The translations under genes and the position numbers were made by a program. The notes under the pieces were generated by a model. It saw nothing but the letters and a program-made list of their open reading frames with translations, did no database searches and was not told the DNA's origin. This document shows, one piece after another, positions 1 through 64,000 of a DNA stretch of 64,000 nt. The first letter of the stretch is position 1. Each line of letters begins with the position of its first letter. Source of the DNA: a bacterium (GTDB lineage: Bacteria; Elusimicrobiota; Elusimicrobia; UBA1565; UBA9628); NCBI GenBank assembly GCA_021822495.1, contig JAKAQO010000001.1, positions 1-64,000 on the forward strand, given 5' to 3'.

Positions 1-875
1 CGATCTGGGACAGTCCCCTTTTCGGCTAAGGTTTCAAGAGTGCGGACAACCGTGGTCCCGACCGCGATAATTTTCCCGCCGCGTTTCTGGGTCTCTTCAA
101 GTTTTCGCAAATTTTCCGCGTCCACATGGTAATATTCCGCAAGCATGAGGTGTTTGCGGATGTCTCTTGAAATAATCGGTTTAAAGGTTCCGCGGCCGAC
201 ATGAAGAGTCAAGCGGCAAATGGAGATTCCCCGGCGTTCTATTTCCTCAAGAAGTTCCGGGGTAAAATGAAGCCCTGCGGTGGGCGCGGCGATAGAGCCC
301 AGGTTTCGCGCATAAACGGTTTGATAGGACTCCTCATCGTTTTTTTCGGATGAAACCGGCGCGGAAGAAGATTTTCTTTTTTTGAGTATGTAGGGAGGAA
401 GAGGCGGCAAACCGCTTTGAGCCATGTAAGTCTGAATGTCCTCGCGGTCAAACCATATCAGATATTCGCCGTCTTCGTTTAAACCCTCAATCTTTCCCGT
501 CAGATTTCCCGCAAAAATTAATTCCTGATCTTTCTTAAAACCGGAACCCAAAGCCGCCCAAAGCCCCGGCTCAATTTCGCGCGTGAGAAGAATTTCCGCT
601 TTCCCCCCGCTTTTTTTCTTTCCGACCAAGCGGCAGGAAAAAACCTTGGTCTCGTTGAGAACCAGGCAATCCCCCGGCGAGAGATAACTGGGAAGATCGC
701 AGAATCGCTGATGGAAAATCTCATCTTTCTGGCGATCAAAAATTAGTAAGCGACAATCATCTCTTTTATCCAGCGGGCTTGCGGCCAACAATTCCTCGGG
801 ATAGGAAAAACGATAGGCCTCAAGGTCAAAATCAACGGGAAGATTTAAATCGGACATAGGCGTATTCTCGCTCAT
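1..875 (-). CDS. queA: S-adenosylmethionine:tRNA ribosyltransferase-isomerase, 3' part truncated by window start
   Basis: My translation of the minus strand from ATG at 875: MSENTPMSDLNLPVDFDLEAYRFSYPEELLAASPLDKRD...YQTVYARNLGSIAAPTAGLHFTPELLEEIERRGISICRLTLHVGRGTFKPI...EYYHVDAENL, characteristic of QueA. Absent from the ORF track because no stop lies in the window. Start overlaps the upstream stop (ATGA). Confidence 0.93.
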   Translation of the reverse strand, partial: MSENTPMSDLNLPVDFDLEAYRFSYPEELLAASPLDKRDDCRLLIFDRQKDEIFHQRFCDLPSYLSPGDCLVLNETKVFSCRLVGKKKSGGKAEILLTREIEPGLWAALGSGFKKDQELIFAGNLTGKIEGLNEDGEYLIWFDREDIQTYMAQSGLPPLPPYILKKRKSSSAPVSSEKNDEESYQTVYARNLGSIAAPTAGLHFTPELLEEIERRGISICRLTLHVGRGTFKPIISRDIRKHLMLAEYYHVDAENLRKLEETQKRGGKIIAVGTTVVRTLETLAEKGTVPD

Positions 876-2935
876 GGAACTAAAATAATAGGATTTGCCT
901 CGGCCACGTTTCCAGGTAAAAGTTCGGGAGTTTGCGTGCGGTTTTTCATTCCCGCCGCGTCCTCAACTTTCGGACGCAAATAACTATAAAGAGACTGCAC
1001 CGATATTTCTTTAGACTTATTCTTAGCCGCGCCGTTAAGCCCCTTTAAAAAATAATAGGTAAAGAGCCCGTGCCCTTCCGAGTTGAGAACTTCCGCGATC
1101 TGAGCGCCAGAGGCTGCCGTCATCGCGGCTACCCTTGTCGATAAAGGAGCCGATGGTGAGACAGTCAATAAAGGGCGCATTCCCGTTGGAGATAGAGACC
1201 TCGCGCCTCGCCCGGAAAAACATGAGTCCAAAGCGGCCACCACTTGTCGAGCGGGTAATTTCCCAAGAGTCAAATAAAGTCGAGAAAGGGGATAGGCCGT
1301 CTCCTTAAGATAATTAGGATCGCCGTCGGCGGGAACCAAATAAGTTTGATGAGTCTCCGGATCGGCCGCCCCATGACCTGAGAAATAGACAAAAACGGTG
1401 GATGAAGAGGAAACGACCTGCGGCAGCCAACCCTCCAGATTCTTGACCAGGGCCGCGCGCGTCGCTTTCTCATCTTTCAGCCAATGGATATGGCGCGGAG
1501 CGTACCCTAAAGCCATAAGATGCGCGCGCATAGCCTCGGCGTCGTGATCGGCAAAATCCGCCGCCGGAAGATTGTTTTCGTAATGTTCTATGCCTATCAC
1601 CAAGGCAATCTTAAACGGGTCCTCGGGAAAATGATAGGGAATGGCGTCCACATCGGAATGAATGACGATACGCACGGGAGAGACATGTTCTCCATGGTTT
1701 GGCGCGGCGGGTTTTGAATAATTTTGACCGAGCAATGAGGAAATTTTTTGATTTTTCGAAAAATCTTCGGCGCTCAGCCCTTGATTATTTCTAATGCTCG
1801 GCCAAGCCCCGTATTGGAGAAGAATCTGGACCATGGGAAAATTCTGTCTTTTGGCCGCCTCCATCAAAGCGGTATTTCCTGAAGAGTCTTGAATATTAGG
1901 ATCCGCTCCTTTTTGAAGAAGCGCCTTAACCTGATTAAACGCCCCGCCTTGAACGGCCAACATCAGCGGAGTGACGCCCAAGAGCCTTCTCCGCGCGGCT
2001 TCAAGACCCAGAAGTTGAGATTCCTCTTTTTGCGTTTCTTTACGAGGATTAAGCGCATAAGATTTCTTCAAGGAATCCAAGGCCGGGCCAAACTGCCAGG
2101 AATACTCCTCGGCCAAAGCCGCGTCCCAATAAATTTCTGACAAAGACTCTTTGCTAAAATGAAGGTCCATCACCTTTGGGTTTTTAAGGGCCGCATTAAA
2201 ATCTCGGGCGGCTTGAGCTATTTTTCCGGCCCGCACATCTTTGATTCCCTGGGCCACTTCAGAGATATCTCCCACTTTCTTAAAATCCGGATAAAACATT
2301 TTCCTAGACGGCAAAAAAAGCTTCGCCAAATCACCCGCCGCGGCATTGACGCAATTCTCGGTTAATTGCCCGCGGTCAATAGCGCCTGGAGAGGCGTTTT
2401 TGGCCTGGGTTTGCGCTTGACAAACTTTTGCGATAGTTTGAGAATGAATTAATCGCCCGGTTTTAGCATCCGTCACGTCTAAATGCCCGCCGATGCGGAG
2501 TCTCCCCACGCGCGTTTTTAAAGGACAAGGATGGGCGCGGTTATTCCACTGACAGGTATCCGGAGATTCCCTCACAAACTCATAATAATTTTTATTGATG
2601 GTCCCGGAAATAAATGCCGCATCGTGAAGAAGCGCCTCAATGCTTCCTGTCTTGACGCTGGCCGCATCTTGATTTTTGGCCAAATCATATTCCGCGACCA
2701 GGACATTGAGCCGATCACGGTTCATGAAATTAAAATTTCTCGAACGCGACAAATCCACGGCCAAAGAATCCTTAAAGCGCTGTCCCGCATTCCCGTTCAT
2801 ATCCCCAAATGCAAAGCTCCGATAGGGAGACAAATCAATCGCCGAAGGAAAGGTGACCGCCATGGGAACCTGAACCGTAGAGCAGGAAATAAGAAGAAGC
2901 GGGATGAAAAAGCATACGATTCGCCGGAAAGTCAT
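872..2935 (-). CDS. Lipoprotein: CsgG-like N-terminal region, ankyrin repeats, caspase-like (peptidase C14) domain
   Basis: Lipobox LLLISC; ankyrin motifs GVTPLMLAVQGGAFNQVKALLQKGADPNIQDSSGNTALMEAAKRQNFPMVQILLQYGA; caspase His motif VYFSGHGA and Cys motif ALDSCFSGRG. Confidence 0.85.
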   Translation of the reverse strand: MTFRRIVCFFIPLLLISCSTVQVPMAVTFPSAIDLSPYRSFAFGDMNGNAGQRFKDSLAVDLSRSRNFNFMNRDRLNVLVAEYDLAKNQDAASVKTGSIEALLHDAAFISGTINKNYYEFVRESPDTCQWNNRAHPCPLKTRVGRLRIGGHLDVTDAKTGRLIHSQTIAKVCQAQTQAKNASPGAIDRGQLTENCVNAAAGDLAKLFLPSRKMFYPDFKKVGDISEVAQGIKDVRAGKIAQAARDFNAALKNPKVMDLHFSKESLSEIYWDAALAEEYSWQFGPALDSLKKSYALNPRKETQKEESQLLGLEAARRRLLGVTPLMLAVQGGAFNQVKALLQKGADPNIQDSSGNTALMEAAKRQNFPMVQILLQYGAWPSIRNNQGLSAEDFSKNQKISSLLGQNYSKPAAPNHGEHVSPVRIVIHSDVDAIPYHFPEDPFKIALVIGIEHYENNLPAADFADHDAEAMRAHLMALGYAPRHIHWLKDEKATRAALVKNLEGWLPQVVSSSSTVFVYFSGHGAADPETHQTYLVPADGDPNYLKETAYPLSRLYLTLGKLPARQVVAALDSCFSGRGARSLSPTGMRPLLTVSPSAPLSTRVAAMTAASGAQIAEVLNSEGHGLFTYYFLKGLNGAAKNKSKEISVQSLYSYLRPKVEDAAGMKNRTQTPELLPGNVAEANPIILVP

Positions 2936-4071
2936 GAATTCTTAGAGACTGGAATCGTAAAGAAAAAAGTCGCCCCGCGCCCAATTCCTTCGCTTTCAAC
3001 GCCCATTTTCCCGCCATGGGCTTCGACAATTTCTTTGGAGGTCGCCAGCCCCAAGCCAAGACGCCCGCCTTTGGAAGCGTCCGGACCTTGATAAAAACTT
3101 TGAAAAATTTTACTCAGTTCCGTCGGCAAAATTCCGTCTCCGGAATCCTTCACTCCGAATCGAACAGCGGGGCTCGATTTTTCATTTAGAACCGGCCGCG
3201 CATAAACCAAAATTTCCCCGCCCTTGGAAGTATAGCGAATGGCATTTTCAAGCAAATTGTTAAGAACCTGGGAAATGCGCCTCTTATCAGCGAAAATTTC
3301 CGGCAAGGATTTTTCTATTTTTTCCGTGAATTTAATTCCGCGGGCCGCCGCCCGCGCCTGGGAACCCGGCAAAACTTCTTGCAAAAGAATTTCGGGGTCG
3401 AAGGTTTCCCGCTCAATTCTAAATTTTCCGTTCTCAATGGCGGCCCAATCAACCAAGTCCGCGGTCAAGCGCGTCAATTGGCTGATGCTGGAAGAAATCG
3501 CGACCATTCTTTTTTTCTGTTCTTCCGAAGGGCTCATCGTTTGAGACAGAAGCTCAAAACTCGCCTGAAGGGCCATTAAAGCGTTCGATAAATCATGGGA
3601 AGCCATGGAAAGAAATTTGGATTTCATCCGGTCCAGATGCTCCAATTCCTCGTTGGTTTTTTTAAGTTCGAGATTCATTCTCTCGTTTTCCCGCATCAAG
3701 CGCAACTTTTCCAATGAGTTTGAAATCGAGTGTTTGAGGCGGTCTACGTCGACCGGCTTGACCAAGAAATCCGCGACCGATTCCTGAAGCGCCATTACGG
3801 CAGTTTCCTGGGTTCGGTCCGCCGTAAGCATTAAAACCTGGCTTTTCAAATCGATTTTTCTAATTTTCTTGATAATCTGAATTCCAGTTGAGTTCGGCAA
3901 ATTATAATCCATCAAGATCACGTCAAATGAGCGCGCCCGCACTTGGTCCAAAGCCTCCTGTTCTCCGGAGGCCTTAAATACTTCATAACCGGCATCTTCA
4001 AGAACGTCGGACAAGGACTCCCGAATATGCGGGTCATCGTCTACGATTAAAATGCGCGCCTTGGGTTCCAT
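2932..4071 (-). CDS. Receiver-histidine kinase hybrid
   Basis: N-terminal receiver (ILIVDDDPHIRESL...DVILMDYNLP) and HisKA/HATPase (SMASHDLSNALM...LGLGLATSKEIVEAHGG). Confidence 0.93.
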   Translation of the reverse strand: MEPKARILIVDDDPHIRESLSDVLEDAGYEVFKASGEQEALDQVRARSFDVILMDYNLPNSTGIQIIKKIRKIDLKSQVLMLTADRTQETAVMALQESVADFLVKPVDVDRLKHSISNSLEKLRLMRENERMNLELKKTNEELEHLDRMKSKFLSMASHDLSNALMALQASFELLSQTMSPSEEQKKRMVAISSSISQLTRLTADLVDWAAIENGKFRIERETFDPEILLQEVLPGSQARAAARGIKFTEKIEKSLPEIFADKRRISQVLNNLLENAIRYTSKGGEILVYARPVLNEKSSPAVRFGVKDSGDGILPTELSKIFQSFYQGPDASKGGRLGLGLATSKEIVEAHGGKMGVESEGIGRGATFFFTIPVSKNS

Positions 4072-5951
4072 TATGCCTCAACCTTTTGCGAAATGGGAAT
4101 ATGGAGACGGAAAATAGTGCCTCTCCCGACTACGCTTGCAACTTCGACTTTGCCGCCGTGACGATCAATGACTTTTTTCACGACCGCAAGCCCCAAGCCC
4201 GTTCCACGCGCCTTGGTGGTAAAAAACGGAGCGAATATTTTTTCAAGCGTTTCCGGAGGAATGCCGGGGCCGGTGTCCGAAATTTCAATGGCCGCCATAT
4301 TAGCCTCGGACAAAAAGGTCTTGACTCCCAAAATTCCTTTTTCCGGCATCACCTCGATGGCGTTTCCAATAAGATTTCTCAGCGCCTGCTGCATCTCGGT
4401 CAGGTCAATCTCAACCGGAGGATTGGACGGAACAAAAATTTTTTGAAGCGTGATATGAGGCGGAAAGGGATAAACCGACAATAATTCTTCCAACCAATCA
4501 TTGAGACGAACGGTCTCGGGCTGAAGTTCGCGCTGTCTTGAATAGGTCAATATCTCGTTGATAATTCCGTTAGCCTGCTGAATCTCGGATTCGATAATCT
4601 TGACATGCTTGGAAACTTTTGGATCTTGCGAGAGAACGGAAGCGAGCTTGGTTTTAATGAAGTAGATGGAGTTATTGATGACCGCCAGAGGATTGCGTAT
4701 TTCATGGCCGACGACGGAAGCCATTTGTCCAATCGCGGCCAAACGCTCTTTTTTAATGAGCTCTTCTTGCGCCGCTTTCAGCTCACGAGTGCGCGCTTCA
4801 ACCCGTTTTTCAAGAGTTCGGTTCAAGCGCTCAAGCTCTTGCTTAGTGTCCACCAGTTCGCCGGTCTTTTCTTTCAAGGATTCGCTCATGGACAAAAACG
4901 CCTGCGCCAAATCTCCAATCTCATCATTGGTCGTCAAAACCTCGGGGAAATCCTCGAATTGTCCCATGCCTACTTTTCGCGCCGCGTCCTTAAGAGCTCT
5001 GAGGGGCTGCGTAATATGCCGGGAAACGGCTAGGGACAAAACGATGATGGCGATAATCACCCAAACCAAAAGCCTCAAGATTTGAGAACGCATCCGGGCG
5101 GCCGTGTGGTAAGCGGCTTGAATGGATTCTTGAACGTAGACGATCCAATCCAAACCGTTGACATCCGCATAAGCGCTTAAAAAACTTTGACCGCTTGAAA
5201 GAGTCATCTCTCCGCCGCCGGAATCGGCGACCTGGCTCGTTAAAATTTTCAAAATCTCGCCGTTTAGGCGGGCATCAGGCTTATAGACTTTTTCCGGGTC
5301 GGAATGGGCGATTAAAAACCCATCCGGACTGGCGACGGCGGCCGAGGTTTCGCTCGATGGCGGAAATTCCATCGACAGCATGGAAGAAAGCCCATTGAGG
5401 CTGATTTTTGCGGCCAAGACCCCGACAGGGGTTTGTCCGGGTTTTGGAGTTCCAATAGAAACCGCGATCGTCACCGTCGGATAAATGCCTTGAAATCTCT
5501 TTAAAGCGCCGATAAATTCTCCCCGGGCTAAAGCCGTATCAAAAAATCCCTCGGACTCCATATCGCGTAATTGGGGGTTGGGGCCGAGAAAGCGCCCTTC
5601 GCGAATTACTTCATGACCCGCGGAATCCAGGACAGAAAGTTCAAGAATGGCGACATGAAGGCTCATGAGATGTTTGAGATATTCATCCTCCAGCGCCTTG
5701 TTTCCGGAAACAAATTGGGGCAACGCTGCGGATTCTTCTAAGATGTCCCGATAGGTCGCGATATATTTATAGACCGTCTCGGCGAAACTCTGGGCCAAGG
5801 ATTTTTCCGTTCCCAGAATTTGTTGATGAAGAGAAGCCTGGGAAATATTAATGAGGTAAAGCCCCGCCACTCCCATGGGAATCAAGGAAATAATGAGAAA
5901 CCAGAGGAGAATCTTGTAAGCGAGTCTGCCTCTTTGAGTGGTGGATGGCAT
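4071..5951 (-). CDS. Membrane sensor histidine kinase with Cache-like extracellular domain and HAMP
   Basis: N-terminal TM, ~250 aa sensor region, second TM, HAMP, H-box GHEIRNPLAVINNS, G-boxes DTGPGIP and GTGLGLAVVKKVIDRHGG. Confidence 0.93.
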   Translation of the reverse strand: MPSTTQRGRLAYKILLWFLIISLIPMGVAGLYLINISQASLHQQILGTEKSLAQSFAETVYKYIATYRDILEESAALPQFVSGNKALEDEYLKHLMSLHVAILELSVLDSAGHEVIREGRFLGPNPQLRDMESEGFFDTALARGEFIGALKRFQGIYPTVTIAVSIGTPKPGQTPVGVLAAKISLNGLSSMLSMEFPPSSETSAAVASPDGFLIAHSDPEKVYKPDARLNGEILKILTSQVADSGGGEMTLSSGQSFLSAYADVNGLDWIVYVQESIQAAYHTAARMRSQILRLLVWVIIAIIVLSLAVSRHITQPLRALKDAARKVGMGQFEDFPEVLTTNDEIGDLAQAFLSMSESLKEKTGELVDTKQELERLNRTLEKRVEARTRELKAAQEELIKKERLAAIGQMASVVGHEIRNPLAVINNSIYFIKTKLASVLSQDPKVSKHVKIIESEIQQANGIINEILTYSRQRELQPETVRLNDWLEELLSVYPFPPHITLQKIFVPSNPPVEIDLTEMQQALRNLIGNAIEVMPEKGILGVKTFLSEANMAAIEISDTGPGIPPETLEKIFAPFFTTKARGTGLGLAVVKKVIDRHGGKVEVASVVGRGTIFRLHIPISQKVEA

Positions 5952-5962
5952 GCGGCCCGAAA

Positions 5963-6355
5963 CTAGCCCTTGCGGCGAGTGAGCATTTGCCGAATTCGCG
6001 CGGAGAGTTCGACAATATCAAAAGGTTTGGTCAGGTAATCATCCGCTCCCAAGGCAAAACCTTGTTTTTTCTCGTCTAATGACAGAAAGCGCCCCGTCAT
6101 CATGATTAAGATCGTCGTTTTGGAGCGTTTGCGGAGTTCCTGACAAATCTGGAATCCCGAGGAATCCGGCAGTTGAATGTCCATGATCACGATATCGGGA
6201 TTAATTTTTGCCGCGCAATCAAGCCCAGACTGAGCTGTTCCGGCCAAGGAACACTCAAAACCGTCTAATTCCAAAACCTCGGCCAAACTTTCGCGCAAAT
6301 GAGCGTCGTCATCAATGACCAAAAGCTTGGCATGATTTTGTTTCGTCATTTTCAT
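5963..6355 (-). CDS. Response regulator receiver protein
   Basis: LLVIDDDAHLRESL...DIVIMDIQLPDSSG...GADDYLTKPFD. Confidence 0.93.
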   Translation of the reverse strand: MKMTKQNHAKLLVIDDDAHLRESLAEVLELDGFECSLAGTAQSGLDCAAKINPDIVIMDIQLPDSSGFQICQELRKRSKTTILIMMTGRFLSLDEKKQGFALGADDYLTKPFDIVELSARIRQMLTRRKG

Positions 6356-7179
6356 TACCTCCGCATTTCAGAACTCGGGGGAATCAATTTGTAGCCCACG
6401 CAGGGAATGGTCGTCACGTATTTCGCGGCGGGCCCCAATTTTTCCCGCAAGCGCCTCACGTGAACATCCACGGTCCGAGGGGAACCGAAATAGTTATAGC
6501 CCCAGACGCGCTCGATGAGATAGGGGCGGCTCAAGACGCGGTTGGATGAACTTAAAAACACGTAAAGCAAATCAAGTTCCTTGGAAGTCAGATTGACTTT
6601 TTTCCCGCTGATATGAAGGGTGTAGCTCGTTAAATTGAGTTCAATGAGCCCCATCTTGATGATTTCTTCCGAAGGCGCCGTCTGGGTGCGGCGAAGAAGC
6701 GCCTTGATGCGGGCCACGCACTCGGCCGCGTCCCAATTCAAGGATAAGCACTCATCCGCCCCCGCGTTAAAAAATGCGAGGCGAATGGCGGCTTGAGAGG
6801 AGCTGGAAACGGATGCGCCGTTGGCCGCTGCGTCGCCGGAAAATTTAACGCGAATAGCGTCCACCGGCTTTTTCCCAAAGGCGGCGTAAGCGCTCCGCTG
6901 CGGCGCCGCGGTTTGAGTTTCCCCATGTTCAACCACGGCGACAATCGGCATTTGCTTATAAAGCCCCTTCGCCCTTAAATTTTTGACAATCGCAACCCCG
7001 TCCATATCCGCCAATTTTTCTCCCACAAGGAGGAGACCGGCATTTTGTTTGGAAAGCTGCGTCAAAACCTCTTTTGATTTTTGCGCGACGGAAACCGCGA
7101 ACTGGTTCGCCGACAGCGCTTCAATCAAAACGGCCGCGCGATTAGGCTCGCGAGAGGCGTAAATGGCGCTGATTTTCAT
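6355..7179 (-). CDS. OmpR/PhoB-type regulator with degenerate receiver domain
   Basis: C-terminal winged helix (LTSKELDLLYVFLSSSNRVLSRPYLIERVWGYNYFGSPRTVDVHVRRLREKLG). Receiver lacks an obvious phospho-acceptor Asp (GLLLVGEKLADMDG) and carries a low-complexity insertion. Confidence 0.88.
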   Translation of the reverse strand: MKISAIYASREPNRAAVLIEALSANQFAVSVAQKSKEVLTQLSKQNAGLLLVGEKLADMDGVAIVKNLRAKGLYKQMPIVAVVEHGETQTAAPQRSAYAAFGKKPVDAIRVKFSGDAAANGASVSSSSQAAIRLAFFNAGADECLSLNWDAAECVARIKALLRRTQTAPSEEIIKMGLIELNLTSYTLHISGKKVNLTSKELDLLYVFLSSSNRVLSRPYLIERVWGYNYFGSPRTVDVHVRRLREKLGPAAKYVTTIPCVGYKLIPPSSEMRR

Positions 7180-7613
7180 CCTTCGGTCTCTTCCTCCGCT
7201 TCCGCCTCGGATAATTCAAGGTGCAAGCCCGAAAGCCCTCCGGGCCCCACCAAAAAATTATAAATGACGGCCACGACCAAGAGCATCGCGTCCATCAACG
7301 CCGCATAAAACGCGGTAAAGAGGATGATGGAAACAAACTTAAGAGGAGCCGTCAAACTATCGGCATTAAGGCCGGGAGCGATTAAAAACGTGCTGATTCC
7401 CCCGAAAAGTCCAATCAAACAAAATAGAAGGGAAAAAACCGGCTTCACCGCCGCGAAAAGAGACAGACCCGCAATGCCGACCCCGATGATTTCGATAGCC
7501 GCCCTTTGCGCCACAAACCCCATGGCCGCGCAAATGACCCCCACAACGACTCCTGTCGGAATCATTGGGTGATTATGCCAATACGGATTGATTCGCTTCA
7601 GATGATAGTTCAT
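7176..7613 (-). CDS. Small integral membrane protein of unknown function
   Basis: Hydrophobic segments, overlaps the next start (ATGA type), GGGAG Shine-Dalgarno-like upstream. Confidence 0.7.
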   Translation of the reverse strand: MNYHLKRINPYWHNHPMIPTGVVVGVICAAMGFVAQRAAIEIIGVGIAGLSLFAAVKPVFSLLFCLIGLFGGISTFLIAPGLNADSLTAPLKFVSIILFTAFYAALMDAMLLVVAVIYNFLVGPGGLSGLHLELSEAEAEEETEG

Positions 7614-7724
7614 AGTAGTTCTCCCATTCTTCTAAACCCTGAAACCGCCAGCATCTTCAACAGATTAACAGAACTAGAACAAAGATTCAAGAGGCTGCAA
7701 TCCTAAAACGCGAAAAAACCATTC

Positions 7725-8870
7725 TTACTCGACGACAGAAAGAACCGAGCCTGGAAAATAAAATTTAAGTATCTTTTCGTAACTTCGGCCAAGCACGGCT
7801 TGCCCGCGCGCCCCCCATTGGCACAAGCCAACCCCGTGTCCGGAGCCTCCTCCATCAAATTCCACGCCATTGCCTTCTTTTTTCATCCTAAAAATCCGTA
7901 CGCTTTTCAGGCTGGAAGCCCCCAAGGCCAAGCGAAAGCGATTCGCGTCAACGACAATAGGCGTATTTCCAATTCGCGCCTTAAAAATTTTTATGTAGTC
8001 ATATTTTTCAGAGCCGAGCCTGAAAAACTTAAGCGCTCCGCCAATCAGATGGCGGTTTTCAAGAGCCGCCTTGATTTCATCGGTTCTAAAAAAAACCTTC
8101 CAACGGTAATAAGGAGAAATTTTACAATAGGGATCCGAAACGCCTCTCAGAGGCTTCGGCGTGCGCTTAAAACCCCACACCCATCCCGCGTCCGCGGTAT
8201 GCCCGCCGCAACAGGAATGGTAATAGACGCTTAGGAGCTTCCCTTTGTACCCCAAAACCTCGCCCTTGGTTTCACGAACCGCCAAAGTAATATTTTTCGG
8301 CGTTCGATCCACCCCGCCATACATCTGAGAGCCCGCGTCATCACTAAGATCGTAGCCATGAGTGTGGTATTTTTCAAGCTGAAAATACGCGAAGGTCCGG
8401 GCCATCACCGCCTGGGCTTTTAACGCCTCCAGCGGCCAGGACGCGTCCATTTCGTGTCCGACCACGCCCAAAAGATAAGTTTCCATTCCTAGAATTTCAA
8501 TTCCGGTGACCGTCTTATTGGAATTTAAAAGGATAAGAAAACTCCCCGGATAACGCCTCCCCCCGATCCATAAAGCGGCGTTTGAATCTTGACTCCTTAG
8601 CCACGCCTGGGCCGGCAAGGTCCATGTTCCCAACAATAAGAGTTTCGCCGAAGGTTTGACGGCGTAGGTTTTTCCATCAACAAGATTTTTTTGATGTCCT
8701 AAAAAATCAATGACCTGATAATGGCCGCGTGGAACAAAAACGAATGAATCCGCTTGCGGAACGATTCCCACGCGAATATTTCGCTCATGCGCCCAAGAAA
8801 TCCAAGGAATTAAAAAAATTGAAGTAATAAGGGCGCTGATTTTTAAAAATTTTTTAAAAAAGTCCGGCAT
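7725..8870 (-). CDS. SpoIID/LytB domain protein
   Basis: [31 protein letters not shown]... and [16 protein letters not shown] are SpoIID/LytB hallmarks. Confidence 0.92.
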
Positions 8871-9885
8871 CTTTTTGCATGGGAGGAACGGGAAAGTTTA
8901 AATGCCGATACGCTTTCTGAGAGGCGACTCTCCCTCGGGGAGTGCGGGACATGAACCCAGATTGAATTAAGAAAGGCTCAATCACATCGGTCAAGGTGTC
9001 CAACTCTTCTCCGATGGCAATCGCCAAGTTCTCAAGTCCCACCGGGCCGCCGGAGAATTTTTCGATGAGAGCGAGAAGAAGCCGGCGATCAATGGCGTCT
9101 AAGCCCATAGGGTCAACTTCAAGAGCGTCCAAGGCGTAACGAGCAATCGCGCCGTCAATGACTCCCTTTCCTTTAATATCGGCAAAATCTCGAACTCTCC
9201 GCAAAAGACGATTGGCAATCCTGGGAGTTTGACGGCAGCGGCTGGCAATCTCAAAGGCTCCGTCATCCAACATGCGAATCTTTAAAATGCCGGCGCTACG
9301 GAGAACGATTTTTTCAAGTTCTCCGTTCTCATAAAAACCGAGATTTCCAACGATGCCGAAGCGATCCCGCAAGGGCCCGGTCAAAAGCCCAGCCCTAGTC
9401 GTCGCCCCCACCAAGGTAAAACGCGGAACCGCCAATTTCAAGCTTGAGGCGGAAGGCCCCTTGCCGGTTGAAACAAAGAAAGTGAAATCCTCCATCACCG
9501 GATACAAGGCCTCTTCCACAATCGCATTTAAGCGGTGAATCTCATCAATAAAAAAAATATCGCCTTCGCTTAAGTCAGTCAAAAGAGCGGCTAAATCCCC
9601 CGCTCGCTCCAAAATGGGCCCGGAAGAGGTCCGTAAATTAACCCCCATCTCCCGCGCCAAGATGTAGGACAAAGTCGTTTTTCCCAAGCCCGGAGGAGAA
9701 TAAAACAAGCAGTGATCCAGAGGTTCTTTTCTCTTTCGCGCGGCCTCGATAAAAACGCGCAAATTCGCCTTTAATTTTTCTTGGCCGATAAACTCATCCA
9801 AGGTCTTAGGGCGAAGAGCCTTATCAAAGACCTCATCACCGGCGGAAGTTTCAGGAATTAAAATTGAGTCAGCTAAATCATCCAT
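8854..9885 (-). CDS. ruvB: Holliday junction DNA helicase RuvB
   Basis: [58 protein letters not shown]...; Walker motifs; C-terminal [13 protein letters not shown]. Confidence 0.97.
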
Positions 9886-10508
9886 TAGAGTTTCTTAAGC
9901 GCCAGGCGGACAATTTCCTCCACTCCCAAATGCGCCGCTCCGTTTTCATCCATTACGGCCTGTAAAGCCGTTCGCGCTTCCGCGTTTTTATAGCCCAAAG
10001 CTGACAAGGCGCTGAGCGCTTGCGACAAGGATCCATTCGCCGGCATTTGTAGTCGAGCCATTTTCTCGGAACCGGATAAAGACACCTCTCCAATTTTATC
10101 CTTGAGACCGGCAATTAATTTATCGGCGGTCTTAGCCGTAAACCCAAAAATCCCGGCCAGAACCTTGGAATCTTTCTCAATAATGGCGCGCCGAAAATCA
10201 GGGAAAGATTTCGCGGCTTTCTCCACGTATTCCATGGCCTTCTTGGCCCCGGCGCCGGGAATATTGTCCTTAAAAAGGAAAAAAACATCTTTTTCCTCCG
10301 CCGTTAAAAATCCGTAAAGGGTTTCCCCGCCCCCATACATTCCGGAAACGGACACGATTTGAAACAAGGTCTCATCTTCCCCCTTTTCTCGAATCCGCTC
10401 TAAAACCCCCCGGGAAACCAAAACCTCATAGCCTACTCCCGAAACCTCTACCACCAAACGCTCGTTATTTGAGTCAATCACTCGCCCGCGCAAACTCGCA
10501 ATAGCCAT
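9885..10508 (-). CDS. ruvA: Holliday junction DNA helicase RuvA
   Basis: [32 protein letters not shown]...; position directly upstream of ruvB. Confidence 0.94.
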
Positions 10509-10520
10509 TACGCCTTTATC

Positions 10521-11219
10521 CTACCAATTTCCCGCAGGTGATTTTTTGGATTTAAGCGAAAGCAAATAATCGGCAACTGCGGAGATTTCGCCATCGTCTA
10601 GAACCTGCCCCCAAGCTGGCATTTGAAGAAGCGGAGCCGGCCCCTTGGGATCGGCTTTTTGAGGGATTGCGCCAAATTTTATTTTTTGAACTAACTCCTT
10701 TTTAGTGAACGACTGGGAGACGGAATCAAGCGGAGGGATGAGCCCCCCCACCACGTTATTATCGGGATATCCGCCCGTTCCTTTAATTCCATGGCAGGTC
10801 ACGCAGCCAACTCCAATATAAATCATGTGCCCACGCAGAACTGGATCGCGGCGGAATTCCGGGGTATTCCAGGGACGCTGATCGCCCCAGACCTGTCCCT
10901 TGAGACTCGATAAATACTCGACTAAAGCTCTCCGCGCGGAAGAAGACAAATGAAAATTCGGCATCGGCGTTCGGGGGTTCCACGCCTGGGGATTTTTAAG
11001 CCAAAGGTTTAGCCACTCGGCGCTCTTTCGAAAACCCACAAAAGAAAGATCCGGGCCTTTCTGGGCGCCTCCCTCCGGTCCAATTCGGTGACAAACCTGG
11101 CAATTCAAAGCCTGGTAATAGGCGCGCCCGTTTCCTCCCGCTATTTTTTTATTCGAGCAGGCGCCCAAGAAAAACGCCGCCACGGCGCCAGCCCACAGAA
11201 AATAATTTAAACGCTTCAT
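10521..11219 (-). CDS. Diheme c-type cytochrome, probable lipoprotein
   Basis: Lipobox FFLGAC; two CxxCH motifs (CQVCH, CVTCH). Confidence 0.9.
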   Translation of the reverse strand: MKRLNYFLWAGAVAAFFLGACSNKKIAGGNGRAYYQALNCQVCHRIGPEGGAQKGPDLSFVGFRKSAEWLNLWLKNPQAWNPRTPMPNFHLSSSARRALVEYLSSLKGQVWGDQRPWNTPEFRRDPVLRGHMIYIGVGCVTCHGIKGTGGYPDNNVVGGLIPPLDSVSQSFTKKELVQKIKFGAIPQKADPKGPAPLLQMPAWGQVLDDGEISAVADYLLSLKSKKSPAGNW

Positions 11220-11236
11220 TTCGTGATATGATATAT

Positions 11237-11334
11237 AAAGAGATAGGGACTGTGCATCTTCCTATTAATAATTCTTGCGGGCGGCGCTGTCCCAGCCTTA
11301 AGATTATTTAGGAAGAAGACTGTCCCTATCTTTG
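11237..11334. repeat. ~98-bp imperfect nested palindrome in a divergent intergenic region
   Basis: Outer arms AAAGAGATAGGGACTGTGCATCTTCCTA / TAGGAAGAAGACTGTCCCTATCTTT, inner arms AATAATTCTT / AAGATTATT. Fills most of the 11220-11344 gap. Confidence 0.8.
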
Positions 11335-11344
11335 GAGGAATGTC

Positions 11345-11539
11345 ATGGACCTTTCTTTTGGAGAAATTCTCGTTGTTCTGATCGTAGCGCTTGTTTTGTT
11401 TGGCCCCAATAAAATTCCGGAATTCGCCAAGCAATGCGGACGCGCGGTCAATATGTTTAAACAAGGCCTCAAGGAAGGCTTGGAAGAAGACAAAAAAATT
11501 GAAGCGGCCAAAACCCCGGACGCTCTTCCCAAACTTTAA
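11345..11539 (+). CDS. tatA: Sec-independent translocase TatA/B family
   Basis: MDLSFGEILVVLIVALVLFGPNKIPEFAKQCGRAVNMFKQGLKEG; SD GGAGGA upstream. Confidence 0.93.
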   Translation: MDLSFGEILVVLIVALVLFGPNKIPEFAKQCGRAVNMFKQGLKEGLEEDKKIEAAKTPDALPKL

Positions 11540-11543
11540 CCCT

Positions 11544-11933
11544 TTGAGCGCCAAGCGTAAAGTCTTCACTGCCGGATGTTTTAACCGCATCCACAAAGCC
11601 CATCTTAAGATGCTTGAAAAAGCGCGTAGCTTGGGAGATGAACTGGTTATTGTTTTGTCCAGCGACAGCCACAACAAAAAACCCTACGCCGTCCCGGCTC
11701 AAATGAGGCTTAAGTGGCTCCAGGACCTCAAAATCGCCGATTCCGTGCGAGTGGGCGAAGAAAACAGTTTTGCCGAGTCTCTTCTTAAAGAAAAACCGGA
11801 TATTCTCGTCTTGGGATACGATCAAAAATTTCCAGACGAAGAGACGGAACGCTTGGTTAAAAGCTTGGGAATTGAGGTCGTGCGCCTTCCGTGGTTTGAA
11901 GGCAAGGAAGAAGTGGTCTTTACGGTCAAATGA
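11544..11933 (+). CDS. Cytidylyltransferase-like nucleotidyltransferase (TagD/RibL/RfaE2-like)
   Basis: KVFTAGCFNRIHKAHLKMLEKARSLGDELVIVLSSD...; start placed at TTG 11544 after the tatA stop rather than the track start 11391. Confidence 0.82.
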   Translation: MSAKRKVFTAGCFNRIHKAHLKMLEKARSLGDELVIVLSSDSHNKKPYAVPAQMRLKWLQDLKIADSVRVGEENSFAESLLKEKPDILVLGYDQKFPDEETERLVKSLGIEVVRLPWFEGKEEVVFTVK

Positions 11934-12640
11934 GCGCAGAAGTCCTTGAAGCCCCTCTTCAGAAAGACGCACCCATGCCTTTTCTGTCGCATTTGGATGA
12001 ACTCAGAAAAAGAGTGACCACTTCCGTCGCGATTCTTTCCGTCGGCATCGCCATCGGATTTTATTTTTCAGGCCCCATTCTCTCATTTTTGGCTAGACCC
12101 GCAGGATATCTGGTCTTTATGGGCCCCACCGAGGCGTTCTTTACCCGTCTTGAGGTCGCAACTTTTGCGGGTCTCATTCTAACCTTGCCTTTTATTTTAG
12201 GACAGGCTTATCTTTTTGCGGCTCCGGCTCTATCGGCGCCCTGGAAAAGACGGATATTGACCATGATTCCAATTTCTTATCTTTTTTTTCTTATTGGTTC
12301 AGCCTTGGCCTTTTTTGTCGCCGTGCCCGCCGCGCTTAAATTTTTATTGTCTTACCGAACTGCCCGAATCAAACCCTTGATCGGTCTTGCGCATTACTTA
12401 AGTTTTGTCGTTCATCTGATGCTCGGTTGCGGGCTTCTCTTTCAATTTCCGCTCATTCTTTACGCCCTCAATCACGCCGGCATTCTTAAAAAATCGGTTT
12501 TAAGAGGATACTGGCGGCAAATTTATCTGGCTTGTTTTATCCTTCCCGTTCTCGTCACTCCCGATCCGGTGTCTCAAATCGCGCTTGCCGCGTTTTCAAT
12601 TCTTCTGTTTGAGGGAAGTCTTCTTTTAATGCGGAGTTGA
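11930..12640 (+). CDS. tatC: Sec-independent translocase TatC
   Basis: MPFLSHLDELRKRVTTSVAIL...GPTEAFFTRLEVATFAGLILTLPFILGQAYLFAAPAL; multiple TM. Confidence 0.95.
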   Translation: MSAEVLEAPLQKDAPMPFLSHLDELRKRVTTSVAILSVGIAIGFYFSGPILSFLARPAGYLVFMGPTEAFFTRLEVATFAGLILTLPFILGQAYLFAAPALSAPWKRRILTMIPISYLFFLIGSALAFFVAVPAALKFLLSYRTARIKPLIGLAHYLSFVVHLMLGCGLLFQFPLILYALNHAGILKKSVLRGYWRQIYLACFILPVLVTPDPVSQIALAAFSILLFEGSLLLMRS

Positions 12641-12664
12641 TTAATTTGGTATAATAAAAAACAT

Positions 12665-13177
12665 ATGAACCATAAGAGAACAATCTCCGTCACTCTCAGC
12701 GTTATCTTGTTGGGAGCCGTCGCTCGTCTTTTACCGCATCCGGCCAATGTCACGCCCATCACCGCGATCGCCCTTTTAGGCGGGGCTTATTTATCCCCGG
12801 CTTTAGCCTTGACCGTTCCATTAGGCGCTCTTTTCCTCAGCGACTTATTTCTAGGCTTTCATGTAACAATGCCTTTTGTCTATTTTTCTTTTATCTTAGT
12901 GTCAGCCATAGGGCTTCTTCTTAAGAACCGCCGAAATACGAAGACGGTCGTCTTCGCTTGCCTGGGAAGTTCCTTACTCTTTTTTATCCTGACCAATTTC
13001 GGGGTTTGGATGAGTTCCGGTCTTTACGCCCACAACGCCTCCGGCCTTGTGATGTGTTATACGGCCGCTCTTCCTTTCTTAAGAAACTCGGCCTTGGGCG
13101 ATCTATTTTTTACCGCTCTTCTTTTCTCGCTTGAAAACGCCGCTCTTAAACTAAGTCCGGTCACCGCGCAATATTAA
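12665..13177 (+). CDS. DUF6580-like small membrane protein
   Basis: ARLLPHPANVTPITAIALLGGAYLSPALALTVPLGALFLSDLFLGFH; ~5 TM segments. Confidence 0.75.
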   Translation: MNHKRTISVTLSVILLGAVARLLPHPANVTPITAIALLGGAYLSPALALTVPLGALFLSDLFLGFHVTMPFVYFSFILVSAIGLLLKNRRNTKTVVFACLGSSLLFFILTNFGVWMSSGLYAHNASGLVMCYTAALPFLRNSALGDLFFTALLFSLENAALKLSPVTAQY

Positions 13178-13200
13178 GCAATATTAAGAGGTATATTCAA

Positions 13201-14658
13201 ATGGACACAATGAGAACGCTCTTTTTAAACCCGCCGTCTTTTGAAGGATTTGACGGCGGAGCGGGAGCCCGCTATCAAAACACCCGCGAAGTTCAATCGT
13301 TTTGGTATCCCACCTGGCTGGCCCAGCCCGCCGCGATGATTCCAAGCTCAAAACTCATTGACGCCCCGGCCGACAATCTCAGTCTCACCGAAGTCATTCA
13401 AAGGGCCAAGGGGTTTGAGCTTTGCGTGATTCATACCTCCACTCCTTCTTTTGACAGCGATGTCAAAATCGCCAAGGCTCTTAAAGACGCTTACCCTCAA
13501 ATGCTGATCGGTTTTGTCGGCGCCCATGTCGCGGTCTTGCCGCAAGAGTCCCTGGAAGCCGCCCCTCACCTTGATTTCGTCGGACGGGAAGAATTTGATT
13601 ACACCATTCTTGAAATCGCCCAGGGAAAACCCTGGGAGAGCATTTTAGGAATGAGCTACCGAAAGAATGGCACAATTTCACACAACAACGATCGTCCTCT
13701 GATTGAAAACATGGATGAACTTCCCTCAGTCATCGACGTCTATAAGAGAGATCTCACCATCGAGCATTATTTCAATGGGTATCTCCGCCACCCCTATTTG
13801 TCTGTTTACACCGGGCGCGGCTGTCCGGCGCGTTGCAGTTTTTGCCTGTGGCCGCAAACCGTAAGCGGACATCTTTACCGCGTGCGTTCCGCGCAAAGCG
13901 TTCTCGCTGAAATGGCTCGCGCCAAAGAAATGTTTCCCCAGGTCAAGGATTTCTTTTTTGACGATGACACCTTTACCGCCAATTTATCGCGCGCCGTTGA
14001 AATCGCCAAAGGACTTAAAAAACTGGGAATTACCTGGGCCTGTAATTCAAGAGCCAATATCCCCTACGAATATTTAAAGATATTTAAGGAAAATGGGCTG
14101 AGACTTTTTTTGGTGGGTTACGAATCGGGAAACCAGCAAATTCTCAATAACATTAAAAAAGGCGTCCGCACCGATATCGCGAAAGAATTCACGAAAAATT
14201 GCCGCAAATTGGGAATTGATATTCACGGTTGCTTTATTCTCGGCCTTCCGGGAGAGACCAAGGAAACCATCGAGGAAACGATGAAATACGCCTGCGAGCT
14301 CGATGTAAAGACGATCCAAGTTTCTCTCTCAGCTCCCTATCCCGGAACCGAACTCTATCGCCAAGCCATGGCCAACAAATGGTATGATGAAAGCGCCTTG
14401 TCCCGCTCGGACGGCACTCAAGCCTGCACTCTCCACTACCCGCATCTTTCCAGCGCTGAAATTGAGCAAGCGGTACTCCGTTTTTATTCCCGCTTTTACG
14501 CGCGCCCAAAACCCATTTTGCGGATACTTGCCGGGATGCTCAAAGACCCCAACGAACGTCGCCGGCGACTCCGGGAAGGAAAAGAATTTTTCCAATACCT
14601 GCGGAACCGAAAAACCGCTCAAACGGCGTCTCCCGCAAAAGACATGGCGTCGGTCTAA
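13201..14658 (+). CDS. hpnJ: B12-binding radical SAM protein, HpnJ-like
   Basis: MRTLFLNPPSFEGFDGGAGARYQNTREVQSFWYPTWLAQPAAMIPSSKLIDAPA; radical SAM Cys motif CPARCSFC. Confidence 0.88.
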   Translation: MDTMRTLFLNPPSFEGFDGGAGARYQNTREVQSFWYPTWLAQPAAMIPSSKLIDAPADNLSLTEVIQRAKGFELCVIHTSTPSFDSDVKIAKALKDAYPQMLIGFVGAHVAVLPQESLEAAPHLDFVGREEFDYTILEIAQGKPWESILGMSYRKNGTISHNNDRPLIENMDELPSVIDVYKRDLTIEHYFNGYLRHPYLSVYTGRGCPARCSFCLWPQTVSGHLYRVRSAQSVLAEMARAKEMFPQVKDFFFDDDTFTANLSRAVEIAKGLKKLGITWACNSRANIPYEYLKIFKENGLRLFLVGYESGNQQILNNIKKGVRTDIAKEFTKNCRKLGIDIHGCFILGLPGETKETIEETMKYACELDVKTIQVSLSAPYPGTELYRQAMANKWYDESALSRSDGTQACTLHYPHLSSAEIEQAVLRFYSRFYARPKPILRILAGMLKDPNERRRRLREGKEFFQYLRNRKTAQTASPAKDMASV

Positions 14659-14666
14659 AGCCCGCC

Positions 14667-15842
14667 ATGATTTTCGGACCGGGATACGTCTATACAGTTT
14701 TGACCTTGTGTGTTTACGGTATTGCCCTTTTTTCCATCGCTTTTTTTCTTATTACCGCTTTTATCTCGCCATCCATCGTCAAAAAGCGAAAGCTGGAAAA
14801 CAATGTTTATCCACCGGTCACTATTCTGAAACCGCTCAAGGGCGCGGAAACGGGGCTTTTTGAAAATCTAAAAAGCTTCTGCGAAATAGACTACCCTGAG
14901 TTTCAGATGATCTTAACTGTCACAACTCCAGATGATCCCGCTGCCGCCGTGGCGCAAAAAATAAAAGAGCAATTTCCTCACCTAGACATTCAATTAGTGT
15001 TTTCAGGAAACAATCCCCCCTTGGGGCTTAACCCCAAAATCAATAACGTCTCTTCCGCTCAGCCTTTTATTAAGCATGATTTTTTGATGATGACAGATTC
15101 TGACGTTCGGGTTCAAAAAGATTTCTTAAAACAAATGGTCGAACCATTTTTAGATCCCAATGTCGGGCTCGTGACCTCGTTTTATCAAGGAGCGCAAAGC
15201 CGAAAATTTTGGCCCACCATGGAAGCTTTGTCCATCAACGCCTATTTTCTCCCGCAGGCTCTCACGGCCTATGCCTTTGGCATGCGCTTTGCGATGGGGC
15301 CGGCGATGCTCATCCGTCGAGATATTTTTGAAGAAATTGGGGGATTCTCTTATCAGGCCAAGTACCTAGCCGATGATTTTATTTTAGGGGAAGCCGTTAA
15401 ATCCGTGGGGCTTAAAATCGCGGCTTCCCACTCGCTGATTGAATGCTTCACTGAAGATTCCGGGGGTCTAAAATATTTCAAACATCAGATACGATGGGCT
15501 CACACCATTCGCATCTGCCGCCCTTCCGGATACTTGGGACTTTTGTTCCTCCATGGATTTTCTTTGCTCGCCTTGCTTATCATTCCATTCGGGGTCAATT
15601 TCACCGCGCTCCTTCTCATGACTGCCGTCATTTTGGCTAAATTCCTGGCCCAAGAGCGAATTTTAAATGCCGCTGGCATAAAATCAAACTGGAAGTCCTT
15701 TTTCCTTTTGCCCATCAGCGAACTCATTATTTTTTGCGCTTGGGTTCTTGGTTGGCGAAGGCAACCCGTTTCCTGGAGAGGAAAAACCTATTCTTTCCCC
15801 CAGTCCAACACGGAACCTGTCTTAACCGCAGCCGAGAGATGA
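14667..15842 (+). CDS. hpnI: Family 2 glycosyltransferase, HpnI-like
   Basis: VTILKPLKGAETGLFENLKSFCEIDYPEFQMI...MTDSDVRV...QIRWAHTIRICRPSGYLG; adjacent to hpnJ. Confidence 0.85.
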   Translation: MIFGPGYVYTVLTLCVYGIALFSIAFFLITAFISPSIVKKRKLENNVYPPVTILKPLKGAETGLFENLKSFCEIDYPEFQMILTVTTPDDPAAAVAQKIKEQFPHLDIQLVFSGNNPPLGLNPKINNVSSAQPFIKHDFLMMTDSDVRVQKDFLKQMVEPFLDPNVGLVTSFYQGAQSRKFWPTMEALSINAYFLPQALTAYAFGMRFAMGPAMLIRRDIFEEIGGFSYQAKYLADDFILGEAVKSVGLKIAASHSLIECFTEDSGGLKYFKHQIRWAHTIRICRPSGYLGLLFLHGFSLLALLIIPFGVNFTALLLMTAVILAKFLAQERILNAAGIKSNWKSFFLLPISELIIFCAWVLGWRRQPVSWRGKTYSFPQSNTEPVLTAAER

Positions 15843-16846
15843 GCGCAGGCAAAAAAATACTCCTTTGGTTTCACCGCCTTGTCATCGTCATCGGCCTCAT
15901 CACCCTTTTTTTTCTCATCGAGCATCTCGGGCCTTCAAAAATCTTAGCCCATATCCGGGAGTTCGGGGTTTGGGGTTTTCTAGCCATTCTTCCCATTCCC
16001 ATTCTTGAACAAAGTCTGAACGCCTGGGCCTGGCGTTTTACTCTTGAGCCTAAAGACGCGGGCAAAGTTCCCTTTATGTCGTTAGCCCAGGGAAGACTCG
16101 CGGGAGACGGCGTCAATTATCTCACGCCTTCCGCCTCTATCGCCGGGGAATTTGTCCGCCCCCCTTTTTTGGGAAATGAACTTTCCTCCGAAGTCAAAAA
16201 CACCAGCGTCTTTATCGGCAAACTTTCCCAAAGCCTCGCCCAAATGGCTTTTATTTTAGTCGGAATTCTTTTTTTGATACTCGGGAAAATGAACGCCCTG
16301 GACGGAAGAGAAATCCTTTGGATTGTTCTTGGCGCTCTTTTTGTGGCGGCCCTGATTTCTTTTTCCCTTTTTATTCTTTCCTTTAAGAAAAAAGATGGAA
16401 AATTTTTTTGCGATATTGGAGGGCCCGGAATTTCAGCGATCAGGGAAAATATGCGCCGCTACCTTTTGTCTCATCCCATCCGCATGGGGCTTTCGGTTTT
16501 ATTTTTTACCGTCGGATACGCCAGCATGATGATTGAAGTGGCGGTCATCTGCTCTTTTATGAATTTGCCCATTGACGCCTTTACGGCCCTGGTCATTGAA
16601 GCTCTTTCCCATGCCTTTGAGGCAATATTTTTCATGGTCCCGGCTAAACTTGGAACCCAAGAGGTTGGGAAAGTTCTCATCTTCAAAGCTTTTGGCTACA
16701 CAGCCGGGCAAGGCCTTAGTTTCGCCATCATTCGCCATATCCGGGAAATTTTGTGGGCATCCCTGGGGTTTTTGATCTATCTCACACACCGGACTGGAAT
16801 AAAGAAATACCTCGGTGTTTCAGCATCTCTAAAACCCGCGGACTAG
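15839..16846 (+). CDS. hpnL: Lysylphosphatidylglycerol synthetase/flippase-like membrane protein, HpnL-like
   Basis: Polytopic UPF0104-type protein; start set to ATG 15839 overlapping the hpnI stop (ATGA), not the track start 15734. Confidence 0.75.
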   Translation: MSAGKKILLWFHRLVIVIGLITLFFLIEHLGPSKILAHIREFGVWGFLAILPIPILEQSLNAWAWRFTLEPKDAGKVPFMSLAQGRLAGDGVNYLTPSASIAGEFVRPPFLGNELSSEVKNTSVFIGKLSQSLAQMAFILVGILFLILGKMNALDGREILWIVLGALFVAALISFSLFILSFKKKDGKFFCDIGGPGISAIRENMRRYLLSHPIRMGLSVLFFTVGYASMMIEVAVICSFMNLPIDAFTALVIEALSHAFEAIFFMVPAKLGTQEVGKVLIFKAFGYTAGQGLSFAIIRHIREILWASLGFLIYLTHRTGIKKYLGVSASLKPAD

Positions 16847-17582
16847 TCAAAGTCTCAAACTCGGTCAAAGTCTGATGACTTAAAGTCGGGCGCTCGCCGC
16901 TAACGCGACTATTGGGGTCCAAAGAGGGATGAAAATAAATTTCGGTTTCCCCTTCCGGAAGGTTTTCAAGCAACCTTAAAACATAATCTTCCCTCATGCG
17001 CCCGGAGCGCAAAAGGCCAAAACAATGGGGAAGAATTTTTATTTCCGGCGCGATTTCTCGCGCTTTTTTTTTGAGATAAGGCCCGAGCGCCCCAAACGCC
17101 GCGTATTCAATTTGATTTGAAAATGGAATTTTTTTTAAAAACCGCCGAGCGAGAGAATATTCTCCCGCCGGAACCCGCACGCGAGAAACTCCGAATTTTT
17201 TGCAAACGCGCAAAAGAGCGGGGAAAATGACCGGATGAATATGGATATTGATATGTCCGTCTACGTGCGTCGGCTGAAGACCAAAACTTCTGATCTTTTC
17301 CATTTGGCGCTCAATTTCCGCGTCCACGCGCTTGCGCCAAGAAGGCAAGAAAAAATATTTAAGTCCGCACAACGCGGGATTTGAATCGCATAAATTGAGG
17401 TGGAGCCCGACTCCAAGACCTGGGTTGTCTTTCGCCAAGTCTGCCGCCTCTTGGGCGTACGGGGCGTCAACTAGTAAACTTGCGTAGCGCAAAATTCCTT
17501 CTTTAAATGCGCCAATGACGGCATGGTTGACCTCGGGGCTTGCCCCAAAATCATCGGCGGTGACAAACAATAGACGCTTCAC
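16782..17582 (-). CDS. hpnK: YdjC/ChbG-family deacetylase, HpnK-like
   Basis: VKRLLFVTADDFGASPEVNHAVIGAFKEGILRYASLLVDAPYAQEAADLAKDNPGLGVGLHLNL; THVDGHINIHIHP. GTG start overlaps the preceding stop (GTGA). Confidence 0.85.
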   Translation of the reverse strand: MKRLLFVTADDFGASPEVNHAVIGAFKEGILRYASLLVDAPYAQEAADLAKDNPGLGVGLHLNLCDSNPALCGLKYFFLPSWRKRVDAEIERQMEKIRSFGLQPTHVDGHINIHIHPVIFPALLRVCKKFGVSRVRVPAGEYSLARRFLKKIPFSNQIEYAAFGALGPYLKKKAREIAPEIKILPHCFGLLRSGRMREDYVLRLLENLPEGETEIYFHPSLDPNSRVSGERPTLSHQTLTEFETLTSPRVLEMLKHRGISLFQSGV

Positions 17583-18016
17583 TGGCAGGTGGGGGTCACC
17601 GAAGCAAAAGGCGGAAATGAATTGGTCGTGGTTTGCGCCGTAAAAGTGCACGGGGGATTTGCGCCATTAGGGCCATTGGTGACCGCCACTGTAAGGCCGG
17701 CCAAGGAGCCACTAGTAAAAGTGCATGTACAGTTACATTGTCCAGAAGTCCCCGAGCAACTAAAAAGTGGAGGGGCGCTACTACAAACCGGATCGGTCAC
17801 GCCCGCGGTTGAACTGAGCCTATCCCAGGTTGAAAAAAACTGGGCTGCCGCAAGCTGAACACAGCGGGCGTATTTCACATCCATCGTCGCTCTATTGGCA
17901 GCGGTATACCTCATCAAAACTAAGCGCATAAGACCCGCCGCGATTAAAACGACGACCAAGGCCGTTACAATCGTACTGACTAGAACCTGCCCTTTAAAAT
18001 TCTGGATGGATTTCAT
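17579..18016 (-). CDS. Minor pilin/PilX-like protein, Cys-rich
   Basis: N-terminal hydrophobic helix (VLVSTIVTALVVVLIAAGLMRLVLMRY); in a pilus gene cluster; multiple Cys. Confidence 0.7.
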   Translation of the reverse strand: MKSIQNFKGQVLVSTIVTALVVVLIAAGLMRLVLMRYTAANRATMDVKYARCVQLAAAQFFSTWDRLSSTAGVTDPVCSSAPPLFSCSGTSGQCNCTCTFTSGSLAGLTVAVTNGPNGANPPCTFTAQTTTNSFPPFASVTPTCQ

Positions 18017-18651
18017 TGCAGGCGCCCAGTATCTGGAACAAAGGTCGTGTCAATCTGATAATAAGTCGGGGTTTGCTCGACAGCCGTCGCCACGGGATAA
18101 CCCACAACCAGGTGCATATCAATTCCCCCAAATTGAGAATTGAGATAAAAAGGGCTTGAAAAGCTGGGTTCCAAGTAAACATTTTGGTAAACCAAGGTTT
18201 GGCCTCCTCCTCCTCCGCACGAAATACTGCTACACCCCCCCGTGCTAGAATAGCGAACCAAATCATAGGGACCAGTGTAACCCGAAGGATCGCAAGGAAC
18301 CACTGACGAAGCACAGGGGTTCTGAACGCAATAGGCGAAAGAAGTCATGGGCGCAGCGGTATAGATTTGCGGGCCAAGATTAGTCGTCGAAGAATAATTC
18401 CCGCAACCTTGAATAGACAGGCTCGCGGGGCTTGATGTCGAAGGATTGGAGTAATAAGTCGCGGCCTCGATCTCAAGCCTCATCTGATCTAACGAATAAA
18501 GGGTTTCGGAGTCCACCGCCCCATGGCGAATTCCCTCAAAATGTCTTTGAAGCATGCTCGCGGTAATGTCAATCAACCCTACCATCACAATCGAACTTAA
18601 AGCGACGGCTACGATCATTTCCACCAAGGTGAACCCAGAATGCAATTTCAT
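18013..18651 (-). CDS. PilW-like minor pilin, Cys-rich
   Basis: Prepilin motif MKLHSGFTLVEMIVAVALSSIVMVGLIDI. Confidence 0.85.
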   Translation of the reverse strand: MKLHSGFTLVEMIVAVALSSIVMVGLIDITASMLQRHFEGIRHGAVDSETLYSLDQMRLEIEAATYYSNPSTSSPASLSIQGCGNYSSTTNLGPQIYTAAPMTSFAYCVQNPCASSVVPCDPSGYTGPYDLVRYSSTGGCSSISCGGGGGQTLVYQNVYLEPSFSSPFYLNSQFGGIDMHLVVGYPVATAVEQTPTYYQIDTTFVPDTGRLQ

Positions 18652-19229
18652 GGATTACTCCAGTTGATTGAAACCGTAACCTGTGGGCCGCCAATTTGTT
18701 GTCCCGAACTAATAGGCGGGGCCGCCACGAGATAAGACAAGGTCGCGTTATAAGGCGGCTGCCACATCCAAGGGGGCAAGCAAAAAGGCGTTCCCAAACT
18801 CGTCAAACCATTAGACCCAACCGTCAGTTGATGCGTACCCCCTACAAGGGCGTAGCAGCCGCTACAACTGTCAGTTACTCCCGAAGAAGCCCAAGTCCAT
18901 TGCGTGGAACTCCCAGAACCTGTAGAGCAACTCGCCGGGGACAAGGGCCCGCAAATTTCCGGCATAGTAGGATTAAAAGAATTTGTGCTGTAATTCCAAT
19001 AACCAGTCACAAAAGAGTGGAGTTCATTAGTCAATTGCGTCATGCACTGAGACGCCGCATTATGCTCTTCCGTAATTTTTGATTCTCCCTTGGCCCCCAA
19101 CGCCACGCTAAAAACAGCGGAAGTCATTACCGCCGCCAAAAGAACGGCGGCTAAAACCTCGATGAGAGTCGAACCCTCGCAGAAAAAAAGGGACAGTCCC
19201 TTTTTCCTACGGCCTCCTAATTCATTCAT
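18648..19229 (-). CDS. PilV-like minor pilin, Cys-rich
   Basis: Prepilin-like GSTLIEVLAAVLLAAVMTSAVFSVAL; adjacent to pilW-like gene. Confidence 0.8.
   Translation of the reverse strand: MNELGGRRKKGLSLFFCEGSTLIEVLAAVLLAAVMTSAVFSVALGAKGESKITEEHNAASQCMTQLTNELHSFVTGYWNYSTNSFNPTMPEICGPLSPASCSTGSGSSTQWTWASSGVTDSCSGCYALVGGTHQLTVGSNGLTSLGTPFCLPPWMWQPPYNATLSYLVAAPPISSGQQIGGPQVTVSINWSNP
19184..19207. repeat. Palindrome copy GAAAAAAAGGGACAGTCCCTTTTTC within the 5' end of the pilV-like ORF (approximate bounds)
   Basis: Contains GGGACAGTCCC; translates as KKGLSLFF in the predicted leader peptide. Confidence 0.75.
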
Positions 19230-19248
19230 TGACCCTCCATCATTTCAA

Positions 19249-19275
19249 ACAAAAAAAGGGACAGTCCCCTTTTTC
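19249..19275. repeat. Palindrome copy AAAAAAAGGGACAGTCCCCTTTTTTC upstream of the pilV-like ORF (approximate bounds)
   Basis: Same GGGACAGTCCC core, ~65 bp from the previous copy. Confidence 0.8.
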
Positions 19276-19278
19276 TTC

Positions 19279-19779
19279 TTACTGCGGCGGCGGCGGCACA
19301 TTGGTCCCCACCGCAGTGACAACCCCATTGGAATCAATATTATATCCCCAAGTCGTGTAAGGAGAAGTGTTCGTACAGGGAGAAGATCCCGTACAACGAC
19401 TCACGGTCACTAACGGCGAGCAAGGAGGAGTCGTACAACTCTGAATGGTAATCGTATAGGGTTTTTCACTGTAGTTATCCGCCGGCATATAGCCGCAGTA
19501 CACCAAATCACAAGCATTATTCTGAGGGCACGTAGCTCCGTTATCACAATTACTTGAACAAGAACCACTTCCACTCCCAATACACCCAGCGGTAACATAT
19601 TGACCGTTATGGTCCACCGCGTACATCCGATCGGCGTTCCCAGCCATGGTGAGATACCCCACCGCGTCATTGGCCTTGCTAGTCTCCATGGATTGAATGT
19701 AAGAAGGATAACCAATGGCCGCCAGTATACCAACAATCAGGATCACCACTAAAAGCTCAATCAAGGTAAAGCCTTTCAT
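19279..19779 (-). CDS. Type IV pilin (probable major pilin), Cys-rich
   Basis: MKGFTLIELLVVILIVGILAAIGYPSYIQSMETSKANDAVGYL; ten Cys in the globular domain. Confidence 0.92.
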   Translation of the reverse strand: MKGFTLIELLVVILIVGILAAIGYPSYIQSMETSKANDAVGYLTMAGNADRMYAVDHNGQYVTAGCIGSGSGSCSSNCDNGATCPQNNACDLVYCGYMPADNYSEKPYTITIQSCTTPPCSPLVTVSRCTGSSPCTNTSPYTTWGYNIDSNGVVTAVGTNVPPPPQ

Positions 19780-20999
19780 TATTTTCCTCCCATCGTCGAC
19801 ATCTTAAATATCGGCATGAAAACCGCAAGAACAATCACGCCGACAAGGCCGCCAATTCCAACGACCAGAATGGGGTCTATAATGGCGGTAAATCTTCTTG
19901 TAAACTGATCGATTTGGAGGCGATAAAATCCGGACATGGTTTGAAGCATATCCGGCAGTTTTCCCGATTCTTCGCCCATAAACATCATTTCGGTTACCAA
20001 GGGAGGTAAAACCTCAGATTTTCTAAAAGCCGAGGATATGGATTTCCCGGCCGCGACATCAAGTCGGATAGCGGATAAGGCCATCTGAAAAATAATATTG
20101 GCCGCAAAAACACCTTCCAAGACCGCAATCGCGTTTAAGATGCTGACTCCGCTTTCAATTAAAGTCGAGAGAGTCGTTAGAAGCCTTTCGACCATGACAT
20201 TTTTGATAAATTCCCCAAAGAATGGAATCTTAAATATCATGCTCCACTTGGCAATTTTTCCGGCATCGGTTGAAGTATAGGATTTCCAGGCCATATACCC
20301 GCCAATAACGCAAAATAGAATAAGTCCTATATGGTGGACGATAAGTTCAGAGGTGGAAACGACCATCTGCGTCAAGATGGGAAGCTTGATATTAAATTGT
20401 TTAAATATCTTGGCGAAAACGGGAACGATATGAATGACGAAAAAAGCGAGAACCCCTCCCGACATAAAGGCCAAAACCGCCGGATAAGCCAAGGCGGTAA
20501 TAATCTTTCCCCTCAGCTCCGCTTGAGCCGTCAAGTAACTGGAAATTTGACGCAAGACCTTGGGAAGTTGTCCGCCCATTTCTCCCGCCTGAACCAAGGA
20601 GACCCACAAGGTATCGAAAACAGCGGGATGTTTGGCCAGGGCTTTATAAAGCGCGGTTCCTCGGGATACGTCCTGGGTCACAGCGCCTACGATATCATGA
20701 AGAGCCGGAGAATTGGAATGTTCGCCAAGAAGGGATAAAGCTCTGACCAAGGGAACTCCGCCAGTTAAGAGGGTAGAAAGCTGTTCCGAGAAAAAAATCA
20801 AATCCTGCTGGGCGACTTTCTTTGTTTTTGAGGAACCAAATCCGCGCACGGAGGTTTTTGTATCCTTGGAAGACAAAGACAAAATAAAATAGCCCTTTGA
20901 TTGAAGGGCCGCGACTGCTTCGTTTTCATCTCCCGCCTCAAGAGTTCCGGAAACAGCCTCGCCTCTAGGATCCTGAACCACGTATGAAAATTGAGACAT
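19779..20999 (-). CDS. pilC: Type IV pilus inner-membrane platform protein PilC/GspF
   Basis: MSQFSYVVQDPRGEAVSGTLEA... with duplicated GspF domains; start set at the MSQFS Met (20999), not track 21095. Confidence 0.93.
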   Translation of the reverse strand: MSQFSYVVQDPRGEAVSGTLEAGDENEAVAALQSKGYFILSLSSKDTKTSVRGFGSSKTKKVAQQDLIFFSEQLSTLLTGGVPLVRALSLLGEHSNSPALHDIVGAVTQDVSRGTALYKALAKHPAVFDTLWVSLVQAGEMGGQLPKVLRQISSYLTAQAELRGKIITALAYPAVLAFMSGGVLAFFVIHIVPVFAKIFKQFNIKLPILTQMVVSTSELIVHHIGLILFCVIGGYMAWKSYTSTDAGKIAKWSMIFKIPFFGEFIKNVMVERLLTTLSTLIESGVSILNAIAVLEGVFAANIIFQMALSAIRLDVAAGKSISSAFRKSEVLPPLVTEMMFMGEESGKLPDMLQTMSGFYRLQIDQFTRRFTAIIDPILVVGIGGLVGVIVLAVFMPIFKMSTMGGK

Positions 21000-21007
21000 A
21001 GCGCCCC

Positions 21008-22762
21008 CTATTCCTTCATCGTCACCGACAACACTTCTTCCATGGTCGTCAGCCCCGCTAAAACCTTTCGCCAACCGCTCGCCCTCAAATCCCACATGCC
21101 GCTTTTCATTGCCACCTCGCGCAACCGCGCTAAATCGCCGCCGTATTTATAAATGATTTCCCTCATTTCGGGAATAATACGGTAAATTTCGTAAATGGCC
21201 CGCCGTCCCATATATCCGGTTTGGGCGCATTTATCGCAACCCCTCTGTTTGTAAAAAACGATATTGGCTGGATTGGGAATTGAAGCTTGCGGCAAATAAG
21301 ATTCCTTGATGCACATACTTAACTGCTCTGGATCCGGCTTATAGGGCCTTTTGCAATGAGGGCAAAGAATGCGAACCAGCCGCTGCGCCGCAGCCAGAAG
21401 AAGGCTTCCTGAAAGTAAAAACGGCTCTATTCCTAAATCAATGAGACGCACGACCGTCGACATCGCGTCGTTAGTGTGCAAGGTGGAAAGCACCAGGTGT
21501 CCGGTCAACGCCGCGCGCAAACAAGTTTGAGCGGTTTCCTGGTCGCGAACCTCTCCAACCAGAATCACATCCGGGTCTTGACGTAAAAAAGATCGCAAAG
21601 CCGCCGCGAAGGTGAGTCCGACATCGGAACGAACCTGGACCTGGTTTAATCCATCGAGCTTTATTTCAACTGGGTCTTCAATCGTCATGAAATTCAGCTC
21701 GGGAGTTTTAATAGTATTTAAGACGGAATAAAGAGTGGTCGTTTTTCCAGAACCCGTTGGACCGGTCAAAAAGATTAATCCATGGGGTTGTTTGGCGGCG
21801 TCCAGAAAATCCGCTTTTTGTTTCGGCTCAAAGCCTATTTTATCGACATCAAGGTTTACCGCCCCCTTGTCCAAAATACGCATGACCACTTTCTCTCCAT
21901 AAACCGTCGGGCAAATAGACACGCGCAAATCAATATTGCGGTTTTGAAGTTTAATCGCGAAAGTTCCGTCTTGAGGCAGGCGCCTTTCCGCGATGTCGAG
22001 TTTTGAAAGAATTTTAATGCGAGAAACCAAGGATGAGAACATCGCTTTAGGAGGCGAACTTCTTTCATATAAAATCCCGTCAATGCGGAAACGCAGACTT
22101 GCCCGGCTGTCGAAACTCTCCAGATGAATATCCGAGCATCTTTCCGTCACGGCTTGTTTTAAAATCGCGTTGATGAGAGAAACAATTTGGGCGTCATTTG
22201 AGCCCAGAATAGCTTTATCCAGGTCTACACGGACATCTCCCGCTTCGGATTCCTCGGGCAGAGCGGCAACATTGGTTTTTTGGTTTTCCTCCAGCGTCCG
22301 CGCGACGAGCCCACCTCCCATCCCGCCGTAAAGTTCATCAATAGATTTTAAAATTTGCGTTTTTGCCGCCACAAAGGGATGAATCGTTTTTGAAGTGAGG
22401 ACCCGAATATTATCCTGAAGCATGACGTTGGTCGGATCCACCATGGCGACCCCCAGCGTTCCATCCTCAAGAAAGAGAGGAACCATCAAATGTTCCCGCG
22501 CAAAATTTTCCGGAATCAATTTCTCGAGTCCTTGGCTTTTTTCCGGGATTAAAATCTTGTTTTCCCTAGAAGCCAGGGGAATACCCAATTGCTTGGACAA
22601 AGCCGCGGTAATGACGCTCTCCGAGGCAAAGCCGAGCTTAATCACCGCCTCTTCAAAACTGCATTGAGCCTCTCTGGAAATTTTAAGGGCTTTGTCTTTT
22701 TGCTCCGCAGTCAAAGACCCCGCGGAAACCATCACATCAGCCAAGAGCGCTCTATCAGCCAT
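21008..22762 (-). CDS. pilB: Type IV pilus assembly ATPase PilB/GspE
   Basis: Walker A GPTGSGKTTTLYSVLN; GEVRDQETAQTCLRAALTGHLVLSTLHTNDA; tetra-Cys CPHC...CDKC. Confidence 0.96.
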   Translation of the reverse strand: MADRALLADVMVSAGSLTAEQKDKALKISREAQCSFEEAVIKLGFASESVITAALSKQLGIPLASRENKILIPEKSQGLEKLIPENFAREHLMVPLFLEDGTLGVAMVDPTNVMLQDNIRVLTSKTIHPFVAAKTQILKSIDELYGGMGGGLVARTLEENQKTNVAALPEESEAGDVRVDLDKAILGSNDAQIVSLINAILKQAVTERCSDIHLESFDSRASLRFRIDGILYERSSPPKAMFSSLVSRIKILSKLDIAERRLPQDGTFAIKLQNRNIDLRVSICPTVYGEKVVMRILDKGAVNLDVDKIGFEPKQKADFLDAAKQPHGLIFLTGPTGSGKTTTLYSVLNTIKTPELNFMTIEDPVEIKLDGLNQVQVRSDVGLTFAAALRSFLRQDPDVILVGEVRDQETAQTCLRAALTGHLVLSTLHTNDAMSTVVRLIDLGIEPFLLSGSLLLAAAQRLVRILCPHCKRPYKPDPEQLSMCIKESYLPQASIPNPANIVFYKQRGCDKCAQTGYMGRRAIYEIYRIIPEMREIIYKYGGDLARLREVAMKSGMWDLRASGWRKVLAGLTTMEEVLSVTMKE

Positions 22763-22785
22763 TGAGAATTTTAACCCCTTTTAGA

Positions 22786-22813
22786 AGTATAACGGGTTTC
22801 CCTGATATGTCAA
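22786..22813 (-). promoter_or_regulatory. Predicted sigma70-type promoter upstream of pilB
   Basis: Minus strand TTGACA (22813..22808) - 16 bp - TATACT (22791..22786). Confidence 0.7.
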
Positions 22814-22819
22814 GGCCTA

Positions 22820-24844
22820 TTAGTCATTGATAATGGTCGGCGTAATAAAGATGACGAGATCCGTGTTTTTGCGCTGAGCTTGAACGCTGGTAAAGAGCCA
22901 CCCAATCACGGGAATATATCCCAAGAAGGGAACCTTATCAACGGTCTTTTGTTCGGTGGAATGGAGAAGCCCGCCCAGAACCAAGGTCTCCCCATTTTTG
23001 ACACGAACCAGGGTTCGAGCGGAGCGGTTTAAAGTGTCATAGACAGGATTTGCGGCAGTTGAGATCACCGACGCCTGGGCATCGGTGAAGCTGGGAGCCA
23101 CCATCATCGTAATATACCCATCGCCATTGACTTGGGGCGTCACTGTTAAAGAAAGTCCAGTTTGCGCAGTCGTTGGAGTATAGGCCGCCTGGGTAATTCC
23201 CATTCCGCCGCCGGTCGTTTGCTCCGACATATAAAGAGCTGTATTTCCTGTAATCGAAATAGTCGCAGGGGTATTATTGACCGTCAGGATTTTGGGCTTT
23301 CCCAGATATCGCGCTTCTGAACGGGAAACCAACATGCGAAGGGTCACAGTCAGTTGGCTTAAGTTAAGAACACTGGTCATAACGCTCGAACCCAACATGG
23401 GGAGCCCCGTGAGCGGATTGATTCCTGCTTGGGTTGTTGGAATGGCCAAGGTCGCCCCCGATGAACCAATACCACCCAAGGTTGATGAAAACCCACCGCC
23501 GCCCATCATGCCACCGCCCATACCACCACCACCGCCACCACTCATTCCACCGCCTTCAAGGGCCAGGGTGCTCATGACGTTTTGGACCGGGTCAAAAAAA
23601 CGAGCTTGACCGGAAGCTCCCGTTAAAACCATGGGAAAAGTCGTATCTCTCTGACCGCCCGTAAAGGTTCCCATTTCGCCGTTAGGGCCTCCCCATTCAA
23701 AACCCAGATCGTTAGCACGAGTGGAATCAATTTCCACAATTTGCGCCTCAATCATGACCTGCGGAACTTTCTTATCCAACTCCGCAATCAACTGATCGAC
23801 CTGCGGAAAAACCTCGGGCACATCGGTGACAATCAAGGAGTTCGTTCTTGGGTCCACCGCCACTCGCCCGGCTTTGGTTAAAACCGATTGGACAACCGTA
23901 ACAATAGAACTCGCGCCTCCTGCCCCTGCTCCCGGCATTCCACCCGCGCCTTGAGCTCCACCTGCCGCCCCGCCCATTAACGATCCCATTCCCAAAGCTT
24001 GACCGCCTTGTCCCGGAGAAAGCCCGCCACCGCCAGGTGCGCCGCCCGCCCCGCCAGCGCCCCCTCCGGCGCCACCGGCGGGAGATCCCCCCCCGCCAGA
24101 GGAAGGCCCACCCATTCCTCCCAACATTCCCGCGGCGCCTCCGGCGGCGCCCCCCATGGCGCCTTGCTGACCTTGAGTTCCTTGTTGAGAGATATTGACC
24201 AAGGGTATATAGGAGAGAGAATAAATCCGCGTGATAAAATCAGGGGCGTTCTTTGATCTCTTCTTAATGACATAGGTATTGCTTCTTCCAATTTGCCGAT
24301 AGGTAAGCCCTTTGATTTCAAGAAGTATCTGCAGCGCCTCCCGCACCGTCACATGCTGCAAAAAGGCGGTAATTTTGATGGATTCAAGGCCTTCCGTGAC
24401 AAGAAAGTTTATTCTTGCTTGAGCTGAAATAGCGTCTAAAAAAGTCGCCAAAGGCGCGGCCTTAACTCGAATAGAGATACGCGTATCCAGAGGAGAAATG
24501 ATTTTTTTCTTTGGCGGCGCATGAGGCGTCGAAGCGCCAATTTGTATTCCCTGGGGAGACGCGCTTGTTTGGGAGGCCGAAGTTGCTTGGTCTAACGCTT
24601 TAGAGGCGGTAGCGGCGTGAGCCTTGACCGCAGAAACGCTTCCTACCGGCCCACCGGAATTAGATTGAGGAGCTTGCACTGAATTTTGAAACTGAGGATT
24701 CGCTTCTGGAGTCGAGCTATCAGACTGAGCCCAAGCCGTCAAACCCGGCAAAAGCCCCAACTCCAAGGCGGATAAAAGACACAAGGCGCGTCCAAAAAAT
24801 CGTCCCCACGCTCTACCTCTAGGATACCTGATCTGGATGTTCAT
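22820..24844 (-). CDS. pilQ: Type IV pilus secretin PilQ/GspD
   Basis: Secretin domain VDKVPFLGYIPVIGWLFTS...KNTDLVIFITPTII; IEAQIVEIDSTRANDLGFEWG; two Gly-rich insertions. Confidence 0.93.
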   Translation of the reverse strand: MNIQIRYPRGRAWGRFFGRALCLLSALELGLLPGLTAWAQSDSSTPEANPQFQNSVQAPQSNSGGPVGSVSAVKAHAATASKALDQATSASQTSASPQGIQIGASTPHAPPKKKIISPLDTRISIRVKAAPLATFLDAISAQARINFLVTEGLESIKITAFLQHVTVREALQILLEIKGLTYRQIGRSNTYVIKKRSKNAPDFITRIYSLSYIPLVNISQQGTQGQQGAMGGAAGGAAGMLGGMGGPSSGGGGSPAGGAGGGAGGAGGAPGGGGLSPGQGGQALGMGSLMGGAAGGAQGAGGMPGAGAGGASSIVTVVQSVLTKAGRVAVDPRTNSLIVTDVPEVFPQVDQLIAELDKKVPQVMIEAQIVEIDSTRANDLGFEWGGPNGEMGTFTGGQRDTTFPMVLTGASGQARFFDPVQNVMSTLALEGGGMSGGGGGGMGGGMMGGGGFSSTLGGIGSSGATLAIPTTQAGINPLTGLPMLGSSVMTSVLNLSQLTVTLRMLVSRSEARYLGKPKILTVNNTPATISITGNTALYMSEQTTGGGMGITQAAYTPTTAQTGLSLTVTPQVNGDGYITMMVAPSFTDAQASVISTAANPVYDTLNRSARTLVRVKNGETLVLGGLLHSTEQKTVDKVPFLGYIPVIGWLFTSVQAQRKNTDLVIFITPTIIND

Positions 24845-24867
24845 AATTATTCTCTCCTCATGCCTTT

Positions 24868-24896
24868 CCTCATAGTCTTAAGGTCGGCATTGTCCC
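24868..24896. repeat. Palindromic element CTTAAGGTCGGCATTGTCCCAACCTTAAT (approximate bounds)
   Basis: Self-complementary TTAAGG..CCTTAA ends; related to the core of the 11.28 kb element (CGCTGTCCCAGCCTTAAG). Confidence 0.65.
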
Positions 24897-24924
24897 AACC
24901 TTAATATCTTTACAAGAAAGGGAC

Positions 24925-25680
24925 TCAAAATTTACTGCTCATGGCTTTAATAATGCGCCTGCCACGGTAAGAAAAAGTCACCTTCTTTTTTTCAATTTTA
25001 ACGATTTTTGCCCCATGAACCAGTTCGCCCACTTTCATAATATTCCCATTAATAATAGCCTTGGCATTTACGGGAGAGACAAAGATGATCCCCTCCAAAT
25101 CAATGAGACTCTCAATTGGCGGCCCTTTTTTCTTTTTGGGACGGTAATGGACAATCTTAGGCTTGGGCTTGGGTTTTGGATGAAGAATGTCGTAGATTTC
25201 TTTTCTGTCAGCGGGAGAAAGAGTTGGATCTCGTTTCAGTTGCGGAATCGTCAATTTTTGATTTTGAGAACTCATGGCCACAGACGTTGAAGGGGCAGAA
25301 ACAGGCGGCGTCTTTGAGACAGATTTCGCTATATTGCTGATATTGCGAGACTGAGACGCGGGTAATCCCGCAGGAACAGCCGCTTGAGGTGATTGCGGAG
25401 AAGCCGATGAATGCGGAAGAGAAGTCAAAAGAGCTTTGGCCGCAGCTGAAGATTGAGTCGCAGTTTGAGCGACCGGAACAGCAAGTTTAACGGGAATAGA
25501 ATTAAGAACTCTTACTCCTGGAGGGGCAGAATTAAAAACCTGCCCTAAGGGAGGACGCGCGCCAAAACGGCGAGACACGCGTTTTTCCCTCAAGCGAACC
25601 CATCCAAAGTAGAAAATCACGCCTGGAAGAGCCAAAACCAAAATAAGAATAATCCACCCGGCCGGACTTTTCTTGGCCAT
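24925..25680 (-). CDS. PilP-like pilus assembly protein
   Basis: N-terminal TM; C-terminal GIIFVSPVNAKAIINGNIMKVGELVHGAKIVKIEKKKVTFSYRGRRI; position between pilO and pilQ. Confidence 0.7.
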   Translation of the reverse strand: MAKKSPAGWIILILVLALPGVIFYFGWVRLREKRVSRRFGARPPLGQVFNSAPPGVRVLNSIPVKLAVPVAQTATQSSAAAKALLTSLPHSSASPQSPQAAVPAGLPASQSRNISNIAKSVSKTPPVSAPSTSVAMSSQNQKLTIPQLKRDPTLSPADRKEIYDILHPKPKPKPKIVHYRPKKKKGPPIESLIDLEGIIFVSPVNAKAIINGNIMKVGELVHGAKIVKIEKKKVTFSYRGRRIIKAMSSKF

Positions 25681-25682
25681 GC

Positions 25683-26270
25683 CTAGGAATTCCCTCCACG
25701 CCCACTTGATTTAATCAAGGTTGAAAGAGTGCAACTCACTTTATTTTCATCCAGCCCTTTCTTATGAATCCGCAAAAAATCCACGTGGATGAGATAGCGA
25801 TTATGTTCAGCCCGATATAACCAGGCGAAAATCTCCGGAAACTTCGCCAGGAACTCAACAGAAATAGTTTCCTTGATCAATTTTTTGCTCTTAAATTGAT
25901 GGACAGACGAGACGGAATCAGGGGAAATATTTTCTTTCTCAAGCGAAGAAATGACCGTGTCGCTGAGCCATTGAGTCCCGCTATTGGGCGGCGGAAGACG
26001 GCGTTGAACAACCAAGAGTTCTTCTAAGGCGTCATTATAAGACTTCGCGTATTTTCCGGCCACCCTCGCGGTCTTAATTCTCATTTCCAAAGATGAAACT
26101 TCATCGTTCATGGTCTGATAAAAAAATTTATACGGTACAAACATGATCAAAAACGCCGCAATCCATACGCGCTGAAAGTATTTAAGCCCTTTATTCTGGA
26201 GGATAAAAACCGTTTCGCTGAAATCCCTCTGAAGATGGCGTATTGTTTGCTCAATTTCTTTAATATTCAT
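25683..26270 (-). CDS. PilO-like pilus assembly protein
   Basis: Single N-terminal TM, ~195 aa, position between the PilMN-like gene and the pilP-like gene. Confidence 0.7.
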   Translation of the reverse strand: MNIKEIEQTIRHLQRDFSETVFILQNKGLKYFQRVWIAAFLIMFVPYKFFYQTMNDEVSSLEMRIKTARVAGKYAKSYNDALEELLVVQRRLPPPNSGTQWLSDTVISSLEKENISPDSVSSVHQFKSKKLIKETISVEFLAKFPEIFAWLYRAEHNRYLIHVDFLRIHKKGLDENKVSCTLSTLIKSSGRGGNS

Positions 26271-26282
26271 AGTCGCTAAAAA

Positions 26283-27902
26283 TTAATTATACTGCGACTG
26301 ACCGGTAATCTCAAAACCGGTTCGTTCTTCCTGCTTGCGCTCCTTTTCGTAAGGGTCTTGAAGAACGCCGCCGTACAGCATCTGATTTTGCTGTTCCTTA
26401 AATTGAATTTGAATAGGCAATTCTTTAAAGTCCGGCAATTCGCCCAAGGACTCTTTAAAATTCTTAGCCGCGTCTTGTTCTTCCATGATAGAACTGGCGG
26501 TGGAATAGCCGGATAATTTCATCGACAGTTGCTCTCCTCCCCTCGTTCCCGGCTTGGGAAGAGAATCATCAAATTCAATATCGGTCAACCATAAATTTTC
26601 CGGAATATTATCAGAGATATCTTGAAAAAAATCAGGCAACGAGTTTTTTTTCTTGCTGGCCCCACCCAAATAAGCGGTTTCTTTTTCTATTTTCGCAATC
26701 ATCTTTTGAATATCATTGGCAGATTTCCCCCGAAAGAGGGCTTCCACATGGGGATCCCGTTTAATGCTGGAAAGCTCCCGGGATTTCATAAAAACCTGGA
26801 AACTCGAATAAAGCCCTAAAAGAATAAAAAAGGCGGCGACCAAAACGGAAGCTCCTCCAATAAATAAGGCGGCCTTTCTCTCGCCATCGGTCACCTTCAT
26901 GGCCGCGGAAAAATCCATATTGACCGGAGCAGGAGCGGTAAAACGAAACGAACTTCCAATAGTGGCCAAGGGCTCGAAATCCGCATTTTTAAGACCTAAA
27001 GGGAGACCCGGATTTTTTAGTTCAGCCCGGAGATTAATCTCTTGAGAAATCCTCTCTAAGAGAACCTCATTGGCCGCGCCGCTCACTAAACATTTTTGAA
27101 CAGGCCCAAAACCCAATTTATGGCTCACAAAATCAACCACGCCGGTCAACCCCAGGCTTCGAATATCGCCGTTGGGATACCAGTCGGCTTCTCTAAACAA
27201 AAGAGGAATTCCTTTAGCGAAGGCCAAAACGCGAGCCTTTGTATCGGAAAAATGGACCCATAGGCCAACAGGCTCCGCGATAGTCTTATCCATGGACAAG
27301 AGAAATCTCAAGTAAGCGCTGACCGCGGTTTCCACCGCGACCATATCCAAGTTGAGACCTTTCATCAAAACACTCACTCCTTCCCAAGTAGACTTTGAGG
27401 TCACCGCAAACAAAACCCCCTGCATCGCCTTCTCATCCGAAACCGCTCCAGCGGAAGGAAAAACCTGAAAATCGCTAATGAGACCCTGAAACGAGAAAGG
27501 AATATATTTCTTCGCTTCCAGGGGGATGGCCGTTCTCCAAAATCTCTGATCAATTTGAGGCATTTGAAAATAACGGAGAAGACTCAATTCCGGCGCGAGA
27601 CAAACTACGACTTCCTTCGGGGCACGAACGAGCTTTCCAAAGGCGGGCTTTAAAACATCCAAGATGTCGTTAAAGTCTGCCCATAACTCCGCGCCCGGCA
27701 TTTGAGAAGCATCTTTCGGCGGCGCCACTGCCTTCGGTTTTGGAAGAGCAATTCTAAAAAGCTGGTCTATGACCAAATGGCCCTTTTCACTATGAGACTG
27801 GGTAATATAAACTAGACTTGAACTGAGATAAACGCCTAAATTTTGGGAGATATTGCGGGGCTTGATTCCAAAGGCCCATTCATCAATGAGCTTTTCGTTC
27901 AC
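26283..27902 (-). CDS. PilM-PilN fusion-like protein
   Basis: N-terminal PilM/actin-like region; internal TM (AALFIGGASVLVAAFFILLGLYSS) followed by a PilN-like region (PDFFQDISDNIPENLWLTDIEF). Confidence 0.75.
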   Translation of the reverse strand: MNEKLIDEWAFGIKPRNISQNLGVYLSSSLVYITQSHSEKGHLVIDQLFRIALPKPKAVAPPKDASQMPGAELWADFNDILDVLKPAFGKLVRAPKEVVVCLAPELSLLRYFQMPQIDQRFWRTAIPLEAKKYIPFSFQGLISDFQVFPSAGAVSDEKAMQGVLFAVTSKSTWEGVSVLMKGLNLDMVAVETAVSAYLRFLLSMDKTIAEPVGLWVHFSDTKARVLAFAKGIPLLFREADWYPNGDIRSLGLTGVVDFVSHKLGFGPVQKCLVSGAANEVLLERISQEINLRAELKNPGLPLGLKNADFEPLATIGSSFRFTAPAPVNMDFSAAMKVTDGERKAALFIGGASVLVAAFFILLGLYSSFQVFMKSRELSSIKRDPHVEALFRGKSANDIQKMIAKIEKETAYLGGASKKKNSLPDFFQDISDNIPENLWLTDIEFDDSLPKPGTRGGEQLSMKLSGYSTASSIMEEQDAAKNFKESLGELPDFKELPIQIQFKEQQNQMLYGGVLQDPYEKERKQEERTGFEITGQSQYN

Positions 27903-29811
27903 GTTTTTGAGCTCTCCTTTTTTTAGCGACCACCCGCTTCAAGACGACGACGCGATCCCCTTTTGAACTTGACGTCTTTGCGCTGATTTTGAGTCTTTTT
28001 AAGCTAATCCGGTACTTGTTGATTAGGAATCCCGCGACAATCTGCGCCCGTTGCCGACATAAGTTTTTAGCATTTTTCTCCGCGGGTTTGGCATAACCGA
28101 TGATATCATATCCCGCTTTCCTATTTTTAGCCATATCGCGAGCAATCTTTAAAATTTTATTTTTCATCGCCTTGGTCAACTGATAGCTATTGTTTTCGAA
28201 AGAAAACTCTCCCACAATTTGGGGACCACGTCTCCGGGATTTAATTTTTTTTCGGCGCCGCGCTATTTTCTTTCCATGATGCGCGGCTAATTCGACGTAA
28301 GCGACTTTCTTGTGTCCATGAAAGGATTTTTTAATCGGATGAAGGCGAGTCAAAGAAGATGAAATCTTAGCCGCCACTTTACGCTTTGAAGAACTTTTTT
28401 TCGCCGCTTTCGCTTGAGCATGATCCGCGTGTTTTTTCTTGGAAGCATTTTGAGTTCCGGGAGGCCCCGCAAGTTCCACCCAGCGATGAATCGTTCGCGT
28501 CCGCCCTGCACCGTCTTCCGCCGTCAATAAACACTCGTAAGAACCGTAGGGCTCATGCGAACCGGAATAATTTTTTCTGCCGTCCCAATAAACTTGATGA
28601 AAGACCGGGCCGCTTCCCACAACTTCTTCAATCGTCTGTTGTTTGTTATCTTCCGGGCCCAAAATTTTAAATTTCCAAAAACGCACGCCAGAACGCGGCT
28701 TTTCAACGGAAAACTCAATCAACACGCCTTGCCCCTTATCCGCACGAAAGCGGGAAGAAGAAAGGCCCATGGACAAAGGAGGCCCGTCTTCATCCGGCGG
28801 CGCCTTGAGATCCAGAGTTTCATGATAATCGAAAACAAGAATAATCCCCTTAAACGACAGGAGAGAGCTGGGAATTCGGTAAGAGCTTCCGGTCAAAAGC
28901 TCCGCCTGCACCCGGCTTGGGGAAACTCCCAAAGAGACAAGCGAATCGGCCACCGCCACCGCCCGGCGCATGGCAACGACCTTTACGTCTCCTAAAGCGG
29001 CCCCTTCAGGGAAAACGAATATTTTCGCTTTCCCTTCCCCATAAGAAACCGAAGCTAAATTGGAAATGATTTTATCAGCGTTATTTTTAAACTCGATCTG
29101 TTTTTCAAACAACAAGCTTGAAGGCAAAGCGATCGCCCAAGGCCGGCCATCATGCTTTCGAAGAATGACAATTCGGCGAATACGTTCTAAATGTTTCAAG
29201 CCCGCAACCGTCAAATTTTGAATTTGTCCTTTGATTTCCCTCTGAAGAACGGCGGCGCTCATGGGCGGAGATTGAACGATTTTAGGGGATTTTGGAGCCG
29301 CCGAGATTTGCGCTGAAGCTGGATGAGACGTTTCCTCGGTTGAGGAAGAAGGTTGCAAAACCTTGGATTTTTGAACCGGTTTTTTAAAGGCAGACTGAGA
29401 AGTTGCAGGCGCTTGATGGGACTCTGCCGCGACAGGAGAAGAAGCAGAAGCTCTGGGAACGGCAGATTTTTGAACCGCTTTTTTCAAGGCAGGTTGAGAA
29501 GTTTGAGAACTCTTGCGGGGTGAAGATTTTTTCTTTTTTGGTTTTGAAGGCACCTCCGTCCCCGACATACGTCGAGTAATGCGGTTTAAATATTTATTGG
29601 CCAGGACTTGCTCGGCGGGATCTCCCCCATTAAGAACTTCGATAAAACGATCCATCGCCTCCGAATCTTCTCCTTTTTTGAAATAAAAAATTCCTAATCG
29701 CATATCCCGGCTCAAGGGCGGCTCCGCGCCCGAAATAATTCCACCCCAGGCGCCGATGGCAACCGAACTAAAAAGAAAACTCCAAAAAAATTTTCGCCTG
29801 CTCTTAGGCAT
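27883..29811 (-). CDS. Secreted protein with OmpA-like domains and basic linker/C-terminus
   Basis: Signal peptide; OmpA-like RQRAQIVAGFLINKYRISLKRLKI; Lys-rich low complexity. Confidence 0.65.
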   Translation of the reverse strand: MPKSRRKFFWSFLFSSVAIGAWGGIISGAEPPLSRDMRLGIFYFKKGEDSEAMDRFIEVLNGGDPAEQVLANKYLNRITRRMSGTEVPSKPKKKKSSPRKSSQTSQPALKKAVQKSAVPRASASSPVAAESHQAPATSQSAFKKPVQKSKVLQPSSSTEETSHPASAQISAAPKSPKIVQSPPMSAAVLQREIKGQIQNLTVAGLKHLERIRRIVILRKHDGRPWAIALPSSLLFEKQIEFKNNADKIISNLASVSYGEGKAKIFVFPEGAALGDVKVVAMRRAVAVADSLVSLGVSPSRVQAELLTGSSYRIPSSLLSFKGIILVFDYHETLDLKAPPDEDGPPLSMGLSSSRFRADKGQGVLIEFSVEKPRSGVRFWKFKILGPEDNKQQTIEEVVGSGPVFHQVYWDGRKNYSGSHEPYGSYECLLTAEDGAGRTRTIHRWVELAGPPGTQNASKKKHADHAQAKAAKKSSSKRKVAAKISSSLTRLHPIKKSFHGHKKVAYVELAAHHGKKIARRRKKIKSRRRGPQIVGEFSFENNSYQLTKAMKNKILKIARDMAKNRKAGYDIIGYAKPAEKNAKNLCRQRAQIVAGFLINKYRISLKRLKISAKTSSSKGDRVVVLKRVVAKKRRAQKRERKAH

Positions 29812-29914
29812 AGTTAAAAATATTTCCTTTAATTGATCCGCCGCTCATCTTAATCATTATTGCGCCAAAGTGCGCTAAAGTGTTTACTAAATTATTACAG
29901 ACTCAAGCGCTTCC

Positions 29915-32167
29915 TTATAGATGGGAATGGGTCAAGACTTCCAAATTTTTTCGCGCGGCGGTCAAAGCCGGATTGATTTGGAGGGCCCTTTGGTAATCGC
30001 TGACGGCCTCGGAATAATTTTTGTTGAGAGTTTCAAGATAACCTAAATTATTCCAGAATCCGGCGGATTGAGGGAAGACCTTAACTCCGTAAGAGAGAAG
30101 GTCCAAAGCGGGAGATAAATACCTGACCGGATTCCGCAAATAAAGGGCGCCTAAACTATTGTAGACATCTCGAAGCAACGGGTTAATCCACCACGAAACG
30201 CGGAAATTATCAATCGCCGTGGGAATATCGCCAAGATGATTGGCCTCAATGGAACCTTTATTAAAGAAAATCTCATCATAACCCGCATTCGCATCCAAAG
30301 CCGCCTGATAGCTTTCTTCAGCTCTTTTGAAATCTCCTGAACGCGCATAGGCATTCCCCAATTCATAAATGGCATTTACCTCCGGCGGCCCCCAACGCTT
30401 TGAAATCTCAAGCTGTTCGATCGCACCGGCCATGTCTCCCTGCCTTGCCAGTTTAAAACCGGAAAAATAATGAACCTCTCTTTCCCAAACGCAGCTCCAG
30501 CGTCCGACCATCCAGACACATAGACATAAGGCCAGTGCAGGAACCCAAAAATTTTTCAAGTTTTTTTTCGTCGAAGACGGCTCGGAAGCGGGTATTCGTC
30601 CCATTCCAGAGGTCATTCCCACAACCCACCAAAAAAGAAAAGCCGGAACCGCGAAATGAAGAGACACATTCAAAAGATTGTCCGCCATCATGCCTAAAAC
30701 TGCGGCCGTCCCCGCGGAAACCCATAGACCCTCGAATGAGTCTTCGTCTTTTATAAAATCACTGGTCAAGCGGAAAAAAACAATCCAAATCCAAATAAAT
30801 AATCCGAGCCCGACAATTCCTGTTTGGGACAAAACCTCGAGGATCTCGTTATGAGCGTTGTTGGCATGGGTTCTCAACCCCCAATAAAAAGGCCTGGCTC
30901 GCAAAACAGGCCCCTGATAAAACGGATAAAATAATTCGAAAAGTCCAAAACCCTGGCCGGTCAAGGGGTTGTCCTTGGCCATGAGCCAGGCGCAGGTCCA
31001 AATCATCACTCGTTGATCCCAAGGGCTATAAGCTTGTTTTTCTTTTCCCGGTTTTAAAATCGTCGAGGCTTCCTCCAAACGACCCAAGACGCTGGGATGA
31101 TATCCCGCCGAAAGAAGGCTGTGCGGCCACAAAATAAAAACGGCGAAACCAAGTCCGAAAAAAAGCCCGAACAGACGCACTTCTTTACGGAGCGCCTTAA
31201 GAAATCCCTTGGAAAAAAAGAGAAAGGAAATCGCGACGAAAACCCCCAACCAAGAAGAGCGGGTCAGGCTGCATAAAAGCCCCGCTTCCAGAGTCAACGC
31301 GCACAACCCGTATCCCGCGCGCGCAAAGCCCTTGGCTTTCGTCCACAAAATCACGCAGAAGGGAATTAAAATGACGTTATAAGAAGAAAGGAAATTGGGA
31401 TTTCCAAAAGTCGAAACCGCGCGCCCGCCGTAGGGATTGAGCGCATGCGGCCAGATAAATTCAAAATTAAAATACTGAAGAACTCCGTACGCGGAAGCCA
31501 AAAAACCCGCGGCCAAGGCCAAATGGAGATAATCAATCCTGCGCCTTTTAAAGCTCAGCCATAGACAAAGCCCGACGCCCAAGGCCCATAAAAAAGCGCC
31601 GTAGCCGTTCCAGACCAAGGAAGCGATATCGGTAGGAGGAGAATTCAAACTTCTCATCAGCGGAAAGAAAAGCCACAATCCTCCCCATAAGATACAAAAG
31701 CCCGCCCATGCCCCGAAGTTGACAGCCTCATCTCGGCCTTGCTCCTCTCGAACGGCCGCTACTCCGAGAAAAAAAGCCCCCACGCAATTAATGATCCAAA
31801 AAATTTCGTGATTAAGCCCTTCGTTAAAAACGGAAGGCCGGAAAAACTTCACGTGCCTAAAAAAGGCGTATCCCCAACTGGCAAAAACAATCAAGGTCCA
31901 AAACAAAAGCGGCAGATTAAGCGCGGTCTTTAGTTCTTTCAATCGGTCTCGATTTTGAAATATCCAGAGAGTCAAGGCGACTGAAATCGAAATATTGAGA
32001 AGGCAGATTTGAGTGATGTAGGGATTGCGAGTAAGATTCGTAAAGAAAATAAGCGGCGAAACAAAAAAAGCGATGACTAAAAAAAAGTGTCGGGCAAAGT
32101 CTAGTCCTGAAAAAGATTCCAAGACGGGTTCCGCAACAACTTTTGAGCGCGCCATCTTGTTAATCAT
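29915..32167 (-). CDS. O-antigen ligase/Wzy-like membrane protein with C-terminal TPRs
   Basis: ~12 TM; FGNPNFLSSYNVILIPF...RTHANNAHNEILEVLSQTGIVGLGLF; TPR repeats at C-terminus. Confidence 0.87.
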   Translation of the reverse strand: MINKMARSKVVAEPVLESFSGLDFARHFFLVIAFFVSPLIFFTNLTRNPYITQICLLNISISVALTLWIFQNRDRLKELKTALNLPLLFWTLIVFASWGYAFFRHVKFFRPSVFNEGLNHEIFWIINCVGAFFLGVAAVREEQGRDEAVNFGAWAGFCILWGGLWLFFPLMRSLNSPPTDIASLVWNGYGAFLWALGVGLCLWLSFKRRRIDYLHLALAAGFLASAYGVLQYFNFEFIWPHALNPYGGRAVSTFGNPNFLSSYNVILIPFCVILWTKAKGFARAGYGLCALTLEAGLLCSLTRSSWLGVFVAISFLFFSKGFLKALRKEVRLFGLFFGLGFAVFILWPHSLLSAGYHPSVLGRLEEASTILKPGKEKQAYSPWDQRVMIWTCAWLMAKDNPLTGQGFGLFELFYPFYQGPVLRARPFYWGLRTHANNAHNEILEVLSQTGIVGLGLFIWIWIVFFRLTSDFIKDEDSFEGLWVSAGTAAVLGMMADNLLNVSLHFAVPAFLFWWVVGMTSGMGRIPASEPSSTKKNLKNFWVPALALCLCVWMVGRWSCVWEREVHYFSGFKLARQGDMAGAIEQLEISKRWGPPEVNAIYELGNAYARSGDFKRAEESYQAALDANAGYDEIFFNKGSIEANHLGDIPTAIDNFRVSWWINPLLRDVYNSLGALYLRNPVRYLSPALDLLSYGVKVFPQSAGFWNNLGYLETLNKNYSEAVSDYQRALQINPALTAARKNLEVLTHSHL

Positions 32168-32216
32168 AGGAATTTCCCCTAGCCTAATGTAAGAGTTTCT
32201 ATGCTAAACTTAAAAT

Positions 32217-33140
32217 ATGAATATCAAAAAATTGCCGATAGCCTTGGCCGCCGCTCTATTTGCCGGGAGTCTTCCCATAACACAAGCGGAAAGTTTGCCG
32301 CAGACGGATTCCGCCTTCTTTAACCAAGTCGGACAAATCCAAGTCCTCTTAAAACAGAAAACCTCTTCCCTCGGGCATTTAACCGAAAGTAAAAAAGCCC
32401 TGAGCAAACGAAGTATTTACCGCGATATTCTCCACCGCCTGGCTAATACTAACGTTCCCCCATCTTTTGTCCGACAAGCCCTCTTTAACCCCAAAACTAA
32501 AATCATCCCGGCTATTATTTCTCTCTTTCGAAGGCCCGCCGAGAAAATGCCCTACGAAAAATACCGCAAACGTTTTATCACGAAAGCCAATATCAATTAT
32601 GGCGCCGCTTTTTACCAGAGGCACGCGGAACTTCTGTCCCAAATTCAAAGCCACTACAAAGTCGACCCCTTGGTTTTAGTCAGCCTGGTTGGAGTTGAAA
32701 CGCGTTGGGGGCGTGTCACTGGAAATATTCCGGTCATCTCAGCCCTTTACACCATCGCGGCCAAAATTCCAGCCCTCTCCGATTGGGCGCGCCAGGAACT
32801 CGCCGCTTACATGGAGCTCTGTTATAAAGGAAACATCCCGCCGCAATCAATTGACGGCTCTTACGCCGGGGCTTTCGGCTATTTTCAATTCATGCCGTCC
32901 AGCTACAACGCCTATGCCGTAGATTTTGATGGAGACGGGGTTAAAGATTGGAAAACTTGGCCGGATGTCTTGGCCAGCGTCGCCCATTACCTCATCGCTC
33001 ATGGATACGCGCCCGGAGATATGACTCAAGGTTCTGCGATCTGGAATTCCATTTACGCCTATAACCCTTCCGACAATTACGTCCGAGCGATTCTCGAACT
33101 GCGCGGAAAAATTTCCGATCGCCTTTCAAAAGGAAACTGA
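32217..33140 (+). CDS. MltB-like lytic murein transglycosylase
   Basis: YKVDPLVLVSLVGVETRWGRVTGNIPVISALYTIA...YAGAFGYFQFMPSSYNAYAVDFDGDGVKD. Confidence 0.92.
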   Translation: MNIKKLPIALAAALFAGSLPITQAESLPQTDSAFFNQVGQIQVLLKQKTSSLGHLTESKKALSKRSIYRDILHRLANTNVPPSFVRQALFNPKTKIIPAIISLFRRPAEKMPYEKYRKRFITKANINYGAAFYQRHAELLSQIQSHYKVDPLVLVSLVGVETRWGRVTGNIPVISALYTIAAKIPALSDWARQELAAYMELCYKGNIPPQSIDGSYAGAFGYFQFMPSSYNAYAVDFDGDGVKDWKTWPDVLASVAHYLIAHGYAPGDMTQGSAIWNSIYAYNPSDNYVRAILELRGKISDRLSKGN

Positions 33141-33185
33141 GGAATTTCACTTCGGAAAGCCGCAAAACTCTGATACAATAAAGAT

Positions 33186-35339
33186 ATGCGGTTGATTTTT
33201 CTTCTCTCTTGTCTTGTCTCGTGGAAGGCCCACGCCGGGCCTCAAGGCATCAAGATAGAAACCCCGTCAAGCGATAATTCGCCTGTCCTCACCCAACCCC
33301 AAACCCCGGATCAGGACCTAGGCGTTCAGGAAAACACTCTCCCAAACACCGCGCCGTCTGAATCAGAAGTTCTTCCCAGCGTCCAAACTCAAAACGCTCA
33401 AATTGTTTCGCAAACAAAAATCGCTCTAACTCCCCAAACGCAAACGACGCAGGGTTCATCTCTCTTAAAAGCCTCTCCAGCTCAAGCCAACGCCGTCCAA
33501 ACCGCTGGCCAAAATCTCCCTGTCGGGCTTCCGCCGAAAAGTAAAGCCTGGAAAAAAGAAAAACAAGGGCTCAATTCTCTCCAAACCGCAAACCCCGAAG
33601 ACGTCGAGGCGCTTCAAAATGAGCTGCGAAAAATTTTTGACCGTGAAATCGCCACGCCCTCACGCGAACCCCAAACCCCAACGGCTCAAATTCAGGGAAA
33701 AACGGAAAACGCCTTTGACCGCATTTATCAGGCGGCCTCCGTCGCCGCTTCCGCCTCTATTTACGACGCCCCGGTTTTATTTCAATCCGCTCTTAAAACG
33801 ACAAATGAATCCGTTAAAAAGGGAGAAATTCTCCACGCAATCGCCGCTCAGTTTAAGCGCGCCATCTTTCAATCAGCCGCAAAAAAAGCGCGGCAAGCCC
33901 TGCCGCAACTCTTAGAGGAAACTGCAACAGCGGCGCTCAACCGCAGGACTTCCGTCTTTGAGCGCGGACTCAAGGCCTTTGAGTCCTGGAACGGGCTTTT
34001 GGGAAGCCCTCAAAAACCGCTGATTCTCAACTGGCCGGAAACCCAAAGTTATCTTCAAAACCTTAAAAAATCCGCGCCTCAAGAGAGTTCCTCGTTGCTT
34101 GAGTCTAATTCCAGCCTGCGTTTGGAAGAGACGCCTTCCCGGCAATTTAAGGCGCTTTTGCCGCCTTTTAGCTTGGCAAACCTCTCTCTCAAACTTCTGC
34201 CGCAATCTCCCGCCGGAAACCTGGCGTTAATTTTCGGCGGCCAAAAAATTTTCGCTCCTTCCCTTAACCTCACCTGGAAGGCTTTTTACGATTTAGAAAG
34301 AAACCTTGCGGGGAAATCTCTCTTTGCGGCGGCCTTAAGCGCGGCAAAATATTCCGCCCAGATATGGGCTCATGGACTATGGAATTGGTTTTGGCGTGTC
34401 GTCGCTATGTTCAGGGCGCCCACGCGCATAAATTTTGGAAACGGAATTGAGTTTCAAACCCACACCCCCGCGTTTAAACGCATTCTCCATTTCTTGGACA
34501 AAAATTCAAACGCGCCCATTTCAGGTTCTTCAGTCGTCTTTCTCAATCTTCAACCCCTCACCGAACCTTATTTTAATTTCAAGCGCGCCCCTTCTGTTGA
34601 GGACGCTGAAAACTTGGCCAAGGCTTATCAAAATTTAAGCGGCGACTCTTCCGGCCTTCAAGGCCTTTCAGCTATAGCGCAAAGCCTCAAAACCGCGCCC
34701 GCCAAAAGCGCCGATCCTCGGATTTTAAACTACTGGACCGAAAGAATTGACGCATCCGCAATCGCCTTTTTATTTCAAGCATTAAAGCGCGCGGCAAAAA
34801 ACCTCAAGAAACCCGTCTTTTTCGCGGATCAGGGGAAAAATCAGGACACAGGAACCATTCTCTTAGTTTTTCACGAATCAGAAAATAGCCGCGCAGTTTC
34901 TCTCCTTAAAGAAGCCGGCTTTGACGACTCCCTTCAATCCGCTTGGGTTTACGCCTTGAAATACCCTAAACCAAGCGAGGTTCAATCTGATATTTCGCTG
35001 GCTGAAAAAACCGCATCGGGCCAAATTAAAAGCCTGCCCACAAAAAATCTATCTCAAATCTCAAAGCCGATTGAAGATGCGCGCATCAACCAAGCTGTTT
35101 TAACTTACCAGGGACTTAAGGATCAGCAGGCGCTTCTTAACTGGTGGAATCAATTTGCCTTAACGCCCAACGCAACGCCCATGGCTATCGCTTTAAGCCG
35201 GAAGTTATGGGCGCTCAGAAAAAAACCTGGAATGTCCCCTCATTCTCTTTTGTCAATCTTTAAAGCCCTCAAGCAAAGCCTCCCGAGTCCCGCTCAAAAG
35301 CGAGAGTTTGGCGCCGCCCTTCAAGCGTTGACGCGCTAA
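33186..35339 (+). CDS. Secreted protein of unknown function with Gln/Thr-rich N-terminus
   Basis: Signal peptide MRLIFLLSCLVSWKAHA; no recognised domain. Confidence 0.6.
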   Translation: MRLIFLLSCLVSWKAHAGPQGIKIETPSSDNSPVLTQPQTPDQDLGVQENTLPNTAPSESEVLPSVQTQNAQIVSQTKIALTPQTQTTQGSSLLKASPAQANAVQTAGQNLPVGLPPKSKAWKKEKQGLNSLQTANPEDVEALQNELRKIFDREIATPSREPQTPTAQIQGKTENAFDRIYQAASVAASASIYDAPVLFQSALKTTNESVKKGEILHAIAAQFKRAIFQSAAKKARQALPQLLEETATAALNRRTSVFERGLKAFESWNGLLGSPQKPLILNWPETQSYLQNLKKSAPQESSSLLESNSSLRLEETPSRQFKALLPPFSLANLSLKLLPQSPAGNLALIFGGQKIFAPSLNLTWKAFYDLERNLAGKSLFAAALSAAKYSAQIWAHGLWNWFWRVVAMFRAPTRINFGNGIEFQTHTPAFKRILHFLDKNSNAPISGSSVVFLNLQPLTEPYFNFKRAPSVEDAENLAKAYQNLSGDSSGLQGLSAIAQSLKTAPAKSADPRILNYWTERIDASAIAFLFQALKRAAKNLKKPVFFADQGKNQDTGTILLVFHESENSRAVSLLKEAGFDDSLQSAWVYALKYPKPSEVQSDISLAEKTASGQIKSLPTKNLSQISKPIEDARINQAVLTYQGLKDQQALLNWWNQFALTPNATPMAIALSRKLWALRKKPGMSPHSLLSIFKALKQSLPSPAQKREFGAALQALTR

Positions 35340-35372
35340 GGGCTTGGAAAGAAATAAGCATATAAAATGAGC

Positions 35373-35402
35373 ATGGGCGAAAACGCCGCCTTTTTAGCCC
35401 AT
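35373..35402. terminator. Possible bidirectional terminator between convergent genes
   Basis: ATGGGCGAAAACGCCGCCTTTTTAGCCCAT: GGCG-AAAA-CGCC plus flanking ATGGGC/GCCCAT pairing. Confidence 0.45.
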
Positions 35403-36733
35403 CACCCAGGATTAATCACAAGCGTCCTAATTTCTGAATATTCCTCCATCGCGTAACGCACGCCTTCCCGCCCGATGCCGGAATCTTTGTTGCCGCCGTA
35501 AGGCATAGCGTCTGATCGAAAAGCGGGAATATCGTTGATGATAATTCCGCCATAAGGAAGTTCCCGCCAAGCGCGGTGGGCCAGTTTTAAATCCCGGGTA
35601 AAAATTCCGGCTTGAAGCCCGTAAGAGCCCTCGGACATTTTTTTAAGCGCTTGATCCGAGTCCTCAACTTTTTCGAGAGTCGCCACCGGCCCGAACGCCT
35701 CCTCACAACTAAGCAGGCAGTTTTTTGGCGCGTTTTCAATCAAGGTCGCAGGGAAAATGCCGTTTCCCATGCGCTTTCCCCCGCACAAAATTTTTGCACC
35801 TTGACCGACCGCTTCCGAAACCCAATCTTCAACGCGTTCTTCGGATTTTGGGTCAATTAAGGGGCCGATGTCGGTCTTTTCATCCATCGGATCGCCGACC
35901 TTTAAAGCCGCTATTTCCTTAAGCAACAAGTCTTTAAATTTCTCATAGACAGGCGCGGCCGCAAAGATTTTCTGAACCGAAATGCAGACCTGACCGCTGT
36001 AATAAAAAGCCCCCCACGCCGCTCTTTTAGCCGCATAAACCAAGTCCGCAGTTTCATCCACATAAAGCGGAGCGGTTCCGCCCAATTCCAGAATCACGCG
36101 CTTTTTCCCGGCCAGGGATTTAAGTTTCCAGCCGACCGCCGCGCTGCCGGTAAAAGAAAGAATGGAAAACAAATCGCTTTGAACCAGTTTTTCCGCAATT
36201 TCGTTGGAACAAAACGCGGCCGCGGCGGCGCGATCAGGCCACCCGGATTCAAAAATAATCTCCATTAATTTTTGGGCGGTCTTGGGCGCTTGGGGCGCGG
36301 GTTTTAGAACAAAGGGAATTCCTAAGGCGATCGCGGGCGCGACTTTATGGGCTACCAAATTGAGCGGAAAGTTAAAAGGAGAAATCAAAAGCGCGGGGCC
36401 GCGCGGAAAACGCCGGGTCAAGGCCGAGCGTCCCACGCTGGATGAATCCAAATCCAGCGGCAAAACTTCCCCGCCAAAGCGTTTGGCTTCTTCAGAGGCC
36501 CAATTAAAAGTAAACACCGCGCGCGCGACCTCTCTTCGCGCTTCCTTGATTGGCTTTTTCACTTCCTCGCAGATCAGGCGCGCGAAATCCTCGGAAGACG
36601 CCGCTATTTTGCCGGAAATTTTTTGCAAAATCTCGGCGCGCGCGTAAGAAGGCAAGGCCGCCGTCTCTCCAATATGTCCCACAACCTTTGCCGCTAAATC
36701 CAGTGTTTCGTCCAGGTCTTGATTTTTTTTCAT
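35402..36733 (-). CDS. Aldehyde dehydrogenase
   Basis: GPALLISPFNFPLNLVAHKVAPAIALGIPFVLKPAP; LELGGTAPLYVDETADL; GQVCISVQK. Confidence 0.94.
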   Translation of the reverse strand: MKKNQDLDETLDLAAKVVGHIGETAALPSYARAEILQKISGKIAASSEDFARLICEEVKKPIKEARREVARAVFTFNWASEEAKRFGGEVLPLDLDSSSVGRSALTRRFPRGPALLISPFNFPLNLVAHKVAPAIALGIPFVLKPAPQAPKTAQKLMEIIFESGWPDRAAAAAFCSNEIAEKLVQSDLFSILSFTGSAAVGWKLKSLAGKKRVILELGGTAPLYVDETADLVYAAKRAAWGAFYYSGQVCISVQKIFAAAPVYEKFKDLLLKEIAALKVGDPMDEKTDIGPLIDPKSEERVEDWVSEAVGQGAKILCGGKRMGNGIFPATLIENAPKNCLLSCEEAFGPVATLEKVEDSDQALKKMSEGSYGLQAGIFTRDLKLAHRAWRELPYGGIIINDIPAFRSDAMPYGGNKDSGIGREGVRYAMEEYSEIRTLVINPG

Positions 36734-36807
36734 GAAATTTTCTCCGTCTTTTTAAATAGTATAGCGCATCATTGACAGGCGCAAGGCGTAATTTATAGCT
36801 TAAGGAC

Positions 36808-37182
36808 ATGGAAAAGAAAGTTCTAATTATTGATGACGAACCCGAAATGCTCAAAATGATTTCTTACGCCCTTGAAAAGGCGGGATTTAAAACCGCGACC
36901 TGCGACAGCGGAAAGCAGGCTCTGGCCGCCATTTCCTCGCATAAGCCAGACCTTCTGATTTTGGACGTTATGCTTCCAGGAATTGATGGCTATTCCCTGG
37001 GGCAACAAATCGCGGGGAACCCGGAAACCAAAGGGATTCCAGTGATCGTTTTAACCGCCCTTGAGCCTTCAAAGCCTCTCTTTCAAAAATTCTCGCAAGT
37101 GGTTGCCTTCATGACCAAACCCTGCAATATTGACGAGCTGGTTTCCCAGGTTCAAAAAGCAGTCGGGCAAGCGGCGGCGTAA
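36808..37182 (+). CDS. Single-domain response regulator
   Basis: VLIIDDEPEMLKMI...DLLILDVMLPGIDGYSL...VVAFMTKPC. Confidence 0.93.
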   Translation: MEKKVLIIDDEPEMLKMISYALEKAGFKTATCDSGKQALAAISSHKPDLLILDVMLPGIDGYSLGQQIAGNPETKGIPVIVLTALEPSKPLFQKFSQVVAFMTKPCNIDELVSQVQKAVGQAAA

Positions 37183-37184
37183 CC

Positions 37185-38480
37185 ATGGCTGATGAATATG
37201 ACGCGCTCGTCGTCGGAGCCGGCCCGGCCGGTCTCTCCTGCGCGATCACGATAGCCCGCGCGGGCCTTAGAGTCGTCGTTTTAGAGCGGGGAGAATATCC
37301 CGGAGCTAAGAATGTCCAAGGCGCCGTTCTTTATTCCAAGATGCTCCATGAAATTGTCCCTCATTTCTGGAAAGAAGAAAACGCGCCGGTTGAGAGGCCC
37401 GTTGTCGAGCAAAAGCTTTGCATTACGACCGAAGACTCCTGGGTTACGACCGGATATCGTTCGCTTAAATTTCTTGAGGATGTTCCCAACTGCTACACCA
37501 TCATCCGCGTCAAATTCGACCGCTGGTACGCGCGTAAAGCGGAGGAAGCAGGGGCCGAGGTTTTCTGCGGCGTCACCGTAAAAGACATAATCAAGGAAAA
37601 TGGAAAAATCGTCGGCATTAAAACCTCCGAAGGAGACGAGCTTAGGGCTTCGGTCGTCATCGCCGCCGACGGGGTCAATTCCATGATCGCGCAAAAAGCG
37701 GGCTTTATTGACGAGCTTAAGCCCGCGGAAGTCGCCTTGGGCGCCAAGGAAGTCATCGCGCTCGATCCCAAGGTGATTGAAGACCGCTTTCAGCTTAATC
37801 CCGGAGAGGGTTCGACCATGGAAATGTTCGGTTCAACCACTCTTGGCATGATGGGATACGTTTTTCTCTATACCAATAAAGAAAGCCTTTCTTTGGGCGT
37901 TGGGTGTAAATTCTCGGATTATCAAAAGAAAAATATCCGTCCTTCGGATCATCTTGAATACGTTAAAACCCATCCCTTGATTAAGAAGCTGATCTCCGGC
38001 GGGAAAACTCTTGAATATTCCGCGCATCTCATCCCCGAGGGCGGACTCAAATCCATGCCTCCCTTGGCCGCGGACGGGTTTCTCGTAGCCGGAGATGCGG
38101 CGCAAATGACCAACCCCGCTTACCGGGAAGGCTCAAATCTCGCCATGACTTCGGGCAAGCTCGCGGGAGAGACGGTTATCGAAGCCAAAAAGAAAAATGA
38201 TTTTTCTAAAGCTTCGCTTTCAGCTTATGTTCAAAAACTCAAGGAAAGCTACGTCCTTCAGGACATGGAAGAGGTCAAAGATTTGGAAGACGCGGTTGAA
38301 AAAAGTCCGGGCTTTTTGGATTTCTATCCGAAACTCGCCTGCGATTTGGCCCATTTGCGCTTCTCCGCCGACGGCCGTCCCAAAAAAGGCCATTTAAAAG
38401 AAGCCCTTAGCCTGGTCGGAAAACGCGGGTTATTTAGAATCGCCAAAGACTTGTGGCCGCTCAGAAAGGTTGGAATCTAA
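37185..38480 (+). CDS. fixC: FixC-like electron transfer flavoprotein-quinone oxidoreductase
   Basis: YDALVVGAGPAGLSCAITIARAGLRVVVLERGEYPGAKNVQGAVLYSKMLHEIVP. Confidence 0.92.
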   Translation: MADEYDALVVGAGPAGLSCAITIARAGLRVVVLERGEYPGAKNVQGAVLYSKMLHEIVPHFWKEENAPVERPVVEQKLCITTEDSWVTTGYRSLKFLEDVPNCYTIIRVKFDRWYARKAEEAGAEVFCGVTVKDIIKENGKIVGIKTSEGDELRASVVIAADGVNSMIAQKAGFIDELKPAEVALGAKEVIALDPKVIEDRFQLNPGEGSTMEMFGSTTLGMMGYVFLYTNKESLSLGVGCKFSDYQKKNIRPSDHLEYVKTHPLIKKLISGGKTLEYSAHLIPEGGLKSMPPLAADGFLVAGDAAQMTNPAYREGSNLAMTSGKLAGETVIEAKKKNDFSKASLSAYVQKLKESYVLQDMEEVKDLEDAVEKSPGFLDFYPKLACDLAHLRFSADGRPKKGHLKEALSLVGKRGLFRIAKDLWPLRKVGI

Positions 38481-38803
38481 TGGAAGAAAATAAACTCGCC
38501 GGCATCATTAAAGAAACAACCGAGACCAAACTGGGAACCCTTGAATGGAAAAAATCTCCCAACCCCCACATTCATCTTAAAGACTCTTCCGCCAATTCTC
38601 CCTGCGCCACGCAATGCAAGGATAAAACCTGCGTCACCGTCTGCCCGGCAAAGGTCTATGAATGGCACGGCGAGAAAAACTCAATCGTCGTCAACTACGA
38701 AAATTGTATTGAGTGCGGCGGATGCCGGATGCTGTGCCCTTTTGACAATATCGTCTGCGATTGGCCCGAAGGCGGCATGGGCGTCAAATACAAATACGGT
38801 TAA
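38480..38803 (+). CDS. fixX: FixX-like ferredoxin
   Basis: CKDKTCVTVCPAKVYEW...NYENCIECGGCRMLCPFDNIVCDWPEGGMGVKYKYG; start at 38480 overlapping the fixC stop (TAATG). Confidence 0.93.
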   Translation: MEENKLAGIIKETTETKLGTLEWKKSPNPHIHLKDSSANSPCATQCKDKTCVTVCPAKVYEWHGEKNSIVVNYENCIECGGCRMLCPFDNIVCDWPEGGMGVKYKYG

Positions 38804-41223
38804 TTCAGCCCCAGCCGCCCAAGTTCCGACTGATACAAATATCCAAAATGCCAGGGGCCCACAATTTCAGGAAAACGTTTTGGCATTTGAGATTCCAAGT
38901 TCTTGCCGACTTTCCGCCAAGAAACGCCTTTTGAAAGCCAGTCCAGGGCGGAAAACAAAACCTCATTGTCCACCCGGTAATAGCCTGTTCCCTCATTGGC
39001 CAAGACCACGCACTTGGGGCAGGCTTTTTTAATTTCAGTAATTTGATCGACCGAGCGGCAGGAACCTAAAAAAACCAGTTTTGGCTTATTGCCCGCGTAA
39101 TTTTTCAGCAAATCCGGAGTGGTCGCCGTAAACCAGGGCTCTCCCCGCATCGCCATCCACTGAGAGCCCAAAACCCGGCTTTTAAGGTGAACGGTTTTCT
39201 CCCACTCTTTCCATTCCTCGCTGGTGCGATGAACCCAGCGAAAACCCTCTTGACCCCTGGGCGGACCAATGAGCTCTATGAGAATAAAACCGCGCTTTAA
39301 GACGATCCTCGGGCCAGTTTCAATGACCTTATATCCGCGAGATAAGGCCGCTTTCAAAAAATCCCTAAATTGCCGATATTGGTCAAAGGCGATAAAGCCT
39401 TTCATTTGTCTTCGATTTTTTCCAAAAATGAGATCAGGGTTAATCGCGGGAGAACGGGCAAAATTTCCGGGCAAGGTGACGGCAGAATTAATTAAATTTT
39501 TCTCTTCTGGGTTCAGGCGACGGCCATAATAATCGCGAATGGCCGACAAAAGGGCGTCTAAACGCTTGGAGTCAATGCCGGTGGAACGGCTCTTTTGACG
39601 GATCAATCCCTTAATAAAAGCGAAGCGATCTTTTTGGGGCCAGGAAGAGAGAGCCTCATCGCAAAAAGCCCCCATCCGCACGGCATCCCATCCGCCGTGG
39701 GCGTCATCCAACCCAGGCGGAAAAACATAGGAGGCAAGATTCATCGCCAGCCTCGGGTTTTGACTGAGAAGCGGGGTTAATAAATCCATCTCGGAAAGCC
39801 TCAAGAAAAAATTTCTCGTCTCGGATTTACCTGGGTCCTCGGCATTGAGCCAATCAAGAAGACCCTCATTTTTACTTTTTATTTTTTTCTCAACATTGGA
39901 AAGTGCCGCCTCTCCCACGTCATGGGCATGAATGGGACTTATCGCCAAAACCGCGTAAAGAGCGTCCGAATTAGTTAAAGAATCAAAAAGGCGTTGCTGG
40001 TCCTTGGGACTTGAATCCGATAATAAGTGCGCTTGCTCGACCATATACCCTAAAACGCTTTGAGCCTGATATTTGAGGGAATGAGCCTGAGACCAAGAAT
40101 TTTCGCTGGATAAAACCTTCGTAAAAACGGCCACCTCCGTCATCATCTTGGAAGCTTGAGGATCCAAGGAGAAAGAGACGCTGGACTTGAGCCCCAGGCG
40201 TTCCAAAAATAAGGAAAGCCCTAGGTTATGATTTTGTTCCTCGGCTTTATTTAGTCGGATAAAATCCGCGCGTAAGATGTTGAGAGCCACTCCCAAGGAT
40301 TCTCCTCTGGCCGCTTTGGAATCAATGGCGTCAGAAACCATGTTCAAAGCGGCCGTTAAAGAACGCGTATCCCGACTGCGGTTTAAGGCGGTCAAGATTT
40401 TACCACGGACATAATCGTCATCTTCTTTTTGGAACAAATCCCAGAGATCGTCAACCGCCTCCGGCCCCCCCAAGGTTCCCAACCAGTGAACGGCGGCGGC
40501 GCGAACCCAGCGGGAATTATCCGTTTTCGCGATTTGACCCAGTTTTGGCAAAGACGCAAAGCCGGAGAGCCCCAAAAGTCGCACTCCACTGATTCGCTCA
40601 AATTCGTTGGGGCTTTTCAATTCCGTTTGAAGCAGGGGAGAATTTAAAGAAATAGCCCTCGGCTTGCCCGAAGCGGCGGGCTCTCCGACGGAAGAAGAAG
40701 GCGAGTTTGCGCCGTCAAAAAGCCAACCCCAGGAATTATTTCCGGAAGATAAAGATGCGCGAATTTTAGCCATGACGCGGGAGTTAAGACGCGCCGTCAA
40801 TAACGAACGCAAAATCTCGGGATGAGACGATAAATAATCCTGCGCTGATTTTTGAGAAGAAACGGGAAGGTTCAAGCGGCTGACCACGAAGGCCGCCGAA
40901 GACGAGTTAAAATTTTTTAAGTTGTCGATGACTTGGCGAAGCTCCCCGCTTCCGGCGTATTGGAGAGGCTTGATGACAGAAAAATTCTCTAAATCTAAAT
41001 GAACAAAAGTCCCGTCTTCGACTCCGAGGCCGTAAGACTTGAGGAACTCAAAACGAGAGCCGACTAGCGCTGAGATTCTTTGTCCTAAACCTCCATCCGT
41101 AAAATGCGGGCGATGGGCAATCACGCGCTCGGGCAGGCGAAAAGAAGAAAACGTATTTGAACGCGGGGATAAAGCGGCAAAAAGCGGAGAAAGAAAAAAA
41201 GCAAGGAGCAGGCGAAGTTTCAT
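38800..41223 (-). CDS. Secreted HEAT-repeat protein with possible caspase/CHAT-like C-terminal region
   Basis: Signal peptide; HEAT-like repeats (RISGVRLLGLSGFASLPKLGQIAKTDNSRWVRAAAVHWLGTLGGPEAVDDLWDLFQKEDDDYVRGKILTAL); C-terminal KPKLVFLGSCRSVDQI. Confidence 0.65.
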   Translation of the reverse strand: MKLRLLLAFFLSPLFAALSPRSNTFSSFRLPERVIAHRPHFTDGGLGQRISALVGSRFEFLKSYGLGVEDGTFVHLDLENFSVIKPLQYAGSGELRQVIDNLKNFNSSSAAFVVSRLNLPVSSQKSAQDYLSSHPEILRSLLTARLNSRVMAKIRASLSSGNNSWGWLFDGANSPSSSVGEPAASGKPRAISLNSPLLQTELKSPNEFERISGVRLLGLSGFASLPKLGQIAKTDNSRWVRAAAVHWLGTLGGPEAVDDLWDLFQKEDDDYVRGKILTALNRSRDTRSLTAALNMVSDAIDSKAARGESLGVALNILRADFIRLNKAEEQNHNLGLSLFLERLGLKSSVSFSLDPQASKMMTEVAVFTKVLSSENSWSQAHSLKYQAQSVLGYMVEQAHLLSDSSPKDQQRLFDSLTNSDALYAVLAISPIHAHDVGEAALSNVEKKIKSKNEGLLDWLNAEDPGKSETRNFFLRLSEMDLLTPLLSQNPRLAMNLASYVFPPGLDDAHGGWDAVRMGAFCDEALSSWPQKDRFAFIKGLIRQKSRSTGIDSKRLDALLSAIRDYYGRRLNPEEKNLINSAVTLPGNFARSPAINPDLIFGKNRRQMKGFIAFDQYRQFRDFLKAALSRGYKVIETGPRIVLKRGFILIELIGPPRGQEGFRWVHRTSEEWKEWEKTVHLKSRVLGSQWMAMRGEPWFTATTPDLLKNYAGNKPKLVFLGSCRSVDQITEIKKACPKCVVLANEGTGYYRVDNEVLFSALDWLSKGVSWRKVGKNLESQMPKRFPEIVGPWHFGYLYQSELGRLGLN

Positions 41224-41241
41224 GGAATTCCCGGCGACGCC

Positions 41242-42459
41242 CTATTGTAGCAATTTGCCGACGAAGAGAGGTAAAACCTTCGTCCCAAAGGCTGAAAAAG
41301 CCGTCAAGGAACACAAATTCGCGAGCAAACGAGAAAACGTATGGGGCCTTACTTGCATGGGGATTTTGACCGTAAAAACGCTTCCGCCCTGAGGCAAATT
41401 ATCCCCGAAAATACTCCCTTGAAGGGTTTCCACCGCTATTTTACAAAAGGCTAGACCAATACCCGTCCCGCCAATCCCGCTCAAAATCTCACGCGCGGAT
41501 CCCGTCGCATATTTCTTGAAAAGATTTTTCTTCACTGATTCGCTCAGCCCCGGGCCTTGATCTAAAACGGAAAAAACCGCCATAGGTCCCTCTTGTTGCC
41601 CGCGAATTTCCACAACACCGCCACTCGGAGAGAATTTGACGGCGTTAGAAACCAAATTAACCAGGACTCGTAAAAACAGGTTTTCGTCTGTATCCAATTC
41701 TCCTAGTCCTTTTTCGATATAGGCCATGATTTTAACCTGGCGCCTCAGGCAAACTCCCTCAAAGAGCTTTTCTATCTTGTCCAGGATATCGGCCAGCAAG
41801 AAACGGCTCGGTTGAATTTGGAGCCCTTGTTCTTCGTATCGGGAAAGGTCTAGAAGATTATTAACCATCAAAAGCATATAATTGGCGGATTCTCCGGCGT
41901 GGGCGAGCAACTGGGAAACCCGCTCATCGCTGACAAGTCCACGAGAATTGATGATATCCAAACTCCCCTTGATTGAGGCCAACGGCACCTTTAAATCATG
42001 GATGGTCATATCCAGCATATCCTGATGGACCCGGGAAACAATTTCCTCGTTCATCTCCTTTGAAGGATTGGATTTGATGGAATTTTTTAATGGAAGATGA
42101 ACATTGACGCGGGCAAGCAATTCTTCAATGACAAAAGGCTTCTGGATATAATCCTGGGCTCCGGCTTTAAAAGCGTCCAGCTTGCTTTGAATATCGCCGC
42201 GGGCAGTCAAAATAATAAAAGGAATAGGGTTGCCTTGAGATCGAAGGCGCTTCAGCACATCCAAGCCGCTTCCGTCTGGCAACCCTATGTCCGCGATGAT
42301 TAAGTCGGGACGAGACGAACTCAAGGCATCAAGAGCCTTAGACACGGAATCAGTGGGCAAAACCGAGAAATGCGCATAACCTAAAGACTTCTCAAGCAAG
42401 CTTAAGGTCTCCGGATCATCTTCAATGACAAGAATGATTCCGCCGGATTCCTCCACCAT
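41242..42459 (-). CDS. Receiver-histidine kinase hybrid
   Basis: Receiver (LVIEDDPETLSLLEKSL...DLIIADIGLPDGSG) and HATPase (VLDQGPGLSESVKKNLF...GGTGIGLAFCKIAVE). Confidence 0.93.
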   Translation of the reverse strand: MVEESGGIILVIEDDPETLSLLEKSLGYAHFSVLPTDSVSKALDALSSSRPDLIIADIGLPDGSGLDVLKRLRSQGNPIPFIILTARGDIQSKLDAFKAGAQDYIQKPFVIEELLARVNVHLPLKNSIKSNPSKEMNEEIVSRVHQDMLDMTIHDLKVPLASIKGSLDIINSRGLVSDERVSQLLAHAGESANYMLLMVNNLLDLSRYEEQGLQIQPSRFLLADILDKIEKLFEGVCLRRQVKIMAYIEKGLGELDTDENLFLRVLVNLVSNAVKFSPSGGVVEIRGQQEGPMAVFSVLDQGPGLSESVKKNLFKKYATGSAREILSGIGGTGIGLAFCKIAVETLQGSIFGDNLPQGGSVFTVKIPMQVRPHTFSRLLANLCSLTAFSAFGTKVLPLFVGKLLQ

Positions 42460-42504
42460 ATTCTCTTTTCTCTCCGCAATCCACTTTTCGCTGATTGGCC
42501 GACC

Positions 42505-43749
42505 TTAAGCGAGAACCGCTTCCTTTTGCTTTGAAGCTGACTCCTTAATAATCATCATCGCGATTTCGTTGCGCTGAATTTGATTAGTGCCCTCGTAGAT
42601 TTGGGTGATTTTCGCGTCCCGCATGTATTTTTCAATCGGGAAATCCCGCATATACCCAATTCCGCCGCACATTTGGACGCAGTCGGTCGCCACCTTCATG
42701 GCGGTATCTGAGCAGAGAACCTTGCACATTCCAGATTCCTTCGTCCAGCGTTTCACGTTAAGCTTGTTCATCTCGTCATAGACGATGGTTTGATTCTGAA
42801 CCGCGGCATCTATCGCCGGCTGCATGGCCCTGTCCATCGCCTTGGCCGTCGAATAGAGAAGCGCGCGCCCGGCCTCAAGAGCGGTCGCGCAATCAGCCAA
42901 CATGTGTTGAATGGCCTGGAAACTGGCGATGGCTTGACCGAATTGTTTTCTGGCCCGCACATAGGACAAGGTCTCATCCAAAGCCCCTTGACCGATGCCC
43001 AAGGCCTGCGCCGCAACCCCCGGCCTGGACATATCAAAGGTGTTTTGAGCCACAAAAAGGCCATAGCCTTCTTTATAAAGGATGTTTGATTTCGGAATCT
43101 TGCAGTTGTTGAAGACGAGTTCATAGGTTGAAGAAGCCCGAATTCCCATCTTCTGCTCTTTTTTGCCGAAAGAAAACCCCGGGGTTCCTTTTTCAACCAC
43201 GAACGCCGTAATTCCGCGCGCGCCACGATTCGGATTGGTCGTCGCGAAAGTCGTGTAGATTTCGGCAGCGTTTCCGCTCGAGCAGAAATTCTTGATTCCA
43301 TTGACGATATAATGATCGCCTTCGAGTTTCGCCGAGCATTTAGTCGCGGTCGCGTCCGAACCGGCGCCCGGCTCGGTCAAGGCAAAAGCCCCCAGGCGTT
43401 TTCCCGAAGCCAAATCCGGAATCCATCTTTTTCTTTGCTCAGCATTGGCAAAAAGGAGAATCGGTATCGCGCAAAGCCCGGAAGCCGCCATGGACAGAGC
43501 GATTCCGCCGCAAGCGCGGGAAAGCTGCTCGACGACCAAGACAAAGTCCATCGTGCCGCCGCCCAAGCCCCCGTATTCCTGGGGAAGATAAACGCCGAAC
43601 AAATCCGCTTTTCTCATTTCCTCGATAATCGGCCACGGAAATTCTTCCGTCTGATCGTAGTGTTCGCGCACGGGACGAATTTTCTGCTGACCCAGTTGAT
43701 AAGCCAAGGACGCCACTTCCTGCTGTTGTTCGTTTAATTCGTAATCCAT
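42505..43749 (-). CDS. Acyl-CoA dehydrogenase
   Basis: LGAFALTEPGAGSDATATKCSAKLEGDHYIVNGIKNFCSSG; YMRDAKITQIYEGTNQIQRNEIA. Confidence 0.95.
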   Translation of the reverse strand: MDYELNEQQQEVASLAYQLGQQKIRPVREHYDQTEEFPWPIIEEMRKADLFGVYLPQEYGGLGGGTMDFVLVVEQLSRACGGIALSMAASGLCAIPILLFANAEQRKRWIPDLASGKRLGAFALTEPGAGSDATATKCSAKLEGDHYIVNGIKNFCSSGNAAEIYTTFATTNPNRGARGITAFVVEKGTPGFSFGKKEQKMGIRASSTYELVFNNCKIPKSNILYKEGYGLFVAQNTFDMSRPGVAAQALGIGQGALDETLSYVRARKQFGQAIASFQAIQHMLADCATALEAGRALLYSTAKAMDRAMQPAIDAAVQNQTIVYDEMNKLNVKRWTKESGMCKVLCSDTAMKVATDCVQMCGGIGYMRDFPIEKYMRDAKITQIYEGTNQIQRNEIAMMIIKESASKQKEAVLA

Positions 43750-43758
43750 AATTTCTCC

Positions 43759-44514
43759 TTAGTGAGCTTTTTTAGAGCCCTCTCCTTTAATTAATTTTAA
43801 AGCTTCACGAGCGGCATTTTGCTCCGCCGCTTTTTTATTTTTGCCATGGCCATAACCGCGAATGGTTTCGCCAATAAGAACCGTCACCTCGAAAGTTTTA
43901 TCATGATCAGGCCCCACCATCTTGGTCACTTGATAGACCGGCATCATGCGCGATTTTTTTTGAGCGTATTCCTGTAGTTCGCTTTTGTAATCAAATTCTC
44001 CCTCGGAAGATTCCTGACCTATCTCAAGAAGACGATGAATAAATTTTTCAGCGGACGCATATCCACCGTCCAAATAAATCGCCCCGATCAAAGCCTCTAA
44101 AGCGTTTCCCAAAAGACTGGGCCTTGCGCGGCCTCCGGACTGCTCCTCGCCAACCCCCAAATAGAGATACGCGCCCAGGTTAATCCGCGCCGCCCAACGA
44201 GCCAAGCTTAGGCGGGAAACAATCCGCGATTTGCGTTTTGAGAGATGCCCCTCGTCTTCTTGAGAATATTCCTGATAGAGGCGATGAGCAACCACCGTGG
44301 AAAGAACGCTGTCTCCCAAAAACTCCAAGCGTTCATTGCAAACGCTGTTGCCCGACTCCGAAGCGTAGGAACGATGGGAAAGAGCTTCCTTAAGCAAATT
44401 CACGGAAGAAAAGCGATAACCGATAACCCCCTCTAAAGGAGGGTTATCGGTCGCATTCCCCTCGAAAGCGCCGCCCTTGGGGACAAGCGTCATTAGACCT
44501 CCGCCCGCCGACAT
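43759..44514 (-). CDS. rnc: Ribonuclease III (start uncertain)
   Basis: ALSHRSYASESGNSVCNERLEFLGDSVLSTVVAHRLY; C-terminal dsRBD; fabG-acpP-rnc order. Confidence 0.94.
   Translation of the reverse strand: MSAGGGLMTLVPKGGAFEGNATDNPPLEGVIGYRFSSVNLLKEALSHRSYASESGNSVCNERLEFLGDSVLSTVVAHRLYQEYSQEDEGHLSKRKSRIVSRLSLARWAARINLGAYLYLGVGEEQSGGRARPSLLGNALEALIGAIYLDGGYASAEKFIHRLLEIGQESSEGEFDYKSELQEYAQKKSRMMPVYQVTKMVGPDHDKTFEVTVLIGETIRGYGHGKNKKAAEQNAAREALKLIKGEGSKKAH
44419..44451. repeat. Inverted repeat in the rnc 5' coding region
   Basis: ACCGATAACCCCCTCTAAAGGAGGGTTATCGGT; 11-bp perfect outer stem plus GC-rich inner pairing. Confidence 0.8.
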
Positions 44515-44526
44515 TGGGCGAAACCG

Positions 44527-44781
44527 CTATTTCTTCGCGTGCGCCGTGACGTAGTCTATGGCTTGGCCAACGGTCTGAATCTTCTCGGCTTGATCGTCGG
44601 GAATCTCGGTGTCAAACTCTTCTTCAAGCGCCATGACCAACTCGACGGTATCCAAAGAATCCGCGCCCAAATCGTTGACGAAATGAGCTTGGGGATTGAC
44701 TTCTCCCGGATCCACGCCCAATTGCTCAACGATAATTTTCTTTACGCGATCGCTAATGCTGCCGCTTGCTGTCTCAGTCAT
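44527..44781 (-). CDS. acpP: Acyl carrier protein
   Basis: [56 protein letters not shown]. Confidence 0.97.
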
Positions 44782-44797
44782 GTTTCCCCCTGTTTTT

Positions 44798-45583
44798 TTA
44801 CATGTACCCGCCGCCGTTCACATTCAGAACGTGGCCGGTAATATACGACGAATCCTCTGACGCCAAGAATAAAACGGCCTTGGCGATTTCAATGGGTTCT
44901 CCAATGCGTCCTAGAAGGATGCCGGATAAAAATTTTTGCTTTTCCGCCTCCGGCACCATATCGGTCATGCGGGTCTTGACAAACCCGGGCGCCACGGCGT
45001 TGCACAAAATATTGCGGGAAGCGAATTCTCTCGCGCAAGACTTGGTAAAGGAAATGAGACCTCCCTTAGAAGCCGCGTAATTGGCCTGCCCGGCGTTTCC
45101 TTCCTCTCCAATGACAGACGCAATATTCACGATACGCCCATAGTGGGCTTTAAGCATCGGGCGAATGGCGGCCTTCGTAAAATTAAAGGGACCTTTCAGA
45201 TTGATGCTGAGAACCAAATCCCAATCCGCATCGGACATCCTCATCAACAAATTATCCCGGGTGACGCCGGCGTTATTGATTAAAATGTCAATTTTTCCAA
45301 ACTTAGCCACCGTTTCTTTAACCACTTCCTCGCAAGACTCAAATTTGGTCACATCACAAGCCATTCCCAACGCCGTAAAACCTTGGGAGTTAAGGCCTTG
45401 GGCGGCGCCCGAAACTTTTTGAGCATCCACGTCGACCAAAACCACCTTGGCTCCTTCTCTTGAGAAAAGCTCCGCAATCGCTAGTCCAATGCCTTGGGCC
45501 GAGCCGGTCACAATCGCCACGCGATCCTTAAGCCTTTGATACGCCGCAACTGAAGATTGATTTGCCGCCATTGTCGTTTCCAT
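44798..45583 (-). CDS. fabG: 3-oxoacyl-ACP reductase
   Basis: [25 protein letters not shown]...[14 protein letters not shown]...[14 protein letters not shown]. Confidence 0.95.
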
Positions 45584-45684
45584 AACTAACTCCCTTAAAG
45601 TGATATTGCAAAATTAAAAAAGCGTTTGCAACACTCTTGTCCCGTTTCCAGAACACATCCTAAAAATAGATATACTATATTGCT

Positions 45685-46188
45685 ATGAAGAAATACACAA
45701 TCCTAGTCGGACACGGCGCCGTGCCCAAGGACGCCCCCAAATCCTTGGTGGAAGAATTTAAGCGTCTTGAGCGCGTTTCTCCAAACTCTCCTGAATTGCG
45801 GGAAGCCGACCGCAAGCTTCGCGCTTGGCCCAGAAATTCCGAAACCGATCCTTATAAAGAAGGCCTTGAACGAATCGCGGCTTCTCTCCAAAAACAAATG
45901 TCTGATCACGTGGTCATTGAGGCCTATAACGAATTTTGCTCTCCAAGCCTCGAAGAAGCGCTGGATTTTGCCGCTCAAAAAAATGCGGACAGCATCACCG
46001 TCATTCCAACCATGTTTACCCGCGGGGGCATTCACAGCGAAACGGAAATCCCAGACATCATCAGCAAATTTTCAAAAACCCACCCCGATATTTCGACCAA
46101 TTACGTCTGGCCTTTCAACCTAAACGTTATCGCCCAAATGCTGGCCGAAGAAGTTGTTCGCGTCGAAAAATCAACTGTTTCTTCCTAG
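45685..46188 (+). CDS. CbiX/sirohydrochlorin chelatase-like protein
   Basis: ILVGHGAVP...; VIEAYNEFCSPSLEEALDFAAQKNADSITVIPTMFTRGGIHSETEIPDII. Confidence 0.75.
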   Translation: MKKYTILVGHGAVPKDAPKSLVEEFKRLERVSPNSPELREADRKLRAWPRNSETDPYKEGLERIAASLQKQMSDHVVIEAYNEFCSPSLEEALDFAAQKNADSITVIPTMFTRGGIHSETEIPDIISKFSKTHPDISTNYVWPFNLNVIAQMLAEEVVRVEKSTVSS

Positions 46189-46205
46189 GGCTTTCGCACG
46201 CTCAA

Positions 46206-48041
46206 ATGGAGAAGCCGACCCTCCTTTATGATGGCGACTGTTACTTTTGCCGCGGCTGGGTCAATCGCTGGAAAGCAACCTCCGGCCATGCCGTTGAATT
46301 TCGCGCCTCTCAGGAAGCCGGCCATTTATTTTCCAACATTCCAGATGAGGAACTAAAAACCGCCGTCCAACTCATCGACTCCACCAAAAGATACTCCGGC
46401 GCGGAAGCCGTTTTTAAAACCCTCGCCTACGGAGGAAAAACCTGTCCCTTTTTTTTGTATCAGAAACTCCCGTTTTTCAAAACCTTCAGCGAAGCCTTTT
46501 ACCGCTTTGTCGCCTCTCGCCGCGCTTTTTTTTCAAAGCTGACCCGGCTTTTCTGGGGAGCGCATTTAGAAAAACCAAGATACGCTTTTGCCTCTTGGGT
46601 TTTTATGCGCTTAGTCGGGCTCTCGTATTTTTTCGCTTTTGGGGCGTTGGTTTTTCAGTGGAAAGGTTTGTGGGGACATCAGGGAATATTGCCCGCCCAA
46701 CTTTATCTCGATGCGCTCAAGTCTCATTTCGGATCTAAAGCTTATTTTCTCTCGCCCACTCTTTGCTGGGCGTTTAAGTCTGACGCATTTTTAGGATTTA
46801 TGGCGTGGAGCGGAACCTTTTGTTCCTTATTAATAGTCTTGGGAATCGCGGAAGGCCCTTTGACTCTACTCTGCTGGCTTCTTTATCTTTCTCTCGTCTC
46901 AGCGGGACAGGATTTTTTGAGTTTCCAATGGGACATCTTGCTTTTGGAAATCGGTCTCATCAGCTTTTGGACGCTTCCCTGGAAACTTTGGCGAGGTTTT
47001 GAAATTGAAGAACCCCGACTCGTCGCGCGAATACTTCTTTTTTTTCTCCTTTTTAAACTTTTCTTTGAATCGGGACTTGTTAAGATTTTAAGCGGAGACC
47101 CTCACTGGCGCAATTTCACGGCGCTTTTTTACCATTTTCAAACCCAGCCTCTCCCAACCTGGATTGGTTGGTGGGCGGCTCAAAGCCCCAACTGGTTTCT
47201 CAAGATTTCTACAGCCGCTACTCTGGCCATCGAGCTCATCGCGCCTTTGCTGCTTTTTTTCCCCCGCCGCGCCAAGATGTTAGGCGCTATACTCATGATT
47301 TTTCTTCAAAGTCTTATCGCCCTGACCGGAAATTACGGCTTTTTCAATTTACTGACGATTTCTCTTTGCGTTCTTTGTTTCGACGATTTTTTCTTTCAGG
47401 ATTTTTTCAGGAAATGGTTTTCAAAATTTAATCTTGACACCGAGACAAAGCCGCTAAACCGCTTCAAACGCCATCTCATTTTTTCTTTTGCAGGTCTTTG
47501 GGGAATTCTCTCTTTATCCCAGCTTATGGCCATGATCATTCCCCAAACCATTCCGAGGCCTCTTGAGAATTTAGACGCCGTTCTAAGCCCGCTTCACATC
47601 GCCAGTTCCTACGGTCCTTTCGCTGTGATGACCACCCATCGCTATGAAATCGTTATTCAAGGAAGCGAGGACGGAGTTTCTTGGGAAGATTATTATTTTA
47701 AGTGGAAGCCTCAAGACCTCGGACGCGCGCCTTCTTTTGTCGAACCCTATCAGCCTCGGCTTGACTGGCAAATGTGGTTTGCCGCCCTTGAGCCCTATCA
47801 AAGGCGTTCCTGGTTCACCGCTTTTCTCGTCCGGTTGCTTGAGGGTTCTCCCAGCGTTTTGTCTCTTTTAAGAAATAATCCTTTTGAGCAAAATCCTCCC
47901 AAATACGTGCGCGCTCTTTTTTATGAGTATCAGTTTACTTCGCCCGCAGCACGCCGCTTAAACGGGCATTGGTGGAAACGCGAATTTCAAGGGTCCTATT
48001 GCCCTATTCTTGCCCTCAAAGGAAATCGAAATGGCGCTTAA
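46206..48041 (+). CDS. DCC1-like thiol-disulfide oxidoreductase domain fused to lipase-maturation-factor-like membrane domain
   Basis: N-terminal LLYDGDCYFCRGWVNRW; C-terminal PPKYVRALFYEYQFTSPAARRLNGHWWKREFQGSYCPIL; start moved from 45936 to ATG 46206 (same frame). Confidence 0.82.
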   Translation: MEKPTLLYDGDCYFCRGWVNRWKATSGHAVEFRASQEAGHLFSNIPDEELKTAVQLIDSTKRYSGAEAVFKTLAYGGKTCPFFLYQKLPFFKTFSEAFYRFVASRRAFFSKLTRLFWGAHLEKPRYAFASWVFMRLVGLSYFFAFGALVFQWKGLWGHQGILPAQLYLDALKSHFGSKAYFLSPTLCWAFKSDAFLGFMAWSGTFCSLLIVLGIAEGPLTLLCWLLYLSLVSAGQDFLSFQWDILLLEIGLISFWTLPWKLWRGFEIEEPRLVARILLFFLLFKLFFESGLVKILSGDPHWRNFTALFYHFQTQPLPTWIGWWAAQSPNWFLKISTAATLAIELIAPLLLFFPRRAKMLGAILMIFLQSLIALTGNYGFFNLLTISLCVLCFDDFFFQDFFRKWFSKFNLDTETKPLNRFKRHLIFSFAGLWGILSLSQLMAMIIPQTIPRPLENLDAVLSPLHIASSYGPFAVMTTHRYEIVIQGSEDGVSWEDYYFKWKPQDLGRAPSFVEPYQPRLDWQMWFAALEPYQRRSWFTAFLVRLLEGSPSVLSLLRNNPFEQNPPKYVRALFYEYQFTSPAARRLNGHWWKREFQGSYCPILALKGNRNGA

Positions 48042-48807
48042 AAGAATTCTCATCACCGGGGCTTCTTCCGGAATTGGCCGCGAAATGGCCCTTCTTCTCG
48101 CAAAAGAAAAACATCAAATTGCCATCACAGGCCGGAGAGAAGAAGCTTTGCGGGAAACCGCTGAACAAATTGAACAAGCGGGCGGAAAAGCTTTGGTCTT
48201 AGTTGGAGACACAACCGACCCCAAAATCGTCGCCCGACATTACGGCGAGATTAAAGACCAATGGGGAGGGCTTGATTGGGCCATTCTGAATGCCGGCATC
48301 AGTCTCAGAAACGATGGAACAGAATTTTCCGCCGCAATCTATAAAAAAACTTTTGAGACCAATGTTTTTGGCGCCGCCTATTGGCTTGAAGCCATTATCC
48401 CCGACATGGTCAAGGCTCAAAGCGGGACCATCGCGGGCATCGCAAGTTTAGCGGGTTTTGTCGGGCTTCCGCGCTCGGGAGCGTACTCTTCAAGTAAATC
48501 CGCCTTGATGGTCCTTTTGGAATCTTTGCGAGTCGATCTCGCCGCGTCAAAAATTTCCGTCGTGACTATTTGCCCAGGATTTATCAAAAGCGAGATGACC
48601 GATAAAAACGACCCCCGGGACATGGTTTTTGTTTTAGACGCCGAAACCGGCGCAAAAAAAATCATCCAAGCGATCGAAAAGAAAAAACGCTTGTTTTATT
48701 TTCCCTGGCCGCTGGCCATTCCCATGACCTGGATTTTGCCCAATCTCCCAAGAGGCGTTTATGATTTCATCGCCCGACGCGCGCTCAAGAGACGTCTTAA
48801 AAAATGA
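48031..48807 (+). CDS. Short-chain dehydrogenase/reductase
   Basis: MALKRILITGASSGIGREMALLLAKE...YSSSKSALMVLLESLRVDL; start moved to 48031. Confidence 0.9.
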   Translation: MALKRILITGASSGIGREMALLLAKEKHQIAITGRREEALRETAEQIEQAGGKALVLVGDTTDPKIVARHYGEIKDQWGGLDWAILNAGISLRNDGTEFSAAIYKKTFETNVFGAAYWLEAIIPDMVKAQSGTIAGIASLAGFVGLPRSGAYSSSKSALMVLLESLRVDLAASKISVVTICPGFIKSEMTDKNDPRDMVFVLDAETGAKKIIQAIEKKKRLFYFPWPLAIPMTWILPNLPRGVYDFIARRALKRRLKK

Positions 48808-48820
48808 GCTTAAATTTCCC

Positions 48821-48849
48821 TTGCAAAAATTCCCGGGGCCTGCTATAGT
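48821..48849 (+). promoter_or_regulatory. Predicted sigma70 promoter with extended -10
   Basis: TTGCAA-17 bp-TATAGT with TGC immediately before the -10; -10 ends 6 nt before ATG 48856. Confidence 0.75.
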
Positions 48850-48855
48850 GTAGAT

Positions 48856-49194
48856 ATGAGGAGTTTAACGCGCGGGCTTGTCGCGCTGGTTTTTCTGGCT
48901 GGTTTTTGTCCGCGTCCGGTTTCCGCCGCCTGCGCCCAAATGCCTTGTTGCGCGGGACATACGACCCACAAAATTCCTACTCACGCGAAATCCTGCCATT
49001 TTAAAAATTTACCGGCCACTTTTGGTATTAACTCTTCTTTTTCCTCGCCAAATCCGAAAAACAACTTGGCTTTCACCTCAACGATTTCATCCCTCATTGA
49101 TTTATCTGCCTCTTCCAGTCAAACGCGAACATTCTTGCCGATAGGCCCACCTAGAGACTTTGAATCTCTCGGTCGTTCCCCGCCTCTCGCCTAA
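48856..49194 (+). CDS. Small secreted Cys/His-containing protein upstream of metal efflux genes
   Basis: Signal peptide then CAQMPCCAGHTTHKIPTHAKSCH; strong promoter directly upstream. Confidence 0.6.
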   Translation: MRSLTRGLVALVFLAGFCPRPVSAACAQMPCCAGHTTHKIPTHAKSCHFKNLPATFGINSSFSSPNPKNNLAFTSTISSLIDLSASSSQTRTFLPIGPPRDFESLGRSPPLA

Positions 49195-49257
49195 GCCGTC
49201 CTTCACTTAATTCCGTCTTTTATTTCATCTATTGTTTCGTTCGCTTAAGGAGAAAAT

Positions 49258-50511
49258 GTGTTTAAGAGTCTAATTTTAATCGCTTTAATGATGCCGGCCT
49301 GGGGAAGCGAAAACCCGCCTCAGGGTTTGGATGACCTCATCAGTATCGCCGAAAAGAACAATCCCGATATTTCGCGGGCCAAGGAGCATTGGAAATCTCT
49401 CATGGCCCAAGTTCCCGCCGAGGCAAGCTGGAATGATCCAACAATCGGCTTTCAGCGAATGAATTTTCAAGGCGGAGACGCCGGCAATTATTGGTCCGTC
49501 GCGCAAGACGTGCCGTTTCCAGGGAAACTATCCAAAAGCGCGGAGATGAAACGCCATGAAGCGCTCATTGCCTATCAGGAATACCGCGCCGAGAAACTCA
49601 ATGTCATAGCCCAAGTGGCGATTGCCTACGCGCGCATCTATTGGCTTAAAAACACCGCCCAAATTCTTAAAAAAGATTCTGAGACTTTACGAGCGCTGTC
49701 AAAAGTCGTGGAGGCTTCCGTCGCCTCCGGCCGCGCCAAAGCCGATGAGGCCTTATCGGCCCAGGCCGCTTTTATTAAGGTAAGAAATGCGGCGATGGAG
49801 AGAAACGCGGAAAGCCGTGTCCAGGAAGAATCTCTCGACTCTCTTCTCAATCAACCGGCGGGAAAGCGTTGGCATCTTCTTCCGCCGTCTCAGCCGCAAG
49901 AACTTAAAATTAGCGCCGCAGGTCTCGATCAACTCGCCCAAAAAATCAGCCCGGATTACATGAAAGCTCTTCATCTCATTTCCCACGCCCAAGCCATGGT
50001 GAGCCTGGGGAAAATGGGTTTTTTGCCGGATTTTCAACTCACCGCGACCCAAGAATCCGGCCGTCCCGTTCCCGCCATGGAGGAAAGCGCCTATGGCGTC
50101 AATCTCACGATTCCCCTGTGGTTTTGGAAAGAAAAGGCCATGCTCAAATCGGCTCAAGCTCACGAGCGCGAAGCCGCAGCAGAATCGAAACAAGCCCGCA
50201 ACGAAATTTTTAGGGAAATTCACTCGGAACTCATCGAGGTCAACCTACACCAAGAATTGGCTCTCAGCGCCCGACAAGAACTCATCCCATTAGCCCAAGG
50301 AGCTTTTAAAATCGCGGAAAAAGGCTACGAAGCGGGCCGCGAGAGCTTTTCCCAGCTTTCCGAAGCCGTGCGCGCGCTTTTGGACGCGCAACTAAAATAT
50401 CCGACCGAAGTTGAGCTCTATCAGGAACATTTAGCGCGCCTTGAACGCGCTTTAGGTGGGCCGCCCAACACACAGCCTAACGCCATGTCTAGCCAGGAGA
50501 TGAACCCATGA
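49258..50511 (+). CDS. TolC/CusC-family outer membrane efflux protein
   Basis: GTG start preceded by AAGGAG; OEP-family helices; stop overlaps the next start. Confidence 0.88.
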   Translation: MFKSLILIALMMPAWGSENPPQGLDDLISIAEKNNPDISRAKEHWKSLMAQVPAEASWNDPTIGFQRMNFQGGDAGNYWSVAQDVPFPGKLSKSAEMKRHEALIAYQEYRAEKLNVIAQVAIAYARIYWLKNTAQILKKDSETLRALSKVVEASVASGRAKADEALSAQAAFIKVRNAAMERNAESRVQEESLDSLLNQPAGKRWHLLPPSQPQELKISAAGLDQLAQKISPDYMKALHLISHAQAMVSLGKMGFLPDFQLTATQESGRPVPAMEESAYGVNLTIPLWFWKEKAMLKSAQAHEREAAAESKQARNEIFREIHSELIEVNLHQELALSARQELIPLAQGAFKIAEKGYEAGRESFSQLSEAVRALLDAQLKYPTEVELYQEHLARLERALGGPPNTQPNAMSSQEMNP

Positions 50512-51611
50512 AATCAAAAACTCCCGTTTTTTTGACCGTCCTTTTTTTACTCATCGGCGGTTTTTTTCTAATTAAAAAAACGAACTATCCGCCCGCGCCT
50601 CCCGTCGTGGCGAAAAAAAACCTCTATCAATGTCCAATGCACCCGCAAATTATTCGCTCTAGTCCCGGAGAATGCCCCATTTGCGGAATGGATTTAAGGC
50701 CGATGGAGAATCTCAAGGAAACAGGCTCTTCCGTCCCCAATCGCGCGCCTATTTCAATTTCCGCGCGAAGAAAACAATTAATCGGAGTCACCTACGGCGA
50801 GGTGAAAATGAGGGATATTGTCAAAAAAATCGATTCTCCCGGACGCATCGCCTACGATCCCAAGCTCTATCAAGCGATCGAGGAATACCGCCAGGCTTTG
50901 GAAGCTCTTAAATCTGTTGAGCGTGCGTCTTCCGAAACGGCCTGGGCCCAATCCATGAAAAAGGCTGCGGCCTTAAAGCTCAAGCTTCTCGGATTCTCCC
51001 CGCGGCAAGTTTCGCAATGGCTTCAAAATCCGGAGTCCGCTCAAAGTCTTCTTCTGGGAAAGCGCGGAGAAGCGGTTTGGGTTTACGCCGACGTTTACGA
51101 ATACGATACGCCCTTGGTCCGTCCGGGAATGTCTATGGAAATTCGCTCTCAGACTCTTCCGGGAAGAATTTGGACGGCCAAGATTATCTCGATAGACCCC
51201 GTCATTAATCCCGAGACCAGAACCGCCCGCGTTCGCGCGCGTTTAGACGATGTTCTGGGGCTTCTCAAACCCGGAACCTATGTCGATGTCGCAATTGAAT
51301 CCCCCTTGGGAAAATTATTGAGCGTTCCAGAGGGCGCGATCCTAGACACCGGAGAAAACCAATACGCTTTTGTCGCCAATGAGGACGGAACCTTGACCCC
51401 GACTCCAGTCGCCATCGGAAAGAAAGCCCAAGGTTATGTTGAAATTTTATCCGGCCTCAAAGCCGGACAAACCGTCGTCACCTCGGCCAATTTTCTCATT
51501 GACGCGGAATCACAGTTTCAGAATGCGATCAAATCCTTCGCCCCACCCGATGGCTCAAAAAGCGAGTCTCAATCCAATTCAATGGGTTCCATGCCCGGGA
51601 TGAAAATGTGA
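50508..51611 (+). CDS. cusB: CusB-like periplasmic adaptor with heavy-metal-binding domain
   Basis: YQCPMHPQIIRSSPGECPICGMDLRPM; membrane-fusion-protein domain. Confidence 0.92.
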   Translation: MKSKTPVFLTVLFLLIGGFFLIKKTNYPPAPPVVAKKNLYQCPMHPQIIRSSPGECPICGMDLRPMENLKETGSSVPNRAPISISARRKQLIGVTYGEVKMRDIVKKIDSPGRIAYDPKLYQAIEEYRQALEALKSVERASSETAWAQSMKKAAALKLKLLGFSPRQVSQWLQNPESAQSLLLGKRGEAVWVYADVYEYDTPLVRPGMSMEIRSQTLPGRIWTAKIISIDPVINPETRTARVRARLDDVLGLLKPGTYVDVAIESPLGKLLSVPEGAILDTGENQYAFVANEDGTLTPTPVAIGKKAQGYVEILSGLKAGQTVVTSANFLIDAESQFQNAIKSFAPPDGSKSESQSNSMGSMPGMKM

Positions 51612-51628
51612 TGAAAAATGATGAGTCT

Positions 51629-51659
51629 AAAAAAGAAGGCCCCGGTTTCCCGAGGCCTT
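51629..51659 (-). terminator. Rho-independent terminator
   Basis: Minus strand AAGGCCTCGGGAAACCGGGGCCTTCTTTTTT: GC-rich hairpin then U-tract. Confidence 0.88.
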
Positions 51660-51682
51660 GGGTAGCTATTGGCCCATCTGTC
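51629..51682 (-). ncRNA. Putative ~54-nt RNA with antisense complementarity to tRNA-Asp
   Basis: Bracketed by promoter and terminator; sequence GACAGAUGGGCCAAUAGCUACCCAAGGCCUCGGGAAACCGGGGCCUUCUUUUUU; no meaningful ORF. Confidence 0.5.
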
Positions 51683-51688
51683 AGAATT

Positions 51689-51717
51689 AGTGTAACAGAA
51701 GCGATGAACATTGTCAA
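51689..51717 (-). promoter_or_regulatory. Predicted sigma70 promoter between tRNA-Asp and the terminator
   Basis: Minus strand TTGACA (51717..51712) - 17 bp - TACACT (51694..51689). Confidence 0.78.
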
Positions 51718-51786
51718 GAAAGTTCTAAAAACGGGGCGGACCCTCACCCCCCATCTGTCTGGAGAAAGGCAAATATCCATGAGACC

Positions 51787-51857
51787 TGCCGGGGCGGGAC
51801 TCGAACCCGCATCTCTCCATTTGACAGATGGGCGCTCTACCATTAAGCTACCCGGCA
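51787..51857 (-). tRNA. tRNA-Asp (GTC)
   Basis: TGCCGGGTAGCTTAATGGTAGAGCGCCCATCTGTCAAATGGAGAGATGCGGGTTCGAGTCCCGCCCCGGCA: 7-bp acceptor, D-arm GCTT/GAGC, anticodon loop CTGTCAA, T-arm GCGGG-TTCGAGT-CCCGC, next base G. Confidence 0.93.
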
Positions 51858-51914
51858 AGGTCCTACCTATCATACGGGTGGAGAGTCAAAAAAGTTCCCT
51901 CAAGGAGCCGCTTC

Positions 51915-54900
51915 ATGATCGCTAAAATCATCGAATTTTCCGCGCGCAATAAATTTCTTGTGATATTACTCACACTGGCCGCGATTTTAGGCGCCTTTTA
52001 CGCCGTTCAAAAAATGCCGCTTGACGCTCTTCCGGATTTATCCGACACTCAAGTCATCATCGTTTCCAAATGGGATCAGGCGCCGGAGGTCTTGGAGGAT
52101 CAGGTCACCTATCCCATCGTTTCCGCTCTTTTGGGCGCGCCCAAGGTCAAGGCCATTCGCGCGACCAATGAATTTGGAATTTCCCTGGTCTATGTCATTT
52201 TTCAGGATGGAACCGATCTCTATTGGGCTAGAAGCCGCGTTTTGGAGTATCTCTCAAAAATCAGCGCGGATCTTCCCAAGGGAGTTAAAACTGAAATCGG
52301 CCCGGACGCGACCAGTCTTGGCTGGATATATCAGTACGCCTTGGTGGATGATTCCCACGCGCTTAATCTTTCGCAATTGCGAGCTCTGGAAGATTGGCAA
52401 ATTCGCTACCAGCTTCAAAGCGTTCCTGGAGTAGCCGAGGTTGCCTCCATCGGCGGATACCAAAAAGAATACCAAGTCAAAATCAACCCTCGCGCCCTGT
52501 GGAGCTACGGAATTCCCTTAACCCGCGTTCTTAAAGCCGTTGCCGAGTCAAACAGCGAAAAAAGCGGCGGCGCTATTGAATTTTCAGGACGGGAATTTAT
52601 GATCTTGGGAAAAGGCTACTTGAAAGGACTTAAAGACATCGCCCAAATTCCCCTGGGGCGCGATCCCAAAACCGGAACGCCGGTTGTGCTTAAAGACGTA
52701 GCCACTCTCAGTCTTGGCCCGGCCCGAAGAAGGGGAGCGGCGGATTTAAACGGCCTTGGCGACGCCGTTGGCGGCATCGTCATCATGAGAAACGGAGAAA
52801 ACGCCCTCAATGTCATTTCCCGCGTCAAAGAGAAAATCAAGGAAATTACGCCTTCTCTTCCGCCCGGGGTTCGCTTCGTTTCAGTCTATGACCGCTCGCG
52901 CTTGATTCATCGCGCCATCCACACCTTGACGGAAACTCTAATGGAAGAAATGCTGATAGTCAGCCTGGTCATTTTATTTTTTCTATGGCATTTTCCATCG
53001 GCGATTGTTCCCATTCTCACCATTCCCGTCTCTATTTTCCTTGCGTTTATCCCGATGGCGGCCTTCGGAATTACCACCAACATCATGTCTTTATCGGGAA
53101 TCGCGATCTCAATCGGCATTTTGGTCGACGGCGCCATTGTCGAGGTCGAAAATGCCTATAAGCGTTTGGAAGAATGGCAAGCCTCGGGACGAAAGGGAGA
53201 TTTTCACGAAGTGCGCCTCAAAGCCCTGACCCAGGTGGGGCCATCGGTTTTTTTCTCCCTTCTCATTATCGGAGCGGCTTTTTTGCCGATTTTCGCCTTG
53301 ACCGGGCAAGAAGGACGCCTCTTTAAGCCCCTGGCTTATTCCAAAACCTTCGCCATGACCTTAGCTGCGATTTTAGCCGTCACTCTTGATCCGGCCGTCC
53401 GAATGATTTTTACCCGCATGGAGGGATTTAATTTCAAAACTCCCTGGCTCAAAAAAATCGCCGACACTTTACTCGTTGGCCGCTATTATCCGGAAGAAAA
53501 ACATCCCGTCAGCCGAAGGCTTTTTAAAATTTATTCTCCCGTCGTCCGTTGGGTTCTGGAAAGGCCCAAAACCGTTATTTTATCCGCGGCCGCGCTTTTT
53601 GTCTTGAGCCTGCCGCTTTTTTGGCGCCTGGGTTCTGAATTTATGCCGCCCTTAAATGAGGGAACCATCCTTTATATGCCGACCACTCTTCCGGGAATCT
53701 CGATTGCCGAGGTCAGCCGCGTCCTTCAAATTCAAGATGAAATATTAAAGTCTTTTCCCGAGGTTAAAACAGTTTACGGAAAAGCCGGACGCGCCGACAC
53801 CGCCACCGACCCGGCGCCTCTTTCGATGATGGAAACGACCGTCGTCTTAAAACCAAGAAAAGATTGGCCGAGAGTTCTCTGTTTGGGCGGGCTTTGGAAA
53901 TGCCGCTTAAGTTACAAAGAACTTATCGCCCAAATGGATCAAAAGCTCAAGATTCCGGGCTTTCCCAATATTTGGACGCAACCCATTCGAAACCGCATCG
54001 ATATGCTTTCGACCGGCATGAGAACGCCGGTCGGCGTTAAAATTTTCGGCCCCGATTTGTCCGGCATTCAAAAACTGGGAACTCAAATCGAAAAAGTCTT
54101 AAGCGCGGTCCCTGGAACCCGCCGGGCGGTGGCGGAAAGAACCGTCCAGGGTTATTACATCAATATTCATCTCAACCGCCTGGCCCTGGCCCGCTATAAT
54201 CTATCGGTCAATGAGGCCAATACCGTTATTGCCGCCGCCTTGGGAGGAACAAATCTCACCGCGACTGTCGAAGGCCGAAAGCGTTTCCCCGTCAACGTCC
54301 GCTACGCTCCGGACTTTAGAAATAGCCTTGAAAAAATTAAAGAGACGCTCATTCCCATTTCCGGAAAAACCCAAATTCCTCTCGCGGAAATCGCCGACAT
54401 CCGCAAAAGCCCCGGCCCGGACATGATTCGAGATGAAAATGGAGAACTGACCGGATATGTCTATCTTGATTTAGATACTTCCAACCTTGGCGACTATGTC
54501 CAAAAAGCCAAAGCGGCGATTCAAAAGTCGGTTTCCATTCCTCCAGGATACCGGTACGAACTGACCGGTCAATATCGGCAGATGAAAGCGGCCGATAAAC
54601 GGCTTACACGCATTATCCCGCTGACCTTGTTTTTAATTTTCCTTCTTCTGTACTTTAACACGGGTTCCTGGACGGAGGCGGGAATCGTCCTTCTGGCCGT
54701 ACCTTTTTCCGCGATCGGCGCGATCTGGCTTTTGTGGATTTTGGGATACCATCTATCAGTCGCCGTCTGGGTTGGGTTTATCGCGCTTTTAGGGCTTGAC
54801 GCCGAAACGGGGATTTTCATGCTTCTCTACCTTGATCTTGAAAGAAAGGCTCGCATGGCCTCCGGACATCTCAACACCCTGTCCGATTTAAAAGAGGCGA

Positions 54901-55127
54901 TTCACGACGGCGCGGCTAAAAGGCTTCGCCCCAAATTAATGACGGTTTCCTGCGCGTTTTTGGGGCTTTTGCCCGCGATGATGGCCCGCGGCGCGGGAGC
55001 TTCTCTCATGAAGCGCATCGCCGCCCCCATAGTCGGCGGACTTTTCACCTCGTTTCTGCTCGAACTTCTCGTCTATCCCGCGCTTTATCTTTGGTGGCGC
55101 GGGCCCAAAGGCCTAGGCCATCCCTAG
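51915..55127 (+). CDS. cusA: CusA-like heavy-metal RND efflux pump
   Basis: KMPLDALPDLSDTQVIIVSKWDQAPEVLEDQVTYPI; ~12 TM; start ATG 51915 with AAGGAG upstream; track start 51828 lies inside the tRNA gene. Confidence 0.95.
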   Translation: MIAKIIEFSARNKFLVILLTLAAILGAFYAVQKMPLDALPDLSDTQVIIVSKWDQAPEVLEDQVTYPIVSALLGAPKVKAIRATNEFGISLVYVIFQDGTDLYWARSRVLEYLSKISADLPKGVKTEIGPDATSLGWIYQYALVDDSHALNLSQLRALEDWQIRYQLQSVPGVAEVASIGGYQKEYQVKINPRALWSYGIPLTRVLKAVAESNSEKSGGAIEFSGREFMILGKGYLKGLKDIAQIPLGRDPKTGTPVVLKDVATLSLGPARRRGAADLNGLGDAVGGIVIMRNGENALNVISRVKEKIKEITPSLPPGVRFVSVYDRSRLIHRAIHTLTETLMEEMLIVSLVILFFLWHFPSAIVPILTIPVSIFLAFIPMAAFGITTNIMSLSGIAISIGILVDGAIVEVENAYKRLEEWQASGRKGDFHEVRLKALTQVGPSVFFSLLIIGAAFLPIFALTGQEGRLFKPLAYSKTFAMTLAAILAVTLDPAVRMIFTRMEGFNFKTPWLKKIADTLLVGRYYPEEKHPVSRRLFKIYSPVVRWVLERPKTVILSAAALFVLSLPLFWRLGSEFMPPLNEGTILYMPTTLPGISIAEVSRVLQIQDEILKSFPEVKTVYGKAGRADTATDPAPLSMMETTVVLKPRKDWPRVLCLGGLWKCRLSYKELIAQMDQKLKIPGFPNIWTQPIRNRIDMLSTGMRTPVGVKIFGPDLSGIQKLGTQIEKVLSAVPGTRRAVAERTVQGYYINIHLNRLALARYNLSVNEANTVIAAALGGTNLTATVEGRKRFPVNVRYAPDFRNSLEKIKETLIPISGKTQIPLAEIADIRKSPGPDMIRDENGELTGYVYLDLDTSNLGDYVQKAKAAIQKSVSIPPGYRYELTGQYRQMKAADKRLTRIIPLTLFLIFLLLYFNTGSWTEAGIVLLAVPFSAIGAIWLLWILGYHLSVAVWVGFIALLGLDAETGIFMLLYLDLERKARMASGHLNTLSDLKEAIHDGAAKRLRPKLMTVSCAFLGLLPAMMARGAGASLMKRIAAPIVGGLFTSFLLELLVYPALYLWWRGPKGLGHP

Positions 55128-55138
55128 GCCTAAAGGCC
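55107..55138. repeat. Inverted repeat overlapping the cusA 3' end (approximate bounds)
   Basis: GGGCCCAAAGGCCTAGG-CCATC-CCTAGGCCTAAAGGCCC. Confidence 0.75.
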
Positions 55139-55174
55139 CTGACTAAATTTGAAAGATAAGTTTATCCTAACGTT

Positions 55175-57271
55175 ATGAATACTCAGCGCCGCCCCAAACA
55201 AAAGTGGCTGGCCCTTCTTCTCGTTTTTTGTCTTATTTCCCAAAGCGCGCTTTCAATCGCCGCTGATTTTGGGGAAGTCCGGGAAAGTATCCCGCAAAAT
55301 TCAGGCCTCGGGCATTCCCTGACAGGACCCGAACTGTCTTTTTTCCTCACGCCGCAGGAAATGTTAGGGCAATATCAGGAGGCCGAAGCCCACTATCAAA
55401 CTCAAATTCAAAGAGTTCTCTCGCTTCCCCCGGATCAAATTAATTTCGAGAATACCGCGAAAGCCCTTGAAACGGCCTCCGCCGAATATTCAGATAAAAT
55501 CCAGCCCCTCATTTTCTTAAGCCAGGTTTCCCCTAATCCGCAAATCCGGGAAACAGCGGAGCGAATTGAAGAAAAAGCCCAGAATTTTGGAAACCATATC
55601 GACCGCGAGGCCCTTTACCATGTTTTGCGCCGTTGCGCCGATCAAAAAGAAAATCTTGATGAAAAAGACGCGGAATTACTGAAGAGCAGTCTCCAAAGTT
55701 TTGAATCCGGCGGAATCGGACTTAAACCCGAAGCGAGAGAACGCCTTCAAGCCATTGAGGAGCGTTTGGGGCAAATCTCAATGGAATTTCAAAAGAACAT
55801 CAATGAAAACAATGATTTCATCGCCGTGGATGAAGAAGGACTCAAAGGCCTGCCAAAAGATTATGCCGACGGTCTCAAAAAAGACGAAAGCGGGAAGTAT
55901 CTCGTAACCCTCAAATACCCGGACTATGTCCCCTTCATGCAGCAAGCCGAAAACGCTTCTTTAAGAAAACAGCTTGAGTTTAAATTTAACAACCGCGCGT
56001 CCGAAAAGAACGTCCCTCTATTAACGGAGGCCTTGCGGCTTCGGGATGAATCGGCCAAGATTCAAGGATACCCCTCTTATCCGGACATGGCTTTGGAAGA
56101 CCGAATGGCCGAAAAGCCGGAAAATGTCTGGAAGTTCTTAAACGGGCTTTTGCCTCTTTTGAGTTCCAGAGGCAACGCGGAGCTTCAAGAGCTTCTGAAA
56201 ATTAAGCAAAAAGATTTCCCCGAGGCCAAAGAGGTTTATTCTTGGGAAAAAAATTATTACCTGGCGAAGTGGCACAAGGCTCAAAGCAAGATTGATGAGG
56301 GCTCGGTCAAGCAATATTTTCCGGTCAATCAGGTTGTTGAAGGAACTCTTAAAACCTATCAAAAGATTTTGGGAATTAAATTTTCCGAGATTCAAAATCC
56401 AGATGTTTGGCATAAAGATGTCCGCGCCTTTGAAATTAGAGACGCCCAAACCAGTCAACGCATCGGACATTTTTATCTTGATCTCTATCCTAGGCAGGGC
56501 AAATTCGGACATGCCGCGGCTTTCTCTTTAATCAACGGCCGAGAACTCAAAAATGGATACCAAAAGCCTGTCGCGGCCATGGTGGCCAACTTGAGCCCGC
56601 CTCGCGCAGATCGTCCGGCCCTGCTTAATTTTGACGAGGTGGAAACCTTCTTCCATGAGTTCGGGCATCTCATGCACCAAACGCTGACCAAGGCTCGATA
56701 CGCGAGTTTCGCGGGTTCTAATGTCGCGTTAGATTTTGCGGAAGCGCCGTCCCAGATGATGGAAAATTTCATTTGGGAGCCCGAGGTTTTAAACGAGATT
56801 TCCGGCCATTATCAAGACCCTTCAAGGAAACTCCCCCAAGAAATTCTTAATGAGATGAAAAAATCCAAAAAAATGGGAGAAGCCCTGGCTTATCTAAGAC
56901 AACTGGCCCAGGCCCTCGCCGACATGACTCTTCACGCGACGGTCCCCAATGACGCCAACACTCTTTTCAATCAAATCATGGGCTGGATTGGACTTTTCCC
57001 GCCGCAGGAAAACACTCATCCCGTCGCGAGTTTCGGACATTTACTGGGCGGCTACGGGGCGGGCTATTACGCCTATCTGTGGTCGGAAGTTTTTGCCGAT
57101 GACCTTTTCTCGCGCTTTAAGAAAGAGGGAATTTTAAATCCCCAGGTCGGCATGGACTACCGCAAAAAAATCCTTGAGAAAGGCGGCGAACGCTCCGAAA
57201 TGGAATCTATGAAAGATTTCTTAGGCCGCGAACCCAACAACGAGGCTTTTTTAAATAAAATCCTCAACTGA
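55175..57271 (+). CDS. Secreted M3-family (oligopeptidase-like) metallopeptidase
   Basis: Signal peptide; zinc motif FHEFGHLMHQTLTKARYASFAGSNVALDFAEAPSQMMENFIWEPE. Confidence 0.93.
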   Translation: MNTQRRPKQKWLALLLVFCLISQSALSIAADFGEVRESIPQNSGLGHSLTGPELSFFLTPQEMLGQYQEAEAHYQTQIQRVLSLPPDQINFENTAKALETASAEYSDKIQPLIFLSQVSPNPQIRETAERIEEKAQNFGNHIDREALYHVLRRCADQKENLDEKDAELLKSSLQSFESGGIGLKPEARERLQAIEERLGQISMEFQKNINENNDFIAVDEEGLKGLPKDYADGLKKDESGKYLVTLKYPDYVPFMQQAENASLRKQLEFKFNNRASEKNVPLLTEALRLRDESAKIQGYPSYPDMALEDRMAEKPENVWKFLNGLLPLLSSRGNAELQELLKIKQKDFPEAKEVYSWEKNYYLAKWHKAQSKIDEGSVKQYFPVNQVVEGTLKTYQKILGIKFSEIQNPDVWHKDVRAFEIRDAQTSQRIGHFYLDLYPRQGKFGHAAAFSLINGRELKNGYQKPVAAMVANLSPPRADRPALLNFDEVETFFHEFGHLMHQTLTKARYASFAGSNVALDFAEAPSQMMENFIWEPEVLNEISGHYQDPSRKLPQEILNEMKKSKKMGEALAYLRQLAQALADMTLHATVPNDANTLFNQIMGWIGLFPPQENTHPVASFGHLLGGYGAGYYAYLWSEVFADDLFSRFKKEGILNPQVGMDYRKKILEKGGERSEMESMKDFLGREPNNEAFLNKILN

Positions 57272-57373
57272 AGAGATTTTTCGACTCCGCTCCGCGGCAA
57301 TGGGCCTTTTGCCGGAATTAACCTAGGCCCTTTGGCCCTTCTCTTTTCTCAAGTTTGACCCCATAATATTTAT

Positions 57374-59227
57374 ATGAAAGAAATAAAAAAAGTCCGGTCC
57401 GCGGCGTGGATTTCTTTCCTTATTCTTCTCTCTCTTGGCCAGAGGCGCCGCGGCGCCCTGGCGCAAGAAGCCAGGATAGAAGCCGCGCCCATGGGGAATT
57501 TCGAAATACCTTTATCTCCCGGTGAAGACTCATTAAACCCGCAAATCCTCCCCTCGAACATTCCCTCGGACGATCATTTGGAACTTAAACAAGAAAACGC
57601 CAAGGTTCCGCGGAATTTGAGGGAAGAAATTTTGCCAATCACGCAAGAGACAAAAACCTCAAAATCGCCGAATACCCTTGGCGGAAATACGAGGGACTCT
57701 TTCATTCACGCTCCAGAGACTATTCCGAGCGGCGCCGAGAGCGGCGTCCAAAGCCTTCGGGAAAATGCGGCACATTCTTTAAGCCGCGCCCGGAAAGCCA
57801 TTACCGAGTTCACGGATGGAACCGCCGGCCGGCCCTCGGACGGCTCCTTGCATTCCGATTTAGCGCCCACCACAATGCCGGAAGAAATGACTGCGGCTAA
57901 AATGCGCCGCCGCGAATCCGGTTTCCTTGCAAAGACCCTGGGTTATTCCCCGGAATTAAAAAAGCTCTTGCCATCCTTAATTTTCAAACGCGACGCCAAG
58001 GACTCGGACTGGGAGAATCTCGCGAATTTCCTGGGAAGACAGCATCCCTGCGACGTTACATGGGGCCTCTATAATTCCATTCGGAATGTCGCCATGGCCG
58101 AGAAACCCGCGCGCGAAAGAGCCGCTCTTGCGCTCCATCTCTCCAGCGAATACGCCAAATTTCTCGATAAAATCGTAGACGACCAGCGAATGCCGGTTGC
58201 GTTTAGGAAAGAAGCCAAGGCCGCCGTTAAACCCTTCTCGGACGGAACGCTGGTGCAGGCGCTCCTTCTTGCCCGCCAAGACCGCAATCAATGGAAGCAA
58301 ACAGCATCCTTAAGCGCTCCCCAGGAGAAAAGAAATCCAAAAGCCTCGCCCCAAGACGCCAAGGAACCGGAAACAATCGCGCCCTGGCTTGTTCCGACGC
58401 CGGAGGCCGAGAATAAAACTGGAAAAGCCGGAGAAGTCAACTCTTTCCAATGGTCCCTCCGCGAAATCTCGACTAAGCTTGTCAATCGATATTTCTTTTA
58501 TGAGAAGGCCTTGTCGAGAAGGCGTCTCGCGTCGGCGGGACCTATCCGCTTTTCAAGGAAACTTAAGACTCGTTTAACCTATAAGATTAGTAAAGAATTC
58601 AAGACTCTGCGCAATTTTATTTATTATTACGATACAGATATCGACCGTTTCATTGACTTTACAATCTACAGAGGTCTTTTTCCGGAGAAAAAGCGGCGGG
58701 TCATAAGCGTTGCCAACTACGATGGCTTGGAAATGGCGGAAACTGCATCAGGCTTCGTAATTCGCGCTCATTTTCTAACGGACATCGACAATCAAGCCGT
58801 CCTGGACGCCGTGAAAACCTCCATCGAGGACTACTGGCGGGGAGAATTCTCCTACAGCGGCAAAACCTACAATCTGCAAACCGAGGTTTCCATCGAACGC
58901 ATCAAGCCGGGGACGCTTCCTTCCTCTAAGCAATTGCAAATCCTCGACGGCTTCAACCAAACCAGCCATGTTGGGAGAGGCGAGCCCATCATTGTCTTGG
59001 GAAGAACATCCCTATCCTATACAACCGCCGCTCATGAATTTGGGCATATTCTCGGATTAAACGACGAATACCAGGAAAGTTATAATTTTTCATCGCATCA
59101 AGGAAGCTCAATAGCGCCTTATGACAGTCTAATGGCCCAGGATCGGACTGGAAACGTTTTGCCGCGGCATCTTAAGATCGTCTACCAGCTCCTGCGCCGC
59201 CATTCGCTTGCGAGGGAAAGACATTAG
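57374..59227 (+). CDS. Secreted putative zinc metalloprotease
   Basis: Signal-like N-terminus; AAHEFGHILGLNDEYQ (HExxHxxGxxD). Confidence 0.75.
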   Translation: MKEIKKVRSAAWISFLILLSLGQRRRGALAQEARIEAAPMGNFEIPLSPGEDSLNPQILPSNIPSDDHLELKQENAKVPRNLREEILPITQETKTSKSPNTLGGNTRDSFIHAPETIPSGAESGVQSLRENAAHSLSRARKAITEFTDGTAGRPSDGSLHSDLAPTTMPEEMTAAKMRRRESGFLAKTLGYSPELKKLLPSLIFKRDAKDSDWENLANFLGRQHPCDVTWGLYNSIRNVAMAEKPARERAALALHLSSEYAKFLDKIVDDQRMPVAFRKEAKAAVKPFSDGTLVQALLLARQDRNQWKQTASLSAPQEKRNPKASPQDAKEPETIAPWLVPTPEAENKTGKAGEVNSFQWSLREISTKLVNRYFFYEKALSRRRLASAGPIRFSRKLKTRLTYKISKEFKTLRNFIYYYDTDIDRFIDFTIYRGLFPEKKRRVISVANYDGLEMAETASGFVIRAHFLTDIDNQAVLDAVKTSIEDYWRGEFSYSGKTYNLQTEVSIERIKPGTLPSSKQLQILDGFNQTSHVGRGEPIIVLGRTSLSYTTAAHEFGHILGLNDEYQESYNFSSHQGSSIAPYDSLMAQDRTGNVLPRHLKIVYQLLRRHSLARERH

Positions 59228-59230
59228 GGC

Positions 59231-59725
59231 TTAAGGCGTCAACTTCGCCCCGGATTGCTGATACCAATATTTAGGGGCGTTGGAATCAAGAGGATAGCGT
59301 AGAGGAGCGGTCGCGTCCACAAAAGCAATCACCTGGCTTCCACTTACGACATACCCCCAGCCCCCGGTATTTTTAATCTTAGATCCGTCAACTTGTCCGT
59401 TTTTTAAAATCGTAGGTGGATAGACCGTGACTAAGCGAGTGCTCCGGTAGCTGGGAATTCCCATCTCCACAATTGGAATTTCAAATAAGTATTTGGGAAC
59501 CAAGGATTGAATATCCGGAGGAATTGTCCCCTGGTCATGATAATAAGCCGCGATAGCGGAATCAATATTTCCCAAAAATGAAAGAGTCTGGGATTCATCC
59601 GCCTGAACCTGGATTTTGGAAGCTTCCTTATCCATCGCGCGCGAGGATGAGTCGGTAAAAAGTTTAGTCGAAGACGCGCAAGCCGAAAATGAAAACGCAA
59701 CCGCTAAGAAAAAGAACTTTTTCAC
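59231..59725 (-). CDS. Lipoprotein with pseudopilin-like globular segment
   Basis: VKKFFFLAVAFSFSACASS lipobox; AIAAYYHDQGTIPPDIQSLVPKYLFEIP resembles pseudopilin C-terminal regions; GTG start overlaps the mnmA stop (GTGA). Confidence 0.65.
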   Translation of the reverse strand: MKKFFFLAVAFSFSACASSTKLFTDSSSRAMDKEASKIQVQADESQTLSFLGNIDSAIAAYYHDQGTIPPDIQSLVPKYLFEIPIVEMGIPSYRSTRLVTVYPPTILKNGQVDGSKIKNTGGWGYVVSGSQVIAFVDATAPLRYPLDSNAPKYWYQQSGAKLTP

Positions 59726-60795
59726 CGTAAGACCTCCCTGATTGTTCCGCCTCCGACAACCTCCGTTCCATGATACAAAACCGCTGATTGCCCAGGAGTA
59801 ATGGCTCTCTGTGGGGAATCGAAATGAACGCGCACCCGTCCGCTTTCCGTCAATAAAAATTCCGAAGACGCGGGCGCGTGGCGATGGCGAATGCGAACCT
59901 CGGCACGCCCGCCTGAAATGGGACGGCCGCAAGTCCAGCTCATGTCGGAAACTTCAAAAGAAGACGCCATCGTCTCTTTCTTTTCTCCAACAATCACCGT
60001 TTGGTTTTGAGGATCCAGGCGCACAACATATTTTGGATCCATTAGTCCCGCGACCAAACCTTTTCTCTGCCCAATCGTATAACCAACAGTCCCTTCATGA
60101 CGCCCAATCTCCTTCCCGGAAACATCTTTGATGGGGCCAGACTTAAGCGCGGAACTCATTTGCGAACTCAAGGGATGAGACTTCACAAACCCGCGATAAT
60201 CGCGATTCGGAATAAAACAAATTTCTTGACTCTCCGGTTTTTCCGCTGTTTCAAGCCCCAGGCGCCTTGCGTAATTTCTGACCTCGGGTTTTGAAAGTTC
60301 TCCCACGGGAAAAATCAACCGGGATAATTCTCGCGAACCCAAATTATAGAGAAAATAAGTCTGGTCCTTATTTTCATCCCGCGCCCGGTAGAGTTTTCCG
60401 TCTTGAACCCGCGCATAATGGCCGGTGGCCAAAAATCTCGCATTCCATGCCTGGGAAAGACCCAAAAGATGGCCGAATTTGACGAAGCGGTTACAGAGAG
60501 CGCAGGGGTTGGGCGTATCCCCCTGAAGATACGATTCGACAAAAGGGCGAATGACCTTATCCTCAAAAAGTTCATCGGTTGTCACCACATAGTGGGGAAT
60601 ATTCAGGCGGGAAGCGACCGCTTTCGCATCCGCAATATCTGCCGGAGAGCCGCAACAGCCAAAGCCCGTGGGCGCGCCCGGTAAAAGCTGAAGAGTCACG
60701 CCAATAGTTTCAAAGCCTTGTTCAACGAGCAGCGCGGCGGCGACAGAACTGTCCACCCCCCCTGACATCGCGACAACGGCGCGTTCTTTTTTCAT
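59722..60795 (-). CDS. mnmA: tRNA-specific 2-thiouridylase MnmA
   Basis: VVAMSGGVDSSVAAALLVEQGFETIGVTLQ; TPNPCALCNRFVKFG; ATGHYARV; GCCGSPADIADA. Confidence 0.96.
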   Translation of the reverse strand: MKKERAVVAMSGGVDSSVAAALLVEQGFETIGVTLQLLPGAPTGFGCCGSPADIADAKAVASRLNIPHYVVTTDELFEDKVIRPFVESYLQGDTPNPCALCNRFVKFGHLLGLSQAWNARFLATGHYARVQDGKLYRARDENKDQTYFLYNLGSRELSRLIFPVGELSKPEVRNYARRLGLETAEKPESQEICFIPNRDYRGFVKSHPLSSQMSSALKSGPIKDVSGKEIGRHEGTVGYTIGQRKGLVAGLMDPKYVVRLDPQNQTVIVGEKKETMASSFEVSDMSWTCGRPISGGRAEVRIRHRHAPASSEFLLTESGRVRVHFDSPQRAITPGQSAVLYHGTEVVGGGTIREVLR

Positions 60796-61949
60796 GCCGC
60801 GACCAAAGAAGCCGAACGCATTTTTTGAACCGCGCCCGGAAATATTTCAATAAACCGGTTCACTTCTTCTTGTTTGGTGTTCCAACCAGTGGAAACGCGC
60901 AAAGCTCCCTTGATTAAATTTTTGGGGAGGCCCATAGCGCGCAGCACATGAGACGGGCTTGAAAGTCCCGCCGCGCAAGCTGAACCGGATGAAACGCAAA
61001 GGCCCTCCAAATCAAGGGCAATGGATAAGGAATGTCCATCCACTCCCTCAATTGAGAAATTAGAAGTGTTCGGCAGGCGTTTGGCGCCGCGGCCGTTGAG
61101 CCTCACGCCTTCAACTGAAAGACACGCTTTCTCAATCTGAGCCTGCCATGCCAAATATTTGGCGGAATGATTAAGTTCCTCTAAAGCCAGTTTTACCGCT
61201 TCGCCCAAGCTGACAATCCCAACAACATTTTCCGTCCCTCCCCGGCGTCTTTTTTCTTGAAGTCCGCCAATCAACGGAAACAGTTTGACTCCCTCTCCGA
61301 TATAGAGGGCCCCAACGCCCTTAAGCGCCCCTAATTTGTGTCCAGAGATAGACAATAAGTCTACCCCCCAAGATGAGGCCGCAATTTCAATTTTTCCAGC
61401 GGACTGAACCGCGTCAGAATGAAACAAAACTTTTTTTCCCCGGCAATAATTCGCGATTTTTTCAATGGGCTCAATCACTCCGGTCTCATTATTGGCGTGC
61501 ATAACCGAAACCAAGGCCGTTTCCCCATCAATAGCGTCACAGAGAGAATCGCAATCAACAATCCCGTTTGAATCCACCTGGGTTTCGTAAATTTTAAATC
61601 CCTGGCTGGATAAGACGGGAAGCATCTCCCGAACGCTATCGTGTTCAATAGAGCTCACGATAATTTTATTTCCGCCTTTCTGCTGGCGAGAATGCCAAGC
61701 GGCTCCGTAAAGAGCGGCGGAATTTGATTCCGATCCGGAAGAAGTGAAAACGATTTCTTGCGGGCTGTTCGCCCCTAATAAGCGCGCAACCGCCTCTCGA
61801 GCGGACTCAACAGCCCGTCGCGCTTCCTGGCCCAGGCGATAAGGACTGTTGGGATTGGCAAAGTTTTCTCTTAAATACGGTTCGACCGCTCGCGCCACCT
61901 CCGGGCGAAGAGGAGCCGTTGCGTTGTAATCGAGATAAACCGCTTGCAT
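60792..61949 (-). CDS. Cysteine desulfurase (IscS/NifS family)
   Basis: MQAVYLDYNATAPLRPEVARAV; SISGHKLGALKGVGALYIGEG; VSSGSACAAG; start set at 61949, not track 62120. Confidence 0.95.
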   Translation of the reverse strand: MQAVYLDYNATAPLRPEVARAVEPYLRENFANPNSPYRLGQEARRAVESAREAVARLLGANSPQEIVFTSSGSESNSAALYGAAWHSRQQKGGNKIIVSSIEHDSVREMLPVLSSQGFKIYETQVDSNGIVDCDSLCDAIDGETALVSVMHANNETGVIEPIEKIANYCRGKKVLFHSDAVQSAGKIEIAASSWGVDLLSISGHKLGALKGVGALYIGEGVKLFPLIGGLQEKRRRGGTENVVGIVSLGEAVKLALEELNHSAKYLAWQAQIEKACLSVEGVRLNGRGAKRLPNTSNFSIEGVDGHSLSIALDLEGLCVSSGSACAAGLSSPSHVLRAMGLPKNLIKGALRVSTGWNTKQEEVNRFIEIFPGAVQKMRSASLVAA

Positions 61950-61953
61950 GATG

Positions 61954-62697
61954 TTAAGGGCCGAAACCAAATCCCTTAAAAAGACTATCCTCGGACTGGG
62001 CGGCAGGAGCGGCAGCTTCTTTTTTCTTCTTGGGAGAAGCGGGAGAAGACGCGGGCGGCAAGGTTCCAGGTAGTGGAGCGGCGGCGGTACCCCCGGATAA
62101 ACTTCGAACCGGCGCCACAATCACTTTCCGAATTCCTTCCGCAAAAACAATCATCCCGGTTTTTTGCTCATAATAAAGCCTAAAGGGACTCTGCTTCATC
62201 TGCGGATCATAAGCCTTTCCCAGATTAGCTTTCTCTTCCTCCCACCCGGGGTTATACACCAATTTTCCCCTGACGTCCACGATTCCGTCTACAATCGGCA
62301 AAGAAAAACGAATTCGGTAAAAACCGTTTGAATCGCTGACCCCGGGATCGAAAGAACTAACCGCCAAGGCTTTTTCCCCCGTATCGAATTGATCTTGATT
62401 CTCTTGTCCTTCAGCGGAAGCCACCGCGCGAACGACCACGCCTTGAATGGGATTATCCGCATAATCGGTGACCACTCCCTGAATATAGCCGTCTAAAAAA
62501 TCGCTTTTCTTCGGAAGAGAGAAAAAAACGTAATCACTGACGCCCGTCAATTTTTCCGTGATGGAAAGGTCCACCACTCGGCCTTCGGCAAAATCCAGAA
62601 CGACAATCTTTCGAGGAGCCCCGCCGCAACCCCAAAGAGTTAAAAGCGCGGCCAGGAAAAGCAGTCCCGCTTGATGGCGCGTTTTTATTTTTTTCAT
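61954..62697 (-). CDS. Lipoprotein with carboxypeptidase-regulatory-like region
   Basis: Lipobox LLTLWGC; YIQGVVTDYADNPIQGVVVRAVAS...DSNGFYRIRFSLP. Confidence 0.7.
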   Translation of the reverse strand: MKKIKTRHQAGLLFLAALLTLWGCGGAPRKIVVLDFAEGRVVDLSITEKLTGVSDYVFFSLPKKSDFLDGYIQGVVTDYADNPIQGVVVRAVASAEGQENQDQFDTGEKALAVSSFDPGVSDSNGFYRIRFSLPIVDGIVDVRGKLVYNPGWEEEKANLGKAYDPQMKQSPFRLYYEQKTGMIVFAEGIRKVIVAPVRSLSGGTAAAPLPGTLPPASSPASPKKKKEAAAPAAQSEDSLFKGFGFGP

Positions 62698-63830
62698 AGA
62701 AAGGAACGCCTGAAAAGGATGGCCGCAACCAGAATCGGCAAGAGGCTAAGCGAAAGCCACCACCGAGCCAAATTATCGGAGTCAGACAGAGGCGGCAATT
62801 TCGGAAAGGAAACCGCGTTTAATTGAGCCTTGGAAGCGTCTGACCTGGAAACAGAAGAGAACGGAACGAAGAAATTCCATTTCGGATTTAATCTCGGAGA
62901 AATTTGATCGCGCAAACCTTGATAGACTCCCCGCATTTGATCAAACAATGAGAAATCTAAAATCCGCCTAGAGACGGTCATGACAATCAAAACCGGAAAT
63001 CGGCCGATCTCGGAAATGCCTGAAAGAAAACCGCCTCCCACGCCGTTTCCGGCTTCATAAACTTGGGATGGGGCCGTCCACGAACGCAGCAAACCTCTTT
63101 TATTTGAATCTTCAGGAGAAGGAATTTCTCCAACCGGAGAAGCAGCAGGGTCTCGTCCCAAAGAAACAGACGACGCATAGTTATGGACAGTCCCTAATTC
63201 TTCTGTTGTTAGCTCCTCGCTCGCCTGAGACGGGGAAGCTAAATTCAGTAAACCAGTGGAATTTGGGACTGTCCCTAACTCCCCGATAGACAAACGCTGT
63301 TTTGAAGGCGTTTTGGATTTTCCTTGCGATAAAAGCCGCCAAAGATCATCGCTGATTTGGCGCCCCTCTTCAACTGATTTCTTTGCGCCCTTTTCCCAAA
63401 CCCTCAGATTCTGGAGAGGTTTTTTAATATCGAGTTCCCGACGCCGAATGTGTTTCGAGAAAGGCAAATTTTGGTTCCGCGGGAAAAGAACGGAAGCCCC
63501 AGCCGCTGGAACAGGCTCGACGTTATTGGTCGCCGGGCGAGTCTCCGGAGACTTTGAGGGTAAATTGGGGCTCATAGTCATCTCTGAAAGAACTCCCAAG
63601 GGAATCATTTGAGGAAGACCGGTTTGAGGATAGGTCTGGGTCAAGGGCGCGCCAATCCCTGAAGGCAAACCCGCATTTTGAGGCAAGGCCTCGAAATTCG
63701 CGGATCCCGAAAAAGCCATCGGCATCACGCCATTAGAGCCTACGATATTGCGCGAAAAAGTTCCGGCGAGGAGATTTCCCCCAAAAAGACAAAGGGCCAG
63801 AACTATTAACGCCGATGTTTTAATCTTCAT
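62694..63830 (-). CDS. Secreted/anchored protein of unknown function with C-terminal TM and RR
   Basis: Signal peptide MKIKTSALIVLALCLFGGNLLA; C-terminus LARWWLSLSLLPILVAAILFRRSFL. Confidence 0.6.
   Translation of the reverse strand: MKIKTSALIVLALCLFGGNLLAGTFSRNIVGSNGVMPMAFSGSANFEALPQNAGLPSGIGAPLTQTYPQTGLPQMIPLGVLSEMTMSPNLPSKSPETRPATNNVEPVPAAGASVLFPRNQNLPFSKHIRRRELDIKKPLQNLRVWEKGAKKSVEEGRQISDDLWRLLSQGKSKTPSKQRLSIGELGTVPNSTGLLNLASPSQASEELTTEELGTVHNYASSVSLGRDPAASPVGEIPSPEDSNKRGLLRSWTAPSQVYEAGNGVGGGFLSGISEIGRFPVLIVMTVSRRILDFSLFDQMRGVYQGLRDQISPRLNPKWNFFVPFSSVSRSDASKAQLNAVSFPKLPPLSDSDNLARWWLSLSLLPILVAAILFRRSFL
63183..63197. repeat. GGACAGTCC palindrome copy inside the 62694-63830 CDS (approximate bounds)
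   Basis: TATGGACAGTCCCTAATTC; encodes ELGTVHNY. Confidence 0.7.
63264..63278. repeat. GGGACTGTCCC palindrome copy inside the 62694-63830 CDS (approximate bounds)
   Basis: TTTGGGACTGTCCCTAACTCC; encodes ELGTVPNS. Confidence 0.75.
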
Positions 63831-64000
63831 TCCTTAGAATTATAGAACATTCTTCCCACGCTTTTTCTTCTTAAAAAGCGCGTTTAAAATTCCCGCCAGG
63901 CTTCCAAAGAAAAGCGTTATTTTAGCGGCATAGGAAAGAATTCTATCTTTAAGCGAAACCGCCGCATGAGGGATAAAGGAAACCGCGAGCGCAGGTTCTA

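Follow-up and report, generated by a model that had tools for sequence, protein, structure and literature searches.

Why would a bacterial tRNA gene be followed by a gene for an RNA that is complementary to it? The question is raised by the minus strand of the window, the whole 64,000-nucleotide stretch analysed here, where the original prediction placed a transcript of ~54 nt, marked by TTGACA-17-TACACT, a hairpin and a U-tract, downstream of a tRNA-Asp. These elements are indeed present: the sigma-70 promoter, with TG before the -10 box, lies at 51717-51689 and the intrinsic terminator (hairpin AAGGCCTCGGGAAACCGGGGCCTT-CTTTTTT, with its U-tract) at 51659-51636. The anti-tRNA small RNA between them, 54 nt at 51629-51682, remains a prediction, with its start inferred from the promoter and its end from the terminator in the absence of transcript data.

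Architecture of the cassette

The small RNA consists of two antisense blocks, separated by four bases, and the terminator hairpin with the U-tract. Block 1 (TGACAGATGGGC, 51672-51683) is directed against the anticodon loop (GUC) and the 5' anticodon strand, and block 2 (AGCTACCC, 51660-51667) against the 5' acceptor/D strand. On the plus strand their copies, GCCCATCTGTCA (51672-51683) and GGGTAGCT (51660-51667), are colinear with the tRNA. The proposal that the RNA is antisense to both regions, including the anticodon, is thus borne out. Of the two exact colinear blocks, given earlier as 8 and 11 nt, the shorter stands and the longer is one base longer, 12 nt.

The tRNA-Asp(GTC), which we propose as the effector RNA, occupies 51785-51858 on the minus strand and has no encoded CCA (ARAGORN; Rfam, 65.8 bits). 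Three points had been overlooked. An ECF-sigma-type promoter, G-GGAAC-TTTTTTGACTCTCCACC-CGTA(TG) or GGAAC-N17-CGTAT, precedes the tRNA at 51873-51899; a third antisense copy, GACAGATGGG, lies in its 3' trailer at 51750-51759 and adjoins a terminator-like hairpin (51750-51733); and the tRNA is not the housekeeping one. The whole cassette sits between a CusB-like ORF (50508-51611) and a CusA/CzcA-like gene (from 51915), both on the opposite, plus strand and named from their sequences without a domain search. Both partners are non-coding RNAs, as 54 nt is too short for a meaningful ORF. In the Rfam search of the window the tRNA was the only match, and the small RNA had no gathering-level family match.

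An extra tRNA with its own predicted antisense RNA

The genome of 2.2 Mb encodes 49 tRNAs. The housekeeping tRNA-Asp is located at C14:19774 and is dissimilar to that of the window, an aberrant additional one. Four of the 49 tRNAs are followed, within 350 nt, by an 11-15 nt antisense to their anticodon arm. All four belong to this cassette type and have the ECF promoter; they are the tRNA of the window and three more clustered at C4:765.5-767.8 kb. Among the remaining 45 the best such match is 9 nt. When the downstream 250 nt were randomised with a first-order Markov model, a run of at least 12 nt antisense to the tRNA appeared in 6 of 5000 cases. A chance origin of one block alone therefore has p of about 0.001, and that of two adjacent colinear blocks at the predicted start site is rarer. 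We reject chance complementarity; it is the family of cassettes that decides.

This family comprises about 40 cassettes, spread over 15 of the 56 genomes from this Elusimicrobiota order. It was assembled by DNA similarity, a covariance model of the promoter and tRNA, and inspection, and falls into two families with the same order of parts. The cassettes are self-contained, ~300 bp in size, and carry the anticodons GTC, CTC, TTC, GAT, GTA, GCT, GAC and AAC (Asp, Glu, Ile, Tyr, Ser, Val). In the Val and Ser types the antisense is split otherwise and the plan is unchanged. Of 40 cassettes, 38 have a sigma-70 promoter with at least 8 of 12 matches, from which transcription is predicted to begin at the first bases of the antisense. 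Trailer antisense copies of 7-10 nt occur in most cassettes with a trailer of 40-70 nt. For two tRNAs (G008:C9:77239 and G034:C145:279) the partner is missing or not intact at the locus.

In a scan of 342 genomes of the phylum, none of the loci inspected outside the order (L142-L158, not every weak match) combined the ECF promoter with the antisense. The GTDB-wide exact-pattern scan returned one Elusimicrobia genome with two cassettes, four chance matches and nothing more, and no cassettes were found in the viral contigs scanned. A simple mobile element was also considered and rejected, since no constant integrase or transposase adjoins the cassettes.

Cassettes are kept at orthologous loci across genera, and their presence is patchy. 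One of them (L162 4468-4608, G015) is separated by 70 nt from a divergent gene reading like DNA polymerase IV (DinB). Two more are found at G044:C145:9940 and 11265 (L170): a Ser-like cassette that differs in its anticodon (ACC or similar) and seems to lack the ECF promoter, and one truncated by the contig end.

The pairing covaries

A 9-nt match to the anticodon arm was part of the rule by which cassettes were selected, and the perfection of this block is partly by construction. For this reason the argument rests on three checks that are independent of it. By our tally, the antisense is present in 31 of the 33 covariance-model matches above 83 bits, and in seven of the eight that were not used in building the model. 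For block 2, which played no part in the selection, the summed energy of pairing with its own tRNA is -489.8, whereas permutations average -342.1 (sd 18.9, z = -7.8); none of 20,000 permutations paired as well. Its changes are matched between the two RNAs, as in GGGTAGCT:AGCTACCC, GGTCGTCTAAC:GTTAGACGGCC and GGGTGGA:TCCACCC. At syntenic loci the anticodon and the antisense have switched together, in G014 and G027 (GTC) versus G022 (TTC) and in G016 (GAT) versus G015 (CTC). Position 33 of the tRNA, within the anticodon block, is U in 17 cases and C in 11, each time opposite the matching A or G of the small RNA.

The predicted energies point to specificity. In the own genome the cognate duplexes are predicted at -34 to -43 kcal/mol, those with the tRNAs of other cassettes at -17 to -26 kcal/mol and those with the best housekeeping tRNA at -26 to -30 kcal/mol, that is, 8-15 kcal/mol weaker than the cognate ones. 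Thus, the four own-genome pairs are predicted to be orthogonal, and the weaker duplexes disfavour housekeeping tRNAs as the main target. Together, the small RNA and tRNA are predicted at -63.5 versus -30.9 and -22.1 separately, so that invasion of the tRNA 5' half would gain about 10 kcal/mol. We are highly confident that the cognate pairing is real, although its occurrence in vivo is inferred.

Hence, the covariation that the original prediction had proposed to seek in related genomes is found, with the promoter and terminator conserved. Its suggestion of an anti-tRNA regulator survives, as promoter, terminator and complementarity recur in relatives and the pairing covaries. What has to be replaced is the target, which is a dedicated, ECF-controlled extra tRNA and not the normal tRNA-Asp.

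The tRNA as a very probable member of an ECF sigma regulon

The pattern GGGAACNTTTN{9,13}CGTA occurs 15 times in the genome versus once for the reversed control. The same promoter lies upstream of the ECF sigma gene itself in 27 of 30 orthologs, versus 7.7% of random stretches. Lineage variants of the promoter reappear in the cassettes (CGTAC in G039, GGAACAAAA in G022). With a promoter common to the sigma factor's own gene, the tRNA cassette qualifies as a member of the regulon. We consider it very likely that the ECF sigma factor controls the tRNA, with transcription itself being inferred. One genome, G003, has kept several cassettes, yet its matches to the ECF sigma factor are only weak.

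In the own genome the other genes behind this promoter are the ECF sigma gene, recA, a comF-like gene, two Y1 (REP-type) transposases and genes for coiled-coil proteins and an LTXXQ-like protein. The genes downstream of it in other genomes are recA, radC, SpoVG, UPF0102, ORF6N, HicA, Gp49/HigB-like toxin, LAGLIDADG and Y1 transposase genes. The presence of recA, radC and comF suggests, by inference, a response to DNA damage or competence.

Toxin-antitoxin linkage and decay of the tRNA

G000, G003 and G004 have a conserved locus in common, where cassettes are interspersed with HicBA or RelBE-type pairs that have promoters of their own (G000:C4:765.2-768 kb, L075; L092 10300-13300; L175 700-3300). 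In G004 one Ser-HicBA unit is present twice, nearly identical. Against a toxin-antitoxin reading, many cassettes have no such genes nearby.

Several tRNAs are damaged beside an intact small RNA: in G002, by deletion at the cusB-cusA junction, in G003, in G004 and twice in G039. Palindromic REP-like repeats split the T arm at the same place in G003 and G004 (L092 ~13090-13150 and L175 ~1410-1470), and twice in G039 (L104 and L168). This asymmetry is the trace expected of a toxin-antitoxin pair and suggests one, though the numbers are small. A further sign in this direction is the tRNA at G022:C113:1078, which has lost its small RNA; a sibling's small RNA is predicted to be able to pair with it (-36.5 kcal/mol).

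In the G002 relic, at the orthologous cusB-cusA site (L197, 125 nt before cusA), a -10-like box, the antisense to a CTC-type tRNA and the terminator are left; the cusB-cusA site of G003 is empty. A collapsed cassette before a HicB gene (G000:C4:766886-766800, minus strand, L186) consists of the ECF promoter and tRNA 5' half fused to the small RNA end and terminator. We also note that Y1 (REP-type) transposases belong to the same ECF regulon as the cassette tRNAs.

The cassette tRNAs retain the cloverleaf and elbow, with covarying stems. Nevertheless, C33 is found in 16 of 38, and those with Ser and Tyr anticodons are built on class-I bodies, which lack the long variable arm required by bacterial SerRS and TyrRS. 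These features make mischarging or poor decoding plausible. Together with the broken tRNAs and the linkage to HicBA/RelBE arrays, they suggest the role of a toxin.

Proposed mechanism

To the observed architecture, covariation, predicted orthogonality and shared ECF promoter we add the following model, in which an inducible tRNA-like RNA is restrained by an antisense RNA that is made constitutively.

Step 1: The alternative (ECF) sigma factor would transcribe the extra tRNA or tRNA-like RNA, while its dedicated antisense inhibitor would be made constitutively from the sigma-70 promoter just downstream.

Step 2: The free 5' end of the small RNA may pair with the anticodon loop and 5' anticodon strand and next with the acceptor/D 5' strand. 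Such pairing would block or undo the folding of the tRNA 5' half. The trailer hairpin with the further antisense copy may, in addition, keep the tRNA precursor inactive in cis.

Step 3: With the ECF sigma factor active, presumably as part of a DNA damage- or competence-type regulon, the tRNA would outrun its inhibitor. The tRNA would then be the effector or toxin and the small RNA the antitoxin of an all-RNA system resembling toxin-antitoxin modules.

We lean slightly towards this model as a whole; transcription, pairing in vivo, the trigger and toxicity are inferred, and there are no expression or toxicity data. Judged from the sequences, the pairing step is well supported and harm by the tRNA is not. 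That the unpaired tRNA is harmful is unproven, and we put it somewhat short of an even chance. Still more tentative is the idea of a new class of modules, in which tRNA toxins with custom anti-tRNA antitoxins are timed by a DNA-damage/competence sigma factor, travel with protein toxin-antitoxin genes and diversify by joint change of anticodon and antitoxin.

Alternative explanations

The tRNA might instead be useful and non-toxic, specialised for translation under stress or for using aminoacyl-tRNA outside the ribosome, with the small RNA silencing leaky expression outside the ECF response. Well-kept folds with covarying stems and persistence at orthologous loci in different genera are what such a tRNA would have, and G73 on most Asp types makes some cassette tRNAs look chargeable, which is compatible with usefulness. 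This explanation has difficulty with anticodons that switch at one and the same locus, with the C33 tRNAs and the Ser/Tyr-anticodon bodies lacking the variable arm, and with patchy presence and repeated breakage. We regard it as unlikely, although it cannot be set aside.

It is improbable that the small RNA is the effector, with further RNAs (normal tRNAs among them) as its targets, and that the ECF-driven tRNA is a decoy soaking it up. Block 2 does fit a motif common in tRNAs (GGTAGCTC), and the window small RNA is predicted to form a moderate duplex with the housekeeping tRNA-Asp (-30.4 kcal/mol). However, the anticodon-arm block matches only the cassette's own tRNA and moves along with it, the housekeeping duplexes are the weaker ones, and small RNAs left intact beside broken tRNAs would be harmful if the tRNA were a decoy.

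Just as improbable is a single transcript, on which the antisense copies would act purely in cis through an alternative fold governing processing or termination of the tRNA precursor. While the trailer copy sits on the precursor and the distal block shares the strand of the tRNA, a strong sigma-70 promoter separates the tRNA from the distal antisense in those 38 of 40 cassettes and would start at the antisense 5' end; moreover, a trailer copy is absent from the short-spacer cassettes of G015 and from the Ser types. A feature of the DNA only, either a recombination/integration site or the decayed inverted tRNA duplication first named as the main alternative, would account for tRNA sequence in an inverted repeat and for arrays with toxin-antitoxin genes, and is refuted for the duplication and scarcely credible in general given the compensatory covariation with anticodon changes, the conserved spacing to promoter and terminator and the lack of a constant adjoining recombinase.

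Relation to known systems

The model of an inducible tRNA held by its antisense RNA works most like type VIII, the all-RNA toxin-antitoxin systems (PMC9458426, PMC12548467), in that two non-coding RNAs are specifically matched. With toxicity untested, we do not file the cassette under this type. In CreTA, the CreT RNA toxin sequesters a rare tRNA (PMC9458426). Both partners are RNAs and the logic is of the addiction type there as well, but in CreTA the tRNA is the victim, whereas here it is the proposed effector, and repression proceeds via Cascade instead of a base-pairing small RNA. The definition of CreTA, an antitoxin RNA from CRISPR-like repeats that guides Cascade, is not met by an inhibitor directly antisense to the tRNA, and no CRISPR parts were seen in the cassette neighbourhoods, which were viewed without a genome-wide search.

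Type I systems share the adjacent gene pair and the short constitutive antisense RNA that inhibits its partner. Their definition, with the mRNA of a small protein toxin as the antisense target, is not met either: the target here is a tRNA with a covarying cloverleaf under ECF sigma control. The anticodon nucleases and other tRNA-directed toxins (PrrC, RloC) would likewise act on tRNA or translation; unlike the cassette, where an RNA would regulate the tRNA, they are proteins that cut tRNAs. No earlier description of anti-tRNA modules, and no ECF regulon with tRNA gene members, was found in the open-access literature, subscription papers and preprints being outside the scope.

We found no description of a bacterial system in which a tRNA gene comes with a dedicated antisense RNA, and none of ~40 matched tRNA/antisense pairs with changing anticodons; should the tRNA prove toxic, the cassette could be classed under the all-RNA toxin-antitoxin kind. 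If confirmed, the cassette would add a mode of tRNA control, perhaps with tRNAs serving as toxins, and would supply ready-made sequence-specific tRNA silencers. Their small size and self-contained nature make the idea directly testable in a laboratory strain.

Last, the cassettes draw attention to an uncharacterised ECF sigma factor of Elusimicrobiota that is tied to recA, comF, radC and selfish genes. As in stress- or competence-like ECF regulons, its autoregulated promoter is common to recA, radC and comF. The regulon (GGAACTTTTT-N-CGTAT; L183, L190, L182, L235, L282-L311) is large: single genomes contain as many as 27 sites, and the reversed control gave none.
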